Source of the DNA: Polynucleobacter sp. AP-Sving-400A-A2
Lineage (GTDB): Bacteria; Pseudomonadota; Gammaproteobacteria; Burkholderiales; Burkholderiaceae
Direction: 5' to 3'
Assembly (NCBI RefSeq): GCF_018688155.1
Contig: NZ_CP061312.1
Span: 1,798,001-1,862,000, forward strand
Length of the DNA: 64,000 nucleotides
The position numbers and the translations under genes are program-made. Below, in pieces: positions 1-64,000 of this stretch. The notes beneath the pieces were generated by a model. It had not been told where the DNA came from and did not search any database. It saw only the letters and a list, made by a program, of their open reading frames with translations. Numbering within the stretch: the stretch's first letter is position 1; each line of letters opens with the position of its first letter.

Positions 1-447
1 ATGGATAAAGCGTGGGCAGAGCAAGAAGTGCTACGCAAAACCCATAAGCGTCCTAAAACAAAAGAGCAAGAACAAGTACTAGGTTGGAAGACTAAGTTAG
101 AGGTGCGTATTGAGATTTATAAACAAGCAATAGTAGAGGCACAACGTGGAATGCTTGATGGCATTAGAAAGCTACAAAAGGAGCGAGAAGCGAAGGCGGC
201 AAGAATATGGTTAGACGCTGTGTTTAAGGCAGGAGAAGGTACAGATAAGTGGAGTGCAGGCAATATCGCTCTAACAAGAGCAGGTTTTAATAAATTTGGT
301 GCAAACACTAAAAAACGCGATAAAGAAGTTTGGGCAATGGAGGATACCTTGCGTAAGGAGTTTGAGAGTGGAATGAGTAAGGAAGAAAAAGAGCAGTTGG
401 AGCTACTAAAGGAACACCCAAAAGCACTAAAAAAGAAGAAAAGGTAA
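1..447 (+). CDS. Lysine/glutamate-rich hypothetical protein, possibly 5'-truncated by window edge
   Basis: I do not recognise this protein. The reading frame is already open at base 1, so the ATG there may be internal and the gene may begin further left. The 148 residues seen are very charged. A helical, coiled-coil-like stretch runs from about residue 30 to 72, and the C-terminus ends in a basic run (KKKKR). There is no signal peptide, membrane segment or obvious catalytic motif. Such basic helical proteins on mobile elements are often DNA-associated, but that is only a guess. The next gene is 200 bases downstream, across a G-poor repeat-rich stretch. Confidence 0.5.
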   Translation: MDKAWAEQEVLRKTHKRPKTKEQEQVLGWKTKLEVRIEIYKQAIVEAQRGMLDGIRKLQKEREAKAARIWLDAVFKAGEGTDKWSAGNIALTRAGFNKFGANTKKRDKEVWAMEDTLRKEFESGMSKEEKEQLELLKEHPKALKKKKR

Positions 448-530
448 GGGTTTATCAAAAAGTAGGGTTTTTTCGCTCCTATTTGCCAACTAAAAACCGT
501 GCTTTTCCTTAAACCCTATATCCCATATGC

Positions 531-640
531 CTTAAAACCAACCAAACCAACCCATCCAAGCAAACCATCAAATCCTTACCAACCAACCCAATATGCTGTA
601 ATTACCATTACCAACCAATTAAGCATCTACTTCCCAAAAC
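531..640. repeat. G-poor stretch with repeated ACCAA motifs
   Basis: This non-coding stretch is almost free of G on the + strand and is packed with ACCAA/CCAACC motifs. The 11-mer TTACCAACCAA occurs twice, at 576-586 and 608-618, 32 bases apart. The stretch lies between two + strand genes, immediately upstream of the HicA-like gene. It could be an iteron-like protein-binding region or an unstructured leader. Nothing in the sequence decides between these. Confidence 0.45.
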
Positions 641-649
641 AGGAAAATT

Positions 650-1093
650 ATGGATAAAGGTATTCAAAAATTAATTAAATTTCTTCGCAAAAAAGGATGG
701 CAAGTAGATGCTGAATTAGGCAAGCATTACAAAATTGTTATCAGCAAGGAAAACTTTAAGTCCAAAACCTTTGTTGTTTCAGCCACTTCTTCTGACGCAA
801 ATAACACTCGTATTGTTGTTGGACAGTTTAGAAAATCTCTCAAAGCAGGTGGCTTTGACACTTTAGATAACTATCACAGTTACTTTATTACAGAATACGA
901 ATTTGATGATGTTTTGGAAGCTATTGCAGAGCGTTTAACAAATATTGCTGATGCAGGTGGCACTTACGAAGAAGCTACAGGACATATGGAGATTTTCAAA
1001 GAGTTATTAAATGTTGCAGGAGATGACTTTTTCACTGACGACGAAAATGCAATTAATGAATGGGTTCACTTTAGAAAAAGAAAAAGTAATTGA
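650..1093 (+). CDS. HicA-like-fold hypothetical protein, first gene of a three-gene unit
   Basis: The 147-residue protein starts with a segment resembling the small dsRBD-like HicA mRNA-interferase fold: a helix (KLIKFLRKKGW), a Gly-Lys-His-Tyr-Lys turn at about residues 24-28 where HicA has its catalytic histidine, then a strand and a second helix (VVGQFRKSLK). This is a visual resemblance only. The C-terminal 80 residues are acidic and unlike HicA. An AGGA ribosome site sits 7 bases before the ATG. The stop overlaps the start of the next gene (TTGA), which suggests translational coupling. No HicB-like antitoxin is seen next to it. The function is unknown; an RNA-acting or defence role is possible. 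Confidence 0.6.
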   Translation: MDKGIQKLIKFLRKKGWQVDAELGKHYKIVISKENFKSKTFVVSATSSDANNTRIVVGQFRKSLKAGGFDTLDNYHSYFITEYEFDDVLEAIAERLTNIADAGGTYEEATGHMEIFKELLNVAGDDFFTDDENAINEWVHFRKRKSN

Positions 1094-1563
1094 AGTTAGA
1101 GTTTGATAAAAGTGAAATAAGCGTAAGTGCATTGCTTGGTTGCTTTTCTATTCCAAGTAATGCAGAGTATTTAATGACTGAGATTGGTATAGCAATGAAC
1201 TTTTATCAAAACTTTGCTGTTGATAAAAGTTTAGTTAACCCTTATCAACTACAAGCACACGATAACAATAGAACACATACGATTTTTTCAATGTTTACTA
1301 ATGCTAATCAAAGGCAATTTATTAAAAACCATATTCCGTCTGCAATGCTAGAGGTAAAGAATACAAAAGAGTTCACAAAGGGTTGGGAATTAATATGCGA
1401 GTTTATTTGCTCCCAATTTAATAATGTGCCAATCACGCTTAATATTAAATTCAACATAGCAAAGAATGATTTTGATATCGTATCAGTATCAGCTGAAAGT
1501 AAATTACTGACTAAAAATGATTTGCTTAGCATTCCTTTAATTCTTATGCTGATTCAACCATAA
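1090..1563 (+). CDS. Hypothetical protein, second gene of three-gene unit
   Basis: I do not recognise this 157-residue protein. It starts at TTG, overlapping the stop of the preceding gene by 4 bases, so its translation probably depends on that gene. It has no signal peptide. Mixed alpha/beta composition and a hydrophobic C-terminal tail (LLSIPLILMLIQP) are visible, and the tail is too short to be a confident membrane anchor. A + strand gene with its own ribosome site follows 32 bases later. Coupling suggests it works with the HicA-like protein, perhaps as its partner or antidote, but no family evidence supports this. Confidence 0.55.
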   Translation: MKLEFDKSEISVSALLGCFSIPSNAEYLMTEIGIAMNFYQNFAVDKSLVNPYQLQAHDNNRTHTIFSMFTNANQRQFIKNHIPSAMLEVKNTKEFTKGWELICEFICSQFNNVPITLNIKFNIAKNDFDIVSVSAESKLLTKNDLLSIPLILMLIQP

Positions 1564-1595
1564 CAATCGCAACTCAAAATAACGAAGGGTATTAA

Positions 1596-1979
1596 GTGGA
1601 TAACAAAGATAAATTAGGAATTGCAATACTCTTCTGCAAAGAAACAACTGAGATTAATTTGGATACAGTTCAAAGTTGGTTTGAAGCAAAGTTTGTGGAT
1701 AGGATAAATCCTGTGAAAGAAGAAATACCTGACTTTGGCTTCATCAGTCAATTGGCAGATGCAAGATACTTTGATGCCATTGAAGAAATTAAAGATGTAA
1801 ATAGCCTAGTTGCTGTTATTGCGTCTAAACCTACGGGCTTTTTGCTTGCAAAGACTAGTGGATTATTCACTGACTATTTTTTTATCACAGAAGATGAGCA
1901 GGTTGAAAGACTAAAAAAATGGAATGATGAAGGTGATAATTTACTAAAGTTTATTGATAGTTTGCGTTACCTAAAATAA
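1596..1979 (+). CDS. Hypothetical acidic protein, third gene of three-gene unit
   Basis: This is an unrecognised 127-residue acidic protein. It starts at GTG with GAAGGG 6 bases upstream, a good ribosome site that fixes the start. It has no signal peptide or membrane segment. The order of predicted strands and helices suggests a small globular alpha/beta fold. It is the last gene of the rightward unit that begins with the HicA-like gene. Its stop lies only 2 bases from the stop of the convergent zinc-ribbon gene, so there is no room for a separate terminator between them. Confidence 0.55.
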   Translation: MDNKDKLGIAILFCKETTEINLDTVQSWFEAKFVDRINPVKEEIPDFGFISQLADARYFDAIEEIKDVNSLVAVIASKPTGFLLAKTSGLFTDYFFITEDEQVERLKKWNDEGDNLLKFIDSLRYLK

Positions 1980-1981
1980 AA

Positions 1982-2260
1982 CTACTCTTCATCTATTTCA
2001 AATATGTCGTTAAATTTGGATTTCTCAATTACATAATTTGTTTTGCCATAAACAGATTGGAAGTCCCCTAGTTGGCTTTGCTTAAGCTTAACTGTTCTTT
2101 GGCACTTAGAACACTTGCCCCTGTAAATTCTTTTTGCTTCATCTGCAAGTGCCAATACAAACTCATTAATTGTGAATGTAAAGTGCTGTCCACAATCAGA
2201 AAGTGGGCAAGCCACTTTCTTTTTCATATTTTCTAACTTTTGAATTTGTTGCTTGTTCAT
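1982..2260 (-). CDS. Small zinc-ribbon protein
   Basis: This 92-residue protein has two cysteine pairs, C18/C23 (CPLSDC) and C50/C53 (CSKC), spaced as in a zinc ribbon that holds one Zn2+. A helical lysine-rich N-terminus precedes them. Such small ribbons bind nucleic acid or proteins, but the actual role is unknown. It is transcribed in the same direction as the small recombinase upstream of it. Its ribosome site (AAGG at 2271-2274) lies inside one arm of a long palindrome, so translation may be controlled by RNA folding. It is cytoplasmic, with no signal peptide. Confidence 0.55.
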   Translation of the reverse strand: MNKQQIQKLENMKKKVACPLSDCGQHFTFTINEFVLALADEAKRIYRGKCSKCQRTVKLKQSQLGDFQSVYGKTNYVIEKSKFNDIFEIDEE

Positions 2261-2263
2261 TTT

Positions 2264-2313
2264 TGATTACCTTAATCAATATTGACTTCAGAAGTCTCAT
2301 ATTAAGGTAATCA
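2264..2313 (-). promoter_or_regulatory. 50-bp nested palindrome covering the ribosome site of the zinc-ribbon gene
   Basis: The outer arms are a perfect 13-bp inverted repeat, TGATTACCTTAAT (2264-2276) and ATTAAGGTAATCA (2301-2313). Inside is a second perfect hairpin, GACTTC-A-GAAGTC (2284-2296). Reading leftward, the structure follows the recombinase stop by about 5 bases and ends 3 bases before the ATG of the zinc-ribbon gene, hiding its AAGG. There is no T-run, so it is not a standard terminator. It could sequester the ribosome site, bind a protein, or be a recombination site for the adjacent recombinase. Confidence 0.65.
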
Positions 2314-2318
2314 GTGCG

Positions 2319-2984
2319 TTATGCCAACTCAACAGCCTTACGCTTCATATCGTCATTAACGTCTATGTAGCATTGTGTAGTGCTGATGTTCTTGTGTCCT
2401 GCTAAGCTCATTAGCACACGTACACTCACCCCTTGTGTAGCTAAATTCGTAATAAACGTTCTGCGTCCACTATGGCTACTTGCTCCATCTACACCTGCCC
2501 TTTTGTAGAGGTAGTGGAAAAACTGAGTAAGCGTATTGGGTGTAAATCCGTCGCTATCTCGTTTTTGACTGTAAAAGAACTTAACAGTTGGGGTGCGTGG
2601 TTTGTACACAGCAATGTACTTTTCAAACTCTTTACGTAGCTTGTCATTTACAAATACTGTCCTTGCTTCATTTGTTTTGGTGTTTTTAGCACTTAAGCGA
2701 ATTTCATTCTTAACTGTGCCATCTGCGTTTACAACGTCCAAATATCGAAGGGACGAAACTTCCCCTACACGCATTCCACTTAAAAACGTTGTGTACAGCA
2801 AACAACGATTACGTGTGCTGTGCTTGCGTGTAGCCGTGTAATCTAAAACTTTACGTAATTCGTTTTGATTAAGAGTTTTTGCTTGCTTAGCCATAGTTTT
2901 CTTCCCCAAATAAAGGTTTGCTATAGCTATATGTTGTTTTCTTTGTTTAATTTTTCCTACCTCTTTTTGCCAATAATTAGTCAT
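2319..2984 (-). CDS. Single-domain tyrosine recombinase
   Basis: The catalytic domain of the phage integrase/XerC family is complete: Arg72 in LSGMRVGEV, His171-x-x-Arg174 in SSHSGRRTF, His197 in LAGHKNIS and the nucleophile Tyr206. The protein is only 221 residues and lacks the usual N-terminal core-binding domain, like the FimB/FimE invertase type. Two starts have good ribosome sites: ATG at 2984 (GGAGG, 8-base spacing) and ATG at 2894 (GGGGAAG). The first is used here. It would cut and join DNA at a specific site. Whether it acts on the element, inverts DNA, or works on the palindrome just downstream is unknown. The larger integrase near the tRNA is the likelier integration enzyme. Confidence 0.85.
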   Translation of the reverse strand: MTNYWQKEVGKIKQRKQHIAIANLYLGKKTMAKQAKTLNQNELRKVLDYTATRKHSTRNRCLLYTTFLSGMRVGEVSSLRYLDVVNADGTVKNEIRLSAKNTKTNEARTVFVNDKLRKEFEKYIAVYKPRTPTVKFFYSQKRDSDGFTPNTLTQFFHYLYKRAGVDGASSHSGRRTFITNLATQGVSVRVLMSLAGHKNISTTQCYIDVNDDMKRKAVELA

Positions 2985-3040
2985 TTATAAAACCTCCATT
3001 TTTTTATGCTTAAAGTGCGAAATTCGCTGTTTTTGTACCA

Positions 3041-3072
3041 AAACCAAAGCTCTTAACTAAAACCTTTGGTTT
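3041..3072. other. 9-bp stem-loop upstream of the recombinase gene
   Basis: AAACCAAAG (3041-3049) and CTTTGGTTT (3064-3072) form a perfect 9-bp inverted repeat with a 14-base loop. It lies in the 233-base gap between two leftward genes, so it could be a weak terminator for the upstream gene or an operator in front of the recombinase. Nothing else was recognised in the gap. Confidence 0.4.
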
Positions 3073-3217
3073 CTTATTTAGCTGTTTTTGTCGTCTAAAT
3101 CCCACAGAATTTGGAAGACTTGCGTATAGCGTCTACACGCTGTTTGAATGCTTCTCAGCTGTGTTGATATTCAGCGTGGTGTTTGATGTGCTTTTAGCGT
3201 GGATTTGAGTTACTTTT

Positions 3218-3793
3218 TTAAATTAAAGCTAATACTTGTTTTTCGTATTCTTCTATAAAGGTTAAAAAAGAGCTGTTTGTTATTTCCATTTGCTCTGTAT
3301 TTTCTCTAAAAGCATTAATGATATTTTTTTGAAAGTCTTGCCATTTAGCAGAATCTAAAATCTCTTCTTGCTTGCTGAGTTGTGGGAATGTGGCTCCAAC
3401 CAAAATAATTATTTCATCATTAGTCAATCCCTTTAACCACTTTAATGTTTCTGCTTTAGTTGCGGATTCGTCAAACCAGTGTGCATATAAAAGCAACTGT
3501 TTGGTTTGATTGTCTTTTTTTTCCACAAAGCAATCTTTTACTAACATTTGTCTGATTAGATGGTTTTTTTCATTTAGCAGACACTTCTTCACTAACTCTC
3601 TAAAATGAACCTCGTCGCAAGGTGCCCCATTCCTTCGTGCAGAAGATAAATCGAATGTACGTGGTGGCAGGCTATCCCAACAGTAGCAAATCCCTTTAAT
3701 AAACTCGTCCTCCAACTCTCTCTCACTATGTAAGTGATGCGTAATTGGCATACCCTCGTAGTCTATAAATTCAGTGAGTTTGGTAAATTTCAT
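3218..3793 (-). CDS. Hypothetical protein
   Basis: I do not recognise this 191-residue protein. It is mainly helical and soluble, with several cysteines (GICYCWD, VKKCLLN, KDCFVEK) that are not spaced as an obvious metal site. It has no signal peptide or membrane segment. No clear Shine-Dalgarno precedes the ATG at 3793, so the start is uncertain. It is transcribed leftward between the Rep-like gene and the recombinase. A 38-base palindrome lies 80 bases upstream of its start. Confidence 0.5.
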   Translation of the reverse strand: MKFTKLTEFIDYEGMPITHHLHSERELEDEFIKGICYCWDSLPPRTFDLSSARRNGAPCDEVHFRELVKKCLLNEKNHLIRQMLVKDCFVEKKDNQTKQLLLYAHWFDESATKAETLKWLKGLTNDEIIILVGATFPQLSKQEEILDSAKWQDFQKNIINAFRENTEQMEITNSSFLTFIEEYEKQVLALI

Positions 3794-3873
3794 ATTCAGT
3801 TCATATTATTCATTGTGTATTCATATGTTAACTAAGTATGAATGTCTCAGCAATTACATTTTTTATCCAAAGC

Positions 3874-3911
3874 TATATAACTACCCATTGCGTCCAATGC
3901 GTAGTTATATA
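3874..3911. repeat. 38-base near-perfect palindrome beside the Rep-like gene
   Basis: TATATAACTAC (3874-3884) pairs with GTAGTTATATA (3901-3911). Inside, after one C/C mismatch, CATTG (3886-3890) pairs with CAATG (3895-3899) around a CGTC loop. That gives 16 paired bases of 17. It begins 14 bases after the stop of the Rep-like gene and has no T-run on either side. Candidates are a replication or nicking hairpin for that protein, a protein-binding site or a factor-assisted terminator. Confidence 0.6.
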
Positions 3912-3925
3912 AACCAAACGCAACT

Positions 3926-4450
3926 TCAGTCAGCGTTTAGTGCGTTATAGGGTATTTGAGTATTTTCAAAATCCCAACAACTTAAGTTTCCAATTTGCGT
4001 TTCTTTAGTACCGTAATGTAAAAGGTGTGATTGAGTGTTAGCTAACGGTTCTGTGATGTAGATGTTGTCTGATTGATGTGCCTTAATGTGCCAACAGTAT
4101 GTCCATAATTCTTTTATGTCCTCTGTTGTGAGTATTTTTGGTATGTTGCCTAAATAGATGTTGTAGTGAAGTGTAAGTGTGGGTGATGCTTTATTAGTAG
4201 TGCCTTCAAGCGTAGGGATTAATAGTGGTTGATAAGTGAGTGGTTTACGTTTTGCTCCGTTTCCATAAAGTTCTTTATTAAAACAATTTCGTGCGTGTCG
4301 CAAATCTTTACCTAAATTTACCTTCATTTGCTCTATGTCATTTGGGAGCTTGTGATAAGGACGATAGTAACTATGGGCAACAACATAATGGGTTACGTGC
4401 TTTGCTTGCTTGTCTAAAAAACTACGGATGGTGTTTGCTGTTATTCGCAT
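3926..4450 (-). CDS. Hypothetical protein, possibly a HUH-type replication initiator
   Basis: The 174-residue protein has a basic N-terminal half and a motif LHYNIYLGN (His95) that resembles the histidine strand (motif 2) of HUH endonucleases. It is followed by YGTKE (Tyr146, Lys149), which has the spacing of the YxxK catalytic motif 3. Only one of the two usual metal histidines is evident, so the match is weak. If right, it would nick DNA and start rolling-circle replication of the element. The long palindrome just after its stop codon would be a natural target. It is divergent from the DUF6641-like gene across 136 bases. Confidence 0.55.
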   Translation of the reverse strand: MRITANTIRSFLDKQAKHVTHYVVAHSYYRPYHKLPNDIEQMKVNLGKDLRHARNCFNKELYGNGAKRKPLTYQPLLIPTLEGTTNKASPTLTLHYNIYLGNIPKILTTEDIKELWTYCWHIKAHQSDNIYITEPLANTQSHLLHYGTKETQIGNLSCWDFENTQIPYNALNAD

Positions 4451-4586
4451 ACGTTTATTTATGCGATACCAAATAAAACCAATATATTTTTAATGAATCG
4501 TTTGGTTTATGTAGGCAAATAGAGGTTGCCCATATCGTTTTTTTGGTACTAAATTAACTGTGCCCATTAACTTATAGGAGAACAAT

Positions 4587-5030
4587 ATGAGCACATTAAA
4601 CAGTCTTAAATTAGTTGTTAGCAAAAAACATCAATCAGTCGCACCAATCGTTATGCGTCGCAATAAGTTATGTGCCAAGCTACACGAACAAATTGAACTT
4701 TGTGAAGCTCAAAAAACAGGTAATACCTTCGCACCAAAAAAACTAAAGAATTACACAAACAAGCAAACAGGCGAGCGTATGACTGTTGAGACAGTTAAGC
4801 GTGTGCGTGAATGGTTTTGGATAGGTGATACAGGAAAGATTAATTTGGCAATAAAGTATGGTGCTAAAACGCTACCCCTTAATAAAAAAGGTGCTAACGC
4901 AATTGAGCTTGCCAATGGTGATGAACTTATTGCGACGCTTAAATCGCTTAAGGTTGCCGTGTTGAATGGTGAGCTTGACGATGCCATCAACGATATGAGT
5001 TTGGCAACAAGACAAGCATTTGGCAAATAA
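4587..5030 (+). CDS. DUF6641-like protein
   Basis: The N-terminus (MSTLNSLKLV) and the internal RRNKL, KRVREWFW, NLAIKYGAK and ELIATLKSLK segments match my memory of the DUF6641 family. That family is common on integrative elements and near phage-like genes and has no known function. The length, 147 residues, fits. The protein is basic, soluble and has no signal peptide. A strong AGGAG ribosome site lies 7 bases before the ATG. The next small gene follows after 8 bases, so the two are one transcription unit. A role in element replication or maintenance is inference only. Confidence 0.65.
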   Translation: MSTLNSLKLVVSKKHQSVAPIVMRRNKLCAKLHEQIELCEAQKTGNTFAPKKLKNYTNKQTGERMTVETVKRVREWFWIGDTGKINLAIKYGAKTLPLNKKGANAIELANGDELIATLKSLKVAVLNGELDDAINDMSLATRQAFGK

Positions 5031-5038
5031 ATACTTGT

Positions 5039-5344
5039 ATGAACAAGTATGTAGCAAGTGTGCGTGTTAAAGGACAATTAGTTAAAACGATGGTTTTTGC
5101 TGATAGTCAATTACACGCACGACTACTACTTCAATATCAATTTGGCTTTAACAATCTTGCGTCAACACCTACCCAAGTTAGTGAAGCTATTCAACCAATT
5201 AAACCCTTAACCCCACAGCAATCTCGTATAGATGGACTGAAGCGTCAAAAAGAAACAGTCACCAAACAACTAAAGGCTGAGCGAGATAGGCAGAAAATTG
5301 CTAAGGCACAAAAAAGCCTTAATACTGCTCTACACTCACAGTAG
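5039..5344 (+). CDS. Small basic protein paired with the DUF6641-like gene
   Basis: This is a 101-residue unrecognised protein. The first 50 residues are beta-rich (KYVASVRVKGQ, then ADSQLHARLLLQYQFG). The last 45 form a basic, probably helical tail rich in Lys, Arg and Gln. It has no signal peptide. It starts 8 bases after the DUF6641-like stop. I recall similar short proteins beside DUF6641 genes on other elements, but cannot confirm this here. The shape, a small domain plus basic helix, suggests nucleic-acid binding. Confidence 0.55.
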   Translation: MNKYVASVRVKGQLVKTMVFADSQLHARLLLQYQFGFNNLASTPTQVSEAIQPIKPLTPQQSRIDGLKRQKETVTKQLKAERDRQKIAKAQKSLNTALHSQ

Positions 5345-5391
5345 CATTACTACTAAGGTAATTTTTGTCTAAATTCCGTATCATCTACGCT

Positions 5392-5835
5392 ATGGAACAG
5401 AAAGAAAGAATTATTAAGAAGTATGCGAGCAGAAGGTTATATGACACCTTTGACAGCGAATATATTGCTTTCAAAGAGCTTCAAAATCTTATTACTAATG
5501 GCATACCCCTCAAAATAATTGATGCCAAAACCAAAGAAGATGTGACTCACTCTGTAATTGTCAGTCTTGTCTTAGAAAATACAGACTTGCTTAGTCAATT
5601 CTCTGATGAATTTCTTAAAAATGTTATTAGTCTTTATGGAAAAGGGCAACAACAGCGAGAATTGTTTGGGGTATATTTTCAACAATCTTTGATGGTATTA
5701 ATTAATACCCAAAGTAAATTCACTGACTCTGCAAATGTTGATGCTTTGGCTTATGTCACAGAGTTAGGTAAACAACATCAAAAGTTAAGTGAAAATTTTA
5801 TGAATGAACTTTTGAAGCTTGGCAAACAAACTTAG
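5392..5835 (+). CDS. PhaR-like regulator (polyhydroxyalkanoate synthesis repressor family)
   Basis: The N-terminus IIKKYASRRLYDT followed by a YI-F-KELQNLI helix and VIDAKTKEDVTHSVI is the hallmark of the PHB accumulation regulator DNA-binding domain. The rest matches its C-terminal half in length. PhaR proteins bind both DNA and PHB granules and repress phasin genes. Finding one on a mobile element is unusual. It may have been recruited as the element's own regulator. ATG at 5392 is chosen; a TTG at 5365 with AAGGT upstream would add nine residues. Its 3' end overlaps the convergent gene by 51 bases. Confidence 0.75.
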   Translation: MEQKERIIKKYASRRLYDTFDSEYIAFKELQNLITNGIPLKIIDAKTKEDVTHSVIVSLVLENTDLLSQFSDEFLKNVISLYGKGQQQRELFGVYFQQSLMVLINTQSKFTDSANVDALAYVTELGKQHQKLSENFMNELLKLGKQT

Positions 5836-6108
5836 TTTGGGTTTAGAGCGAGCACGAGCACCTAATGAACCATTGTGTCTTAAGTAAGTGTCCCACTTGT
5901 CTTGCTCCTCTTCTGCTTGCTTAATCTCTTCTTCAGTTCTTTCTCTGTAAAACCATTTTCTATAATCTTCAATATTTTCAGGTTGCCTACCTGCTTTTAT
6001 TTCATACTCTTTATGAACCTCGTAACACTCCATAAAGAATTTTTCATCTTCCCCTTCAAATACATCAGCAAGGAAGTCTTTAGGCATTGGGTGCTCTTGC
6101 TCTGCCAT
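5785..6108 (-). CDS. Hypothetical acidic helical protein
   Basis: This 107-residue protein is not recognised. It is acidic and helical over residues 1-80 and then basic with an amphipathic tail (LFAKLQKFIHKIF). There is no signal peptide. It starts 2 bases after the stop of the repeat-bearing secreted protein, so the two form a leftward pair. The 51-base convergent overlap with the PhaR-like gene is longer than usual and hints that one of the two 3' ends was rearranged or that antisense transcripts matter here. Confidence 0.5.
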   Translation of the reverse strand: MAEQEHPMPKDFLADVFEGEDEKFFMECYEVHKEYEIKAGRQPENIEDYRKWFYRERTEEEIKQAEEEQDKWDTYLRHNGSLGARARSKPKLSLFAKLQKFIHKIFT

Positions 6109-6110
6109 AC

Positions 6111-6437
6111 TTACATACCTCTTGGGCTACTTGGAAATAATGGACTCGTTGGAAATGTAGGTGCTGATGGTACATTCATTGGTGCTTGTTGAAATTGCTG
6201 TATGGGTTGTGGTGATTGTGCTGTCCCCACAGGCATTCCATTAGCGTTGGAATAGTAAGTAGTGTTGCCACTTTGCTGTGCTGTGCCTACAGGCATCCCA
6301 TTGGCATTGGAGTAGTAGGTGGTGTTTCCACTTCTTTGTGCTGTGCCTAATGGCATCCCATTAGCATCTGAGTAGTAAGTAGTTTGAGCAATAGAGACTG
6401 TTGAAACCAATGTTAGCAACATAAAAATATATTTCAT
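6111..6437 (-). CDS. Exported protein with three 20-residue tandem repeats
   Basis: The protein begins with a clear Sec signal peptide (MKYIFMLLTLVSTVSIAQ, cleavage likely after about residue 17). It then carries three near-identical copies of a 20-residue unit of the type TTYYSNANGMPVGTAQQSGN, and ends in a Pro/Gln-rich tail. The repeat DNA is conserved with a 60-base period. The Tyr/Asn/Gly pattern suggests a short beta-hairpin per unit. The function is unknown; a periplasmic or surface-exposed role is likely. AAAGGAG 6 bases before the ATG is a strong ribosome site. It heads a two-gene leftward unit just downstream of the integrase. Confidence 0.65.
   Translation of the reverse strand: MKYIFMLLTLVSTVSIAQTTYYSDANGMPLGTAQRSGNTTYYSNANGMPVGTAQQSGNTTYYSNANGMPVGTAQSPQPIQQFQQAPMNVPSAPTFPTSPLFPSSPRGM
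6218..6385 (-). repeat. 60-bp tandem repeat, about 2.8 copies
   Basis: Copies begin at 6218, 6278 and 6338 with the recurring start GTGCTGTGCC (+ strand). The period is exactly 60 bases, so repeat number can change without breaking the reading frame of the exported protein it encodes. The copies differ mostly at third codon positions. Confidence 0.75.
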
Positions 6438-6495
6438 TACGCACTCCTTTAATGTATTGCCTTTTGTTTATCTTAGCCTAAGCCTTAGCAATAAG

Positions 6496-7902
6496 CTATT
6501 TGCTAATCTTTTTCTTTTCTCTATATGCATATTTGGCATCTACAACACTATCTGCTTGTATCAAAGCTCTACTTTCCTCACCACGCAATTGATGAATTGC
6601 TTTGATTGCCTCCAAATGACTGTAATGCTTTTCTAACATACCAATGCTTGTTCCCATTTGTTTAGCCAATGTATGTGGTGGGACTTTGTCGTGTGTCAAC
6701 ATTAGAGTTGCATAGGTATGACGCAGACTATATGGTTGACGCTTTTTGCCACTTACAGGGTGATATAAAAGATTGTGCTCTTCTAAGTAGGTATTGAATA
6801 ACTTAACAAAACTCGTTGGTTTAATAAACTTAGGTTTCTTTCCTGCCTTCTTTTCATCGTCATTCAAAAACTCAACAAACCTAAATATGTAATCTTTTGG
6901 GTTTTCTTCAATGACTGTTGCCAAAGGCTTTTTGTAATTACGCTGAGCAATCCTGCCTAATGCCACAACTGTATCAGCCCTACCTATCGCCGTTCTCTTG
7001 CCAGTCTTACCTGTCTCAATTCTTATAAAAGCTAGTCTCTGTAAGTCCACTGCCTCTATGTCTTCGCCGTGTTGATTGTCTTCAGTGGGCACAGTTTTAG
7101 TTTTGCCAAGTGACTTAGGTTCATAGTTAAGCTGAATTTGAACCCACTTTAAGTCAAGCAACTCTTTGCCTGCTCTCGCACCCGTGTCTAATAAAACTTC
7201 CACATAATCTCTTAGCAACGCTCTTACAGGTTTAGCATCTGCCCTACCTCTATCAATCCACTTCTCAAAATTTCCTCGTAATGCCCTTATCTCTTCTTCA
7301 GTAAATTCATCTCGTCTTTCGCTTGCCTTACCTTTAGCAATCAAATTGGGCTTGCTACTGACTGTCATATAGCCTTTTTCAATTGCCAAATCAAAAACTC
7401 TGTTTAAGGCAGCGTTATGAGTGAGTAGAGTGCTTTTAGTGGGAGTTTTAAGCTCAGAGTCTTTCTTTCTCCCTTTTTTGGCATTCATCTTCTTAATGCG
7501 TTCAGCATTTAAATGCTCAAGTGCCTTGTAGTCAATGCTATCCACCTTGTATTTGCCCAAAATAGGGATAAGGTAGGTTTCTATTGCTGTTATGTAGTCT
7601 TTATAAATTACTTTCCCACTGCCACTATCAATTTCTGTCTGTAGCCTCTTTACAGCCGTTTTGGCAACGTCTCTAAAAAAACGAGTAATAGGGGTGATGT
7701 TGGACTTTTTTCTCCACTGTGCCTCGTTATAAAGCTCCTTAGCCCTATCTTTAGCCTTCTTTAAGTCTCGCTCACCTGTAGTCGTTCTCTGCCACACACC
7801 ATCCACGCAATAGCGAGCTTGCCAAATGCTACTTCGCTCTCGCAAAGCAACTAATAGCTCACCTTCAATAATGCTATGAGTGGTTGATTTTCTTTCTGAC
7901 AT
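6496..7902 (-). CDS. Tyrosine-type site-specific integrase
   Basis: This is a 468-residue integrase counted from the ATG at 7902, which has AGAGGG 5 bases upstream. The frame could extend 16 residues to a TTG without a ribosome site. The N-terminus (about 20-90) looks like an arm-binding domain, residues 90-185 like the SAM-like core-binding domain, and the rest is catalytic. It contains Arg243 in DTGARAGKELLDL, the box YSLRHTYA with catalytic Arg394, and the tyrosine nucleophile Tyr427 in LEKHYSHL. Two usual histidines are replaced (Tyr391, Thr418), as in many phage-type integrases. The gene sits next to the tRNA-Met 3' end and reads away from it, which marks it as the enzyme that inserted this element. 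Confidence 0.92.
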   Translation of the reverse strand: MSERKSTTHSIIEGELLVALRERSSIWQARYCVDGVWQRTTTGERDLKKAKDRAKELYNEAQWRKKSNITPITRFFRDVAKTAVKRLQTEIDSGSGKVIYKDYITAIETYLIPILGKYKVDSIDYKALEHLNAERIKKMNAKKGRKKDSELKTPTKSTLLTHNAALNRVFDLAIEKGYMTVSSKPNLIAKGKASERRDEFTEEEIRALRGNFEKWIDRGRADAKPVRALLRDYVEVLLDTGARAGKELLDLKWVQIQLNYEPKSLGKTKTVPTEDNQHGEDIEAVDLQRLAFIRIETGKTGKRTAIGRADTVVALGRIAQRNYKKPLATVIEENPKDYIFRFVEFLNDDEKKAGKKPKFIKPTSFVKLFNTYLEEHNLLYHPVSGKKRQPYSLRHTYATLMLTHDKVPPHTLAKQMGTSIGMLEKHYSHLEAIKAIHQLRGEESRALIQADSVVDAKYAYREKKKISK

Positions 7903-7953
7903 TTTTCCCTCTAACCCAAACAGCATATAGGGTTTAAAGTTTTGTGTCAAAAA

Positions 7954-7973
7954 GTGTGTAGTAGGTGTGTAGT
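7954..7973. repeat. Direct repeat GTGTGTAGT x2 upstream of the integrase
   Basis: GTGTGTAGT occurs at 7954-7962 and 7965-7973, an 11-base period close to one helical turn. It lies between the integrase start and the tRNA 3' end, where arm-type integrase or excisionase sites usually sit. Confidence 0.4.
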
Positions 7974-7984
7974 GCAGAAAAGAG

Positions 7985-8020
7985 AAAAGGGCTAGGAGCT
8001 TATCGCCCGCTAACCCTTTT
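7985..8020 (-). terminator. Stem-loop after tRNA-Met, probable bidirectional terminator
   Basis: AAAAGGGCTAG (7985-7995) and CTAACCCTTTT (8010-8020) form an 11-bp stem around a 14-base loop. On the minus strand all positions pair, with one G-U. CTCTTTTC follows. It would end the tRNA transcript before the integrase gene. Confidence 0.65.
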
Positions 8021-8035
8021 ACTTACTGCATTTTT

Positions 8036-8112
8036 TGGTGGCGATTCAGGGATTCGAACCCCGGACCTGTGGATTATGATTCCATCGCTCTAACCAACTG
8101 AGCTAAATCGCC
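8036..8112 (-). tRNA. tRNA-Met (anticodon CAT), integration site of the element
   Basis: A full 77-base cloverleaf with encoded CCA can be drawn on the minus strand: acceptor GGCGATT/AATCGCC, D arm GCTC/GAGC, anticodon loop ATCATAA and T arm CGGGG-TTCGAAT-CCCTG. The CAT anticodon fits elongator Met. A tRNA-Ile with a modified CAT cannot be excluded from sequence alone, but the GGAATCATAATCC core is like betaproteobacterial elongator tRNA-Met. The first anticodon-stem pair is an A-C mismatch (positions 27-43). The 3' end marks the border of the mobile element and doubles as its attachment site. Confidence 0.93.
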
Positions 8113-8121
8113 GAACGTCAG

Positions 8122-8150
8122 ATTTTAGCTTATTTGATGCAAATGCTCAA
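8122..8150 (-). promoter_or_regulatory. Sigma-70 promoter of tRNA-Met
   Basis: On the minus strand TTGAGC (8145-8150) and TAAAAT (8122-8127) are 17 bases apart. The -10 box ends 9 bases before the first base of the mature tRNA. Spacing and hexamers fit a good housekeeping promoter, so expression of the tRNA survived the insertion. Confidence 0.7.
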
Positions 8151-8182
8151 TGTGTCCACTTTGACCCCAAAGACCAAGGCCA

Positions 8183-8995
8183 CTAAACGATCTTAATACT
8201 TAAATCCGGCAAATTATCGATAGTGCATCGAATGACATCACCACGAATCACTGGTCCCACATTCTCAGGGGTGCCAGAATAAATAATGTCGCCGGGAAAC
8301 AATTCATTTGCCTCTGATAACTTAGCAATTTGCTCTGCTACCGACCAAATCATTTGATCTAAATTGGCCTTCTGTTTCACAACACCGTTTACAGAAAGTG
8401 AAATGGCGCCTTTAGTAAAGTGGCCAATCTGACTCACTCGGAAGATTGGTCCGATAGGGGCGGAGTGATCAAAGGACTTGCCAATTTCCCAAGGCTTTTT
8501 CTGATCACCCATAAAGCGCTGTAAATCACGGCGCGTCATGTCTAAACCTAAGGCGTAACCGAAAACATGCTCCAGCGCCTTCTCTACCGGAATATTCTTT
8601 CCACCCTTATTGAGGGCTGCAACCAACTCAACCTCGTAGTGATAATTTTTAGTAAGCGATGGATAGGGATGATCCACTAGCTTATTTGGCGCTACAAACT
8701 GAATGGCATCTGTTGGCTTCTGAAAAAAGAACGGCGGCTCTCGAGTAGGATCAGATCCCATCTCACGTGCATGGGCTGCGTAGTTTCTACCAATACAGTA
8801 AACACGGCGCACTGGAAATTCAGCATCACTGCCAGCAATCGGTATGAGCGTTTGCGCAACTACAAAAGGAGTCTGGATTAAGTCACCCGACTTATGAGCC
8901 TGAGCGCCAGAAACCAATCCTACCGAAGAGAGTGATGCAACACCGAACTTAATCGCATTACGTCGACTGAGAAGATCGTTTTCTTGATTTGACAT
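8183..8995 (-). CDS. Fumarylacetoacetate hydrolase (FAH) family protein with Tat-like signal
   Basis: The C-terminal 220 residues are a standard FAH domain: the metal-binding E-x-E in YHYEVELVAAL, GYALGLDMTRRD, GKSFDHSAPIGP and the closing GDIIYSGTPENVG. Family members are metal-dependent hydrolases or decarboxylases acting on 2-oxo acid-type substrates. Unlike most, this one begins with a twin-arginine-type leader (SRRNAIKFG, then a hydrophobic run and AQA), so it is probably exported. ATG at 8995 is chosen because AGGAG lies 7 bases upstream; an earlier ATG at 9034 has none. It is divergent from the MOSC gene. The exact substrate cannot be told. Confidence 0.85.
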   Translation of the reverse strand: MSNQENDLLSRRNAIKFGVASLSSVGLVSGAQAHKSGDLIQTPFVVAQTLIPIAGSDAEFPVRRVYCIGRNYAAHAREMGSDPTREPPFFFQKPTDAIQFVAPNKLVDHPYPSLTKNYHYEVELVAALNKGGKNIPVEKALEHVFGYALGLDMTRRDLQRFMGDQKKPWEIGKSFDHSAPIGPIFRVSQIGHFTKGAISLSVNGVVKQKANLDQMIWSVAEQIAKLSEANELFPGDIIYSGTPENVGPVIRGDVIRCTIDNLPDLSIKIV

Positions 8996-9190
8996 GCCCA
9001 GCTCCTTTAAAAAGATAGGCCATCGTAATCCCATTACAAAATAATTACATCAGGAAAACCCCTCGCCCCCATCCTACCCAGCGAATGCTATCTGGCTAGT
9101 CAGCGCCCAAAGAATTGCTAAGATTAATAATCTATACAGAGGCATCATTTACTTTCTGAGTTCATTTCATCTTATAAACCAAATTCACTT

Positions 9191-9802
9191 ATGCGACTTC
9201 TCTCCATATCCTCGGGCAAAGTAATGCCGCTCTTTGGGTCTCATCACCCAAATTACTCTACCGTAGCCTCAGCTATCGAAAAGAAATCAGTCAGTAATCT
9301 TGCCTCCCCTACCTCCATAGAAATAACTCGCCTTGGTATTGCGGGCGATGAGCAAGCCGATCTATCAGTGCATGGTGGTCTTGAAAAAGCGATTTACGTC
9401 TATCCAATCGAGCACTATGCTTTTTGGAATGAGTTACTTTCCCGGGAAACTAAAAAATCCGTCAATCTTCCCTTGGGTGCTTTGGGTGAAAACTTCACGA
9501 TTGAAGGCTTACTAGAGACTGAGGTATTTGTTGGGGATCAAATGCAAATTGGTGCTCTTCAATTTACCGTAGTCAAGCTACGCGAACCCTGCTTTAAGTT
9601 CAACGCCAAGATGAAATACAAGGGTGCAGCCAAAGCGATGTTGCAATCAGGTTTTAGCGGATGGTATCTACGCGTCAATCAAACTGGAGCACTCGCAGCA
9701 GGCGATGCAATTACAGTGGTGCCGGGTCAAAGACTGACGTCGATTGCGGATCAGAATCACGCCCTCTTTAATCGGGGCAATCAAAAAGATCTTTGGGATT
9801 AA
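9191..9802 (+). CDS. MOSC domain protein (YiiM-like)
   Basis: The 203-residue protein is one MOSC domain with the typical blocks GDEQADLSVHGG, YPIEHYAFW, GALGENFTIEGL, VFVGD and the conserved cysteine in LREPCFKF. MOSC proteins bind sulfur carried on the molybdenum cofactor; YiiM-type members reduce N-hydroxylated compounds with partner redox proteins. No fused ferredoxin or oxidoreductase domain is present, so partners must be encoded elsewhere. It is cytoplasmic. It is transcribed alone and ends at a strong bidirectional terminator shared with the MHS permease. Confidence 0.88.
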   Translation: MRLLSISSGKVMPLFGSHHPNYSTVASAIEKKSVSNLASPTSIEITRLGIAGDEQADLSVHGGLEKAIYVYPIEHYAFWNELLSRETKKSVNLPLGALGENFTIEGLLETEVFVGDQMQIGALQFTVVKLREPCFKFNAKMKYKGAAKAMLQSGFSGWYLRVNQTGALAAGDAITVVPGQRLTSIADQNHALFNRGNQKDLWD

Positions 9803-9825
9803 TCGCTGTGAATTATTTTAGGTAA

Positions 9826-9862
9826 TAAAAAACCCGACCACTCTGTGGTCGGGTTTAGTTTT
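9826..9862. terminator. Bidirectional rho-independent terminator
   Basis: AACCCGACCAC (9831-9841) and GTGGTCGGGTT (9845-9855) make an 11-bp perfect stem with a TCT loop. A-rich sequence precedes it and T-rich sequence follows, so it can stop transcription from the MOSC gene (+) and from the MHS permease (-). Confidence 0.9.
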
Positions 9863-9881
9863 TGAAACAGACTAGTAAAGC

Positions 9882-11552
9882 TTAGTCTTTAGCGTAAATA
9901 TCTACGTCTTTAGTTTCTTTAATAAACAGTGTGCCGATTACCAATGTCACCGTAGCGATGATGATTGGGTACCAGAGACCGTAGTAAATATTACCGTTTT
10001 GCGCTACCAAGGCAAAGGCGATTGTTGGCATCAAGCCACCGAACCAACCGTTACCAATATGGTATGGCAAGGACATAGAGGTGTAACGAATGCGGGTTGG
10101 GAACATCTCAACCAACATCGCAGCAATTGGGCCATAAACCATGGTTACCAAGAGCACCAAAATTACCAAGATACCAAGAATCGCCGCATGGTTGATAGCA
10201 GCAGGGTCAGCCTTTGCAGGATAACCAGCAGCATTCAATGCATCACGAATGGCTTTCTTGAACTCAGCATCCTTTGCTTTCGCATCAGCTGGAGCCAGAC
10301 CCTTAGCGGTGTAGCCTTGAATCTCTGTATCGCCAATCTTCACAACAGCAACACCACCGGCTGGGCCAGCAATTGTTGTGTAACTTGCAGAGTTAGAAGC
10401 CATCACCTGTTTTGCAATGTCGCAAGAGCTAGTGAACTTAACAGTACCTGTTGGATTGAACTGGAAAGTACATTCGTTCAAATCAGCAGTAATACTGGCT
10501 GGTGCAGTCGCCATTGCCTTTTCTAACGCTGGGTTAGCAAAGTGGGTTAAGCCGTTAAACAAGGAAACTGGTGTGTTCGGGATGTACAGAATGATCGCGA
10601 GCAATAAACCACTCATGATGATGACCTTACGGCCAATCTTATCTGACAAAGTACCGAAGATCACGAAGAATGGTGTGCCAATTACCAATGAAGCGGCAAT
10701 CAACAAGTTCGCAGTCTTAGGATCTACCTTCAACACTTGAGTGAGGTAGAACAAAGCATAGAACTGACCTGTATACCAAACCACCGCTTGACCTGCAACC
10801 AGACCAAACAATGCCAAGATCACAATCTTCAAGTTCTTCCATTGAGCGAATGACTCTGTCAATGGTGCTTTAGAGAGTTTGCCCTCTTCTTTCATCTTCT
10901 TGAAAGCTGGGGATTCGTTCATCGATAAACGGATGTAAACAGAAACGGCCAACAACAAAATTGAGAGAAGGAATGGAACACGCCAGCCCCAAACATCGAA
11001 GTCTGGACCAGTCAGTTCACGTGTGAACAAAATCACGAGCAGGGACAAGAACAAACCTAATGTAGCTGTAGTTTGAATCCAAGCTGTGTATGCACCACGC
11101 TTACCGTGAGGAGCATGCTCCGCCACATAAGTAGCAGCACCACCGTACTCACCACCCAAAGCCAAACCTTGAAGCATACGCAATGCGATCAAGATCACTG
11201 GGGCAGCAACACCGATAGTTGCATAGTTAGGCAGTAAACCCACGATAAAGGTTGCACCACCCATGAGCATGATCGTTACCAAGAAGGTGTACTTACGACC
11301 AATCAAGTCACCTAAGCGACCGAATACCAAAGCGCCGAATGGGCGAACGATAAAGCCGGCAGCAAACGCAAGTAAAGCAAAAATGAAGGCAGAACCTGCA
11401 TCTAAGCCTGAGAAAAACTGCTTAGCCATAACCGCGGCCAATGAACCATAAAGATAAAAGTCGTACCACTCAAAAACCGTACCTAAAGAGGAAGCAAAAA
11501 TAACTTTGCGTTCTTCAGCGGTCATTGGGGCTGCTTTAGTTGATGTTGACAT
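9882..11552 (-). CDS. MHS-family MFS permease with large periplasmic insertion
   Basis: This is a 12-helix major facilitator of the metabolite:H+ symporter group, with the group signatures GTVFEWYDFYLYG (24-36), GRLGDLIGRK (78-87), a second GTLSDKIGRK (300-309) and MFPTRIRYTS near the end. At 556 residues it is longer than the ProP/KgtP type. The extra length is a soluble segment, about residues 330-453, between two late helices that contains Cys361 and Cys377, probably a disulfide-bonded periplasmic domain. Relatives carry organic acids, betaines or shikimate; the substrate here is unknown. AGGAGCT precedes the ATG. Confidence 0.9.
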   Translation of the reverse strand: MSTSTKAAPMTAEERKVIFASSLGTVFEWYDFYLYGSLAAVMAKQFFSGLDAGSAFIFALLAFAAGFIVRPFGALVFGRLGDLIGRKYTFLVTIMLMGGATFIVGLLPNYATIGVAAPVILIALRMLQGLALGGEYGGAATYVAEHAPHGKRGAYTAWIQTTATLGLFLSLLVILFTRELTGPDFDVWGWRVPFLLSILLLAVSVYIRLSMNESPAFKKMKEEGKLSKAPLTESFAQWKNLKIVILALFGLVAGQAVVWYTGQFYALFYLTQVLKVDPKTANLLIAASLVIGTPFFVIFGTLSDKIGRKVIIMSGLLLAIILYIPNTPVSLFNGLTHFANPALEKAMATAPASITADLNECTFQFNPTGTVKFTSSCDIAKQVMASNSASYTTIAGPAGGVAVVKIGDTEIQGYTAKGLAPADAKAKDAEFKKAIRDALNAAGYPAKADPAAINHAAILGILVILVLLVTMVYGPIAAMLVEMFPTRIRYTSMSLPYHIGNGWFGGLMPTIAFALVAQNGNIYYGLWYPIIIATVTLVIGTLFIKETKDVDIYAKD

Positions 11553-11856
11553 CAGTAGCTCCTAACTATTTTTATTAAATAAAAAACAACTAGGCGATTA
11601 TGCTTTGAAAAAAATCAAAGAAATCCACTACTTAGGGTAATTCCCCATCAAATTAGATCGGGGTTTTCCCCATAAATGTGGATTTGTTGCAACGCATTCG
11701 ATGCATTCTCTAAGGAGGCGTTTGCACCAAGGTATTGCAAGCCGCCCAATTTAGGTGCAAATATCAATGAGCGCCCAAAGGTATCCCGATTTAATGGCAT
11801 GAGCGGTCAGTATTTGGCAGCGCACTAAAAAGATAACTAATTAAGGAGCTATACAA
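11553..11856. other. 304-base divergent intergenic region, possible operators
   Basis: This region holds the control sequences of the MHS permease (leftward) and the TRAP transporter (rightward). GGGGTTTTCCCC (11660-11671) is a perfect 4-bp inverted repeat, TTCCCCAT occurs at 11641 and again at 11667, and GCATTCGATGC lies near 11694-11704. AGGAGCT ribosome sites sit on both sides. No confident promoter pair or known operator was identified. Confidence 0.4.
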
Positions 11857-12942
11857 ATGAAAAGACGTGACTTTTTAAGCAAAACTGCATTGGGCGCAGC
11901 TGCTGGTGTACTAGCAGCTCCTGCAATAGCGCAGTCCATGCCTGAAGTGAAATGGCGCTGTGCCTCTAGCTTTCCAAAAAGCTTAGATACGATTTACGGT
12001 GGTGGCGAATACATTTCCAAGCGCGTTGCCGCACTGACTGATGGTAAGTTCCAGATCCGTATTTTTGGTGCCGGTGAGATTGTTCCCGCATTTGGTACGG
12101 TAGATGCGGTTCAGCAAGGTACTGTTGAGTGCACTCATACGGCTGGCTATTACTTCGTTGGAAAAAATAAAACCTTTGCGTTTGATACCACCGTGCCTTT
12201 CGGCATGAACCAACGTCAGCAAAATGCCTGGATGTATTGGGGTGGAGGCTTGAAGCTCCAACGTGAATTCTTGCGTGATTACAACATCGTCTCTTTCCCA
12301 GCAGGAAATACCGGGACACAAATGGGCGGCTGGTTCAAGAAACCCGTCAAAACAGTTGCTGACCTCAAAGGCCTAAAAATGCGTATTGCAGGCTTAGGTG
12401 GTGAAGTGATGTCACGTCTAGGCGCGATCCCCCAGCAAATCGCTGGCGGAGATATTTACCCTGCTTTAGAAAAAGGTGTTATCGATGCGGCTGAGTGGGT
12501 TGGTCCGTATGACGATGAGAAATTAGGCTTTTACAAAATTGCACCTTACTACTACTACCCAGGATGGTGGGAAGCTTGCTCAATGTATTCCATGTACGTC
12601 AACATCAAGGAATGGGAAAAATTGCCTAAGCAATATCAAGAGGCATTTTCCTCGGCATGTGCAGAATGCAATATCGACATGATGGCTGAATACGATTACA
12701 AAAATCCGATTGCCCTGCAAAGCCTGATTAAGAATGGAGTCAAGCTCCAGTCTTACTCAACTGAGATCATGAAAGCAGCCTCTACCGCTGCGTTCGAGAT
12801 GTATGAAGAAGAGGCCGCCAAGAATCCATCATTCAAGAAAATTTATGAGCCATGGAAGAAGTTCCGTAACGACCAAATGCTGTGGAACAAGGTTGCGGAG
12901 CAAACACTCATGAGCTTCATGCTAAGCAACCCAGTCAAATAA
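11857..12942 (+). CDS. TRAP transporter substrate-binding protein, 2-oxoacid type (TakP-like)
   Basis: This is a 361-residue periplasmic DctP-family binding protein with a twin-arginine leader (KRRDFL, then a hydrophobic run to PAIAQS). The segments GGDIYPALEKG, AAEWVGPYDDEKLG and YYYYPGWWE are those I know from TakP of Rhodobacter sphaeroides, which binds pyruvate and other 2-oxo acids with Na+. The arginine in MRIAGLGG and the tryptophan in EWVGP correspond to its ligand residues. It is the first gene of a TRAP set and is followed by the small and large membrane subunits. AGGAGCT lies 7 bases before the ATG. Confidence 0.9.
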   Translation: MKRRDFLSKTALGAAAGVLAAPAIAQSMPEVKWRCASSFPKSLDTIYGGGEYISKRVAALTDGKFQIRIFGAGEIVPAFGTVDAVQQGTVECTHTAGYYFVGKNKTFAFDTTVPFGMNQRQQNAWMYWGGGLKLQREFLRDYNIVSFPAGNTGTQMGGWFKKPVKTVADLKGLKMRIAGLGGEVMSRLGAIPQQIAGGDIYPALEKGVIDAAEWVGPYDDEKLGFYKIAPYYYYPGWWEACSMYSMYVNIKEWEKLPKQYQEAFSSACAECNIDMMAEYDYKNPIALQSLIKNGVKLQSYSTEIMKAASTAAFEMYEEEAAKNPSFKKIYEPWKKFRNDQMLWNKVAEQTLMSFMLSNPVK

Positions 12943-12962
12943 GAACCAACCGATAAGTTGAT

Positions 12963-13505
12963 ATGCCAAAACAATTATTAGTTTTTTCAAGTTTCGTTGA
13001 TCGCCTTAATGACCGTTTTGGTGTCTTTGCGAGTTGGTTGGTATTAATTGCCGTACTGATCAGCACTGCAAATGCGCTGATCCGGTACGGCTTTAATGTC
13101 AGTTCGAATGGCTGGCTAGAAGCGCAGTGGTATTTGTTTGCTGGAATGGTGATGTTTGGTGCCGCCACTACGTTTCGATTAAATGAACATGTTCGGGTAG
13201 ATGTGCTCTATGCGCTCTACCCCAACAGAGTTCGTCTTTGGTTAGATTTTTGGGGAGGAATTGTCTTCTTCCTGCCGGTGACCGTCATCATTGGCTACTA
13301 CTCGTGGGAATTTTTCATCACATCTATTATTCAAAATGAAACCTCAAGCAATCCTGGTGGCCTGATTCGCTGGCCAGTCCGAGGTGCCATTACTCTGGGC
13401 TTCTTTTTGCTGACCCTTCAGGGTCTCTCTGAAATTATCAAACGATACGCAGCCATTATTGGTGTGATCAAAATCGATCCTAAGTACGAAAGACCTTTGC
13501 AATGA
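12963..13505 (+). CDS. TRAP transporter small permease (DctQ type)
   Basis: The 180-residue membrane protein has four predicted helices and the DctQ-family blocks WLEAQWYLFAGMVMFGAA and NEHVRVDVLY. It forms the membrane complex with the large subunit and accepts the substrate from the binding protein, driven by the sodium gradient. Its last 4 bases overlap the start of the large subunit (ATGA), so the two are translationally coupled. Only a weak ribosome site is seen before its ATG. Confidence 0.9.
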   Translation: MPKQLLVFSSFVDRLNDRFGVFASWLVLIAVLISTANALIRYGFNVSSNGWLEAQWYLFAGMVMFGAATTFRLNEHVRVDVLYALYPNRVRLWLDFWGGIVFFLPVTVIIGYYSWEFFITSIIQNETSSNPGGLIRWPVRGAITLGFFLLTLQGLSEIIKRYAAIIGVIKIDPKYERPLQ

Positions 13506-14947
13506 TTAGTCATGATCTGATGGCCCCCATTATGTTTGGGGGCTTAATTATATTTTTATTGATTGGGTATCCAGCAGCTTTTTCACTTGGCGCTGTTGGC
13601 TTGTTCTTTGCCTTTATCGGTATTGAGATGGGCATGTTCCAGCCCACCTTTTTGCAAGCACTGCCAGATAGGGTCTTTGGAATTCTTTCAAATGATCTAT
13701 TGCTCTCGATCCCTTTCTTCACCTTCATGGGAGCCATTCTTGAAAAGTGTGGCTTAGCAGAAGATATGCTCGAGGGCTTGGGACAATTATTTGGTCCGAT
13801 CCGTGGCGGTCTTGCATATGCAGTGATCATTGTTGGCGCAATTTTGGGCGCTATTACTGGCACAGTAGCAGCGTCTGTCATTGCTATGGGATTAATCTCA
13901 TTGCCAGTGATGTTGCGTTACGGCTATAACCCACGAGTAGCAACTGGCGTGATCGCAGCCTCTGGCACGATTACCCAATTGATTCCTCCATCATTGGTAT
14001 TGATCGTGCTGGCAGATCAATTAGGTAAGTCTGTTGGTGATATGTATGCCGGTGCTATTGGACCATCCATTATTCAGGTATCTCTTTTTTGTCTATTTAT
14101 CTTCTTTTTGTCGATCTTTAGACCGCAGGATGTACCAGCACTGCCTCCGGAGGCTCGTCCAAAAATTGACTGGAAGTTACTCAAAAAAATCCTTTGGGGT
14201 ATTGTTCCGTCGATTGCACTTATCTTCTTGGTTTTAGGAACGATTCTGATGGGCCTTGCAACACCTACTGAAGGTGGTGCAATGGGTTCAGTTGGCGCTT
14301 TAGTGCTAGCGGCTATGAATAAGCGTCTGCAAAAGGCACTGGTTTGGGAAGCCATGACCTCCACTATGCGCATCAATGCCATGGTGATCTTTATTTTGAT
14401 TGGCTCAACTGTATTTGGCTTAACTTTTAGAGGGGTGGATGGAGATCTATGGATTGAAGAACTTCTTTCAGGACTTCCAGGCGGGCAAGTAGGCTTCTTG
14501 ATTGCGGTGAACTTATTTGTATTCTTCTTGGCCTTCTTCCTTGATTACTTTGAGATTGCCTTCATCATCATCCCTTTATTGGCACCAGTTGCCGAAAAGC
14601 TTGGCATTGATCTGATTTGGTTCGGCGTTCTACTGGGCGCTAATATGCAAACTTCGTTCATGCATCCGCCATTTGGTTTTGCATTGTTCTATTTGCGTGG
14701 GGTTGCACCCAAATCTCTCAAAAGTTCGGATATCTACTATGGGGCGCTACCTTGGGTTGGCTTACAACTCATATTGGTTGCCATCATTATTTTTATCCCA
14801 GAAACTGTGACCTATTTTGTTGATAAACCTGCTGCTGTCTTTGATGCTAGCGGTCCATCGGTTGATCCATTAGCTGGTGTAGAGCAAAATGAGATTACGG
14901 TAGACTCCAGCTCTGACATTGAACGTCAGCTACGAGAAAATAAATAA
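13502..14947 (+). CDS. TRAP transporter large permease (DctM type)
   Basis: This 481-residue protein has about 12 hydrophobic helices and DctM-family motifs: AIIVGAILGAITGTVAAS-type glycine-rich helices, GYNPRVATGVIAASGTI, TPTEGGAMG and the closing MHPPFGFALFYLRGVAP. It catalyses Na+-coupled uptake together with the DctQ subunit. The C-terminal 50 residues form a hydrophilic cytoplasmic tail. A gamma-glutamyltransferase-like gene begins 37 bases downstream on the same strand and may be cotranscribed. Confidence 0.92.
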   Translation: MISHDLMAPIMFGGLIIFLLIGYPAAFSLGAVGLFFAFIGIEMGMFQPTFLQALPDRVFGILSNDLLLSIPFFTFMGAILEKCGLAEDMLEGLGQLFGPIRGGLAYAVIIVGAILGAITGTVAASVIAMGLISLPVMLRYGYNPRVATGVIAASGTITQLIPPSLVLIVLADQLGKSVGDMYAGAIGPSIIQVSLFCLFIFFLSIFRPQDVPALPPEARPKIDWKLLKKILWGIVPSIALIFLVLGTILMGLATPTEGGAMGSVGALVLAAMNKRLQKALVWEAMTSTMRINAMVIFILIGSTVFGLTFRGVDGDLWIEELLSGLPGGQVGFLIAVNLFVFFLAFFLDYFEIAFIIIPLLAPVAEKLGIDLIWFGVLLGANMQTSFMHPPFGFALFYLRGVAPKSLKSSDIYYGALPWVGLQLILVAIIIFIPETVTYFVDKPAAVFDASGPSVDPLAGVEQNEITVDSSSDIERQLRENK

Positions 14948-14984
14948 CAATACATATTGAGACAGCAGTCAAAGGGATTTGGTA

Positions 14985-16583
14985 ATGCAACAAAAATGGG
15001 GAATTCGTGGGATGGCGGTAGCGCCACACTCACTAGCATCTGAATCAGCATTAGCGGTACTACGTGAAGGTGGTAATGCATTAGAGGCAATGATTGCAGC
15101 AGCAGCAACCATTGCCGTTGTTTACCCCCACATGAACTCCATTGGTGGTGACTCTTTCTGGGTGGTTCATTCTCCCGGTAAAGCTATGGGTGGTATTGAT
15201 GCTTGCGGTGCGGCTGCTGGCCTAGCGACTAAACAGTGGTACGCAGAGCGTGGAATCACCAAGGCCATTCCTTTTAGAGGTGCCATTGCAGCCAATACAG
15301 TTGCAGGCACCATCTCTGGATGGGGCGCCGCTCAGAAACTGTCACAACAAGGTTTAGGTGGAAGACTTCCACTCTCCCGCTTGCTGGCAGATGCTATTTA
15401 CTATGCTGAAGCTGGAGTCCCGGTCACTCACAGTCAGTCGAGTTTGACCGAGAAAAAGAGGGTGGAGTTAAGTCCCATTCCCGGATTTGCAGAAACATTT
15501 TTAGTAGACAGTAAGGCCCCTGAAGTGGGTAGCATCTTTAAACAAGAACGTCTTGCAAGAACCTTGCGCCAAATTTCTCGTAAAGGCACAGAAGATTACT
15601 ATCGCGGCGATTTAGCTGAATTACTCGCAAAAGAGCTTACAGAGATTGGTAGCCCTCTCAGACTATCTGACCTTCATCGCCATCAAGCGAAACTGATTGA
15701 CCCGCTCGAGCTCCAGCACAGTACAGGCAATGTATACAACATGACGCCGCCAACACAAGGCGTTGTGTCTTTAATGATCATTGGCATCTTGGATCAACTC
15801 AATCTCAAACGCTTTAAAGTCGATAGCGCGGAATATGTTCATCACTGCGTTGAGGCTACCAAACAGGCGTTTAAGGTACGCGATCAATTTGTCACTGATC
15901 CAGCGTATATGACAAAAAATGCGCAGTCTTTCTTAGCTCCTGCATTCTTAAAGAAATTAGCAAAAAATATTGATCCTGAAAAAGCCTTGCCCTGGGGTCA
16001 AGGTAAAGGACCTGCCGATACGATTTGGATGGGCGTGGTTGATGGCAATGGAAATTGCGTTTCTTTCATTCAAAGTATTTATCACGAGTTTGGTGCTGGC
16101 ATCGTATTGCCCAAGTCTGGTGTGAACTGGCAGAACCGCGGATGCAGCTTCTCGCTGGATCCAAAAACACTCAATCACCTTGAACCCTATCGCAAACCAT
16201 TCCATACATTGAACCCAGCCATGGCTTTATTTAAGGATGGTCGGTCGATGGTCTACGGCACCATGGGTGGTGATGGTCAACCACAAACACAATGCGCCGT
16301 CTTTACTCGCACCGCGACGTATGGACTTGATCCACAAGATGCGATCAGCCGTCCACGTTGGTTGCTCGGCAGAACCTGGGGGCAAACTAGCGACAGCTTA
16401 AAATTAGAATCGCGCTTTAGTCCATGGGTTGCTAAAGAGCTACATGCCCTAGGACACGAGATTGAAATGCTCGATGCTTTTGATGAAAGCGTTGGCCATG
16501 CTGGCTGCATTATTCGCGACCCATCCGGCACGCTGCATGGCGGTTGGGATCCCCGCAGTGATGGCGCCGTTAGCGCGTTTTAG
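14985..16583 (+). CDS. Gamma-glutamyltransferase-family protein, cytoplasmic YwrD-like
   Basis: This 532-residue Ntn-hydrolase has the GGT family hallmarks: GGNALEAMIAAAATIAVVYP, the SIGGDSFW strand, the processing/catalytic threonine Thr346 in ADTIWMGVVDGNG, and the downstream NPAMALFKDG and GTMGGDGQPQTQ. Self-cleavage before Thr346 would give large and small subunits. It lacks a signal peptide, so it is probably cytoplasmic, like the YwrD branch, whose substrates are not well defined. ATG at 14985 is chosen (AAAGGG 8 bases upstream). Its position after a TRAP transporter suggests it acts on an imported compound. The end overlaps the convergent TRIC-like gene by 14 bases. Confidence 0.87.
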   Translation: MQQKWGIRGMAVAPHSLASESALAVLREGGNALEAMIAAAATIAVVYPHMNSIGGDSFWVVHSPGKAMGGIDACGAAAGLATKQWYAERGITKAIPFRGAIAANTVAGTISGWGAAQKLSQQGLGGRLPLSRLLADAIYYAEAGVPVTHSQSSLTEKKRVELSPIPGFAETFLVDSKAPEVGSIFKQERLARTLRQISRKGTEDYYRGDLAELLAKELTEIGSPLRLSDLHRHQAKLIDPLELQHSTGNVYNMTPPTQGVVSLMIIGILDQLNLKRFKVDSAEYVHHCVEATKQAFKVRDQFVTDPAYMTKNAQSFLAPAFLKKLAKNIDPEKALPWGQGKGPADTIWMGVVDGNGNCVSFIQSIYHEFGAGIVLPKSGVNWQNRGCSFSLDPKTLNHLEPYRKPFHTLNPAMALFKDGRSMVYGTMGGDGQPQTQCAVFTRTATYGLDPQDAISRPRWLLGRTWGQTSDSLKLESRFSPWVAKELHALGHEIEMLDAFDESVGHAGCIIRDPSGTLHGGWDPRSDGAVSAF

Positions 16584-17199
16584 TAATAAATAATTTGGGT
16601 ACGCGCAGATCCCAGTAGATGGCAGCTGCGCGTAATCCAAAAATAGCCAGCATGCACATCACCGATCCCTCGAGCGTGTACGCTGGGAGGAAATTCAAAA
16701 TCAGAACATAGATGCAGCAACCCAAAGTGACCGGGATTGCATACAGCTCATGTGACATCAATAAAGTTTTTCTGCCGGCCAAAATATCGCGTAACAAGCC
16801 GCCACCGACAGCGGTCACTACGCCCAAGATGACTGGTGCTGCTGGCAATCCGAATTCTAAGTTCCAGGCTTTATCTACCCCCTGAATGCCAAACAAAGCT
16901 GCGCCCAGACCGTCGATGTAGAGCATCCAGCGATAAATCTGAGGCTGCGTAAAAAAAGATTCCGCTACAAAAGTCACGACGCACGAGCCCAAGGCTACCC
17001 AGATATAAATTTGCGCAATCGACCAAAATGCGGGGACATCCAAAATAATGTCACGCAGAGTTCCGCCACCAATGGCAGTAATCACACCTAGTACCATGAC
17101 GCCAAAAAGATCGACACCCCGATCAGCAATAGCGAGTACACCAGTGACTGCAAAAGCAACCGTGGCAATGATGCCAATCCAGAAATTAATTTGATCCAT
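16570..17199 (-). CDS. TRIC-type cation channel family protein (UPF0126, YadS-like)
   Basis: This 209-residue protein has seven predicted membrane helices arranged as two repeats. Each repeat carries the family motif: ITAIGGGTLRDI near residue 42 and VTAVGGGLLRDI near 130. Bacterial relatives have been shown to be potassium-permeable trimeric channels, and some are linked to glycine uptake. The second repeat is followed by two further helices. Its 3' end overlaps that of the gamma-glutamyltransferase-like gene, so each may be affected by antisense transcription. No further context is seen. Confidence 0.9.
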   Translation of the reverse strand: MDQINFWIGIIATVAFAVTGVLAIADRGVDLFGVMVLGVITAIGGGTLRDIILDVPAFWSIAQIYIWVALGSCVVTFVAESFFTQPQIYRWMLYIDGLGAALFGIQGVDKAWNLEFGLPAAPVILGVVTAVGGGLLRDILAGRKTLLMSHELYAIPVTLGCCIYVLILNFLPAYTLEGSVMCMLAIFGLRAAAIYWDLRVPKLFITKTR

Positions 17200-17280
17200 A
17201 CTGACTAGTCTAAATCACCAACACCAATCTCTGAATCAAGCCCTTTATATACTGAGGGTAATGCCATTAAGGAATCTTTT

Positions 17281-17961
17281 ATGAAAACTCAGCTTTATAG
17301 CTTTTGGCGTAGCTCGGCAGCCTTTAGAGTACGTATCGCACTCAATTTAAAGGGTCTGGATTACGAGGTGATTCCAATTCACATTGTTAAAAGTGGAGGC
17401 GCCCAAACTGCTGGTGAATATGCCATTAAAAATCCCAATCGCCTAGTCCCTCTGTTTACCGATGGTTCTCATACTATTCACCAATCGCTTGCCATCATTG
17501 AATATTTAGAGGAGATTCAATCAAATCCTCCGCTACTACCTCAAACTGCAATCGATCGAGCGTGGGTACGTTCAGTAGCCATGGATATCGCCATGGAAAT
17601 TCATCCACTGAATAATTTGAGGGTGTTGCGCTATCTCATGAAAACTTTAGGCGTGAGCTCAGAAGCAAAAGATGCCTGGAGTCATCATTGGATGGTGCTG
17701 GGTTTAGAAAGTCTGGAAAAACAATTAAGCGTAGATACGAGGGTGGGTCGTTTTGCTTGTGGAGATCAGCCTGGCTTGATTGATATTTGCCTAGTGCCGC
17801 AAATTTTTAATGCACTCAGCGCAAAGATCGATATGACGAGTTACCCAACACTCATGAAAATATTTCATCAATGTATGACGCTGCCTGCATTTATTGATGC
17901 CTCTTGGGAAAAGCAAATCGATGCTGAGGGATTAAACCCCTTTACTCCACCACAGGAATAA
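17281..17961 (+). CDS. Maleylacetoacetate isomerase-like (zeta-class) glutathione S-transferase
   Basis: The N-terminal thioredoxin-like domain carries the zeta-class signature YSFWRSSAAFRVRIALNLKG with the catalytic Ser-Ser, and the glutathione-binding NPNRLVPLF and QSLAIIEYLE. A helical C-terminal domain follows. Zeta GSTs isomerise maleylacetoacetate or maleylpyruvate during aromatic acid breakdown. At 226 residues it is slightly longer than the usual 212. No homogentisate or gentisate genes are next to it; an FAH-family gene lies 8 kb away. The exact substrate is therefore uncertain. The 3' end overlaps the convergent AEC carrier gene by 30 bases. Confidence 0.85.
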   Translation: MKTQLYSFWRSSAAFRVRIALNLKGLDYEVIPIHIVKSGGAQTAGEYAIKNPNRLVPLFTDGSHTIHQSLAIIEYLEEIQSNPPLLPQTAIDRAWVRSVAMDIAMEIHPLNNLRVLRYLMKTLGVSSEAKDAWSHHWMVLGLESLEKQLSVDTRVGRFACGDQPGLIDICLVPQIFNALSAKIDMTSYPTLMKIFHQCMTLPAFIDASWEKQIDAEGLNPFTPPQE

Positions 17962-18861
17962 AGATAGCGTAAGCAAAGATCCCGCTGTAGTTAAGAGCAC
18001 CACTCGAGAAATAATTCGACCATCTGCGTTGTAATACTGAGCCAACATGAATGGGCCTGTGCCCGTGGGTAGTGCAGCTAGTATCACTACAGCACTCACC
18101 CATAAGTTCGGCAAATCCAAGATTGGCCCAGCAATCAACCAAGCGACTATCGGCTGAATAATGAGTTTTGCGACGCTAATACCCCACGCCTGCTGCGGCG
18201 CTGACTCTTCTTTTTGTATCAAAAACAGGCCAATAGAAACCAATGCACAAGGTGTTGCAGCTGCAGCCAAGAAAGTAATGACTTGGGCTAATGGCTCATA
18301 TAAAAGCAAATCTGTAGACGACCATAACAAACCTGCCACCGGGGCAATCAATAGTGGATTGGTACAGAGCGACTTCAGCACGCTCCAGACAATCTCATGG
18401 GATTTTTTATGAGACTGTATGCCAACCTCAATCAGGACGGTTGCGATGGCAAACATTACAAAAACAATAAAGGTCGCAATGATTGCTGGCGCCAAACCAT
18501 CTTGGCCAAGCGCCAAAACACAGAGCGGAATCCCCATGTATCCCGTATTGGAGTAAGAAGCACTCAAACCTGAAAAACTGGCGGCCGCTAAATCTCGCTT
18601 GCGAACCCAGCTGACTATCAACACCAAAATAAATACTAGTAAGCAACTCAGAAAAAAAGCAGCAATGAATCCTGGTTGCCACAGCGTTTGCCAACCACTA
18701 CTGGAGGCAAAACTAAATAACTGCGCAGGTAGTGCAAGCCATACGACAAAGCGGTTTAACTCGATGGATGCACTCCCACCTAATTTGCCCGTACGTCCAC
18801 AAGCATAGCCAATCAAAATAAGGGCAAATACCGGAAAGACAACATTAAAAACGTAGAACAA
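17932..18861 (-). CDS. AEC-family transporter (auxin efflux carrier family)
   Basis: The 309-residue protein has ten predicted helices in two inverted halves, with family features GYACGRTGKLG in the first loop, the SYSNTGYMGIPL motif in helix 4 and LPTGTGPFMLAQYY in the second half. Bacterial members export or import organic acids such as malate or malonate by secondary transport; the substrate here is unknown. It lies 20 bases downstream of the gamma carbonic anhydrase gene on the same strand, so the two are probably cotranscribed. Confidence 0.9.
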   Translation of the reverse strand: MFYVFNVVFPVFALILIGYACGRTGKLGGSASIELNRFVVWLALPAQLFSFASSSGWQTLWQPGFIAAFFLSCLLVFILVLIVSWVRKRDLAAASFSGLSASYSNTGYMGIPLCVLALGQDGLAPAIIATFIVFVMFAIATVLIEVGIQSHKKSHEIVWSVLKSLCTNPLLIAPVAGLLWSSTDLLLYEPLAQVITFLAAAATPCALVSIGLFLIQKEESAPQQAWGISVAKLIIQPIVAWLIAGPILDLPNLWVSAVVILAALPTGTGPFMLAQYYNADGRIISRVVLLTTAGSLLTLSLFLWWSKGV

Positions 18862-18881
18862 TTTAGATGGGCTTTTTTAGA

Positions 18882-19406
18882 TCAGGAAATTTTCTTCAGA
18901 GTCTGCTGATATCGCTGTGCATTTTTGACATAACGACCAGCAATATCTTCGATGCCAGCAATTTGCTCTGGGGTCAACGTCTTCACTGCTTTAGCGGGTG
19001 AGCCCAAAATCATCGAGCCATCCGGAAATTCTTTGCCTTCTGTAACCAACGCTCCGGCACCCACTAAACAGTTCTTACCAATTTTGACGCCATTCAAAAT
19101 CACGGCACCAATCCCAATCAAACTGCCATCACCAATTTGGCAACCATGGAGCATCACTTGATGTCCAACGGTAACGTACTTACCAAGGATGAGGGGATAG
19201 CCAGGGTCAGTATGCAAGATAGATGCATCTTGCACATTACTGCCCTCGCCAATTTGTATCAGATCGTTGTCGCCACGGATCACGACCTTGGGCCACACAC
19301 TCGCTTTTTTGTGAAGCTCGACTTTACCAATCACTTCTGCGCTCTGCGCAACCCAGGCTCCATCGTCTAAGCGGGGAGCATTTCCATCTAGTTCAAATAT
19401 AGCCAT
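18882..19406 (-). CDS. Gamma carbonic anhydrase family protein (YrdA-like)
   Basis: This 174-residue left-handed beta-helix protein is made of hexapeptide repeats ([40 protein letters not shown]). The three metal-ligand histidines of the gamma class are present in ILHTD, VGHQV and MLHGC. True carbonic anhydrase activity is shown for only some relatives; many bind Zn or Fe without clear activity. It is cytoplasmic and trimeric by family. It is probably the first gene of a unit with the AEC carrier. Confidence 0.9.
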
Positions 19407-19441
19407 GACCCATTATAGGTAATGGCTATATTTATGACAGC

Positions 19442-20704
19442 CTACCAGTTCGACTCACGATCCGGACTTGCAGAAATCCGGTGAATACTTAAGTCAGCAC
19501 CTTCGTACTCTTCTTCTTGTGACATCCGAATACCTAAGACAGCTTTAAGTACGCCATAGACCACGAAACCACTGATGAGAGCGATCGCAACACCTAAACC
19601 AGTACCAATTAACTGCCCTAGGAAAGTCACTCCACCAAGACCGCCCAGCGCTTTTGTACCAAAAATGCCCGCAGCCAAGCCACCCCATAAACCGCATAAA
19701 CCATGTAGTGGCCAGACGCCCAAAACGTCATCAATCTTCCAGCGATTTTGTACTAAGGTAAACATATAAACAAATAGGGCGCCAGCAATTAAGCCAACGA
19801 CCAAAGCGCCCATCGGGTGCATTAAATCTGAGCCAGCACAAACTGCTACTAAGCCAGCTAAAGGCCCGTTGTAAGTAAAGCCTGGATCATTGCGACCAAT
19901 CACCCATGCAGCCAAAGTGCCACCAACCATCGCCATGAGGGAATTCATGGCCACTAAACCACTGATCTTATCTATCGTCTGTGCACTCATGACGTTAAAT
20001 CCAAACCAACCTACCGCCAAAATCCAAGCGCCCAACGCCAAGAATGGAATGCTAGATGGCGGATGCGCCGCAACGTTGCCATCCTTGGTATAGCGACCAC
20101 GACGAGCGCCTAAGAGAATGACGGCTGGCAAAGCGATCCAACCACCTACCGCGTGCACCACAACCGATCCCGCAAAGTCATGAAACTCCTCACCGGTCAG
20201 CGTCTTAATCCACGCTTGAATACCGTAATGCTGATTCCAGGCAATACCTTCGAAGAAGGGGTAAATGAAACCCACCAGAATAAAAGTAGCAATCAGTTGG
20301 GGATTGAACTTCGCACGCTCCGCAATACCACCAGAAATAATGGCTGGAATAGCAGCAGCAAAGGTCAACAAGAAAAAGAATTTGACTAGTTCATAGCCAT
20401 TTTTCTCGGCCAAGATTTCAGCGCCAGAGAAAAAGTCAACGCCGTAAGCAATGCTGTATCCAATAAAGAAATAGGCAATCGTTGACACAGCAAAGTCCAC
20501 CAAGATTTTGACCAAAGCATTGACTTGGTTCTTTTTGCGCACAGTGCCGAGCTCAAGAAATGCAAATCCCGCATGCATAGCCAAGACCATGATTGCGCCG
20601 AGTAAAATAAATAAGACATCACTGCCTGATTTCAAAGTTTCCACCGAAATACCCCCCATGTTTTTTGCATCATTATGGGGAATATTAAGACCGAATTTGC
20701 TCAT
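19442..20704 (-). CDS. amt: Ammonium transporter Amt
   Basis: This is an eleven-helix Amt/Rh channel of about 420 residues. Both pore histidines are in family context (AGSVVVHAVGGW and GVWPLHGLCGLWGG), as are the Phe-gate region and the cytoplasmic tail that PII proteins contact. Its role is uptake of ammonium under nitrogen limitation. No glnK gene is adjacent, although glnK-amtB is the common pair. The start is uncertain: ATG at 20704 and ATG at 20659 both lack a Shine-Dalgarno, and the second would give a protein beginning right before the first helix. A GCAC-N7-GTGC palindrome lies just upstream of 20704. Confidence 0.93.
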   Translation of the reverse strand: MSKFGLNIPHNDAKNMGGISVETLKSGSDVLFILLGAIMVLAMHAGFAFLELGTVRKKNQVNALVKILVDFAVSTIAYFFIGYSIAYGVDFFSGAEILAEKNGYELVKFFFLLTFAAAIPAIISGGIAERAKFNPQLIATFILVGFIYPFFEGIAWNQHYGIQAWIKTLTGEEFHDFAGSVVVHAVGGWIALPAVILLGARRGRYTKDGNVAAHPPSSIPFLALGAWILAVGWFGFNVMSAQTIDKISGLVAMNSLMAMVGGTLAAWVIGRNDPGFTYNGPLAGLVAVCAGSDLMHPMGALVVGLIAGALFVYMFTLVQNRWKIDDVLGVWPLHGLCGLWGGLAAGIFGTKALGGLGGVTFLGQLIGTGLGVAIALISGFVVYGVLKAVLGIRMSQEEEYEGADLSIHRISASPDRESNW

Positions 20705-20707
20705 TAA

Positions 20708-20724
20708 TGCACTTATTTAGTGCA
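20708..20724 (-). promoter_or_regulatory. NtrC-like palindrome at the amt 5' end
   Basis: TGCACT (20708-20713) and AGTGCA (20719-20724) form a perfect inverted repeat that matches the GCAC-N7-GTGC pattern of NtrC sites. It fits control of an ammonium transporter by nitrogen status. It lies only 4 bases before one possible start codon, and no sigma-54 -24/-12 pair is visible beside it, so the mode of action is unclear. Confidence 0.5.
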
Positions 20725-20733
20725 ATTTAATGC

Positions 20734-20763
20734 CTTGAATATAGTTTATTATGAAATTTACAT
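20734..20763 (+). promoter_or_regulatory. Possible sigma-70 promoter of the Rap1a-like gene
   Basis: TTGAAT (20734-20739) and TACATA (20758-20763) are 18 bases apart on the + strand, 18 bases before the ATG at 20782. This is a moderate match. Confidence 0.4.
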
Positions 20764-20781
20764 ACACCCAAGGGAAAACCC

Positions 20782-21144
20782 ATGAAAAAAGTTTTAGTTC
20801 TATTAGCTGCCTTAGGGGCATTTTCTGGCTTAGCCCAGGCTCAAGAAAAAATTCAGGTCCTGAGCACACAAGAGCTTGTTAACGTCTGTAAATTGCCAGC
20901 AAGTCCTGAATCTCGCAGCTTTTGCGTAGGCTATATAACCGCTATTTACGACACTTATTTGGCTACACGCCATCCACAGCGCGCAAAACCCTATATTTGC
21001 GTAAAGCAACCAGCGCCGTCACGTGACGAAGTCATTGGTGAATTTGTAAAATTTGGCCAAGCAAATCAACAGACTGCTGATAAACCTGCAGCAGGTGTTT
21101 TCTTAGGGTTCTTGGCATCACGCTTCCCTTGCGCCAAAAAATAA
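20782..21144 (+). CDS. Exported Rap1a/Tai-family protein
   Basis: This is a 120-residue protein with a Sec signal peptide (MKKVLVLLAALGAFSGLAQAQ). The mature part has the Rap1a immunity-protein fold pattern: a cysteine in LVNVCKLP, FCVGYITAIYD, a cysteine in YICVKQP and a final FPC, giving two likely disulfides. Founding members protect cells from type VI secretion amidase effectors. Many family members, including solitary ones such as this, stand without a secretion system and have no known role. AAGGG lies 8 bases before the ATG. The gene diverges from amt, and a glycine-zipper lipoprotein gene follows. Confidence 0.8.
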   Translation: MKKVLVLLAALGAFSGLAQAQEKIQVLSTQELVNVCKLPASPESRSFCVGYITAIYDTYLATRHPQRAKPYICVKQPAPSRDEVIGEFVKFGQANQQTADKPAAGVFLGFLASRFPCAKK

Positions 21145-21191
21145 TCAAAATTATTTAGCCAATTCAATCTATAGACGAAGGAACAGTTGAT

Positions 21192-21479
21192 ATGAAAAAA
21201 ATGATCGCCATTACTGCCGCAACTCTAGCAATCGCAGGTTGCTCCAATATGAGCAATACAGAACAACGTACTTTATCTGGCGCCAGTATCGGTGCAGCTG
21301 CTGGTGCAGTTGGTACAGCTATTTTCCACGGCAACCCAATCTGGGGTGCGGTCGGTGGCGCAGCAGTGGGTGCAGCTTCTGGTTACGTATACGATGCCTA
21401 CAAAAAAGAGCAGGCTTCTGAGTACAACTCTGGATATAACGCTGGAAAAAATAATCAACCTGCTAAAGCTCCGCAGTAA
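21192..21479 (+). CDS. Glycine-zipper lipoprotein
   Basis: This is a 95-residue protein with a lipoprotein signal and lipobox (LAIAGC, Cys17 as the lipidated residue). The region ASIGAAAGAVGTAIFHGNP and its continuation AVGGAAVGAASGYVYD is a glycine-zipper hairpin of the kind seen in SlyB/OsmB-like outer-membrane lipoproteins. The C-terminus is short and polar. It probably sits in the outer membrane and affects envelope stability; the exact role is unknown. AAGGA precedes the ATG. It ends before a strong terminator shared with htpG. Confidence 0.85.
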   Translation: MKKMIAITAATLAIAGCSNMSNTEQRTLSGASIGAAAGAVGTAIFHGNPIWGAVGGAAVGAASGYVYDAYKKEQASEYNSGYNAGKNNQPAKAPQ

Positions 21480-21525
21480 GACTGAAGTGACTTTACAAGC
21501 TAGATTGAGTTCTAGTTGTAGCAAA

Positions 21526-21566
21526 ACAAAAAACCCGACTTGCGTGACGCAGGCCGGGTTTTTCTT
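21526..21566. terminator. Bidirectional rho-independent terminator
   Basis: AAACCCG (21531-21537), TGCGT/ACGCA (21541-21551) and CGGGTTT (21555-21561) form an interrupted GC-rich stem with A-run upstream and T-run downstream. It separates the lipoprotein gene (+) from htpG (-) and can serve both. Confidence 0.85.
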
Positions 21567-21581
21567 TAAGGCTTCAGTAAT

Positions 21582-23483
21582 TTAAGACAGTAGCAACTGA
21601 TTAATACGCTTTACATAAGCGGCCGGATCATTCAATTGACCACCTTCTGCCAAAAGAGCTTGATCAAACAAAACCTGAGTCCATTCATTGAAGTGCTGAT
21701 CATCTGACTTCAACTTGAGGAGCAAAGGATGCTCTGGATTAATCTCCAGAATAGGTTTGGTATCTGGCGCTTGCTGGCCTGCTGCTTTAAGCATGCGTAA
21801 TAAATTTCCAGAAAGCTCGTTCTCATCAGAGACTAAACATGCTGGAGAATCAGTCAAGCGGAAAGTCACACGCACATCCTTCACCTTGTCTTCCAGGGCC
21901 GCTTTCATACGATCGAGCAAGTCCTTGAAATTCTTCTCAGTTTCTTCATGCTCTTTTTTTTCTTTCTCATCACTGAGACTGCCGAGATCAAGCCCGCCTT
22001 TTGCTACCGAGGTCATCTGCTTACTATCAAACTCAGTAAAGAAAGAAAGCATCCATTCGTCTACTCGATCGGTGAGCAGCAACACTTCGACACCCTTCTT
22101 GCGGAAGATCTCTAAATGCGGACTATTTTTAGCAGCATTAAAAGTATCGCCAGTGACGTAATAGATCTTGTCCTGGCCTTCCTTCATACGTGAAATGTAT
22201 TCAGCCAAGGAAACAGTTTGATCCGAAGAATCCATCTGTGTACTTGCAAAACGCAAGAGCTTTAGGATACGCTCTTGATTTGGCTGATCTTCACCAACAC
22301 CTTCTTTAAGCACTTGTCCAAACTGGTTCCAGAAGGTGCGGTACTTTTCTTTCTTAGCTTCATCATCGCTATTAGCCAGATCCTCTAACATGCTTAGCAC
22401 GCGCTTAGTAGAGCTCTCACGAATGATTTTGACATCACGTGATTCCTGCAGAATTTCACGGGAAACGTTTAAAGGAAGATCTGTTGAATCAACAACACCA
22501 GTGACAAAGCGCAAATACATGGGCATTAATTGCTCAGCATCATCCATGATGAATACCCGCTTCACATACAACTTAATACCGCCCCGCTTATTACGATCCC
22601 ACAAATCAAATGGTGCACGTGCGGGCACATACAGTAGTTGTGTAAACTCACTACGGCCTTCAACCCTATTTAGGGAATGGCACAAGGGGTTTTCGTAGTC
22701 GTGAGACAAGTGCTTATAAAACTCGTCGTACTGCTCTTGCGTGATCTCTGATTTAGAGCGTGCCCACAAAGCGCTGGACTGATTAATACTCTCAAGCTCA
22801 TCTTTAATTACTTGTTCTTTTTTATCCGCATCCCACTCTTCTTTATTCATCTGAATAGGTAAAGAGATGTGATCAGAGTATTTACGAATAATTGACTTGA
22901 GCTTGTGAGTAGAAAGGAAATCGTCCTCACCTTCACGTAAATGCATCGTGATCGATGTTCCCCGTTGTGGGCGATCAATACTTTCTACTGTAAATTCTCC
23001 CGAACCATCAGACTCCCAACGAACCCCATCGGTCGCCGGCAGACCAGCACGACGCGTCTCTACAGTAATGCGGTCGGCCACAATAAATGCTGAATAAAAA
23101 CCTACGCCAAACTGGCCAATCAAAGCGGCATCTTTTTGTTGATCGCCAGAAAGCTTTGAGAAAAACTCTTTCGTACCAGAGCGAGCAATAGTGCCCAAAT
23201 TCGCAATGGCTTCATCGCGGCTCATGCCAATGCCATTATCAGCAATGGTTACGGTTCTGGCAGCTTGGTCAAAACTGACTTTGATCTTCAGGTCAGGATC
23301 ATCGCCATACCAATCGGGATGCTCAATTCCTTCAAAACGGAGCTTGTCTGAAGCATCAGATGCATTCGAGATCAACTCACGGAGAAAAATTTCCTTATTG
23401 GAATACAAGGAATGAATCATCAGTTGTAAAAGTTGTTTTACCTCGGCCTGAAAGCCTAAAGTTTCTTTACTAGATACAGTCAT
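21582..23483 (-). CDS. htpG: Chaperone HtpG (Hsp90)
   Basis: This is a 633-residue bacterial Hsp90. The GHKL ATPase domain shows [22 protein letters not shown] and [11 protein letters not shown], followed by the middle domain ([15 protein letters not shown]) and the C-terminal dimerisation domain. It is an ATP-driven cytoplasmic chaperone that remodels client proteins, often with DnaK. ATG at 23483 is chosen because GAGG lies 8 bases upstream and the protein then begins [15 protein letters not shown] like its relatives; the frame extends seven codons further. It is a stand-alone gene ending at a shared terminator. Confidence 0.97.
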
Positions 23484-23574
23484 GCGTATTTCCTCTTCCC
23501 TCATTAGTCAATGAACATCACTCCCAGTAAATGGGGCTTATTTCATACATTTCAAGAGCCACGCCATGAGAAAT

Positions 23575-23988
23575 TTAACTCTGATGTGGCTTTGAATGTT
23601 TCTCCGCTACAGGCAATTTGGCTTTCTTCCAGGCACTAAAACCGCCTTCTAGATGACAAGTACCTGGCACGCCCATTTTTTGAAGAGTTTCAGTTGCTAG
23701 GGCAGAGCGCCATGCAGATGCGCAATAAAGCATTAAACGTTTACCCTCTCCAAAAACTGGCTTGTAATAAGGGCTATCTGGGTCAACCCAAAATTCCAGC
23801 ATGCCACGCGGCGCATGAATTGCGCCTGGAATCATGCCATCACGCTCTAACTCCCTCACATCCCGAATATCTACAAATACTGTATTTTGATCATCTAGAA
23901 ATTGTTGCGCTTGCTCTAAGGGCACGGTCTCAATTTGTGCCATCGCATTGGCAATTAATTCTTGATAACCCAATTTCAATTTCATCAA
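23575..23988 (-). CDS. Rhodanese-like protein
   Basis: This 137-residue single rhodanese domain has the catalytic Cys89 in LYCASAWRSAL, the entry motif VFVDIRDVRELERDGMIPGAIHAPRG and the exit LEGGFSAWKKAKLP. The loop after the cysteine has six residues, as in sulfurtransferases rather than Cdc25-type phosphatases. It would move sulfane sulfur from a donor to an acceptor in the cytoplasm. It has no linked sulfur-pathway genes. It is transcribed alone, upstream of htpG. Confidence 0.9.
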   Translation of the reverse strand: MMKLKLGYQELIANAMAQIETVPLEQAQQFLDDQNTVFVDIRDVRELERDGMIPGAIHAPRGMLEFWVDPDSPYYKPVFGEGKRLMLYCASAWRSALATETLQKMGVPGTCHLEGGFSAWKKAKLPVAEKHSKPHQS

Positions 23989-24066
23989 AATCTCCTAAAT
24001 TGCTAATACTTTTATTTGATTATTCTTAAGGGCGTTATAGCGATTTTGCCCTGATAATATATTGCT

Positions 24067-25329
24067 ATGAACTTTACCCCTACCGAGCTTGGTGCTAGCA
24101 TTATTTTTGCTATCGCAGTACTACATACGTTTTGTACTTCGTATTTTGAGGCGTTTGCTAAAAAATCTCCAAAGCACGCTGGCTTATGGCATCTCCTTGG
24201 CGAAGTAGAAATCGTTTTTGGATTTTGGGCGGCTATCCTCATTATTTTTATGTGGCTTGCCAATGATCTCGCCACAGCAAAAGAGTACGCTAACAAGCGT
24301 AACTTCACCGAGCCGCTATTTGTTTTTGCCATTATGGTGGTCGCTGGCAGTAAACCCATTTTGCACTTTGCAACCCAGCTGCTACACAAATTCGGCAAGG
24401 CAATTCAACTCGTCTTACGTACCAAGCAAGCTCCAACACTCTATTTCTTGACCCTGAGCATCACACCTTTGTTGGGCTCGCTGATTACTGAGCCTGCAGC
24501 AATGACGCTGGCGGCATTTTTACTGCGTGATCTAGTCTATCGCCATAAATGCTCGACCCCGCTACTGTTCGGCACCCTGGGTGTGCTGTTCGTCAATATT
24601 TCGATCGGTGGCACGCTAACTAATTTTGCAGCACCACCAGTGCTGATGGTGGCATCTACTTGGGGTTGGAGTAGCGCTTTCATGTTTGCCAACTTTGGTC
24701 TTGAAGCGATGATCGCTATTTTTATTAATGCAACAATCGTAACGCTGCTCTTTCATAAGCAATTAGTTGAGCCTACCAGCAAAGCTGATCACGTTCGCAT
24801 TCCGCTCACTATTACAGGCATTCATCTACTCTTCTTACTGGGTGTCGTCGCTTTTGCACATGACCCAGTGATTTTCATGTGGTTACTACTCTTTTTTATT
24901 GGCTACACCACGGCTTATCCTAAACATCAAAACCCGCTGATTTTGCGCGAGGCTTTATTGGTTGGCTTTTTCTTGGCCGGACTCGTAGTACTCGGCGGAC
25001 TGCAAGGTTGGTGGCTACAACCCATCTTGGAAACCATGAGCCCGACGGCCGTTTTCTATGGCAGCTTGGCATTAACGGCTATTACTGATAATGCAGCGCT
25101 CACGTACTTAGGCTCGTTAGTAGAGGGCACTTCCCCAGAATTCAAGTTAGCCCTGGTTGGCGGTGCGGTAGCAGGCGGCGGCCTAACCGTCATCGCCAAT
25201 GCCCCCAACCCTGCTGGACTGGCTATTTTGCGCAGTTACTTCCCCAATGCAGCTGTTTCCGCAGGCTTGCTATTGGTAGCCGCCATTCCACCAACCATAG
25301 TTGCAATTTTGGCCCTACGTCTGCTCTAA
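24067..25329 (+). CDS. Putative Na+/H+ antiporter (Na_H_antiport_3 family)
   Basis: This is a 420-residue membrane protein with about eleven predicted helices. The conserved stretches FLTLSITPLLGSLITEPAA, NISIGGTLTNFAAPPVLM and LTAITDNAALTYLGS match the putative Na+/H+ antiporter family PF07399. The acidic residues in SLITEPA and AITDNA lie within helices and are plausible ion-binding sites. Its role in sodium or pH homeostasis is family inference. It is monocistronic, just before the miaB run. Confidence 0.85.
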   Translation: MNFTPTELGASIIFAIAVLHTFCTSYFEAFAKKSPKHAGLWHLLGEVEIVFGFWAAILIIFMWLANDLATAKEYANKRNFTEPLFVFAIMVVAGSKPILHFATQLLHKFGKAIQLVLRTKQAPTLYFLTLSITPLLGSLITEPAAMTLAAFLLRDLVYRHKCSTPLLFGTLGVLFVNISIGGTLTNFAAPPVLMVASTWGWSSAFMFANFGLEAMIAIFINATIVTLLFHKQLVEPTSKADHVRIPLTITGIHLLFLLGVVAFAHDPVIFMWLLLFFIGYTTAYPKHQNPLILREALLVGFFLAGLVVLGGLQGWWLQPILETMSPTAVFYGSLALTAITDNAALTYLGSLVEGTSPEFKLALVGGAVAGGGLTVIANAPNPAGLAILRSYFPNAAVSAGLLLVAAIPPTIVAILALRLL

Positions 25330-25386
25330 ACCACTTATCCCGTAAAATCTCAGCTTCGCCCCCAGCTATAAACCTGAGAACGGCAT

Positions 25387-26745
25387 ATGAAAAAGCTCTA
25401 TATCAAAACCTTTGGTTGTCAAATGAACGAGTATGACTCGGGCAAGATGGCCGACCTCCTACATGCCAATGAAGGCATGGTCATGACTGACACCCCTGAA
25501 GATGCAGATGTGGTTCTATTGAACACTTGCTCGATTCGTGAAAAAGCAGAAGATAAAGTATTTTCAGATTTAGGTCGTCTGCGTGAGCTCAAGAAAACCA
25601 AACCCGATTTATTGATTGGTGTTGGCGGTTGCGTTGCCAGTCAAGAAGGTCAACAAATTATTAGTAGAGCTCCCTATGTGGATGTGGTCTTCGGCCCACA
25701 AACACTGCATCGATTGTCTGACCTCATTACACAACGCCGTGAAACTGGCAGACCTCAAGTAGATATCTCTTTTCCAGAAATAGAAAAGTTTGATCATCTG
25801 CCTGCCTCTCGTCAAACTCGCGGCTCAGCCTACGTCTCTATTATGGAAGGCTGCTCAAAGTACTGTAGCTACTGCGTGGTTCCCTACACCCGAGGTGAAG
25901 AAGTATCGCGTCCCTTTGATGACGTATTAACGGAAGTGGCCGGCCTTGCATCACAAGGCGTGAAAGAAATTGTTTTACTCGGTCAAAACGTAAATGCTTA
26001 TCTTGGTAAGATGGGTAATACGGAAGAGATTGCAGATTTTGCACTACTGATTGAATACATCGCAGAAATACCGGGCGTTGAAAGAATTCGCTTTACTACT
26101 AGCCACCCAAAAGAATTTACCCAGCGCTTGATTGATGTTTACGCAAAAGTTCCTAAGCTGGTGAGCCACTTGCATCTACCAGTACAACATGCATCCGACT
26201 CCGTTTTATCTGCAATGAAACGTGGCTATACCGCCCTAGAATATAAAAGTATTATTCGCAAGATGCGCGCCGCAAGGCCTGACCTGACGCTCTCTAGCGA
26301 CTTCATTGTCGGCTTTCCTGGTGAGACGGATGAGGATTTTGCAAAACTTCTGAAGATGGTTGAAGAACTCAATTTTGATAATAGCTTTTGCTTTATCTTC
26401 AGCGCGCGCCCTGGCACACCCGCCGCTAATTTGAGCGATGACACCCCTTATGAGGTCAAACTCAAGCGACTTCAAACCTTACTTGCACTAGTGGAGTCAC
26501 AAGCAAATCAAATTAGCAAGAACATGTTGGGTAGTACTGAACGGGTTCTTGTTGAAGGCTTAGCAAAGGATGGTATAAATCTGCAAGGTCGCGCCACCAA
26601 TAATCGGGTGGTTCACTTTACTGCGCCAGATGCAGATATCGAATCACTCATAGGTCAAATCGTAGACATCCGCATCACTGAAGTACTCAATTACACACTC
26701 CGAGGAGATCTCATCAGTGAGCTCACTTCTACGCAAGCGCATTAA
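25387..26745 (+). CDS. miaB: tRNA-2-methylthio-N6-isopentenyladenosine synthase MiaB
   Basis: This is a 452-residue methylthiotransferase. The N-terminal UPF0004 domain has the three cluster cysteines Cys11, Cys48 and Cys82; the radical-SAM domain has Cys156-x3-Cys160-x2-Cys163 ([10 protein letters not shown]); a TRAM domain ends the protein. It adds the methylthio group to i6A37 of tRNAs that read UNN codons. It is the first gene of a long + strand run and is followed after one base by ybeY. phoH, which commonly lies between them, is absent. Confidence 0.97.
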
Positions 26746-26746
26746 G

Positions 26747-27223
26747 ATGATAAGTAAGTACTCATCCTCCTCTAAACTAGAGATTGATATTCAGTTTGCT
26801 AGTGCTGCAATTAAAGAAAAAGTTTCGGCAATTGCTTCTCAAGCAGCAATTAAAAAATGGGTAAAAGCTGCAGTTGGATTAAATGGCCTAATTACCTTAC
26901 GCTTTGTTAATGTAGCTGAAGGAAAAAAACTCAATTTTTCTTTTCGCAATAAAAACTATGCGACTAATGTCCTTACTTTTCCATACGAGCTTAGCAAGCA
27001 GACTTTGACTGCCGACATTATTTTTTGTCTCCCTGTGATTCAAAAAGAGGCATCAGAACAAAGCAAGGGCATGAAAGCCCACTTAGCCCATCTGATTATT
27101 CATGGCTGCTTACATGCCCAAGGCCTTGACCATGAGGGCGATAAAGAAGCGAAAAAAATGGAAGGTAAAGAAGTTAAGCTCCTAAAGTCCTTAGGCTTTG
27201 CAAATCCCTACGCACCCATTTAA
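26747..27223 (+). CDS. ybeY: rRNA maturation endoribonuclease YbeY
   Basis: The zinc site HGCLHAQGLDH (H-x3-H-x5-H) is intact, and the NVLTFPYE strand of the family precedes it. YbeY takes part in 16S rRNA 3' processing and ribosome quality control in the cytoplasm. ATG at 26747 is chosen, which begins one base after the miaB stop; the frame is open further into miaB but the extra residues do not resemble the family. At 158 residues it has the usual length. A segment rich in lysine after the zinc site is typical. Confidence 0.95.
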   Translation: MISKYSSSSKLEIDIQFASAAIKEKVSAIASQAAIKKWVKAAVGLNGLITLRFVNVAEGKKLNFSFRNKNYATNVLTFPYELSKQTLTADIIFCLPVIQKEASEQSKGMKAHLAHLIIHGCLHAQGLDHEGDKEAKKMEGKEVKLLKSLGFANPYAPI

Positions 27224-27279
27224 AGCAGCTTTAAGGCTTCCTTCATTGAATTTACTTATTTCTGCGATATTCTTGATAT

Positions 27280-28119
27280 ATGCCTGACCCCAATAAATCC
27301 CTTTTAGAGCGCTTGGCCGATTTTTTAACGCCACAGCCAACCAGCCCAGCTGAACGTCGTCAAGAACTGATTGATACCCTCAGAGAAGCTCAGACAGAGG
27401 GCTTAATTGATGCAGATGCCCTCTCCATGATTGAAGGGGTATTCCAGGTGGGCCAATTATGTGCTCGCGATATTTTGATTCCCAGAGCACAAATCGACTG
27501 GATTGATATTAGCCAGCCTTTATCGGAAATTATCAAGAGTGTGATTACTGCCGCTCACTCACGCTTCCCAGTATTTGAAGGTACTCGTGACAATGTCATC
27601 GGCACTTTGCTAGCAAAAGATTTATTGCGTCACTCCAGTGAAAAAGATTTTCAGGTTCGTGATTGGCTCCGTCCCGCCGTATTTATTCCTGAATCTAAGC
27701 GCTTGAGCGTGTTGCTACGCGACTTTAAAGACAACCGCAATCACCTAGCCATTGTCGTAGATGAATACAGCAGTGTGGCAGGTGTCATTACGATTGAAGA
27801 CGTGCTTGAGCAAATTGTTGGTGACATTGAAGATGAGCACGATATTGATGAAGAGGCAGATAATCTAATCTCTTTAGACAATGGCGATATTCGCGTAAAA
27901 GGCATTACCGAGCTCGAGCAATTTAATGAGACCCTGGGTACGCAATTTGAAGTTGACGGTATTGAAACGGTTGCTGGTTTAGTGATTCAGCATCTTGGTC
28001 GAGTACCGAAGATGGGTGAACTGATCGAAATCGACGGAGTTGAATTTGAGGTTCAGCGTGCTGATCCAAGACAGATTCATATTCTGCTTGCAAGACAACT
28101 CCCAAAAAAGCCTGACTAA
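27280..28119 (+). CDS. ybeX: CBS-domain protein YbeX/CorC
   Basis: This 279-residue protein has a short helical start, a pair of CBS domains (about 70-195, including RFPVFEGTRDNVIGTLLAKDLL and SVAGVITIEDVLEQIVGDI-type segments) and a CorC_HlyC domain at the end (DIRVKGITELEQFNE to the C-terminus). Members are linked to Mg2+/Co2+ efflux and to ribosome fitness; adenine nucleotides probably bind the CBS pair. It lacks membrane helices. It lies between ybeY and lnt in the conserved order. Confidence 0.93.
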   Translation: MPDPNKSLLERLADFLTPQPTSPAERRQELIDTLREAQTEGLIDADALSMIEGVFQVGQLCARDILIPRAQIDWIDISQPLSEIIKSVITAAHSRFPVFEGTRDNVIGTLLAKDLLRHSSEKDFQVRDWLRPAVFIPESKRLSVLLRDFKDNRNHLAIVVDEYSSVAGVITIEDVLEQIVGDIEDEHDIDEEADNLISLDNGDIRVKGITELEQFNETLGTQFEVDGIETVAGLVIQHLGRVPKMGELIEIDGVEFEVQRADPRQIHILLARQLPKKPD

Positions 28120-28127
28120 GGATTACC

Positions 28128-29654
28128 TTGATTGATCGGCTACTGCCAAGGCTTAGCAATAACATCGGCAATCTAGTGTTATTTGCTCTTGGCGCAATAC
28201 TGGCGGGTGCTGCGGAACTACCTTTGGGTGGATGGATTCAGATTCCGATCCTCAGCGTTATTTGGTGGCAAATTACAAGACATCAATCTACCTCTTTTAA
28301 GAGTACTTTTTTTCTAGGGTTGTCATTTGGCCTTGGCTACTTCGTACTAGGACTTTGGTGGATCTTCATTAGCCTACATGACATTGGTGGGATGAATGTC
28401 ATCCTCTCCTGCACCGCAGTCTTCCTATTAGCTGGCTTGCTAGCCATCTTCTTCGCTTGTGCCTGCCTCACATTACATTTTTCAAAAGGACTATTTTTTC
28501 CGGGTCTTCTACTAGCATCAAGCTGGGTGGCGACAGAATATTTACGCGGCATACTCTTTACTGGCTTTCCTTGGATGGGTCTGGGAGAAGCGCAAGTCTA
28601 TGGTCCTTTTGCACCAGTCGCCCCATATTTAGGTGGACTGGGATGCACATTTTTTGCAGTGTTGGTATCTCGGCAATTACTCTTCCTAAGATCACACTTC
28701 AAAGCCAGTTCAATTTCTGTGGCGTCTCTAATCGTACTGAGCCAACTATTGAACTTCTGGTCTTTTACGAAGCCTACTGGCGAGCCCCTTACTGTAGAGC
28801 TCATTCAGGGAAACATTGCTCAAAGCTTGGTCTTTAAACCAGAGGGTATGCTGCAGCAAATTGCGTTTTATAAATCTGCAATGCTTGATTCGCAGGCAGA
28901 CTTGGTAGTATCCCCAGAAACAGCCCTACCTTGGCCTGAGACCAATTTACCCGCAGGCACCCTAGAAGATTTACAGGATTTTGCAATCAACAATAAGCGC
29001 TTTCTTTTATTTGGTATCTTGGGGCGGCACTTTAATCCCGCAGATGGAAGAGAATTCTCCAATCGAGCAATCGGCTTTAGTCCAAGTAATCTACCTTATC
29101 GTTACGACAAGTCGCATTTAGTTCCTTTCGGAGAATTTATTCCCCCAGGATTTCGTTGGTTTGTAAATGCATTTAGCGTGCCACTGAGTGACTTTTCTCG
29201 AGGCTCTCAAAATCAACCCCTCTTCTTAATTAACAGAGAGGGGCAGTCGCCACTCTATGCAGCAATCACTATTTGCTATGAAGATGTGTTTGGTGATGAA
29301 CTAGCTACACGTTTACGTAACAGCAAAGAATCAGCGAACCTCTTTATCAACATGACAAATCTTGCCTGGTTCGGGGATTCTCAAGCGCCAACACAACAAT
29401 TACGGCTTTCACAATTACGCTCTCTAGAAACCGGTCTTCCTGCATTACGAGCAACCAATACTGGAATCACGGCAGTACTGGGACCAGATGGCAAAATTTT
29501 GGCAGAACTCCCCAAATTCACCCAGAGCATCTTAAAGACCAGTATTCAGGCCTACTCAGGCACAACACCTTACGTACTTTGGGGAAACGCGCCTATTTTG
29601 AGCCTTTCTTGCCTCTTGCTCATACTGGGTCTGATTCGCCAAAAACGCATCTAA
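28128..29654 (+). CDS. lnt: Apolipoprotein N-acyltransferase
   Basis: This 508-residue inner-membrane enzyme has about six to eight N-terminal helices and a periplasmic nitrilase-like domain with the catalytic triad Glu264 (VVSPETALPWPE), Lys328 (YDKSHLVPFGEF) and Cys383 (TICYEDVFG). It transfers the third acyl chain to the N-terminal cysteine of lipoproteins, letting them be sorted to the outer membrane. The start is a TTG with AAGGA 5 bases upstream; no ATG lies near. It follows ybeX by 8 bases. Confidence 0.96.
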   Translation: MIDRLLPRLSNNIGNLVLFALGAILAGAAELPLGGWIQIPILSVIWWQITRHQSTSFKSTFFLGLSFGLGYFVLGLWWIFISLHDIGGMNVILSCTAVFLLAGLLAIFFACACLTLHFSKGLFFPGLLLASSWVATEYLRGILFTGFPWMGLGEAQVYGPFAPVAPYLGGLGCTFFAVLVSRQLLFLRSHFKASSISVASLIVLSQLLNFWSFTKPTGEPLTVELIQGNIAQSLVFKPEGMLQQIAFYKSAMLDSQADLVVSPETALPWPETNLPAGTLEDLQDFAINNKRFLLFGILGRHFNPADGREFSNRAIGFSPSNLPYRYDKSHLVPFGEFIPPGFRWFVNAFSVPLSDFSRGSQNQPLFLINREGQSPLYAAITICYEDVFGDELATRLRNSKESANLFINMTNLAWFGDSQAPTQQLRLSQLRSLETGLPALRATNTGITAVLGPDGKILAELPKFTQSILKTSIQAYSGTTPYVLWGNAPILSLSCLLLILGLIRQKRI

Positions 29655-29714
29655 TCGCAATTTCCTAGTTCACCAGCTTAGCCATGTAAAATCAAAGGCT
29701 TAGCCAGGTACATC

Positions 29715-30599
29715 ATGCTTACTTTTCAGCAAATCATTCTCAAACTTCAAGATTACTGGGGCCAACAGGGTTGCGCCCTATTGCAACCTATCGACCTTGA
29801 GGTCGGTGCCGGTACATCTCATACAGCTACTTTCTTGAGAGCCATTGGTCCCGAGCCATGGAAAGCTGCTTACGTCCAACCTTCACGTAGACCAAAAGAC
29901 GGTCGCTACGGAGAAAATCCAAATCGTCTGCAACACTACTACCAGTACCAGGTAGTACTAAAGCCTGCACCAGAAAATATCCTTGAGCTCTACTTAGGTT
30001 CGCTTGCAGCCTTGGGTCTTGATCTTCAAAAGAACGATGTGCGTTTTGTTGAGGATGATTGGGAAAATCCAACTTTAGGCGCTTGGGGCTTAGGCTGGGA
30101 AGTTTGGCTCAACGGTATGGAAGTGACGCAATTTACCTATTTCCAGCAAGTGGGCGGCATTGACTGCAAACCTGTTTTGGGCGAAATCACTTACGGTATT
30201 GAGCGTTTGGCAATGTATATCCAAAATTGTTCCAACGTATACGACCTTGTTTGGACGGATGGCATCTCTTATGGTGATGTGTATCACCAGAATGAAGTGG
30301 AGCAGTCTTGCTATAACTTTGAACACTCCAACACCGACCTCTTGTTTGCCAACTTCACTAACTATGAAAGTGAAGCCAAACGTTTGATGGAAGTGCCCTT
30401 AGCCTTACCCGCTTATGAAATGGTACTTAAGGCTGGACATACTTTTAACTTACTAGATGCCCGTGGCGCTATTTCGGTTACTGAGCGTGCAGCCTACATC
30501 GGACGCATCCGCAATCTCTCTCGCGCAGTAGCACAGGCTTACTTTGAGTCTCGTGAGAAATTGGGATTCCCGATGTGCCAACGTCAATCCAAAGCCTAA
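29715..30599 (+). CDS. glyQ: Glycyl-tRNA synthetase alpha subunit
   Basis: This 294-residue class II catalytic subunit of the bacterial alpha2beta2 GlyRS has the usual start [20 protein letters not shown] and motif-2/3 regions ([33 protein letters not shown]). It activates glycine and charges tRNA-Gly together with the beta subunit encoded 16 bases downstream. The length is standard. Confidence 0.98.
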
Positions 30600-30615
30600 G
30601 TAGCTTGATCTAATT

Positions 30616-32754
30616 ATGAGTACACCGAATCCCCTCTCTCAGACAGATAACCTTCTGATTGAGTTGTTTACTGAAGAGCTTCCACCAAAATCATTACGCC
30701 GCTTAGGCGATGCTTTTAGTGAAGGCATTTATTCAGCTCTAAAAGCTGCTGGACTCTTGAGTGAAAACTCTCTTGCGACTGGCTATGCGACACCGCGTCG
30801 CCTTGCTGTTCAAATTACCAATGTCTTAAGCCAAGCTCCAGACTATCCAGTACGTGAAAAACTACTCCCAACCAGTATTGCCTTTGATGCAGATGGGAAG
30901 CCGACGGCACCACTGCAAAAGAAATTAGCCTCTTTGGGTTATGCAGATATCGACCTTTCCACTTTAGAAAAAGCGGGCGAGGGAAAGAATGAAGCGCTCT
31001 ATCTCAATGTCATTGCCAAAGGTGCAGCATTAGAAAAAACTGCACAACAAGCCCTCGAGCTGACGCTGGGTAAGTTACCCATTGCTAAAATGATGCACTA
31101 CCAAGTACTACAAAAAAATGGTGGACTAGCAGACGTTGAGTTTGCACGTCCTGCGCACCGCATCATCGCTCTCCATGGTAAACAAACATTGCACATCAGC
31201 GCATTGGGCATTGATGCAGCAAATCAAACAGAAGGTCACCGCTTTTTAGCTCCAGGCGTCATTACGATTGCCTCTGCCGATCAGTATGAGTCTGACCTCA
31301 GCACTAAAGCAAAAGTATTGCCAAGCTTTAATAAGCGATGTGAATTTATTGAATCTGCGTTATTAAAAGCCGCTGGCACTGATTTAGTACTCATGCCAGA
31401 TAGTCTCTTAGATGAAGTGACTGCCTTAGTAGAGTGGCCAGCAATTTATGAGTGTCACTTTGATCAAGAGTTCTTAGAGGTTCCACAAGAATGCTTGATT
31501 CTGACAATGCAGACCAATCAAAAATACTTTGCACTGACTGATCAGCAAGGCAAGTTACGTAACCGCTTCTTGATCGTTTCTAATATTGAAACCGATAAGC
31601 CAGAGGCAATTATTTCCGGTAATGAGCGTGTAGTGCGCCCACGACTTTCTGATGCACGTTTTTTCTTTCAGCAAGATCAAAAACGCCCACTGGCATCCCG
31701 CGTAACCGATCTAGGAAAAGTGGTTTATCACAATCAGCTCGGCAATCAATTGGATCGCACTAAGCGTGTTCAAGGAATTGCTGTTGGTATTGCAAAAACT
31801 TTATCGGCTGATCAGATGCTTGCTAGCCGTGCTGCTGAAATTGCTAAAACGGATTTATTAACCGATATGGTTGGTGAGTTCCCAGAGCTCCAAGGCATCA
31901 TGGGTCGTTACTACGCCAACCATGATGGCGAAAATGTGGAAGTAGCTTCTGCTTGTAGCGAGCATTACATGCCCCGCTTTGCTGGTGATGCATTGCCACA
32001 AACTCAGACAGGCACCATTCTCGCTATTGCCGATAAGCTAGAAACTCTCGTTGGTATTTGGGGTGTTGGCCTTGCGCCAACTGGTGATAAAGACCCCTAC
32101 GCCCTGCGTCGTCATGCTCTCGGAATCTGCCGGCTCCTACTTGAAAAGAATCTTAGCCTGAGCCTGCCGGACTTAATTGAACTAGCACGCAAACAATTTC
32201 CCCAGAAAGATGTTCAAGAGAAAGCGAAGGCTGAAGATATTTACGCCTTCATTATTGATCGTCTACGTGCTTACTTGCGTGATCAGGCCGTTGCTGGCAA
32301 GCCATTCACTATCGAAGAGATTGATGCGGTATTGAGTCAATCGCCTGCGCAACTGAATGACTTAATAGATCGCTTAACTGCTTTGCGTGAATTTAACGCC
32401 TTGGCAGAAGCTGCTCAATTAGCTGCTGCCAACAAGCGTATCAGCAACATTCTGAAAAAGAATGCCGCTACTATTCCGGGAGCTTGCTCAAGTAAGCTCT
32501 TACAAGCTCCTGCAGAAATCGCCCTATACGAAGCGCTTGAGAAGCTCGTCCCAACACTGACCTCTGCTTATGAGCAACGTCAGTTTGTGGATCTATTAAA
32601 AGCTCTCGTAGCTTTAAGTGCTCCAATCGATCAATTCTTTGCCGATGTCATGGTGATGGACCCCAATCCAGAGCTGCGCGATAACCGCCTAGCTCTCCTG
32701 CAACAACTTCACCAGAAAATGAATCTGATTGCCGACCTCGGCAAATTAGCATGA
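30616..32754 (+). CDS. glyS: Glycyl-tRNA synthetase beta subunit
   Basis: This 712-residue subunit binds tRNA-Gly and is needed for aminoacylation. Typical segments are LLIELFTEELPPKSL at the start, ATPRRLAV, and the HD-like region LVGEFPELQGIMGRYYA. The C-terminus is an anticodon-binding helical domain. The stop overlaps the gmhB start by 4 bases (ATGA), so translation is coupled. Length and order are standard for the Burkholderiaceae. Confidence 0.98.
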   Translation: MSTPNPLSQTDNLLIELFTEELPPKSLRRLGDAFSEGIYSALKAAGLLSENSLATGYATPRRLAVQITNVLSQAPDYPVREKLLPTSIAFDADGKPTAPLQKKLASLGYADIDLSTLEKAGEGKNEALYLNVIAKGAALEKTAQQALELTLGKLPIAKMMHYQVLQKNGGLADVEFARPAHRIIALHGKQTLHISALGIDAANQTEGHRFLAPGVITIASADQYESDLSTKAKVLPSFNKRCEFIESALLKAAGTDLVLMPDSLLDEVTALVEWPAIYECHFDQEFLEVPQECLILTMQTNQKYFALTDQQGKLRNRFLIVSNIETDKPEAIISGNERVVRPRLSDARFFFQQDQKRPLASRVTDLGKVVYHNQLGNQLDRTKRVQGIAVGIAKTLSADQMLASRAAEIAKTDLLTDMVGEFPELQGIMGRYYANHDGENVEVASACSEHYMPRFAGDALPQTQTGTILAIADKLETLVGIWGVGLAPTGDKDPYALRRHALGICRLLLEKNLSLSLPDLIELARKQFPQKDVQEKAKAEDIYAFIIDRLRAYLRDQAVAGKPFTIEEIDAVLSQSPAQLNDLIDRLTALREFNALAEAAQLAAANKRISNILKKNAATIPGACSSKLLQAPAEIALYEALEKLVPTLTSAYEQRQFVDLLKALVALSAPIDQFFADVMVMDPNPELRDNRLALLQQLHQKMNLIADLGKLA

Positions 32755-33323
32755 GCAATAGCTCTTCTAAACTCATCATTCTTGATCGTGATGGCGTGAT
32801 TAATGAAGATCGAGATGACTATGTAAAGTCGAGTGATGAGTGGATTCCGCTACCGGGTAGTCTTGAAGCTATTGCATTACTGAATCAAGCGGGCTATCAA
32901 ATCGCTGTAGCAACCAATCAATCTGGTTTGGCGCGAGGCTATTTCAATATCAATGATCTGCATGCAATGCATACCAAGATGGATAAGCTGCTTAAACCCT
33001 TGGGTGGTCATATCGATAGCATTTTCTTTTGTCCCCATACTGATGCTAATGCATGCGATTGCCGCAAGCCCCTACCGGGAATGATGAAAGAAATTGCCCT
33101 GCGCTACAAGAAAAATCAAAGTGCTACACCTTTATTAGGAGTGCCGATTGTGGGTGACTCCCTACGCGACCTGCAGGCTGGAGTTACTTTGGGTGCTAGT
33201 CCACATTTAGTGCTCACTGGCAAGGGTAATAAAACCCTAGATAAAGGTGGCCTCCCAGAGGGAACGCAGATTCATGCAGATTTGATGGCATTTGCTACTG
33301 CACTCTTACAAGATCAGGTTTAA
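32751..33323 (+). CDS. gmhB: D-glycero-beta-D-manno-heptose-1,7-bisphosphate 7-phosphatase
   Basis: This is a 190-residue HAD phosphatase. The nucleophile and acid/base are Asp12 and Asp14 in LDRDGVINE. The zinc-binding loop characteristic of GmhB is complete: Cys94, His96, Cys102 and Cys104 (CPHTDANACDC). It removes the 7-phosphate from heptose bisphosphate on the way to ADP-heptose for lipopolysaccharide. It is coupled to glyS, and an acyltransferase follows within 8 bases, so LPS and phospholipid functions are in one transcript. Confidence 0.95.
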   Translation: MSNSSSKLIILDRDGVINEDRDDYVKSSDEWIPLPGSLEAIALLNQAGYQIAVATNQSGLARGYFNINDLHAMHTKMDKLLKPLGGHIDSIFFCPHTDANACDCRKPLPGMMKEIALRYKKNQSATPLLGVPIVGDSLRDLQAGVTLGASPHLVLTGKGNKTLDKGGLPEGTQIHADLMAFATALLQDQV

Positions 33324-33330
33324 TGCCAGT

Positions 33331-34065
33331 ATGACTTTTATTCGTTCAGCCCTATTCACTCTTTTTTTGCTGATATTCACGCCGATCTGGTCGGTACTTT
33401 GTATCCTCGTCTTTCCATTTCTCAATCCCGAGAATCGCTATCGCTTTATTGGCCTTTGGAATAAGGTCGTTATCTGGATTTTGCAGCCGCTCTGCGGCAT
33501 TCGTTATGAAATTCGTGGGATGGAAAATATGATGGCGGTTTTGAATAAGCCTGTTGTTGTATTGAGTAAACATCAATCTGCTTACGAAACCATTTTCTAC
33601 ATTGCCTTACTACCTAAACAGGTGTGCTTTGTTTTCAAAAGAGAGTTGCTCTGGATTCCCTTCTTTGGCTGGGCTTTGGCTTTACTCAAGATGATTCATA
33701 TCAATCGCAATAGTAAAGAAACTGCCGCCATCTCCGTTGTTGGTCAAGGAAAAAAACGCTTAGCTGAAGGTAAATGGATTTTGTTGTTTCCAGAGGGAAC
33801 TAGAACGCCAACCGGATCTCATAAACCCTATAGTAAAGGTGGTGCAAGGCTGGCAAGTGCTACCGAGGCACTAGTGATTCCAATTGCTCACAATGCCGGT
33901 CGCTGCTGGCCTAAGAATAGCTTTCTAAAGCAGCCTGGAACAGTCATCTTCTCAATCGGCCCCGCTATTACCTCAACTGGAAAAACAGGCGGCCAACTTC
34001 ATCAAGAAGTAGAGAAGTGGATTGAAGCTGAAATGCGGCTGATTGATCCTGCTGCTTACCAGTAA
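33331..34065 (+). CDS. plsC: 1-acylglycerol-3-phosphate O-acyltransferase (PlsC type)
   Basis: The 244-residue membrane-bound enzyme has an N-terminal hydrophobic helix and the acyltransferase blocks: KHQSAYET (His81; Glu86 takes the place of the usual aspartate of HX4D, as is common in related bacteria), VFKRELLWIPFFGW and FPEGTRTPTG. It makes phosphatidic acid from lysophosphatidic acid. ATG at 33331 is chosen; the frame extends upstream into gmhB without family resemblance. It ends 10 bases before the convergent rsmA gene. Confidence 0.92.
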   Translation: MTFIRSALFTLFLLIFTPIWSVLCILVFPFLNPENRYRFIGLWNKVVIWILQPLCGIRYEIRGMENMMAVLNKPVVVLSKHQSAYETIFYIALLPKQVCFVFKRELLWIPFFGWALALLKMIHINRNSKETAAISVVGQGKKRLAEGKWILLFPEGTRTPTGSHKPYSKGGARLASATEALVIPIAHNAGRCWPKNSFLKQPGTVIFSIGPAITSTGKTGGQLHQEVEKWIEAEMRLIDPAAYQ

Positions 34066-34075
34066 AACTAGAGGC

Positions 34076-34855
34076 TTAATGAGCTAAAGCTTTAGCCCAT
34101 TCAATGTAGCGTTCCACGGGAATATCCTGAGCACGCGCTTTTAATTCAGATTCAGATAGAGACAGTCGATCAGCAAAGGCGGATAAGTTCGTACGCAGCA
34201 TTTTTCTTCTTTGAGAGAATGCTGCGGCTACTACTTTTTCCAAAGCATGCCACTGCGCATCACTCAAGTTGAAATCTCTACGCGGAATCATGCGCACTAC
34301 AGCAGAGTTAACCTTAGGCTGCGGATCAAAAGCTTCAGGTGGAACTTCTAAAACTTGCTCCATATCATAGCGGGCTTGCAGCATGACAGAGAGCCTACTG
34401 AATTCAGATCCGCCAGCCTTAGAGACCATGCGCTCCACTACTTCAGCTTGCAGCATAAATACCTGCTCATCAATTACGTGGGCAGCAGAAACAAGGTGAA
34501 ATAGCAATGGAGAGGAGATGTTGTAAGGCAGGTTACCAACCACCTTACACAGACCACTATTAGCTGACCGTGCATTTGCCCATTCCAAGAAATCAAACTT
34601 GAGCGCATCTCCCTCAATCACATTGAGACCCTTGAGATTCTCTTGATTCCAGTAAGCCACCAAATCTCGGTCAATCTCCAAAAGATCTAGGTGTTCTAGG
34701 TTACTCAACAAAGGTCTTGTTAATGCGCCAAGGCCAGGACCAATCTCAATCACGTGCATATTTTCACTGGGATTGATTGCTGCAACTATGGAGTAAATGA
34801 CTCCGGAGTCCTGCAAAAAGTTCTGACCAAATCGTTTACGCGCTTGATGCGTCAT
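34076..34855 (-). CDS. rsmA: 16S rRNA dimethyladenosine transferase RsmA (KsgA)
   Basis: This 259-residue SAM-dependent methyltransferase has motif I IEIGPGLGALT, LLEIDRDL and the catalytic NLPYNIS. It dimethylates A1518 and A1519 in the 16S rRNA helix 45 late in 30S assembly. The start ATG overlaps the pdxA stop by 4 bases, so the two are coupled. It is the last gene of the lptD-surA-pdxA-rsmA operon, a common order in proteobacteria. Confidence 0.98.
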   Translation of the reverse strand: MTHQARKRFGQNFLQDSGVIYSIVAAINPSENMHVIEIGPGLGALTRPLLSNLEHLDLLEIDRDLVAYWNQENLKGLNVIEGDALKFDFLEWANARSANSGLCKVVGNLPYNISSPLLFHLVSAAHVIDEQVFMLQAEVVERMVSKAGGSEFSRLSVMLQARYDMEQVLEVPPEAFDPQPKVNSAVVRMIPRRDFNLSDAQWHALEKVVAAAFSQRRKMLRTNLSAFADRLSLSESELKARAQDIPVERYIEWAKALAH

Positions 34856-35889
34856 GTTGAGGGAGTCTTTATGTTCTTTGCGTTCTTTGAATTGACCGCC
34901 AATTGATAGGCGAGTCGCAAAGCCTCTAACATGCTGCTTGGATCTGCAAGATCTTTTCCAGCAATATCTAGCGCCGTACCATGGTCCACTGAAGTGCGAA
35001 TAATCGGTAGGCCTAGGGTGACATTCACGCCGCCACCAAAACTGACAAACTTGAATGGCGCTAGACCTTGATCGTGATACATCGCAATAAACGCATCTAC
35101 GCTATCCAAAGCCTTAGCATCAAACATCGTATCCCCTGGATAAGGTCCGCTCACTTGAATACCCAAATGTTTAGCAGCTTCGATCGCAGGAATGATCACA
35201 TCAATTTCTTCGCGCCCTAGATAACCAGATTCACCCGCATGCGGATTGAGTCCCGCTATCCGAATAACAGGCTTAGCAATACCAAATTTTGTCCGAAGAT
35301 CCTGATCGACAATCTGAATGGTTTCCAGAATATGCTGTTGGTTGAGCGCACCAGGAACATCCCTCAGAGGCAGATGGGTTGTTACCAGAGCTACCCGAAG
35401 ATCACGGCTGTTATGCAATCCTAAAAAACCCGCCGGCAATGTCGCACATAACATCATGACAACATGATTTTGATGACAAAGCTTTGCTAGGCATTCCGTA
35501 TGACCGGTAAATAAATCCGCATTTGAAGTATGACCCTGGTTGATCACGCTCTTTTGTATTGGTGCAGTCACCATGGCATCAAAACGACCATTAAGACAGC
35601 CCTTAACTGCAGCGTCCAGAATACTTAAAACATATTGTGCATTGGCAGGATTTAATTGGCCCACAGTTACTGGAGAAGCTAGCGCAATAGATTCCACCTT
35701 CAAACGATTGGAGAATTCTTTAGGGATATCAGCGCCTGAAAATAAGCTGCAATCCCCAAGCAAAGTAATTACGCTTGCAGGCTGCTCTTGCAAGAAGGCT
35801 AATGCAGCTGCAATAGAGACCTCTGGACCAATCCCTGCAGGCTCTCCAGAACTAATGACGAGATTAACGAGGGCTGGCTGCTGGATCAT
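34852..35889 (-). CDS. pdxA: 4-hydroxythreonine-4-phosphate dehydrogenase
   Basis: This 345-residue enzyme of the DXP-dependent pyridoxal phosphate pathway has the family segments SSGEPAGIGPE, GHTECLAK, LNPHAGESG and AMYHDQGLAPFK, with histidines that bind the metal. It oxidises 4-phospho-hydroxy-threonine with NAD. Its start lies 26 bases inside the end of surA, a longer overlap than usual, and a later start would cut into the conserved SSGEPAG strand, so the overlap seems real. rsmA follows, coupled. Confidence 0.97.
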   Translation of the reverse strand: MIQQPALVNLVISSGEPAGIGPEVSIAAALAFLQEQPASVITLLGDCSLFSGADIPKEFSNRLKVESIALASPVTVGQLNPANAQYVLSILDAAVKGCLNGRFDAMVTAPIQKSVINQGHTSNADLFTGHTECLAKLCHQNHVVMMLCATLPAGFLGLHNSRDLRVALVTTHLPLRDVPGALNQQHILETIQIVDQDLRTKFGIAKPVIRIAGLNPHAGESGYLGREEIDVIIPAIEAAKHLGIQVSGPYPGDTMFDAKALDSVDAFIAMYHDQGLAPFKFVSFGGGVNVTLGLPIIRTSVDHGTALDIAGKDLADPSSMLEALRLAYQLAVNSKNAKNIKTPST

Positions 35890-37312
35890 CTGCGTTAATG
35901 ATCTTCACCGTAGCGGTATCGCGTAATTCACGTAGCCAATCTTGATAAGCCTGGTCAAACTTACGTTCACGAATTGCTGCTCGGGCGAACTGGCGCTGCT
36001 TCTCTAAAGTCAACTGCGCTTCACGACGCTCGAGCACCTGAATTAAGTGCCAACCAAATTCGGTCTTCACTGGATTACTCACTTCACCTATTTGTAAGCG
36101 ATTCATTGCCTGATCAAATTCTGGAACTAAATCACCAGGGCCCATCCAACCTAAATTACCTCCATTGGCGGCAGATCCATCTTCAGAATATTTTTTAGCT
36201 AAATCACCAAAATCAGCAGTTTTTGCACGAACCTGATCACGGTAACCCGAGAGGCGTCTTTCAGCATCTTGGTCTGTCAAGCCCGCACGACTACGCAACA
36301 AAATATGGCGAGACAAAGTCTGTGTAACCATAATATTTTGTGGAGTGGTAGCGCTTTCTTGGGGGGCGGCTTGCTGCGGCTCAGGAGCGCCAGCAACTAG
36401 CGCACGACGATCTAAAACCTTCAGCACATGATAGCCCGCAGGGCTCTTGACTACAGCATTGGCAACTTGTCCACTACCTGTATTTCTGACGGCCTCATAA
36501 AACAATTGCGGCAGGCGATCTGGGGTACGGTAACCCAAATCTTGAAACTTAATTTTTGGATTATCTTTTACAGCCATTGCACCTAACTGCAAGAAATCGA
36601 CATCACCACGCGCTTCGCGTAAAAGGAGTTCTGCCTTCTTCTTTGCCTCAGCCTGAGCACCAGCCCCAGCATTGGCATCTGCAGGAATAAAAATCTGCGC
36701 AACGTCGATCTCTTCTGGTTCACCCTTCATCGCAGGAGTTGAGCGTGCGGGCTTTCCTCCACCAGCTACCTCACGATTGCGATCAGAGATGAAGTTATCT
36801 ACCTCCGCATCAGAAATCTTAACCTTGCCCTCGACCTCACGCTCGCGGTAACGACTAATAATCACATCATCGCGCAGCATTTGGCTATAGCGCTCATAGG
36901 TGCTACCAGTAGCGGCAATTTTTACTTTTAACTCTGCAAGAGTTAATTTATTCTTGGCAGCAATATCGCCAATGATCTTATCCAACTCTTTATTACTCAC
37001 TGCAATACCCTCTTGCTCAGCATTTTGTAATTGAATTTTTTCAAGGATGAGGCGTTCCAGCACTGTCTTGCGCAAGGCGGCGGCATCAGGGAGCTTGCCT
37101 CCCTGTTTTTGCAGGGCAAGGATCCGATCATCAATTTCTTTACGTGTCACATAGCCTGTATTCACCACTGCCGCAACACCATCAATGTTCCGAATTTTGC
37201 TATCAGCTGAAATCTTTGAGCCATCTTGCGCAAACGCAAGCTGAGGCAGTAAAGCGGCGCCAGCCAAAATGATGGCTGCAAGTGCTTGGTTAAATCGATT
37301 CCTACGCATCAT
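35864..37312 (-). CDS. surA: Periplasmic chaperone/peptidyl-prolyl isomerase SurA
   Basis: This 482-residue protein has a Sec signal (cleavage near LAFAQ), an N-terminal chaperone domain (about 40-190) and two parvulin PPIase domains (about 195-305 and 325-435; ARKTADFGDLAKKYSEDGSA-type and NLGWMGPGDLVPEF segments in the second). It guards unfolded outer-membrane proteins, including LptD encoded just upstream. A Gln/Ala/Pro-rich linker separates the two PPIase domains. The start overlaps the lptD stop by 4 bases. Confidence 0.97.
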   Translation of the reverse strand: MMRRNRFNQALAAIILAGAALLPQLAFAQDGSKISADSKIRNIDGVAAVVNTGYVTRKEIDDRILALQKQGGKLPDAAALRKTVLERLILEKIQLQNAEQEGIAVSNKELDKIIGDIAAKNKLTLAELKVKIAATGSTYERYSQMLRDDVIISRYREREVEGKVKISDAEVDNFISDRNREVAGGGKPARSTPAMKGEPEEIDVAQIFIPADANAGAGAQAEAKKKAELLLREARGDVDFLQLGAMAVKDNPKIKFQDLGYRTPDRLPQLFYEAVRNTGSGQVANAVVKSPAGYHVLKVLDRRALVAGAPEPQQAAPQESATTPQNIMVTQTLSRHILLRSRAGLTDQDAERRLSGYRDQVRAKTADFGDLAKKYSEDGSAANGGNLGWMGPGDLVPEFDQAMNRLQIGEVSNPVKTEFGWHLIQVLERREAQLTLEKQRQFARAAIRERKFDQAYQDWLRELRDTATVKIINADDPAASPR

Positions 37313-39846
37313 TGATAGTTCTCATATATTGAAGGTGGTATAGGTTTGGAAGTAGGCATATATCCGGGAACATTTAGCTTCATGATATCAACTGGATTAC
37401 TACCAGCGCTACCAAAACCCCTAAATTCTATTTGGAACAAAATCTGAGTAGTTGTGATTTGTGAGGTGTTGAGCATCTGCGAGTAAGCGCCACGTAAAGT
37501 CCAGCAGTCACGCATCCACTCCAAGGCCACCAGCGTATTGAGCGTTTTGGTCGTTAAAGCGTCGTAACCCCAGCGACCCAAGACAGATACTTCGCGCGTA
37601 ATAGGCCATTGCCCTGAAACATTGTATTGATCAGTAGTAGTTGCAGAAGGGACAAAAGTCTGCTGGTTGTTCTGAACAGATGCTTGTATTGGTGGAGTCC
37701 AAACATTCCGATAGCCAAAATTCAAGCTTCTTCCAGGCGTAGGCCGCCAACTACCACCTACCGTTGTTTGGACTAAGCGGTTCAATTGCGTGTTGTATTG
37801 CCCAAATACATCGGTACTGAAGTTACCAAGCAGACGAACGGAAGCAGAGCCCAATGTGTCCGAATAGGTTGTAGGATTTGCAATGGTGCCATTGAGACCT
37901 ACCTTCTGCCCCGTAAAGGCTTGACGTTGTGCGAGGGTTACATTGGCTCGTTCTGCGCCTGTATTGGCCTCAATCATGCGACTGGTAATACCACCCGTTA
38001 ATTTATTATTATCTGCAATACGGTCATTACCAACAAAAGTATTTTCACTAAAAATTTGACTTACGCCAAAGCCGGCATCGGCCGTATCAAACAAAGGAGT
38101 TTGAGCCTGGCTCTCAAATGGCGTGTAAACATAAAAAGCTCTTGGCTCCATTGTGAGCAACATATCGCGTCCAAAGAAGCCTTTTAACTCAGCGGCATCT
38201 CTTTCAAACGCCAGTCCTGAATCCAGACTAAATGTCGGAATAGTGAAGCCTTGAGCGGCTGGCGCACCCACAGGGTTGTACGGTGTTACGTTGTAGGTAT
38301 TGGACTGAAAACTCACTTTTGGAGTGATGTAGTAGCCGGGCGTAATCTGGGGAAGAGCCATAGCGCCCTTGATTACTGTTCGATCAGCTTGGCTGTAAGC
38401 ACCCGGAGCAGTTGCTGCTAAGTTGCCACCAATGTTATAGGCAAAGCGTGTGAAATCAGTTGAAAAAGTGGTTGCAGGACCCGTAGGAAGAGTGATGTAC
38501 TTTCCACTGGTATCAGCAACTGCCGGCGTTAAACGATTGTTATAGGCAGCTGTGACATTCGGCAAAATATTGTATGGAGACTGCACAGTCACGGTGGGGT
38601 CAGGCTGCAAAGTCTGGAAAGTCATTGCCCTAGCTCCCACAGTCCAATTACTCAAGCTACCAGTTAAGTTTTTGGTAGTGCCAACTTCTTGTCGAAACTG
38701 GCTAGTAACTGCACCTGCGATACTTTGTGAAAAGTCGGTTGGATATAAGTTATCCGAAACTCGGGCCACATTAGCATATCCAGTCCAAGCGCCTGCAATG
38801 GGGATGCCACCCATACCCAATAAATCACCGCTAAAGTTTTGCCTCTGTTGCCAGTCATAGCGCCAACGATCAGTGCCAGTCTTACGATCGTAAGGAAGAT
38901 AGTCACCCATCAAGTTACCAGAGTACTGCTTGTCCAAAAACTGGTACTTGGCACCCAACTGCACTCCACGTTGACCCATAACACGAGGCAGTAAAAGCAA
39001 ATCACGATTAGGTGCAATATTGACGTAATAAGGCTGCGTTACATCAATACCATTATTGGAGTTGTAACCTGCTACTGGCGCCAAAATTCCGGAACGACGT
39101 TGATTGGAGGTGGGTGCAGTGAAGTAAGGCGTATAAGCAATAGGCACATCAAAGAATCGCATGACCCCGTGCGTGCCAACCATTTCTTTTTGCTCGTTAT
39201 CAATTTCTAGCGTGCTGGCGGTGAAATACCAATCTAAATTTTCTGGGGTACAAGTTGTGTAAGTGGCCCTGTCAAATACAAATACATCAGCAGTTTCGAT
39301 CGTCAATTTTTTTGCATTACCGCTCGCACGGTTATCACGCAGCTCGTAGTAAGGAGTCTCCATTTCCCCTTCACGAGCATCCACCCTAAAACGTGCTTTA
39401 GGTCCTTTGAAGGATGCGTTGCCTTTTGAAAACTCCGTATTGCCAGATAAATTAGCTACATCAGAATCAGGATCGTATTTAATTTCGTCTGCTTTAATGA
39501 CTGCGCCATTACGGCGAATTTGTGCACGCCCTTTTAAGCGCATTTCGCGATCAACGATTCCGTCAATCGAATCACTTGAGGTAAAGGTTAAAGCTTGCCC
39601 ATCATTAATCGGTTTACCAATCCGTAATTGATCATCCAACTTTAAGACAGTGACATCACCACGATCGGGAATTAAAACGGAGTTAGCGGAGCTACTTAAA
39701 GACTGTGCGGAAGGTGGTAAAGGTGCGGGTGCCTGAGCCTGACTTGCAAGCGCAAATTGCGACAATACAACCCCCATCATTAAACGCAGGGTAATAGCTA
39801 CAAAAAGAGGGGCACAAAGGCCGGCACGACGGCGATAATGGCTCAT
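37309..39846 (-). CDS. lptD: LPS-assembly protein LptD
   Basis: This is an 845-residue outer-membrane protein. After a basic signal peptide and a Pro/Ser linker comes the periplasmic LptA-like jellyroll (about 90-240: LKGRAQIRRNGAVIKADEIKYDP-type repeats), then a large beta-barrel rich in Asn, Thr and aromatic residues. With LptE it inserts lipopolysaccharide in the outer leaflet. The mature protein has only two cysteines, one in YTTCTPEN and one in MRDCWTLRG. A single interdomain disulfide must therefore replace the two pairs of E. coli LptD. It heads the operon and diverges from amgK over about 33 bases. Confidence 0.97.
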   Translation of the reverse strand: MSHYRRRAGLCAPLFVAITLRLMMGVVLSQFALASQAQAPAPLPPSAQSLSSSANSVLIPDRGDVTVLKLDDQLRIGKPINDGQALTFTSSDSIDGIVDREMRLKGRAQIRRNGAVIKADEIKYDPDSDVANLSGNTEFSKGNASFKGPKARFRVDAREGEMETPYYELRDNRASGNAKKLTIETADVFVFDRATYTTCTPENLDWYFTASTLEIDNEQKEMVGTHGVMRFFDVPIAYTPYFTAPTSNQRRSGILAPVAGYNSNNGIDVTQPYYVNIAPNRDLLLLPRVMGQRGVQLGAKYQFLDKQYSGNLMGDYLPYDRKTGTDRWRYDWQQRQNFSGDLLGMGGIPIAGAWTGYANVARVSDNLYPTDFSQSIAGAVTSQFRQEVGTTKNLTGSLSNWTVGARAMTFQTLQPDPTVTVQSPYNILPNVTAAYNNRLTPAVADTSGKYITLPTGPATTFSTDFTRFAYNIGGNLAATAPGAYSQADRTVIKGAMALPQITPGYYITPKVSFQSNTYNVTPYNPVGAPAAQGFTIPTFSLDSGLAFERDAAELKGFFGRDMLLTMEPRAFYVYTPFESQAQTPLFDTADAGFGVSQIFSENTFVGNDRIADNNKLTGGITSRMIEANTGAERANVTLAQRQAFTGQKVGLNGTIANPTTYSDTLGSASVRLLGNFSTDVFGQYNTQLNRLVQTTVGGSWRPTPGRSLNFGYRNVWTPPIQASVQNNQQTFVPSATTTDQYNVSGQWPITREVSVLGRWGYDALTTKTLNTLVALEWMRDCWTLRGAYSQMLNTSQITTTQILFQIEFRGFGSAGSNPVDIMKLNVPGYMPTSKPIPPSIYENYQ

Positions 39847-39879
39847 AGATCCAGACCAGCCTTATTATACGAATCGACC

Positions 39880-40881
39880 ATGACCGACTCTCGCTTAGAC
39901 ACCCTCCGTAACTGGCTAAAAGGCCTTGAGCCTAGCTGGCAATTAGATCTACCCACTTTGGTCCCTGCCTCGGCAGATGCTAGCTTTAGAAGGTATTTCC
40001 GGATTGCGACCAAAAACCCGGATTTTCCGACTTTGATCGTGATGGATGCCCCGCCCCAACACGAGCCCTTGAATGCTTTTATTGAGGTCGATTTATTACT
40101 CGAAAATGCCGGTTTAAATGCTCCTAAAATCTTAGAAAAAAATGTCGCTGAGGGCTTTCTTTTACTCAATGATCTAGGCACAAAAACTTACCTTACAGAA
40201 CTCAATTCAGAGAGTGCGGATGATCTCTATAAAGATGCAACACATGCCTTAGTGCAAATGCAATTAGCAAGCAAGCCAGATGTGTTACCAAACTACGATG
40301 AAGCATTGCTAAAACGTGAACTCGATTTATTTCCTGAGTGGTATTTAGGGAAACATTTGCGTATTGAATTAAGCAAACTTCAGAATTTACAGATTAAGCA
40401 AGCGTTTGAACTCATCATTCAAAATAATCTTGCGCAAGCAAAAGTCTATGTTCATCGCGACTACCATTCACGCAATCTGATGGTGACTAAAAAAAATAAT
40501 CCTGGCGTAATTGATTTTCAAGATGCAGTTTATGGTCCCATCACTTACGACGCATCTTCACTCTGGCGTGATGCTTACATTTTATGGCCTGAAGAACGCG
40601 TGATTGATTGGGTAATTAAATTTTGGGAAGAAGGTCGTCAAGTAGGCCTACCAATGCCAAACGATTTTGGTCAGTTCTATCGTGACTTTGAGTGGATGGG
40701 CTTGCAACGGCACCTGAAAGTCTTGGGTATTTTTGCAAGACTGTTTCATCGTGATGGCAAAGATGGTTATCTCAAAGATATTCCATTAGTGCTTGAGTAT
40801 GCGATTGCGACTGCCAATCGTTACATTGAATTAAAGCCCTTGGCACGGATCCTAGAATCGACGCGCCCCGCTCAAGATTAA
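39880..40881 (+). CDS. amgK: N-acetylmuramate/N-acetylglucosamine kinase AmgK
   Basis: This 333-residue protein has the phosphotransferase (APH) fold with the catalytic Asp194 in VHRDYHSRNLMV and the metal motif VIDFQDAVYGP. Its place directly before murU and divergent from lptD is the same as in Pseudomonas, where AmgK phosphorylates MurNAc at C1 in the peptidoglycan-salvage route that bypasses de novo synthesis. ATG at 39880 is chosen; the frame runs further upstream through the lptD start but without similarity. Cytoplasmic. Confidence 0.92.
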   Translation: MTDSRLDTLRNWLKGLEPSWQLDLPTLVPASADASFRRYFRIATKNPDFPTLIVMDAPPQHEPLNAFIEVDLLLENAGLNAPKILEKNVAEGFLLLNDLGTKTYLTELNSESADDLYKDATHALVQMQLASKPDVLPNYDEALLKRELDLFPEWYLGKHLRIELSKLQNLQIKQAFELIIQNNLAQAKVYVHRDYHSRNLMVTKKNNPGVIDFQDAVYGPITYDASSLWRDAYILWPEERVIDWVIKFWEEGRQVGLPMPNDFGQFYRDFEWMGLQRHLKVLGIFARLFHRDGKDGYLKDIPLVLEYAIATANRYIELKPLARILESTRPAQD

Positions 40882-40892
40882 AGTCATTCATC

Positions 40893-41609
40893 ATGAATAA
40901 ACCCAATCCCATTCCATGTTTTTTACTGGCAGCAGGTCGAGGCGAGCGCATGCGTCCCTTGACAGATGAACTACCCAAACCGCTCCTCACCATTAAAAAT
41001 AAATCCTTACTAGCCTGGCATTTGGAGGCGCTCAGTGATGCAGGTGTCCAAGATGTAGTGATTAATCACGCTTGGCTTGGTAAGAAGATTGAAGAATCCT
41101 TGGGAAATGGCAGTCAATTTGGGCTCAACATTAGCTACTCCTCAGAGAACAGCGCCCTAGAAACGGCGGGCGGCATTAGGAAAGCCTTGCCTTTGCTGAA
41201 TCCAAGCGATTATTTCCTGGTGATTAATGGGGATGTTTTTAGTCCAAATCTACCAATCCAGCAGCTCTTCAGCCGAGCCTCTGAATTACGCAGCATGCCA
41301 AGTAAACCTCTGGCACACCTTTTGATGGTGTCCAACCCAGTTCAGCATCCTGAGGGTGACTTTTATATTAAGGACTCCTGGGTGGCCAATGAACCACTGG
41401 ATGGCGCTGAAAAGCTCACCTTTTCCGGTATTGGGCTCTACCATCAGGACCTTTTTAAGTGCTTGGAATTAGATGTGCCTACTAAGCTAGCTCCAATTTT
41501 GAGGGAGGCCATGGCTAAAAATAAGGTGTCCGGTGAAAAATATACCGGACCGTGGCACGATGTAGGGACACCCCAACGATTACAAGAACTTAATGCAGCA
41601 AATGAATAA
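40893..41609 (+). CDS. murU: N-acetylmuramate alpha-1-phosphate uridylyltransferase MurU
   Basis: This 238-residue nucleotidyltransferase has the signature LAAGRGERMRPLTDELPKP (12-30) and the NGDVFSP metal site. It makes UDP-MurNAc from MurNAc-1-phosphate, the step after AmgK. Adjacency to amgK separates it from other sugar nucleotidyltransferases of the same fold. The gene overlaps the pepP start region by up to 17 bases. anmK, which feeds MurNAc-6-phosphate, lies 10 kb away in the window. Confidence 0.93.
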   Translation: MNKPNPIPCFLLAAGRGERMRPLTDELPKPLLTIKNKSLLAWHLEALSDAGVQDVVINHAWLGKKIEESLGNGSQFGLNISYSSENSALETAGGIRKALPLLNPSDYFLVINGDVFSPNLPIQQLFSRASELRSMPSKPLAHLLMVSNPVQHPEGDFYIKDSWVANEPLDGAEKLTFSGIGLYHQDLFKCLELDVPTKLAPILREAMAKNKVSGEKYTGPWHDVGTPQRLQELNAANE

Positions 41610-42972
41610 TTCCGCCATTTACCAACAACGTCGAGTTGAGCTCGCAAAACTGATCTGCGCCAAAACTGGTGGTGGCATTGCCATCATCACTACAGCGCCT
41701 GAGACAGCGCGTAATCGAGATAGTGAGTTTCCCTATCGTCATGACAGTGATTTTTTCTACCTCACCGGCTTTGAAGAGCCAGGTGCAAGCCTCGTACTCA
41801 AAATTACTGGGTCAACATCGCGACCCCAATTGGAGTCACATCTTTTTTGCAGGCCTAAGGATGCAGAGCGTGAAATTTGGGATGGCATTCGCTTGGGGCC
41901 AGATGCTGCTCCTGCAGTTTTAGGTGTGGAATATGCCCATAGCAATCATGATTTGGATAGCAAGCTCAGTGATTTATTAGCAGATCAAGATGCTGTCTAT
42001 ATTCGTCTTTCAGAAAGCGCCGAAATAGATCGTCGCTTACGTCATTGGATGAAACAAGTGCGAGCGCAAGCGCGTGCTGGTGTGAACCCTCCTTCTGAAT
42101 TTCATGATGTAGAGAGTTTAATTCATGAGATGCGTCTTTTTAAAGATGCCCATGAGATTGACATCATGCGTCGTGCAGCTGCGATTTCTGCACGCGCTCA
42201 CATTCGTGCCATGCACGCCTGCAAACCTGGTGTGCGTGAATATCATCTTGAAGCAGAGCTACTTCACGAGTTCCGCTACAACGGTGCACAAAGCGTTGCG
42301 TACAACAGTATCGTTGCTGGCGGCGCCAACTCGTGCATCCTACATTACCGCGCTAGTGATACTGAGCTACGTAGCGGAGATCTGTGTCTCATTGATGCGG
42401 GTTGCGAGCTTGATAGCTATGCTTCAGATATTACTCGCACCTTCCCGGTGAACGGAAAATTCTCGGGTCCCCAACGTGCTCTATATGACATTACGCTTGC
42501 ATCGCAAGAAGCTGCTATCGCAATGACTAAGCCCGGCAATACATTTATGGAACCGCATGAGGCAGCGCTGAAAGTACTCACTCAAGGCTTACTTGATGAG
42601 AAGCTGCTGAAGCTTGCGGAATTGGGCTCTTTGGATAATGCACTCGAGACTGGAGCCTATCGTCGCTTTTATATGCACCGTACCTCACATTGGTTGGGTA
42701 TGGATGTACATGATGTTGGCTCCTATCGAGAACCACTTGACACATCCCCAAGCTCTTCAGAAAAGCCATGGCGCATTCTGAAACCAGGCATGGCACTCAC
42801 TATCGAGCCAGGTTTATATATTCGCCCCGCTGATGATGTAGATGAGCGCTTTTGGAATATCGGCATCCGCATTGAGGATGATGCTGTAGTAAACGACTCT
42901 GGATGCGAATTGATTTCTCGTGGCGTGCCAGTGAAAGCCGATGAAATCGAAGCACTCATGAAAAATAATTAA
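41602..42972 (+). CDS. pepP: Xaa-Pro aminopeptidase PepP
   Basis: This aminopeptidase P of about 456 residues has an N-terminal creatinase-like domain (FPYRHDSDFFYLTGFEEP) and the pita-bread catalytic domain. Metal ligands are visible in DAGCELDSYASDITRTFP (two Asp), SHWLGMDVHD (His), TIEPGLYI (Glu) and GIRIEDD (Glu). It removes N-terminal residues next to proline in the cytoplasm. Two starts are possible, ATG at 41593 and 41602, neither with a clear ribosome site. ubiH follows, as in many proteobacteria. Confidence 0.95.
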   Translation: MNNSAIYQQRRVELAKLICAKTGGGIAIITTAPETARNRDSEFPYRHDSDFFYLTGFEEPGASLVLKITGSTSRPQLESHLFCRPKDAEREIWDGIRLGPDAAPAVLGVEYAHSNHDLDSKLSDLLADQDAVYIRLSESAEIDRRLRHWMKQVRAQARAGVNPPSEFHDVESLIHEMRLFKDAHEIDIMRRAAAISARAHIRAMHACKPGVREYHLEAELLHEFRYNGAQSVAYNSIVAGGANSCILHYRASDTELRSGDLCLIDAGCELDSYASDITRTFPVNGKFSGPQRALYDITLASQEAAIAMTKPGNTFMEPHEAALKVLTQGLLDEKLLKLAELGSLDNALETGAYRRFYMHRTSHWLGMDVHDVGSYREPLDTSPSSSEKPWRILKPGMALTIEPGLYIRPADDVDERFWNIGIRIEDDAVVNDSGCELISRGVPVKADEIEALMKNN

Positions 42973-43003
42973 AACCTTACCATTACAAAATAGATTAGTA
43001 AGC

Positions 43004-44161
43004 ATGTCAGCAGAGAACTTCGATATTGTGATTCAGGGCGGTGGGCCAGTAGGCTTAGCCTGTACCGCATGGTGCTTGCAAAAATTTCCTGAAGCCAATA
43101 TCGCGCTTCTGGATCGCAATCCTGCAGATGATGCTGATTTAGCTAATGCTGATAGCCGGGGAGTCGCCCTATCTCACGGTAGCAAGCTATTGTTAGACAC
43201 CATCAATGCGTGGCCTACTGAATGTGCTGATATTCATCGGGTGCATGTCTCGCAAGCAGGTCGCTTTGGTCGTGCTCTGATGACCCGCGAAGAGCTTGGT
43301 CAAGAGGCTTTAGGTCACATCATTCGTTATCGTGATATTCACCTCACGCTGCGCAAAGCCTTAAGATACATTCAAAAAAATAGTCCCCATTTTGTTTGGA
43401 AACATATCGACGCCAGCGCCGATGCTGAAAACATTCAAGCCAAGTGTGTAGTGCATGCTGAAGGTGGTTTATTTAAAACCCAAGACTGGGTGGAGTCTGG
43501 CAGAGACTATGAGCAATCTGCCTTGGTCGGATTAGTTGAGGTTGAGAATGGATCGCCTTTCCAAGCGTGGGAGCGCTTCACCTCTGAAGGACCCTTGGCA
43601 GTTTTACCGAGCCACTACGGTCCCAATATTCTGAATCTGATTTGGTGCGGAACTCCAAGTTCATCACAGACACGCCTAGCATTAAGTGATGCTGACTTTC
43701 TGAAAAGCTTGCAAGCTGAGTTTGGCTCACGCATTGGACAATTTCTCAAAATCCAGGATCGCCGACTTTACGAGCTGGGACTCAATTACCGCAAAGAAAT
43801 TACTCAAGGTAATGAAGTTTGGATTGGCAATGCTGCCCAGACCCTGCATCCCGTTGCGGGACAGGGCCTCAATCTTGGATTGAGGGATGCTTATCTCTTG
43901 GCTGAAAAACTCAGCATCCTCTTCTCTAAGCCTGATGATCAAAAAACGCCCCTGGGTATTGAAACCACTCTGCAGGAATATGCTCAAAGTCGCAAGCTCG
44001 ATCGTTCTGCCACCATAGGTCTAACCGACTTCATGGCGAGAATCTTTACCTCCAATCTACTTCCTATTGTGATTGGTCGTGGATTGGCTTTATCGGCCCT
44101 CCAATGGCTTCCCCCCATCAAAACAGCCTTAGCCCGGCAGATGATGTTTGGTAGACGCTAA
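43004..44161 (+). CDS. ubiH: UbiH/UbiF-family FAD-dependent ubiquinone biosynthesis hydroxylase
   Basis: The 385-residue flavoprotein has the FAD-binding GGGPVGLACTAWCL near its start and the second FAD motif WIGNAAQTLHPVAGQGLNLGLRDA, diagnostic of the UbiH/UbiI/UbiF family. It hydroxylates the quinone ring during ubiquinone synthesis. Which ring position it modifies cannot be told by eye; position after pepP favours UbiH. A short stem-loop follows the stop codon. Confidence 0.93.
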   Translation: MSAENFDIVIQGGGPVGLACTAWCLQKFPEANIALLDRNPADDADLANADSRGVALSHGSKLLLDTINAWPTECADIHRVHVSQAGRFGRALMTREELGQEALGHIIRYRDIHLTLRKALRYIQKNSPHFVWKHIDASADAENIQAKCVVHAEGGLFKTQDWVESGRDYEQSALVGLVEVENGSPFQAWERFTSEGPLAVLPSHYGPNILNLIWCGTPSSSQTRLALSDADFLKSLQAEFGSRIGQFLKIQDRRLYELGLNYRKEITQGNEVWIGNAAQTLHPVAGQGLNLGLRDAYLLAEKLSILFSKPDDQKTPLGIETTLQEYAQSRKLDRSATIGLTDFMARIFTSNLLPIVIGRGLALSALQWLPPIKTALARQMMFGRR

Positions 44162-44178
44162 GAGGCTGAAATAGCCTC
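44162..44178. other. Short stem-loop after ubiH
   Basis: GAGGCT (44162-44167) and AGCCTC (44173-44178) pair around GAAAT directly after the ubiH stop codon. There is no T-run, so if it is a terminator it is not a classic intrinsic one. Confidence 0.4.
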
Positions 44179-44217
44179 CAAAATACAAGTATTCCCTGTT
44201 TGACCTAAGTCATGGAG

Positions 44218-44238
44218 TGTGCCTATTTTTTAGGCACA
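44218..44238. promoter_or_regulatory. Perfect 8-bp palindrome upstream of dusB
   Basis: TGTGCCTA (44218-44225) and TAGGCACA (44231-44238) form a perfect hairpin with a five-T spacer, about 75 bases before the dusB start. It could be an operator for the dusB-fis unit, or a terminator for the preceding operon helped by the T-rich loop region. Confidence 0.45.
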
Positions 44239-44312
44239 TGCAGACTGAATTGTGCTAAAGTGTCACCCTTTCCCCCAGACCTAAAAGCCATCCAGAGCCT
44301 AGCCTGAAACAC

Positions 44313-45329
44313 ATGAAGATTGGCCCGCACCTTCTTGCAAATAAATTATTTGTTGCCCCAATGGCTGGGGTAACGGATCGCCCATTTCGGCAACTTTGCA
44401 AAAAGCTCGGCGCTGGTTATGCCGTATCTGAAATGATCGCCTCCAACGCTTTACTGTGGAAGAGCGAAAAAACCCAGCGTCGCGCAAACCACCAAGGTGA
44501 ATTCAAGCCTATTGCCGTCCAAATTGCTGGCGCTGATCCGCAGATGATGGCTGCAGCCGCCAAGCTCAACGTTGATCACGGTGCCCAGATTATTGATATC
44601 AATATGGGTTGCCCAGCCAAAAAGGTTTGTAATGTTGCAGCTGGCTCTGCACTATTAAGAGACGAGCCTTTAGTGCAACAAATTTTAGAAGCCGTAGTTC
44701 AAGCTGTCGGCGTAGGACCTGATGCAGTGCCTGTAACTTTAAAGATTCGGACAGGCTGGGATCGCGAGCATAAAAACGCAATGGATATTGCACGCCTCGC
44801 CGAGAAATCTGGCATCTCTATGTTGACAGTTCATGGCCGCACGAGAGCCGACCTCTATCACGGCGAAGCTGAGTATGAAACAATTACCGCAGTAAAAAAT
44901 AGCATTGCCATCCCTGTGGTTGCCAATGGTGATATCACCACTCCAGAAAAAGCAGAATTTGTTTTGAAAGAAACTGGTGCCGATGCCATCATGATTGGTC
45001 GCGCCGCTCAGGGACGCCCTTGGATCTTTCGTGAAATTAATCACTTTCTAGAAACTGGTGGTAAGTTACCGACACCACAGATTAATGAGATTCAAGAGAT
45101 CATGAATGCTCATCTCATTGATCATTATGATTTCTATGGCGAATACGTTGGCTTGCGCACAGCACGTAAGCATATTGGCTGGTACTGCAAAGGCTTGCGT
45201 GACTCCCATGCCTTTCGTCAAAGAATGAACACTGCCGATGATTGCAAAACTCAATTGCAAATGGTGAACGATTTTTTTAATGAAATGAAATCCCATTCAG
45301 ATAGTTTGTTATTTTTAGAGGCAGCCTAA
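44313..45329 (+). CDS. dusB: tRNA-dihydrouridine synthase B
   Basis: This 338-residue FMN-dependent TIM-barrel enzyme has APMAGVTDRPFRQLCKKLGAG, NMGCPAKKV with the family cysteine region, VTLKIRTGWD, VANGDI and MIGRAAQGRPW. It reduces specific uridines in the tRNA D loop. It precedes fis, the classic dusB-fis arrangement. Length is typical. It is probably the promoter-proximal gene of a unit extending to fis and perhaps to purH. Confidence 0.96.
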   Translation: MKIGPHLLANKLFVAPMAGVTDRPFRQLCKKLGAGYAVSEMIASNALLWKSEKTQRRANHQGEFKPIAVQIAGADPQMMAAAAKLNVDHGAQIIDINMGCPAKKVCNVAAGSALLRDEPLVQQILEAVVQAVGVGPDAVPVTLKIRTGWDREHKNAMDIARLAEKSGISMLTVHGRTRADLYHGEAEYETITAVKNSIAIPVVANGDITTPEKAEFVLKETGADAIMIGRAAQGRPWIFREINHFLETGGKLPTPQINEIQEIMNAHLIDHYDFYGEYVGLRTARKHIGWYCKGLRDSHAFRQRMNTADDCKTQLQMVNDFFNEMKSHSDSLLFLEAA

Positions 45330-45354
45330 ATTTAGTTTTTTATTTAATTTATCC

Positions 45355-45594
45355 ATGACTAATAAGCACCCCATCACCGAATGCATTGAGACTCAACTCC
45401 AAGCTTACTTGGATGATCTCAAAGGAACGCCTCCATCCGACCTGTACCAAATGGTTCTCGCAGTGGTTGAAAAGCCAATGCTGGAATTGGTAATGCAGCA
45501 TGCGAAGCAGAATCAGTCTTTGGCGGCACAGTACCTTGGCATCAACCGTAATACGCTTCATAAGAAGCTAGTAGAGCACCAGCTCCTGAAATAA
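45355..45594 (+). CDS. fis: Fis-family DNA-binding protein
   Basis: The 79-residue protein consists of the Fis core: a dimerisation helix (LYQMVLAVVEKPMLELVMQHA) and a C-terminal helix-turn-helix (SLAAQYLGINRNTLHKKL). Fis bends DNA and affects rRNA transcription, recombination and nucleoid shape. It is shorter than E. coli Fis (98) because the N-terminal hairpin is reduced, which is usual in betaproteobacteria. Cotranscription with dusB upstream, 25 bases away, is likely. Confidence 0.95.
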   Translation: MTNKHPITECIETQLQAYLDDLKGTPPSDLYQMVLAVVEKPMLELVMQHAKQNQSLAAQYLGINRNTLHKKLVEHQLLK

Positions 45595-45642
45595 ATCAAA
45601 CCCTATTCGCAAATTCTTAATTAATTAAACCTTCTGAAAAAT

Positions 45643-47223
45643 ATGATCCGCACAGCCTTACTCTCTGTTTCTGATAAAAATGGCATTGTGCCGTTCGCTA
45701 AAGCCCTCCATGAACAAGGCATCAAGCTGATCTCTACAGGTGGCACCGCAAAACTCCTGGCTGAAAATAATCTACCCGTAGTAGAGGTATCTTCTCTTAC
45801 TAAGTTTCCAGAGATGCTCGATGGTCGCGTAAAGACCTTGCATCCAATGGTGCATGGTGGCTTATTAGCCCGCCGAGATTTTCCGGAGCACATGGCTGCA
45901 TTGAAAGCCCATGGCATCGATACGATCGATATGCTCGTGATTAATCTTTATCCGTTTAACGAAACAGTTGCTAAAGCGGATTGTTCATTTGAAGATGCAG
46001 TTGAAAACATTGATATTGGTGGTCCAGCGATGTTGCGCGCTGCCGCTAAGAATCATCAAGATGTGACTGTATTGATTTCTCCAAAAGATTACGCTCCTGT
46101 TCTTGCAGAGATGAAAGCTAATCAGAACCTAGTTTCTTATAAGACCAATTTGAGTCTGGCTAAAAAAGTATTTGCTCACACCGCTCAATATGACGGTGCC
46201 ATTGCCAACTATCTCTCAGCACTAGGTGATGACTTAGATCACAAGACACGTTCTGCCTATCCAGAAACCCTACACCTTGCCTTTGAAAAGGTGCAAGAAA
46301 TGCGCTACGGTGAGAACCCACACCAATCAGCCGCTTTCTATAAGGATATTGATCCAGTCGATGGTGCGCTTGCTAATTACAAACAATTACAAGGTAAGGA
46401 GCTTTCCTACAACAACATCGCTGATGCCGACTCTGCTTGGGAATGCGTTAAGAGCTTTACTGGGAATGCTGGCGGTGCCGCTGCCTGCGTCATCATCAAA
46501 CATGCCAACCCTTGTGGCGTAGCTGTTGCTGCTAATGGACTTGAGGCCTATCAAAAGGCATTCAAGACTGATCCAAGCTCAGCCTTTGGTGGAATTATTG
46601 CCTTCAACGTGCCATGTGATGGTGTAGCAGCTGAAGCGATTTCTAAGCAGTTCGTGGAAGTATTGATTGCCCCAAGCTTTAGCGCTGAAGCTAAGGCCAT
46701 CTTTGCTGCTAAACAAAATGTTCGCTTATTAGAGATTCCTCTTGGTACTGCATTTAATACTTTTGACTTTAAACGTGTGGGCGGTGGCTTACTAGTGCAA
46801 TCCCCCGATGCGAAAAATGTTCTTGAGAACGAAATGCGCGTTGTCAGCAAACGTCTGCCAACTCCAAGTGAAATGCACGACATGATGTTTGCTTGGCGCG
46901 TTGCAAAGTTTGTGAAGTCTAATGCGATTGTGTATTGCGCTAACGGCATGACTCTCGGTATTGGTGCTGGACAAATGAGCCGCGTCGACTCTGCTCGTAT
47001 GGCCAGTATTAAGGCTGAGAATGCAGGCTTAAGTCTTAAAGGCTCTGCAGTGGCAAGTGATGCCTTCTTCCCATTTCGCGATGGCCTAGATGTGGTTGTG
47101 AATGGTGGTGCCAGCTGTGCCATTCAACCTGGTGGCAGTATGCGTGATGATGAAATCATCGCAGCAGCTGATGAGCATGGCATTGCCATGATCTTTACTG
47201 GCACACGTCACTTCCGTCACTAA
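45643..47223 (+). CDS. purH: Bifunctional AICAR transformylase/IMP cyclohydrolase
   Basis: This 526-residue enzyme has an N-terminal MGS-like IMP cyclohydrolase domain ([28 protein letters not shown]) and a C-terminal AICAR transformylase domain with [12 protein letters not shown] and [10 protein letters not shown]. It carries out the last two steps of IMP synthesis. It lies between fis and ruvC on the same strand; the 6-base gap to ruvC suggests a common transcript. Confidence 0.98.
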
Positions 47224-47229
47224 TCGCTT

Positions 47230-47751
47230 ATGCGCTGGATAGGAATCGACCCAGGTTTACGTACTACCGGTTTTGGTGTCATTGATGTTGATGGCCAAAA
47301 GCTTAGCTATGTAGCCTCAGGGACGATTGAAAGTGGTGATCCAGCACGAGGGCTTCCTGAGCGCCTGGGAATCTTGTACGCGGGCATTAAGGAGGTTTTA
47401 GAGACCTACCACCCAGAACAAGCCGCTATTGAAGAAGTATTTCTGAACGTCAATCCTCGCTCCACCCTCATGCTTGGTCAAGCACGAGGTGCAGTAATTG
47501 CTGCCTTGGTATCTGACAAACTCCCTGTTGCGGAGTACAGCGCACTGAGAGTGAAGCAATCGATTGTCGGGACCGGCAGAGCTACTAAGCCACAAGTACA
47601 AGAAATGGTGAAACGTTTACTACGTCTAAGCCGTGCTCCCGGAACGGATGCGGCAGATGCTTTAGGAGTGGCGATTTGCGCCGCTCACCATGCCCAAATC
47701 CCAAAAGCAATTACTACCGCTCTTGCACCCAAAAAGAGTAGCAAGAAATAA
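47230..47751 (+). CDS. ruvC: Holliday junction resolvase RuvC
   Basis: This 173-residue RNase H-fold nuclease has the acidic catalytic residues in [13 protein letters not shown] (Asp7), AIEEVF and the C-terminal [15 protein letters not shown]. It cuts Holliday junctions symmetrically in the RuvABC complex. ruvA starts 26 bases downstream. Length is standard. Confidence 0.98.
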
Positions 47752-47777
47752 CAATACAAACAGGTTAAGATCTTCAC

Positions 47778-48362
47778 ATGATTGGTCGCATTCAAGGAAT
47801 TCTCGTTTCAGTTCATCCACCCCGTCTCTTGGTAGATTGCCAAGGTGTTGGCTATGAGATCGATGTGCCCATGAGCACCCTGTACCAGCTGCCAGAGACC
47901 AATCAAAAAATTACATTACTCACCCACTTCCAAGTCCGCGAGGATGCGCAGCAACTCTTTGGATTTGCCACTGAAACTGAGCGTGAAGCATTTAGACAGC
48001 TAATTAAAATTAGTGGCGTTGGTTCACGCACAGCACTTGCGGTACTTTCTGGCATGAGCGTCAATGAATTGGCGCAAGCGATTGCCATGCAAGAGGCGGG
48101 GCGCCTAACTCAAGTACCTGGTATTGGTAAAAAGACTGCTGAGCGTCTTTGTCTAGAGCTTAAGGGGAAGCTGGCTCCGGATTTAGGAATTGTTGGTGGT
48201 AAGCCCCAGACAGTTGAAGCAAGTAGCGAGATATTGCAAGCCCTCTTGGCGCTGGGTTATTCAGAAAAAGAGGCTCAGCTCGCCCTCAAACAAATCCCTT
48301 CGGATACCACCGTATCAGATGGTATCCGCATGGGCCTAAAATACCTCTCGAAGACTTCATAA
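47778..48362 (+). CDS. ruvA: Holliday junction branch migration protein RuvA
   Basis: This 194-residue protein has an OB-fold N-terminus ([20 protein letters not shown]), two helix-hairpin-helix motifs ([18 protein letters not shown] and [16 protein letters not shown]) and the C-terminal domain that contacts RuvB. It binds the four-way junction as a tetramer. It lies between ruvC and ruvB. Confidence 0.98.
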
Positions 48363-48393
48363 GCAGTTACCCAAACACCACTACACTTGCAGT

Positions 48394-49461
48394 ATGGCAA
48401 TCCACACAGAAGACCTCAGCTCAATCCCCGAAGATTTACCAGAAGGCAATGACCGCATTGTTAGTGGCGCAGTAGGCAATTCTGAAGCTATTTTTGAGAG
48501 GGCCTTGCGCCCAAAACAGCTTGATGAGTATGTCGGCCAAACTAAGGCTCGCGCCCAATTAGAGATTTTTATTACAGCGACTAGAGCAAGACAAGAAGCT
48601 CTGGATCACGTCCTCCTTTTTGGCCCTCCCGGCCTTGGTAAAACCACCCTAGCCCACATCATCGCTAGAGAGCTTGGTGTCAACTTACGCCAAACCAGTG
48701 GTCCAGTTCTGGATAGACCTGGTGACCTTGCTGCTTTACTAACTAATTTAGAAGCAAACGATGTGCTCTTTATTGATGAGATTCATCGCCTTTCTCCAGT
48801 AGTTGAAGAGATTCTCTATCCAGCGCTAGAGGACTACAGCTTAGACATCATGATTGGCGAAGGCCCAGCAGCACGTAGCGTCAAGATTGATCTCAAGCCA
48901 TTTACTCTGATCGGCGCTACAACCCGTGCCGGCATGCTCACCAACCCACTACGTGATCGCTTTGGCATTGTGGCAAGACTCGAGTTCTACACGACCGAAG
49001 AGCTCACCAAAATTATTACGCGCTCCGCTAGCTTACTTAAAGCCGATATTGACCCCGAGGGATCAATTGAGATTGCGAAGCGCGCTAGAGGTACTCCACG
49101 CATCGCAAATCGCTTATTGCGTCGAGTACGTGACTATGCTGAAGTCAAGGGCACTGGCACCATCACTAAAGATATGGCAGATGCCGCATTGAAGATGCTT
49201 GATGTCGACCCAAGTGGTTTTGATGTAATGGACCGTAAATTGCTTGAAGCTATCTTGCACAAGTTTGATGGCGGCCCCGTTGGTATTGATAACTTAGCGG
49301 CGGCTATTGGTGAAGAGCGTGACACTATTGAGGATGTCTTGGAGCCTTACCTAATTCAACAAGGCTACTTACAAAGAACCTCTCGTGGACGAGTGGCAAC
49401 CCGTCAAGCCTATGAGCATTTTGGCTTAACACCACCTAGTGATAATGGTCAGATAAGCTAA
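48394..49461 (+). CDS. ruvB: Holliday junction branch migration ATPase RuvB
   Basis: This 355-residue AAA+ motor has Walker [13 protein letters not shown], Walker [12 protein letters not shown], sensor 1 [10 protein letters not shown] and the C-terminal winged helix. It drives branch migration with RuvA. It is the last gene of the rightward run; a convergent HPP-family gene ends 15 bases away. No clear terminator is visible in this gap. Confidence 0.98.
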
Positions 49462-49476
49462 GGAAAGTTATCAATC

Positions 49477-50016
49477 CTAGTTTGGTCTATTGGGGTAACT
49501 TTTACCTGTTAAGTTACTGTAGACTGCGCCAACCAAAACTAGCACTACAGAATCTATCATTATCGGAAAAAATGCATACCGATAATGCATGACATTTCCA
49601 AGCACCACAATTAAAGCAATTGCAGCGGCCGGCGGGTGCAGGCAGCGCAAAATAAACATTCCAAAAATAGATAGACTGGCTGCAAATGACATTGCCATCA
49701 GCGGGTCGTCCACAAAATGAATTACTGAAATACCGACTAAAGCAGATAAGGTATTGCCAGCAATGACTGCCCAAGGTTGGGCCATAGGGCTCTGTGGAAG
49801 CACGAAAACTAATAAAGCACTTGCACCTAAAGAAGCCATAAGCCATTCATTGACACCACCTAGATCTCCAAGATACTTTGAAATAGTGAGTACAAGTAAA
49901 AGGCCTATAAATATACCGAACACTGATCGAAAGCGCTCTAACCAAGAGATATGTGGCTGATCTCCGCCAAAATAAAAAGTATATTTCTTTAAAAGATATT
50001 TAAGCGAATGTCTCAT
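49477..50016 (-). CDS. HPP-family membrane protein
   Basis: This 179-residue protein has about five hydrophobic helices and the family motif LRCLHPPAAAIALI. It also shows the GASALLVFVLPQSPMAQPW block. HPP proteins are integral membrane proteins; some plant and cyanobacterial members take part in nitrite transport, but bacterial ones are largely uncharacterised. It seems to be transcribed alone, convergent with ruvB and followed on the same strand by nothing closer than rsmA. No ribosome site is clear before the ATG. Confidence 0.88.
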   Translation of the reverse strand: MRHSLKYLLKKYTFYFGGDQPHISWLERFRSVFGIFIGLLLVLTISKYLGDLGGVNEWLMASLGASALLVFVLPQSPMAQPWAVIAGNTLSALVGISVIHFVDDPLMAMSFAASLSIFGMFILRCLHPPAAAIALIVVLGNVMHYRYAFFPIMIDSVVLVLVGAVYSNLTGKSYPNRPN

Positions 50017-50083
50017 CGTGATTCATATTTTTTTCTCAAATAGCAATGTGATGTATTGAGCGGTACAGTCAATTTCTTGACTA

Positions 50084-51319
50084 CTATTGAACTAGTGTCA
50101 CCTTGGCAAATTTACGTTTACCTACTTGCACAACAAAGGTACCGGCCTCGATTTTTAATTGTTTGTCAGCCACTGTTGTGCCATCAATCTTGACACCTTT
50201 TTGATCGATGTTGCGTATCGCCTCTGATGTTGATGAGGCAAGGCCTGCAGCCTTGAGAAGGCTGGCGATGCTCATAGGGGCACCAGTCAGACTAACTTCT
50301 GGAATATCCTCAGGTATGCCGCCCTTAGCGCGGTGATTAAAGTCTTCAAGTGCTTTTTCTGCTGCAGCTTGCGAATGGAAGCGGGCGACAATTTCTTGTG
50401 CGAGCAGTACTTTGCAATCTTTAGGATTTCTGCCGCTTGCGACTTCTTGCTTCATTAAATCAATCTCAGCCATTGGGCGGAATGATAATAATGTGAAGTA
50501 ATCCCACATCAACTCATCTGAGATGCTTAAGAGTTTGCCAAACATCTCACCAGCAGGCTCGCTGATACCAATGTAATTACCCTTAGACTTACTCATCTTA
50601 TCGACGCCATCCAAACCCACGAGGAGCGGCATAGTCAAAATACATTGTGGCTCTTGACCATACTCACGTTGGAGTTCGCGCCCAACTAAGAGATTAAATT
50701 TCTGATCAGTACCGCCAAGCTCTAAGTCACTCTTCAAAGCAACAGAGTCGTAGCCCTGCATCAATGGATACAAGAACTCATGCACAGAAATGGGAACACC
50801 ACTGCGGTAGCGCTTGGTAAAGTCATCACGCTCCAACATTTGCGCCACGGTATATCTGGCAGCCAATTGAATCATGCCACGTGCGCCTAGTGGATCACAC
50901 CACTCGCTGTTATAGCGGACTTCAGTTTTAGCAGGGTCCAGCACCATGCTCGCTTGACGATAATAAGTCTGGGCATTAACAGCAATTTCTTCAGCAGTCA
51001 GTGGTGGGCGTGTTGCATTGCGTCCAGAAGGATCGCCAATCATGCTCGTGAAATCACCAATCAAGAAAATCACGGTATGACCTAAATCTTGAAGCTGACG
51101 CAATTTATTCAGTACAACTGTATGGCCCAAATGAATATCGGGCGCAGTAGGATCTAAACCCAACTTAATACGTAAAGGGGTCCCCGTTGCTTTGCTCTTA
51201 GCCAGCTTTTGAATCCAATCGGCCTCAACCAGTAACTCATCACACCCCCTTTTAGTCACTTCAAGGGCTGCAAAAACTTCGGGGGTCAGAGGGTATTTTT
51301 GTTCTGGTTTAGCCGTCAT
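50084..51319 (-). CDS. tyrS: Tyrosyl-tRNA synthetase
   Basis: This 411-residue class I synthetase has HIGH-like [11 protein letters not shown] and KMSKS ([12 protein letters not shown]) motifs and an S4-type RNA-binding domain at the C-terminus. The complete KMSKS places it in the TyrZ-like group rather than the KFGKT group. It diverges from anmK. It charges tRNA-Tyr in the cytoplasm. Confidence 0.97.
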
Positions 51320-51408
51320 GCTGTATTAGTGAACTGATTCAGTTAAATTAGTATTTAGATTGCTAAAGCATAATTGTCGCATTCCTGAGAACAAAGCCCT
51401 GATACTGC

Positions 51409-52539
51409 ATGAATAAGACCCACCCACTCTATATTGGCCTGATGTCTGGTACCAGCCTAGATGGGATAGATGCTGTGCTGGCAAAGATTGAAAAGACTGG
51501 TGATACCAGCCTTTTGGGGTCCATGAGCACAGCATTTACCCCTGAATTGCGTAAAGCCCTTCTGGACTTACAGAGTCCCGGGCCAAACGAGATTCATCGG
51601 GAAAATCAGGCTGCCAATGCCCTTGCGATAGCTTATGCAGATGCAGTCAAGCAATTGCTTGCCCAGAATAATCTTTCTTCTGCAGATATCAGTGCGATTG
51701 GCTCCCATGGTCAGACCATTCGTCATCAAGCTGATCTTGCTCATCACCTGGCTTATACACACCAGACTCTCAACCCGGCGCTGCTTGCAGAGCTGACCGG
51801 AATTGATGTCATTGCAGACTTTAGAAGTCGCGACCTCGCTGCTGGTGGTCATGGCGCCCCATTAGTACCAGCTTTTCATGCGCAACAGTTTGCTACAGAT
51901 AAAAATACCGCAGTGCTCAATCTTGGCGGCATTGCAAACCTGACGCTATTACCCAAAGATGGTGAAGCGAGGGGATTTGATTGTGGTCCCGGTAATATGT
52001 TGATGGATGCCTGGATTGCAGATCAACAAGGACACACCTTTGATGAAAATGGTAACTGGGCATCTCAAGGCAAAGTCAATCCAGTACTACTTTCAAGAAT
52101 GATGACTGATGCATTTTTTGCAAAAGCCCCACCAAAAAGTACAGGCCGTGATGACTTTCATTTGGAGTGGTTGCTAAAGCACATTGGATCAGAAAATATC
52201 AACTCGGAAGATGTGCAAGCTACGCTATTGCAATTGACTGTGGACACATCACTCCAAGCAGTGCTCCGTTATGCGCCGCAAACCCAGATTCTGATTGTCT
52301 GTGGTGGCGGTGTCCGCAATACTGCATTACTAAACTTATTCAAAGTCAAAACTAAAGAAGTATTAAAAAATCCACTCGAGATTTTGACCAGCGATGCACT
52401 TGGGATTGATCCACAACTCGTAGAAGGTCTTGCATTCGCCTGGTTAGCGTGGGCTCATAAAGAAAAACGGCCAGCAAATCTGCCAGCCGTTACGGGAGCG
52501 AAAGGTCCTAGGATTCTAGGCGCTTGCTATCCAGCTTAA
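51409..52539 (+). CDS. anmK: Anhydro-N-acetylmuramic acid kinase
   Basis: This 376-residue ASKHA-fold kinase has the AnmK signature GLMSGTSLDGID (10-21), GSHGQTIRH, ADFRSRDLAAGGHGAPL and the C-terminal GGGVRNTALL. It turns anhydroMurNAc, released by lytic transglycosylases and amidases, into MurNAc-6-phosphate. With amgK-murU in the same window it points to active cell-wall recycling. It diverges from tyrS and faces erpA, 16 bases away. Confidence 0.96.
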   Translation: MNKTHPLYIGLMSGTSLDGIDAVLAKIEKTGDTSLLGSMSTAFTPELRKALLDLQSPGPNEIHRENQAANALAIAYADAVKQLLAQNNLSSADISAIGSHGQTIRHQADLAHHLAYTHQTLNPALLAELTGIDVIADFRSRDLAAGGHGAPLVPAFHAQQFATDKNTAVLNLGGIANLTLLPKDGEARGFDCGPGNMLMDAWIADQQGHTFDENGNWASQGKVNPVLLSRMMTDAFFAKAPPKSTGRDDFHLEWLLKHIGSENINSEDVQATLLQLTVDTSLQAVLRYAPQTQILIVCGGGVRNTALLNLFKVKTKEVLKNPLEILTSDALGIDPQLVEGLAFAWLAWAHKEKRPANLPAVTGAKGPRILGACYPA

Positions 52540-52555
52540 GTTATTAAGCTTGTTC

Positions 52556-52930
52556 TTATGCGGAGAAAGAAGAGCCACAGCCGCAAGTGGTTTGCGCATT
52601 GGGATTCTTAATTACAAACTGTGAACCATTGATATCTTCTTTGTAATCAATCTCAGCACCAACTAAATATTGGAAGCTCATTGAATCCACCAACAAAGTC
52701 ACGCCATTCTTTTCAAATAAGGTGTCATCTTCATTCACAGCATCATCAAATGTGAAGCCGTATTGAAATCCTGAACAACCACCACCTTGAACAAATACGC
52801 GTAGCTTCAGTTCTGGATTACCTTCTTCAGCAATCAAGTCAGCCACTTTTGCAGCGGCGCTATCCGTAAACACCAAGGGGGTTGGTGGCTCGGCTAAGTC
52901 TTGTACTGGTTGCGTAGCTAATTGGGTCAT
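52556..52930 (-). CDS. erpA: Iron-sulfur cluster insertion protein ErpA
   Basis: This 124-residue A-type carrier has the three conserved cysteines Cys52 ([11 protein letters not shown]), Cys116 and Cys118 (CGCGSSF). It passes [4Fe-4S] clusters to apo-proteins, including those of the isoprenoid pathway. The order relative to rplM-rpsI supports ErpA rather than IscA, since no isc genes are near. The first 20 residues are a variable extension. Confidence 0.95.
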
Positions 52931-53013
52931 GATTTACTCCTAATTCAAAAGACGATAGTTTATTTTAGGCCTTTAATTCCAAGCTTGCTGAAAGGTCTTT
53001 CCAGCTAGCCCCA

Positions 53014-54072
53014 TTATGGTGAAACAGCAATCTGAGTCAATCCAGTGGTCTCAGGCAAGCCAAACATCAGGTTCATGCACTGAACCCCTTGGCCTGAAGC
53101 ACCCTTCACCAGGTTGTCCTCAACCACTAAAATAACTAAAGTATCTCCGTCGCCAGGACGATGAATGGCGATCCGCAAGCCATTACTACCCCGCACAGAG
53201 CGTGTTTCTGGATGGCTACCCGCCGGCATCACGTCCACAAAAGGCTCACCTTGATAGAAATCCTCATAGAGCTTTTGGAAATCTACCTTCATTCCAGCCT
53301 CTGACAAGCGCACATACAAGGTTGAATGAATACCCCGAATCATTGGCGTCAAGTGCGGCACAAATGTCAGACCAATCTGATCATGACCAGCAATGGCCTT
53401 CAAGCCTTGGACAATTTCAGGAAGATGACGATGGCCTTTAACAGCGTAAGCTTTAAAGTTATCAGCTGATTCTGATAATAAAGTCCCAATTTCTGCCTTA
53501 CGTCCAGCACCTGAAGTACCTGACTTAGAGTCAGAAATAATATGCGTGCCATCAATTAGCTGTTTGCCACCAGTAGACTTTGGTGACAGTAATGGGGCAA
53601 GCCCAAGCTGAACAGAAGTGGGATAGCAACCAGCCAAACCGACGACGCGGGCTTTTTTAATTTCTTCACGATTGATTTCTGCCAAACCATAAACTGCTTC
53701 AGCCAAAATTTCTGGGCAACCATGTTCCATGCCGTACCACTTAGCAAATTCTTTGACATCTTTTAAACGGAAGTCAGCAGCCAGATCCAAAATCTTGACA
53801 TTGTTAGCAAGCAATTCTTTTGCTTGCGCCATCGCTACACCGTGAGGCGTTGCAAAGAACACGACATCGCATTCATTTAATTTAGCTTCATCCGGTGTTG
53901 TGAACTTAAGATCAATGCGGCCACGTAAAGAAGGAAACATCTCGGCCACTGGCATACCAGCTTCTGTGCGAGAAGTAATTGCCTGGATCTTGACTTCGGG
54001 ATGCTGCGCCAACAAGCGCAGTAGCTCCACTCCGGTGTATCCCGTCCCACCTACGATGCCAACTTTAATCAT
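53014..54072 (-). CDS. argC: N-acetyl-gamma-glutamyl-phosphate reductase
   Basis: This 352-residue enzyme of arginine biosynthesis has the NADP site [18 protein letters not shown] and the catalytic cysteine in [14 protein letters not shown]. It reduces N-acetylglutamyl phosphate to the semialdehyde. ATG at 54072 is chosen (GGAG 6 bases upstream); a start four codons earlier is possible. It is the type-1 (long) form. It lies downstream of rpsI after a strong terminator, so it probably has its own promoter. Confidence 0.97.
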
Positions 54073-54130
54073 GCCATTCTCCAAAATACTGACAGATTCA
54101 TTTTATCTCTCTAATACCGTGATTGTAGAA

Positions 54131-54158
54131 ACAAAAAGGGCCGCTTGCGCGACCCTTT
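54131..54158 (-). terminator. Rho-independent terminator of rplM-rpsI
   Basis: On the minus strand AAAGGGTCGC and GCGGCCCTTT pair over 10 bp (one G-U) around a stable GCAA tetraloop, followed by TTGTTTC. It lies 28 bases after the rpsI stop. Confidence 0.9.
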
Positions 54159-54185
54159 CGATAAAACATATAGCGACTGAAAGAA

Positions 54186-54587
54186 TTAGCGCTTGCTGAA
54201 CTGCTTACGACGACGCGCGCCATGCAGACCAACTTTTTTACGCTCAACTTCACGAGCATCGCGAGTGACCAAACCTGCTTTAGACAGGGCTGGTTTCAAA
54301 GTGATGTCGTAATCCATCAATGCACGGGTAACGCCGTGACGAACTGCACCAGCTTGGCCAGTTTCACCACCACCGCTAACGTTTACTTTGATATCAAAGG
54401 TTGTTAGGTGAGCTGTGAGAGCCAAAGGCTGACGAGCGATCATGCGTGATGTTTCGCGAGCAAAGTAAGCATCGATAGGTTTACCGTTAACAGTAATCTC
54501 ACCTTTGCCAGATTTAATGAATACGCGTGCTACAGAGCTCTTGCGACGACCTGTACCGTAATTCCAATTTCCGTAATTAATAGCCAT
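54186..54587 (-). CDS. rpsI: 30S ribosomal protein S9
   Basis: This 133-residue protein has the S9 signatures [37 protein letters not shown] and the basic C-terminal tail ending RRKQFSKR, which reaches the P-site tRNA. It is cotranscribed with rplM, 9 bases upstream, as almost everywhere in bacteria. Confidence 0.99.
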
Positions 54588-54596
54588 TTGGTTTCC

Positions 54597-55025
54597 TTAA
54601 ATCTCTAACGCTTTTGGCTGTTGAGCCGCATGCGGATGACTGGCGTCGCCGTAGACTTTTAATTTCTTAATCATGGCATAACCTAGTGGGCCTTTTGGCA
54701 ACATACCCTTCACAGCCTTCTCCAAAGCGCGACCTGGGAAACGGTCTTGCATCTTGTCGAAGTTAGTCGAACTAATACCACCTGGGTATCCGCTGTGACG
54801 GTAATAAATTTTATTCAAGCCTTTTGTGCCTGTAACACGTAGCTTAGAAGAATTGATGACAACAATGAAGTCGCCGGTATCAACGTGTGGGGTGTATTCA
54901 GGCTTGTGCTTGCCGCGTAGACGGAGTGCCACTTCACTGGCGACACGACCGAGGACTTTGTCCGTAGCGTCAATCACGAACCATTCATGCACCACCTCAT
55001 GGGATTTTGCAGAAAAAGTTTTCAT
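54597..55025 (-). CDS. rplM: 50S ribosomal protein L13
   Basis: This 142-residue L13 starts [20 protein letters not shown] and contains [25 protein letters not shown] and YRHSGYPGG. It is an early-assembly 50S protein. The promoter lies close upstream, leaving a very short leader of about 10 bases, so no room exists for a structured autoregulatory leader. Confidence 0.99.
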
Positions 55026-55038
55026 GATTTCTCAAATT

Positions 55039-55067
55039 GTTATAGTCAAAAAAATTACTCCAATCAA
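55039..55067 (-). promoter_or_regulatory. Sigma-70 promoter of rplM-rpsI
   Basis: TTGATT (55062-55067) and TATAAC (55039-55044) on the minus strand are exactly 17 bases apart. Transcription would start about 55032, only some 7-8 bases before the rplM ATG at 55025, giving an almost leaderless mRNA. A longer mRNA from another start is not excluded. Confidence 0.6.
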
Positions 55068-55183
55068 ACTACGTCCACCTTGGCCCTGCTTATGTTTGCA
55101 AGCTCGCAGATTCTGTAATTTACTTGGTAAAACAATTACCGCTGACTGGTTTGGTAATTCAGTAAAGCCTTGAATTGTAACCC

Positions 55184-55285
55184 AAAAAAAACCCAGGAAC
55201 TAGTCCTGGGTTGGAATCCACCTATGTCTAAGTGGAGGAGACACTGGGCGGTAAATCAATCTCTTATATAAGACTGACTACCAAT
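55184..55285 (-). ncRNA. Predicted small RNA with anti-Shine-Dalgarno motif
   Basis: A complete small-RNA gene can be read on the minus strand of the 417-base gap between rplM and the OsmC gene. A strong promoter (TTGCGT-17-TACAAT) is followed by about 100 transcribed bases and an intrinsic terminator: AACCCAGGA/TCCTGGGTT (55190-55212) plus a run of eight U (55184-55191). In the middle, TCCACTTA/TAGGTGGA pair over 8 bp with a four-base GACA loop (55217-55236). The motif CTCCTCC (55234-55240), complementary to the Shine-Dalgarno sequence, lies at the base of this hairpin. No reading frame of note is present. It could repress mRNAs at their ribosome sites. I recall toxic small RNAs described in betaproteobacteria, but cannot confirm homology. 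Confidence 0.7.
55190..55212 (-). terminator. Intrinsic terminator of the predicted small RNA
   Basis: This is a 9-bp perfect stem AACCCAGGA/TCCTGGGTT with a five-base loop, followed on the minus strand by eight T (55184-55191). Its direction shows that something is transcribed leftward through this gap, yet no leftward protein gene lies before it. Confidence 0.9.
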
Positions 55286-55291
55286 GTGGTT

Positions 55292-55320
55292 ATTGTATCG
55301 AGAAATATGGTGCAACGCAA
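55292..55320 (-). promoter_or_regulatory. Sigma-70 promoter of the predicted small RNA
   Basis: TTGCGT (55315-55320) and TACAAT (55292-55297) on the minus strand are separated by 17 bases. Transcription would start near 55285. Confidence 0.7.
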
Positions 55321-55325
55321 GAATA

Positions 55326-55339
55326 TTGACCAAAATCAA
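55326..55339. promoter_or_regulatory. FNR/Anr-like box
   Basis: TTGAC-CAAA-ATCAA matches the TTGAT-N4-ATCAA consensus at 9 of 10 positions. Its centre is about 47 bases before the predicted small-RNA start, close to but not exactly at the usual activating position, and about 110 bases before the OsmC start. Confidence 0.35.
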
Positions 55340-55442
55340 TTTTCTGATGCTTTAAAGTAAAAATTGCTGAGCAGCTAAGCCCCATTATTATTGTTAAACT
55401 ATTGATAATATTGATTAATTTATTAAATTAGGGATCACTAAC

Positions 55443-55868
55443 ATGGAATGTCAAGTAAGTTGGTTGGGTAATAGCGGCATGGCGTTTTCGGCAAAAACAG
55501 GCAGTGGTCACCAAGTCACTATGGATGGTCCGCCTGAAGCTGGAGGCAAAAATAGCGCCCCAAGGCCTATGGAGCTAATTTTGGCGGGGACTGGGGGCTG
55601 TTCTGCCTTTGATGTGGTTGCAATCCTACAAAAGGCTCGCCAAGAGGTTAGCGCCTGCGATGTCCAACTAAAAGCCGAGCGGGCGGAGACTGAGCCCAAA
55701 GTATTTACCAAAATTAACCTGCATTTCACAGTCAAAGGCAAAAACCTCGATTTATCCAAGGTTGAGCGTGCAGTGAAGTTGTCCCACGAAAAGTATTGCT
55801 CCGCGACAACCATGCTCGCCAAAACGGCAGAAATTACTTACTCCATCAACGTTATGAATGACGAATAA
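55443..55868 (+). CDS. OsmC-family peroxiredoxin-like protein (YhfA-like)
   Basis: This 141-residue protein has the OsmC fold with two redox cysteines in GTGGCSAFDVVAIL and EKYCSATTMLAKT. OsmC proteins reduce organic hydroperoxides; the YhfA branch, which this resembles in length, is less well defined. It is the only rightward gene here, and its 3' end faces rnpB 15 bases away. AGGGATC before the ATG is a modest ribosome site. Confidence 0.9.
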   Translation: MECQVSWLGNSGMAFSAKTGSGHQVTMDGPPEAGGKNSAPRPMELILAGTGGCSAFDVVAILQKARQEVSACDVQLKAERAETEPKVFTKINLHFTVKGKNLDLSKVERAVKLSHEKYCSATTMLAKTAEITYSINVMNDE

Positions 55869-55882
55869 GTCTTGAGAAAGTG

Positions 55883-56187
55883 CAGAGTCAATCGATAAGC
55901 CGGATTCTGTCGCCTAGATTTGCATCTAGGGGCAATCATTCCTCTAGGCCGGCAGTTACCTGACGGCTCAAGCTCCCTACCCGCAGACTCAGCGGGACGC
56001 CTCATCGCCTGCTTACTTGGGATTGCTCCAGGTGGAGGTTACCGCGTTTCACCGTAACTAAATACGCTCGTCTCTGTGGCCCTATTCCTCACGTCACCGT
56101 GGATGGCCGTTAGCCATCACCCTTCCCTATGGAGTCCGGACTTTCCTCCCCCTCAATAAAGAGGCGGCGATTGCCCAATTGACTCTG
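55883..56187 (-). ncRNA. rnpB: RNase P RNA (bacterial type A)
   Basis: The minus strand contains the universal RNase P RNA core: GGAAAGTCCGGACTCCATAG near 56125-56150, GGGTGATGGCTAACGGCC, the P-loop regions with GCGGTAACCTCC, and ATAAGCCGGATT near the 3' end. The P1 helix closes the molecule by pairing CAGAGTCAAT (5' end, 56178-56187) with ATTGACTCTG (3' end, 55883-55892), which sets the ends to within a few bases. It is the ribozyme that matures tRNA 5' ends. Length, about 305 bases, is a little shorter than in E. coli. Confidence 0.95.
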
Positions 56188-56252
56188 CGCCTGCAGTCTA
56201 ACGCAGTCGCAGAAATTTATCCTAAAAATGAATAGAGAAAGTCTTAACTGAC

Positions 56253-57311
56253 TTAAGCCAAGGTCCAAGCGATAGTTTCACCTGCACGCAGCGGAACAAT
56301 CGTGTCACCACCCAAAGGAAGCTCTGCAGGAATATTTTGCGCCTGCTTTACCAAAGTGACTTTCTTGGTATTGCGTGGCAATAAATAAAAATCTGGGCCA
56401 AAGAAACTAGCGAAGCCTTCCAGTTTGTCCAACTTGCGAACACTCTCAAATGCCTCAGCATATAAACCTAAGGCATTGAAAGCACTGTAACAACCAGCAC
56501 AACCGCAAGCAGATTCTTTAGCGCCCTTGGCGTGGGGCGCACTATCAGTGCCCAAGAAAAATCTAGGGCTGCCACTCGTTGCGGCCTCTAATAGGGCGAC
56601 GCGATGTTCTTCACGCTTGAGTACTGGCAAGCAATAGTTATGCGGACGAATGCCGCCAGAAAAAATCGCATTACGATTCATTAATAAATGTTGTGGAGTA
56701 ATCGTAGCGGCTATATTGTTTTTTCCAGCAGTATGCGCATCACGTACATAGTGCGCAGCTTGTTTAGTAGTAATGTGCTCAAACACAATCTTGAGCTCAG
56801 GAAAATCTTGACGTAAAGGTTGGAGTACTTGATCAATAAACACCGCCTCACGATCAAATATATCAATGTGAGCACTAGTCACTTCACCATGCACTAACAA
56901 GGGCACACCGACAGCCTGCATTGCTTCAAGTGTGGCATAACAACGCTTGATATCACTCACACCTGCATCACTGTTAGTTGTCGCTCCTGCAGGGTAAAGT
57001 TTAAATCCAACAATGCCAGCATTCTTTGCTTTACGCACTTCATCCGCAGCAGTGTTATCCGTGAGATACAAGGTCATTAATGGTGTAAAGCTAGTGACAC
57101 CCAAAGATTGAAGATTCGCCTCAATCCGACCACGATACGCATTTGCCAAATCAACCGTAGTCACTGGCGGCTTCAAATTTGGCATGATGATGGCACGCGC
57201 AAATTGGCGCGCAGTATCGACCAATACATCTCGCATTACTTCACGATCACGAATATGCAAATGCCAGTCATCTGGCTGAATCAGTTGAATTTGAGTTGGG
57301 CTATTGGACAT
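56253..57311 (-). CDS. pyrC: Dihydroorotase
   Basis: This 352-residue type II dihydroorotase has the metal-binding DDWHLHIRD, the carbamylated-lysine region [25 protein letters not shown] and the catalytic aspartate in LGTDSAPH. It closes carbamoyl aspartate to dihydroorotate in pyrimidine synthesis. It starts 2 bases after the stop of the glycerate kinase gene, so the two are cotranscribed. Confidence 0.97.
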
Positions 57312-57313
57312 AA

Positions 57314-58636
57314 TTATTTATCAAGCAAGATGATGCGAAAATCGTTCACGTTTGTGAGTGTAGGGCCAGTTTCCACTAAAGCATCTAGTTGCGCAAAAAA
57401 ACCATAACAATCGTGCTGATCCAGATACTGCGAAGGAATCAAGTCTTGCTTAATGGCAAGCTGGCGGATCTCAGGGGTAAACCACGCACCGGCATTCTTT
57501 TCACTACCATCGATACCATCAGTATCTGCAGCCAGAGCGGAAACATGAGGAAGATCAGTTGATGCTGCAAAGAATGAAAGTAGATACTCACTGCAGCGAC
57601 CACCACGGCCTTTAATTCCACTAGGAATAGTTACCGTGCACTCGCCACCCGAGATGAGGGCGATTGGTCCTTTGGTCTTAGTCGATAAATGATGGCGGGC
57701 TAAGGCAGCTTGCTCTATACCTACTTCTTGAGCTTCCCCGGTAATAGTGTCACCCAAAATAATGGGCTCATACCCTTGTGTGCGGACGTAGTCTGCCGCA
57801 GCCTCAAGACTCTTATAGGCCGTAGCAATCACATGATTACTGACCGCAGTATTTTGTAGATCTACTTCTTTTAAGGTCTCTGGAACTTCACCTGCAACAC
57901 CACGCCGCAAATGAGATAAAACAGATTCTGGAATAGAGTCAGAGCTTAAGTGGTGTTTAGCCAAAATATCCAGAGCATCTTGGTAAGTCGAATAATCTGG
58001 CGCACAAGGTCCACTTGCAATATCTGCAGGGGCATCTCCAGTGACATCTGAAATCAGCAATGCTTCAACTCGAGCGCCACGTGCGATAGCCAGCCTTGCT
58101 AAATTACCACCCAGAATCGCTGACAAATGTTTGCGAACGACATTCATCTCTTCAATTGGCGCACCGGAGCGTAATAGCGCTTCGGTAGTCTTGCGCATAT
58201 CTTCGATAGTGATGCCGGCTTGGGGCAAAGTAAGCAAGCTTGAACCGCCGCCGGAAATTAAGGCAATCAAAATGTCACCAGCTTGTAATTCACTAACTAA
58301 GCGATAGATTTCTTTAGCGCCGTCCATGCCAGCTTGATCAGGCACTGGATGACCCGCTTCAATTATTTGGATATGGCCAGTAGGAGAGTTGTGTCCATAG
58401 CGGGTCAATACCACCCCCTCAATAATTGCATTAGGCCAATGACACTGAGCATACGACTCTAGAGCTGTTGCCATTGATGCACTGGCTTTACCAGCGCCGA
58501 CCACCAAACATCTACCCTTGGACTCCAAGCCTTGAGGAAAGATCTTGCCAAGGTATTCAGGAACGATTTTGTTTGGGTCGGCAACCGCTAAAGCAGCGGC
58601 AAAGGCATTTTTGAGAATAGTTTCTTGCTGGCTCAT
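57314..58636 (-). CDS. Glycerate 2-kinase (MOFRL family)
   Basis: This 440-residue protein has the N-terminal DUF4147 domain ([36 protein letters not shown]) and the C-terminal MOFRL domain ([40 protein letters not shown]). It phosphorylates glycerate, probably to 2-phosphoglycerate, in glyoxylate or tartrate metabolism; older annotations call it hydroxypyruvate reductase TtuD. It lies between an ABC exporter and pyrC on the same strand with 9- and 2-base gaps. Confidence 0.93.
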
Positions 58637-58645
58637 AGAGATATT

Positions 58646-60469
58646 CTAATCAAGAACGATGCGCTCTTGCATTTGCCACATTTCAGCATATCGGCCACTA
58701 GCAACCAATAGCTCTGCATGCGTTCCACGTTCCACTATCTGGCCATGCTCCATGACCAAAATTTGATCCGCATGAATAATGGTGGACAGCCTATGGGCAA
58801 TAATCAAGGTCGTACGGTTTTTAGCCAAGCCAAGCAGCTCTTCCTGAAAAGCCCGCTCTGTTTTAGAGTCCAGCGCCGATGTTGCTTCATCAAAAATTAA
58901 CATTGCCGGCTTTTTGAGTAGAGTCCTTGCAATCGCAACACGCTGCTTCTCACCACCAGATAATTTCAGACCACGCTCGCCTACTTGGGTGTCGTAGCCA
59001 TCTGGGAGATGTTTGATGAAACGATCAATCTGCGCCGCCCTAGCAGCCTCATGAACTTCTTCAATCGAAGCATTAGGATTGCCATAAGCAATGTTGTAGC
59101 CAATGGTGTCATTAAACAAGACAGTATCTTGAGGAACAATGCCAATTGCCTTACGTAAACTCAATTGAGTGACATCCACAATATTTTGATCATCAATCAG
59201 AATCTTGCCGGACTGAACATCATAAAAACGAAACAGTAAGCGAGCTAAGGTACTCTTGCCGGCGCCACTCTGCCCGACCACTGCAGTAATTGTTCCCGCG
59301 GGGATGTTAAAGCTAACATCCTTCAGAATTTCACGCTTGGCATCGTAATGAAATGAGACATTCTCAAAACGAACATCTGGGCCACGGCTTTGATTACTGA
59401 TACGCAAAGACTGGGCATTGGGTGCATCCGCAATCTCCTTCTCCGTATTCAGAAGTGAAAACATACGATCCATGTCAGTCAGCGCCTGCTTAATCTCACG
59501 ATAGATCACGCCTAGGAAATTTAGCGGGATATACAACTGAATCATCAAGGTATTAACTAATACCAAATCACCCAAGGTCATAGATCCATCAATCACACCC
59601 TGAGTTGCTCGCCACAAAATGAGGACTAATCCAACGGCAATAATTACTTGCTGCCCAAGATTGAGTACGGCTAAAGATTTTTGAGACTTCACTGCAGCCG
59701 TCTGGTAGCGGATCAGATTTTGATCGTAACGACTAGCCTCAAAGGCTTCATTACCAAAGTACTTCACCGTCTCAAAATTCAATAAGGAATCAATTGCCTT
59801 CTGATTGGCCTTGGAATCCATGTCATTCATGGTGCGGCGGAAATGCGTCCGCCATTCTGTTACCACAACCGTAAAGGCAATATAAAGCACCAATGCAATC
59901 AAGGTAATAATGGCAAACCACATATCGTATGCGTAAGCCAAGTAACCAAGTACTAAGCAAAACTCAATCAGGGTTGGCAGGATGCTATATAGGGAATAGG
60001 AAATGAGCGACTGAATACCGCGAGTCCCACGCTCAATATCTCGACTAACTCCACCGGTTTGACGTGCCAAATGGAAGCTCAGCGCTAGAGAATGTAGATG
60101 CTCAAAAACTTGTAGCGCTACTTTACGAACCGCATTTTGAGTAACGCGAGCAAAGAGGGATTCGCGCAGCTCGGTAAATAAAGAAGCAGACACCCTCAAG
60201 AAGCCGTAAGCCAAGATCAATCCGGCCGGTAAAACTAATAAAGCTTGAGGAGAGCCTGCTTTGATATTAAGCTCATCAATCAATTCCTTCATCAAAATCG
60301 GAATGCCAAGATTGGTGACCTTGGCAGCAACCAAACAAGTCAGGGCAATCGCAACCCTAAACTTGTATTCCAATAGATAGGGAAGTAAGTCACGAATAAC
60401 CTTCCAGTCGCTACCCTGTGATGGCTTTGAATCTGCTGCTGAATGATGATGCCCTGATGAATGTCTCAT
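58646..60469 (-). CDS. Atm1-type ABC exporter (fused permease and ATPase)
   Basis: This half-transporter of about 607 residues has a His-rich N-terminus (HSSGHHHS), six membrane helices with the Atm1-like start VIRDLLPYLLEYKFRVA, and an ATPase domain with Walker A GQSGAGKSTLARLLFR, signature LSGGEKQRVAIARTLL and Walker B MLIFDEATSALD. Atm1-type exporters move glutathione derivatives and protect against heavy metals. The His-rich tip could bind metal. The start is ATG 60469, with a GTG one codon before. Confidence 0.93.
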   Translation of the reverse strand: MRHSSGHHHSAADSKPSQGSDWKVIRDLLPYLLEYKFRVAIALTCLVAAKVTNLGIPILMKELIDELNIKAGSPQALLVLPAGLILAYGFLRVSASLFTELRESLFARVTQNAVRKVALQVFEHLHSLALSFHLARQTGGVSRDIERGTRGIQSLISYSLYSILPTLIEFCLVLGYLAYAYDMWFAIITLIALVLYIAFTVVVTEWRTHFRRTMNDMDSKANQKAIDSLLNFETVKYFGNEAFEASRYDQNLIRYQTAAVKSQKSLAVLNLGQQVIIAVGLVLILWRATQGVIDGSMTLGDLVLVNTLMIQLYIPLNFLGVIYREIKQALTDMDRMFSLLNTEKEIADAPNAQSLRISNQSRGPDVRFENVSFHYDAKREILKDVSFNIPAGTITAVVGQSGAGKSTLARLLFRFYDVQSGKILIDDQNIVDVTQLSLRKAIGIVPQDTVLFNDTIGYNIAYGNPNASIEEVHEAARAAQIDRFIKHLPDGYDTQVGERGLKLSGGEKQRVAIARTLLKKPAMLIFDEATSALDSKTERAFQEELLGLAKNRTTLIIAHRLSTIIHADQILVMEHGQIVERGTHAELLVASGRYAEMWQMQERIVLD

Positions 60470-60478
60470 CACGCTATC

Positions 60479-60937
60479 TTAGTCAGTTACGCTTTGATGC
60501 GCAGAAAACAACTTGAGAATTGCTTCGCCATTACTGGGAGAGAAGCATTTTTTTGCAGCTTCCGTAAAAGGCAGCCACTGATAAGCCACGTGCTCCCTTG
60601 GCGCCAATCTGACTGAGATCTCATTGGGAACCAGTAATGAGAACCAGTGCTCAGCATTTCTGGTTACTCTAGAGGCGTAACGGTGACGCCACTGCGGATA
60701 AATTTCGTACTCAATCTGATGATGCATATCCCGCAAAGAACCCGCTGGAAGAGACTGAACATCAATTCCGGTCTCTTCAAGGACTTCGCGTGCAGCGGCA
60801 GCACTAAGATCCTCATCGAGGAAATCAAGACTACCCGTAACGGATTGCCAAAAATGGGCTTTATCGGCTCGCTCGATTAGCAAGACCTCCCCATTCAATT
60901 TGCAAATAACAACTAAAACCGAAATGGGGATTTTCAA
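60479..60937 (-). CDS. nudB: Dihydroneopterin triphosphate diphosphatase (Nudix)
   Basis: This 152-residue Nudix hydrolase begins with ISVLVVICKLNGEVLLIERAD and FWQSVTGSLD, and the Nudix box is present (AAAREVLEETGID) with Asp in the place of the first Glu. It removes pyrophosphate from dihydroneopterin triphosphate in folate synthesis. It begins at TTG; an in-frame stop three codons upstream and the lack of a near ATG fix this. The gene follows aspS, the usual neighbour. Confidence 0.92.
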   Translation of the reverse strand: MKIPISVLVVICKLNGEVLLIERADKAHFWQSVTGSLDFLDEDLSAAAAREVLEETGIDVQSLPAGSLRDMHHQIEYEIYPQWRHRYASRVTRNAEHWFSLLVPNEISVRLAPREHVAYQWLPFTEAAKKCFSPSNGEAILKLFSAHQSVTD

Positions 60938-60959
60938 GGTGATCTAGATACTGTCTTAC

Positions 60960-62759
60960 TTAAGCAGCGGGGGCAGCTTGGCGCAAACGAATATGTAGCT
61001 CTTTTAACTGACGCTCGTCAACTGGGCTAGGAGCCTGAGTAAGTAAGCACTGTGCACGCTGTGTTTTCGGGAAGGCGATGACATCACGGATAGATTCAGC
61101 ACCGGTCATCATCGTGACGATACGATCCAAACCAAATGCAATACCACCGTGTGGAGGCGCGCCGTACTGCAAGGCATCCAATAAGAATCCAAACTTCGCC
61201 TGAGCCTCTTCGGCACCAATCTTCAAGGCGCGGAATACCTGACTTTGCACTACTTCTTGATGGATACGGACGGATCCACCACCAATCTCGCTACCGTTCA
61301 GAACCATGTCATAGGCCTTAGCTAAGCACTTTCCAGGACTCGATTCGAGATATTGCATATGCTCATCTTTGGGGCTAGTAAATGGATGGTGACATGCGAC
61401 CCAACGGGCATTGTCTTCATCATATTCAAACATGGGGAAATCAACTACCCATAACGGCTTCCAACCTTCGGTAGATAGTCCATGTTCTTTACCCCAAGCA
61501 GAGTGACCAATCTTCAGACGCAAACCACCAATAGCATCATTCACTACTTTTTCTCTATCAGCACCGAAGAAAATAATATCGCCATCTTTAGCACCAGTAC
61601 GTTTCAGGATGCCTTCGATAGCAGCATCATGCAAATTCTTGACGATGGGTGATTGCAAACCGTTACGGCCTTCTGCAAGCGAGTTCACCTTGATCCATGC
61701 CAAACCTTTGGCGCCATAGATCGCTACAAATTGTGTGTAATCATCAATTTCACTACGGCTTATCTCAGCACCGCCAGGTACGCATAAACCAACTACGCGT
61801 CCACCCTCTTGGTTTGCTGCACCAGAAAATACTTTGAAATCGACATCTTTCATCAAATCAGTCAATTCAGTAAATTCAAAATTCACACGCAGATCTGGCT
61901 TGTCCGAACCAAAGCGCGCCATACCTTCTGAGTAAGGCATGGTTGGAAATGGGTTTGGCAACTCTACGTTCATGGTGATTTTGAAAATATGACGAATCAT
62001 GTTTTCAAATAACTCACGGATTTCTAGCTCATCCAAGAAAGCGGTTTCACAATCGATCTGAGTAAATTCAGGCTGACGATCAGCACGCAAATCTTCATCA
62101 CGGAAGCACTTGGTAATTTGGTAGTAACGATCAAAACCAGCCACCATCAGCAATTGTTTAAACAGCTGAGGAGATTGTGGCAAAGCAAAGAACTGTCCGT
62201 CATGCACACGAGAAGGCACCAAATAGTCGCGAGCACCTTCAGGGGTGCTCTTCGTTAACATCGGTGTCTCGATGTCGATGAAACCTGCAGCATCGAGATA
62301 GCGACGGCATTCCATAGCCACGTTGTAACGTAAACGTAAGTTCTTTTGCATTTGCGGACGACGCAAATCCAAAACACGATGAGTTAAGCGAGTGGTCTCA
62401 GATAAATTCTCATCTTCTAATTGGAATGGGGGAGTAATAGATGCGTTCAAAATGACTAGGCTATGGCAAAGCACTTCAATCTTGCCGCTAACTAAATCAT
62501 TATTCTCGGTACCAGCAGGACGCGCACGTACAAAACCTTTAACCTGAATACAAAATTCATTACGAACCTGCTCGGCTAGTACAAACATCTCAGGGCGATC
62601 TGGATCGCAAACAACTTGCACAAAACCTTGATGATCACGTAGATCAATAAAGATCACACCACCGTGGTCACGACGACGATTAACCCAACCAGAGAGGGTA
62701 ATCTCTTGACCAATGAGTGATTCAGTTACCTGACCGCAGGTATGGCTTCGCATCGACAT
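60960..62759 (-). CDS. aspS: Aspartyl-tRNA synthetase
   Basis: This 599-residue bacterial-type class II synthetase has an N-terminal OB-fold anticodon-binding domain ([21 protein letters not shown]), motif 2 [16 protein letters not shown], the bacterial GAD insertion (about 290-420) and motif 3 [11 protein letters not shown]. It charges tRNA-Asp; whether it also charges tRNA-Asn cannot be judged here. AGGAA lies 6 bases before the ATG. Confidence 0.98.
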
Positions 62760-62775
62760 AACAATTTCCTATAAA

Positions 62776-63429
62776 TCAAAGATGAGGGTTTGACTGAGTA
62801 GCAGTCAAACCAGTTGAACTGGTGGGGGGAACAGATCCCATTGAAACAATATGTTTGAGCGCCTCTTCAACACTCATCTCTAATTCAATGGTGTGTGCAC
62901 GTGGGACGATCATAAAAAATCCAGAGGTTGGGTTTGGAGTAGTTGGCAGGAAAACATTCACGTAGTCCTCACCCAACTTAGCCGCAACTTCTTTTGCTGG
63001 CATACCAGTCTGAAATGCAATCGCCCAAGAGTCTGCATGGGGATAGCGAATTAATAATGCCTTGCTAAACGCCTGGCCGCTTCCAGAAAATAAAGTGGAA
63101 GATACTTGTTGAACACTAGAGTAAATCGATCGCACAATCGGAATGCGATTCACCAAGCGATCCCATACCTTCATCCACCACTGCCCCGCAAAATTAATTG
63201 CAAGTAATCCAGTGATCATGATGACTGAAACAACAATCAGAATGCCCACACCTGGTAATTCACGGAAATGTTGCAAATCACCGGAAAACTGATTGGGGAA
63301 CACGGTAATAATGGCATGCATTACAGAACCAAAAACACCGTCGAGCAGGCCCAATCCCCATCCAATCACCCAAATAGTGATTGACATCGGTGCCCACACT
63401 AGAATGCCTGCGATAAAGTATTTTTTCAT
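62776..63429 (-). CDS. DUF502 family membrane protein
   Basis: This 217-residue protein has two N-terminal membrane helices (AGILVWAPMSITIWVIGWGL and GILIVVSVIMITGLLAINFA) and a soluble C-terminal part with FLPTTPNPTSGFFMIVP and MSVEEALKHIVSMG, all typical of DUF502. The function is unknown. It starts 64 bases after ubiB and is followed by aspS. A small FmdB-type zinc-ribbon gene often found before DUF502 is missing here. Confidence 0.93.
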   Translation of the reverse strand: MKKYFIAGILVWAPMSITIWVIGWGLGLLDGVFGSVMHAIITVFPNQFSGDLQHFRELPGVGILIVVSVIMITGLLAINFAGQWWMKVWDRLVNRIPIVRSIYSSVQQVSSTLFSGSGQAFSKALLIRYPHADSWAIAFQTGMPAKEVAAKLGEDYVNVFLPTTPNPTSGFFMIVPRAHTIELEMSVEEALKHIVSMGSVPPTSSTGLTATQSNPHL

Positions 63430-63493
63430 TTGCCCACGCTTACGCTTTGCCTAACCTGGCATTTTAGCGGTTTAAGCGGCAATCGGCGACAGT

Positions 63494-64000
63494 CTAGTGA
63501 AGACCAAGGCCGATTATCAGAATCCCAGCCAAAAAGCCGCCTGCGAACAGCAAGGCACCCACCAAAAGGCGATGAGTCCGTCTTTCCTGAATTAAAAGGC
63601 CTTTTAAGACCTCTAATTCAGCATTTTGCTCTCTTTGCGGACCGCGCCCCTGCGCCAAACTCTCCGCAATCAGGCGGGGCAAGGTTGGTAGTATTTTTGC
63701 CCAAGAGGGCGCTTCACTCTTAAGCCCCTCAACCAATCCACGCCAACCCAATTGCCTGCTGATCCATTTTTCCAGGATCGGCTTTGCAGTCTGCCAAAGA
63801 TCAAGATCGGGGTCTAATTCACGCGCTAAACCTTCCACATTGAGTAATGTCTTTGATAGTAGGGAAAGTTGCGGCTGCACTTCGACTTTAAAACGACGGG
63901 ATGTTTGGAACAAACGCACCAGAACAATGCCTAAAGAAATATCTTTTAAAGGTCGATCAAAGTAAGGCTCACAAACCGAGCGTACTGCACCTTCTAACTC
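63494..64000 (-). CDS. ubiB: Ubiquinone biosynthesis protein UbiB, C-terminal part (5' end beyond window)
   Basis: The minus frame is open to the right edge of the window and reads [14 protein letters not shown], then [43 protein letters not shown], which match the C-terminal third of UbiB, an atypical kinase-like ATPase needed for coenzyme Q synthesis. Two closing hydrophobic segments ([20 protein letters not shown]) are the membrane anchor seen in UbiB. The kinase motifs lie outside the window. Confidence 0.95.

What the first reader, a model, noticed from the sequence alone, without database searches (positions are those of the whole stretch)
55184..55339. Unannotated small RNA with promoter, hairpins, anti-Shine-Dalgarno motif and terminator
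A 417-base gap between rplM and an OsmC gene contains a complete leftward transcription unit with no protein. It has a TTGCGT-17-TACAAT promoter, an 8-bp hairpin with CTCCTCC at its base, and a 9-bp intrinsic terminator with eight U. The motif is complementary to ribosome-binding sites, so the RNA could shut off many mRNAs or pair with 16S-like targets.
Basis: partly seen in the sequence, partly recalled or inferred. Interest (0 to 1): 0.72.

Follow-up and report, generated by a model that had tools for sequence, protein, structure and literature searches.

The report
Carbon-storage-linked ribosome-site-blocking small RNA
The gap holds a real, already catalogued kind of bacterial small RNA that can mask ribosome-binding sites, and its control region suggests that the cell's sensor of stored carbon (PHB) switches it on, so that cells with full stores would stop importing nutrients.

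Summary
On the minus strand, 55183-55243 matches Rfam RF02278, Betaproteobacteria_toxic_sRNA (51.4 bits, gathering score 50). The genome is a Polynucleobacter. The stems covary and UGUCUCCUCC is invariant in the 18 sequences aligned. So the RNA is a new member of a known, partly characterised family (ncS27 and relatives; S17 is similar).

What appears new is the wiring. The -35 element lies inside a palindrome that matches published binding sites of PhaR, the PHB-sensing repressor. In Burkholderiales, the published PhaR core YGCRNYGCR lies within 150 nt upstream of 58 of 74 RF02278 loci in genomes with PhaR, but 1 of 34 in genomes without; 26 of 30 phasin genes and 9 of 133 other gene starts have it. 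Six anti-SD RNAs lie just behind phasin genes. Seed matches at Polynucleobacter start codons fall mostly on solute-binding proteins (23 of 29 frames, many orthologous).

Proposed: PHB granules titrate PhaR, the RNA is made, uptake genes are silenced. Transcription, PhaR binding and target repression are inferred. The PhaR contrast is confounded by phylogeny.

The parts
55184..55285 (-). predicted primary sRNA, about 102 nt, from the promoter to the end of the U run
   Evidence: promoter spacing, terminator, fold z -5.2; 5' end inferred
55183..55243 (-). RF02278 core (about 60 nt), possible processed short form
   Evidence: Rfam 51.4 bits; covariation; processing inferred from relatives ncS27 and S17
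55234..55243 (-). anti-Shine-Dalgarno seed UGUCUCCUCC
   Evidence: invariant in 18 of 18 aligned genus sequences
55217..55236 (-). hairpin 1, 8 bp
55184..55212 (-). hairpin 2 and U run, intrinsic terminator, 9-bp stem
55249..55283 (-). 5' hairpin of the longer form, not part of the Rfam model
   Evidence: poorly conserved in sequence
55292..55297 (-). -10 element TACAAT
   Evidence: TAnAAT-like in most relatives
55315..55320 (-). -35 element TTGCGT
   Evidence: not reported by the consensus scan
55308..55320 (-). PhaR-type box TTGCGTTGCACCA (core TGCGTTGCA 55311-55319), overlapping the -35 element
54597..55025 (-). rplM, neighbour downstream of the sRNA
   Evidence: Pfam Ribosomal_L13
55443..55868 (+). 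OsmC-like gene, divergent neighbour
   Evidence: Pfam OsmC

Best explanation
The feature is a member of Rfam RF02278, a trans-acting anti-Shine-Dalgarno sRNA of Burkholderiales, transcribed leftward from about 55285 to 55184 and probably cut to a short form of about 60 nt that starts at UGUCUCC. Its promoter overlaps a binding site for PhaR, the PHB-sensing repressor. When carbon is in excess and PHB granules form, PhaR is drawn onto the granules, the promoter is freed and the RNA accumulates. Its mostly unpaired UGUCUCCUCC pairs with GGAGGAGACA-like ribosome-binding sites of a limited set of mRNAs, mostly for solute-binding proteins that take up carboxylates and amino acids, and stops their translation: a 'stores are full' brake on nutrient uptake. 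Shown here: family membership, conserved structure, seed and position, the box and its co-occurrence with PhaR, the bias of seed sites. Inferred: transcription, processing, PhaR binding, direction of regulation, target repression.
For: Family: 51.4 bits, gathering score 50; a match at E<=0.001 somewhere in 103 of 121 genus genomes, 91 of 96 good ones, and at E<=1e-5 in 98 of 200 order genomes. Structure: 8 of 17 pairs with changes on both sides, 92.5% of cells paired, covariation score reached by 0 of 500 shuffles. Box: exact match to the footprinted H. seropedicae PhbF site. YGCRNYGCR within 150 nt upstream: 58 of 74 loci with PhaR, 1 of 34 without; 121 of 943 other windows, 9 of 133 other ORF starts, 26 of 30 phasin genes, 13 of 30 phaR genes; by family 20 of 21 versus 1 of 10. 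Loci picked by the OsmC protein: 55 of 71 hold the RNA, and 55 of these 55 have the box. Phasin link: anti-SD RNAs 56-60 nt behind a phasin gene in L046, L048, L054, L055, L056 and 33 nt behind one in L224 of another family. PHB genes here: phaR, phaC, phasins; one phasin gene has two such boxes in front. Targets. Literature passages: relatives raised in glucose medium, biofilm and starvation, ncS27 overexpression slows growth; ncS27 affects amino-acid and carbohydrate uptake; S17 is cut by RNase E, has 32 transporter-related genes or operons among its targets and an unknown repressor is postulated; PhaR leaves the phaP promoter for granules; PhaR represses the sRNA MmgR in S. meliloti.
Against: No expression or binding data for this organism. 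The PhaR contrast follows clades: families are nearly all PhaR-positive or all PhaR-negative, and the two mixed families (f9, f42) decide nothing. In the hold-out the strict published consensus was not significant (3 of 20 versus 1 of 18) and the longer set was marginal (6 of 20 versus 1 of 18, p 0.09). Not every copy has the box: 2 of 7 in the two other-genus genomes of the own family, 4 of 9 in f7. In the genus 28 of 40 rplM-locus sequences have YGCRNYGCR and 30 of 40 have TGC-N3-GCA, although PhaR is found in 116 of 121 genomes. The better-scoring phasin gene of this genome (892565) has no TGC-N3-GCA within 250 nt upstream. In this genome the strict box pattern occurs 52 times and 25 of the 30 sites looked at lie inside frames of 80 aa or more, so the box alone is weakly specific. 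Seed sites with an ATG are not more frequent than the reversed control in this genome (13 versus 14). The genus target loci are largely orthologues of a few genes.
Confidence: 0.66

Rival explanations
1. It is an RF02278 anti-SD sRNA, but PhaR has no part in it: the conserved box is a clade-specific form of the -35 region, or the site of another regulator.
For: TTGC is also present at the -35 region of many PhaR-negative loci without the palindrome. PhaR status and clade are confounded. 10 to 12 of 40 genus loci lack the box while PhaR is nearly universal.
Against: The downstream half of the palindrome is not part of a -35 hexamer and is kept; in several families the box lies upstream of a separate -35-like TTGC (by eye); phasin genes, the known PhaR targets, show the box at a like rate (26 of 30 versus 58 of 74); anti-SD RNAs lie behind phasin genes.
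Confidence: 0.24
2. It is a growth-arrest RNA: an anti-SD decoy that blocks translation broadly when expressed, as the name 'toxic sRNA' suggests.
For: Family name; growth inhibition on overexpression reported for relatives.
Against: S17 did not impair exponential growth of E. coli. GGAGGAGA occurs 25 times in this genome, one of them the RNA's own complement, against 35 for the reversed control, and four lie 5-7 nt before an ATG with a long frame. Part of the motif is in a stem.
Confidence: 0.06
3. It is a cis element of rplM: an attenuator or leader whose read-through feeds rplM-rpsI, so that its place before rplM is the point.
For: Same strand as rplM, 158 bases from its start codon, and the order is kept in 41 of the 41 genus loci with rplM in view.
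Against: Most of the order-level RF02278 copies were not checked for rplM, but multi-copy genomes and the phasin-linked copies show that the RNA is not tied to rplM; a separate -10-like TACAAT follows the terminator at 55174-55179.
Confidence: 0.04

Closest known systems
Rfam RF02278 Betaproteobacteria_toxic_sRNA; double-hairpin RNAs ncS03, ncS05, ncS27, ncS62 of Burkholderia cenocepacia (PMC5688073, passages); Hsnc059/063/086/107 of Herbaspirillum seropedicae (PMC7011215, passages)
   Same: Over the curated score; two hairpins, CU-rich anti-SD stretch, intrinsic terminator; predicted targets at ribosome-binding sites of transport and carbon genes
   Different: One copy over the cut-off in this 2.0-Mb genome instead of three to five in Burkholderia; a longer form with a 5' hairpin is predicted; a PhaR box is not mentioned in those papers (word searches)
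S17 of Bordetella pertussis (PMC11722255, passages)
   Same: Similar 5' seed according to that paper; long form cut to a short form; transporter-related targets
   Different: Long form is 190 nt; tied there to the Bvg mode and an unidentified repressor; its sequence was not compared here
MmgR and the alpha-r8 sRNAs (SisA-D) of Alphaproteobacteria (PMC12542648, PMC8401924, PMC12559287, passages)
   Same: Works alike: anti-SD 10-mer (reported for alpha-r8), repressed by PhaR (AniA), linked to PHB
   Different: Another class of bacteria; common descent with RF02278 was not tested
anti-hemB RNA, RF02837
   Same: Burkholderia sRNA with a similar terminator half
   Different: 23.3 bits, below its gathering score of 49.5

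Membership tests
RF02278 Betaproteobacteria_toxic_sRNA | Covariance-model score over the gathering threshold | tested here: met
   51.4 versus 50 bits, model 1-64
RF02278 Betaproteobacteria_toxic_sRNA | Two hairpins, the second an intrinsic terminator | tested here: met
RF02278 Betaproteobacteria_toxic_sRNA | UGUCUCCUCC anti-SD stretch | tested here: met
   present at 55234-55243; invariant in 18 of 18 aligned genus sequences
RF02278 Betaproteobacteria_toxic_sRNA | Growth inhibition on overexpression | not testable with these tools
   reported for relatives
PhaR (PHB_acc_N) regulon | PhaR and PHB genes in the genome | tested here: met
   PF07879 at 1008652, PhaC_N at 1010729, Phasin_2 at 892565 and in L077
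PhaR (PHB_acc_N) regulon | Published PhaR-type site at the promoter | tested here: met
   TTGCGTTGCACCA 55308-55320
PhaR (PHB_acc_N) regulon | Site tracks the presence of PhaR | tested here: inconclusive
   58 of 74 versus 1 of 34, but confounded with clade
PhaR (PHB_acc_N) regulon | PhaR binding, and derepression when PHB forms | not testable with these tools
   needs gel shift and RNA measurement
alpha-r8 / MmgR sRNA family | Sequence and structure homology | not tested
   only the working principle is compared
anti-hemB RF02837 | Score over the gathering threshold | tested here: not met
   23.3 versus 49.5 bits

The most novel reading that the evidence does not exclude
The RF02278 'toxic sRNA' family of Burkholderiales is the RNA arm of the PHB-sensing PhaR regulon: filling carbon stores draw PhaR off DNA and switch on an anti-Shine-Dalgarno RNA that shuts nutrient uptake, with a second route in some lineages where such an RNA is carried in the 3' part of a phasin mRNA. 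Together with MmgR of rhizobia, PhaR plus an anti-SD RNA would be a recurrent storage-to-uptake feedback in two classes of Proteobacteria.
Probability: 0.62. Interest if true: 0.72.

Novelty: new member of a known kind. Interest (0 to 1): 0.55.

Why it matters
The family is named after an effect of overexpression ('toxic'), and none of the papers I read passages of names what switches it on; the S17 authors postulate an unknown repressor. A PhaR site would give the family a signal (PHB granules), a direction (on while stores fill) and an output (less uptake), all directly testable in a laboratory strain. It matters for PHB production, because removing or adding this brake should change how much carbon goes into storage, and for freshwater Polynucleobacter, whose 2-Mb genome keeps one copy over the cut-off.

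Tried and rejected
Broad-toxin reading: not favoured, because exact seed sites are few and those at start codons lean to uptake genes. rplM-leader reading: not favoured (see rivals). anti-hemB family: below threshold. PhaR presence inside the genus as a discriminator: useless, 116 of 121 genomes have it, including those whose sRNA lacks the box. Weak own-genome RF02278 hits: of 10 I looked at four (L002-L005); none shows the seed at its 5' side, they look like ordinary terminators. Weak second copies L047, L051, L052, L053 carry AGTCTCCTCC and are not beside a phasin; not followed.

Motif history in full. I noticed the box by eye and recalled the PhbF site, then found it in PMC3206438. Definitions tried: TGC-N3-GCA; strict TTGC-N3-GCA-N-CA; a longer set to which I added TTGC-N3-GCACAA after seeing the first loci; and YGCRNYGCR, taken from PMC12542648 after the hold-out and applied unchanged, but to the same loci. 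First set (70 loci): core 41 of 54 versus 3 of 16, longer set 31 of 54 versus 0 of 16, strict 18 of 54 versus 0 of 16. Hold-out (38 loci): core 13 of 20 versus 3 of 18 (p 0.0036), longer set 6 of 20 versus 1 of 18 (p 0.09), strict 3 of 20 versus 1 of 18 (not significant). YGCRNYGCR: 42 of 54 versus 0 of 16, then 16 of 20 versus 1 of 18. PhaR genes themselves are a weaker positive control: TGC-N3-GCA in 10 of 30 within 150 nt.

Rows dropped or limited: L044 had no regex match and was left out of the 40-locus genus set (41 loci with rplM); six loci missed by the regex were placed; 30 of 52 own-genome box sites were examined; 18 of 26 distinct core sequences went into the covariation count; L350 (8-codon frame) was left out of the 30 target loci, and 28 of the 58 target matches were given no locus of their own by the tool (repeats of a genome are mostly without one); target and control frames were limited to 80 aa or more. 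In one search four further seed sites precede a GTG or TTG frame (L275, L278, L279, L289); I did not count them as targets. Order-level loci were those the tool listed, best scores first.

Full report
WHAT IS THERE. The gap between rplM (Ribosomal_L13) and an OsmC-like gene is 417 bases. On the minus strand Rfam RF02278, Betaproteobacteria_toxic_sRNA, matches 55183-55243 from model position 1 to 64 at 51.4 bits (gathering score 50, E 9.8e-9). RNase P RNA lies close by at 55880-56186. The organism is a Polynucleobacter: the nearest named OsmC loci are P. hallstattensis and P. bastaniensis, 94% identical. One copy in this genome is over the cut-off.

STRUCTURE AND CONSERVATION. The predicted 102-nt transcript folds at -38.1 kcal/mol (z -5.2) into three hairpins; the 60-nt core has two (z -3.6). 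UGUCUCC is almost wholly unpaired, and the last UCC of CUCCUCC opens hairpin 1. Among 18 genus sequences (of 26 distinct) UGUCUCCUCC is invariant; 8 of 17 pairs show changes on both sides; 0 of 500 shuffles reach the covariation score and sliding the pairing destroys it. Mean column identity over 41 gaps is 0.89 in the core, 0.64 in the 5' part of the transcript, 0.58 upstream of the promoter and 0.81 in the rplM leader. An RF02278 match was found somewhere in 103 of 121 genus genomes at E<=0.001, in 75 over the cut-off, and in 91 of 96 good genomes; and in 98 of 200 order genomes at E<=1e-5, 63 of 108 genera. Of 51 genus loci read, 41 have rplM next to the RNA, one ends at a contig end with OsmC in view, and nine are second or only weak copies elsewhere. 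The RNA also lies in front of OsmC in seven loci outside Polynucleobacter (Ideonella, Rubrivivax, Rhodocyclaceae and other Burkholderiales records); rplM was confirmed within reach in three of them.

THE PROMOTER AND PhaR. TTGCGT-17-TACAAT is not found by the E. coli-type scan but is kept as TTGC...TAnAAT in the main clade. The -35 element is half of the palindrome TTGCGTTGCACCA. This is the exact reverse-complement form of TG[N]TGC[N]3GCAA, the site footprinted for PhbF (PhaR) of Herbaspirillum seropedicae, which represses phbF and phaP1 (passages of PMC3206438). It also fits the S. meliloti PhaR core YGCRNYGCR (passages of PMC12542648). The genome encodes PhaR (two PF07879 matches), PHB synthase, and phasins at 892565 and in locus L077. 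The L077 phasin gene has two TGC-N3-GC(A) boxes just upstream; the 892565 gene has none in 250 nt.

TEST. I took 108 RF02278 loci from the order draw (70 first, 38 as a hold-out) and split them by presence of PF07879 in the genome (138 of 200 genomes positive). YGCRNYGCR within 150 nt upstream: 58 of 74 PhaR-positive loci, 1 of 34 PhaR-negative loci (Fisher p 1.5e-14). Controls: 121 of 943 other windows, 9 of 133 other ORF starts, 26 of 30 phasin genes, 13 of 30 phaR genes. With TGC-N3-GCA the totals are 54 of 74 and 6 of 34. By family, 20 of 21 families with PhaR-positive loci have a box in at least one locus, against 1 of 10 families with PhaR-negative loci; two families count on both sides. 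PhaR status follows clades, so these are not independent events and the p values overstate the case. Not every copy has the box: 2 of 7 in the two other-genus genomes of the own family, 4 of 9 in f7. The strict published consensus was weak in the hold-out (3 of 20 versus 1 of 18). A third set, drawn with the OsmC protein and overlapping the genus set, held the RNA in 55 of 71 loci, and 55 of those 55 had the box; it favours close relatives and misses the box-less subclade.

A SECOND ROUTE TO PHB. Of 40 genus loci, 10 lack TGC-N3-GCA, mainly a small-genome subclade. Five weak RF02278-like RNAs in the genus (28-31 bits, TGTCTCCTCGG..., L046, L048, L054, L055, L056) start 56-60 nt behind a phasin gene on the same strand. 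For three of their genomes (G006, G027, G116) the rplM-locus RNA was read too and lacks the box. In f22, the one PhaR-positive family without a box, the single locus examined (L224) starts 33 nt behind a phasin gene.

TARGETS. GGAGGAGA occurs 25 times in this genome, one of them the RNA's own complement (35 for the reversed control). Four sites lie 5-7 nt before an ATG with a long frame, and all four genes are solute-binding proteins: two TctC, one Peripla_BP_6, one DctP. With GGAGGAG-N3-9-ATG there are 13 sites (14 for the reversed control), 9 frames of at least 80 aa, 5 of them solute-binding proteins. With AAGGAGA instead there are 30 sites, 19 such frames, 2 of them TctC (Fisher p 0.02, small numbers). 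In 41 genus genomes GGAGGAGACA-N0-8-ATG occurs 58 times, in 25 genomes (1 for the reversed control). Of 30 loci given, 29 had a usable frame: 16 TctC, 7 Peripla_BP_6, 2 amino-acid permeases, 4 oxidoreductase or TPP-enzyme genes. Many are orthologues of each other.

HOW IT PROBABLY WORKS. PhaR leaves the phaP promoter for nascent granules while PHA is made (passages of PMC11332829). By the same logic the sRNA is derepressed while stores fill and then closes ribosome-binding sites of uptake genes. This fits reports on relatives: higher ncS03, ncS05 and ncS27 RNA in glucose medium, biofilm and starvation, and slower growth on ncS27 overexpression (passages of PMC5688073); effects of ncS27 on amino-acid catabolism and carbohydrate transport (review PMC10987360, passages); 32 transporter-related genes or operons among S17 targets, RNase E processing, and a postulated unknown repressor (passages of PMC11722255). 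In S. meliloti PhaR represses MmgR, an sRNA of the alpha-r8 family that limits PHB (passages of PMC12542648 and PMC8401924), and alpha-r8 RNAs share an anti-SD 10-mer (passages of PMC12559287). Whether RF02278 and alpha-r8 share descent was not tested.

NOVELTY. The RNA is a new member of a known family. I saw no statement that PhaR controls RF02278 RNAs in the listings (capped lists; most papers in them unread), and whole-word searches for PhaR, PHB, phasin, PhbF and polyhydroxy terms in PMC5688073, PMC4603805, PMC11722255 and PMC7011215 gave nothing but one reference title; PMC10987360 has no PhaR or polyhydroxy. Two key papers were not read: Kimelman 2012 is not held, and the ncS27 paper of 2019 was seen only in reference lists. 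PMC5688073 mentions a common upstream motif for three of four homologues in a supplementary figure that I could not see; it may be this box.

Noticed in passing
window 55026-55183 (-): The 158 bases between the sRNA terminator and rplM are conserved in the genus (mean identity 0.81; block 55083-55102 0.91), contain TACAAT at 55174-55179 and match no Rfam family at E<=5: a candidate rplM (L13) leader.
   Followed up: partly
window 5365-5835 (+): A second PhaR-like frame (PHB_acc_N, 70 bits) besides the one near phaC; 4 of 121 genus genomes show two PHB_acc_N matches.
   Followed up: partly
L005, 1524-1552: The sRNA terminator sequence (29 bp, 96.6% identical) recurs elsewhere in this genome behind a small gene that looks like a cold-shock protein (by eye).
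   Followed up: no
L047, L051, L052, L053: Short RNAs with AGTCTCCTCC and two hairpins, 31-37 bits to RF02278, not beside phasin genes: perhaps another anti-SD sRNA type in the genus.
   Followed up: no
L071, L083, L086, L088, L089: Five further TTGC-N3-GCA-N-CA sites of this genome that lie in no frame of 80 aa or more, near genes that look like a Crp/Fnr regulator, a formate dehydrogenase and a Mg-chelatase (names by eye): a possible wider PhaR regulon.
   Followed up: no
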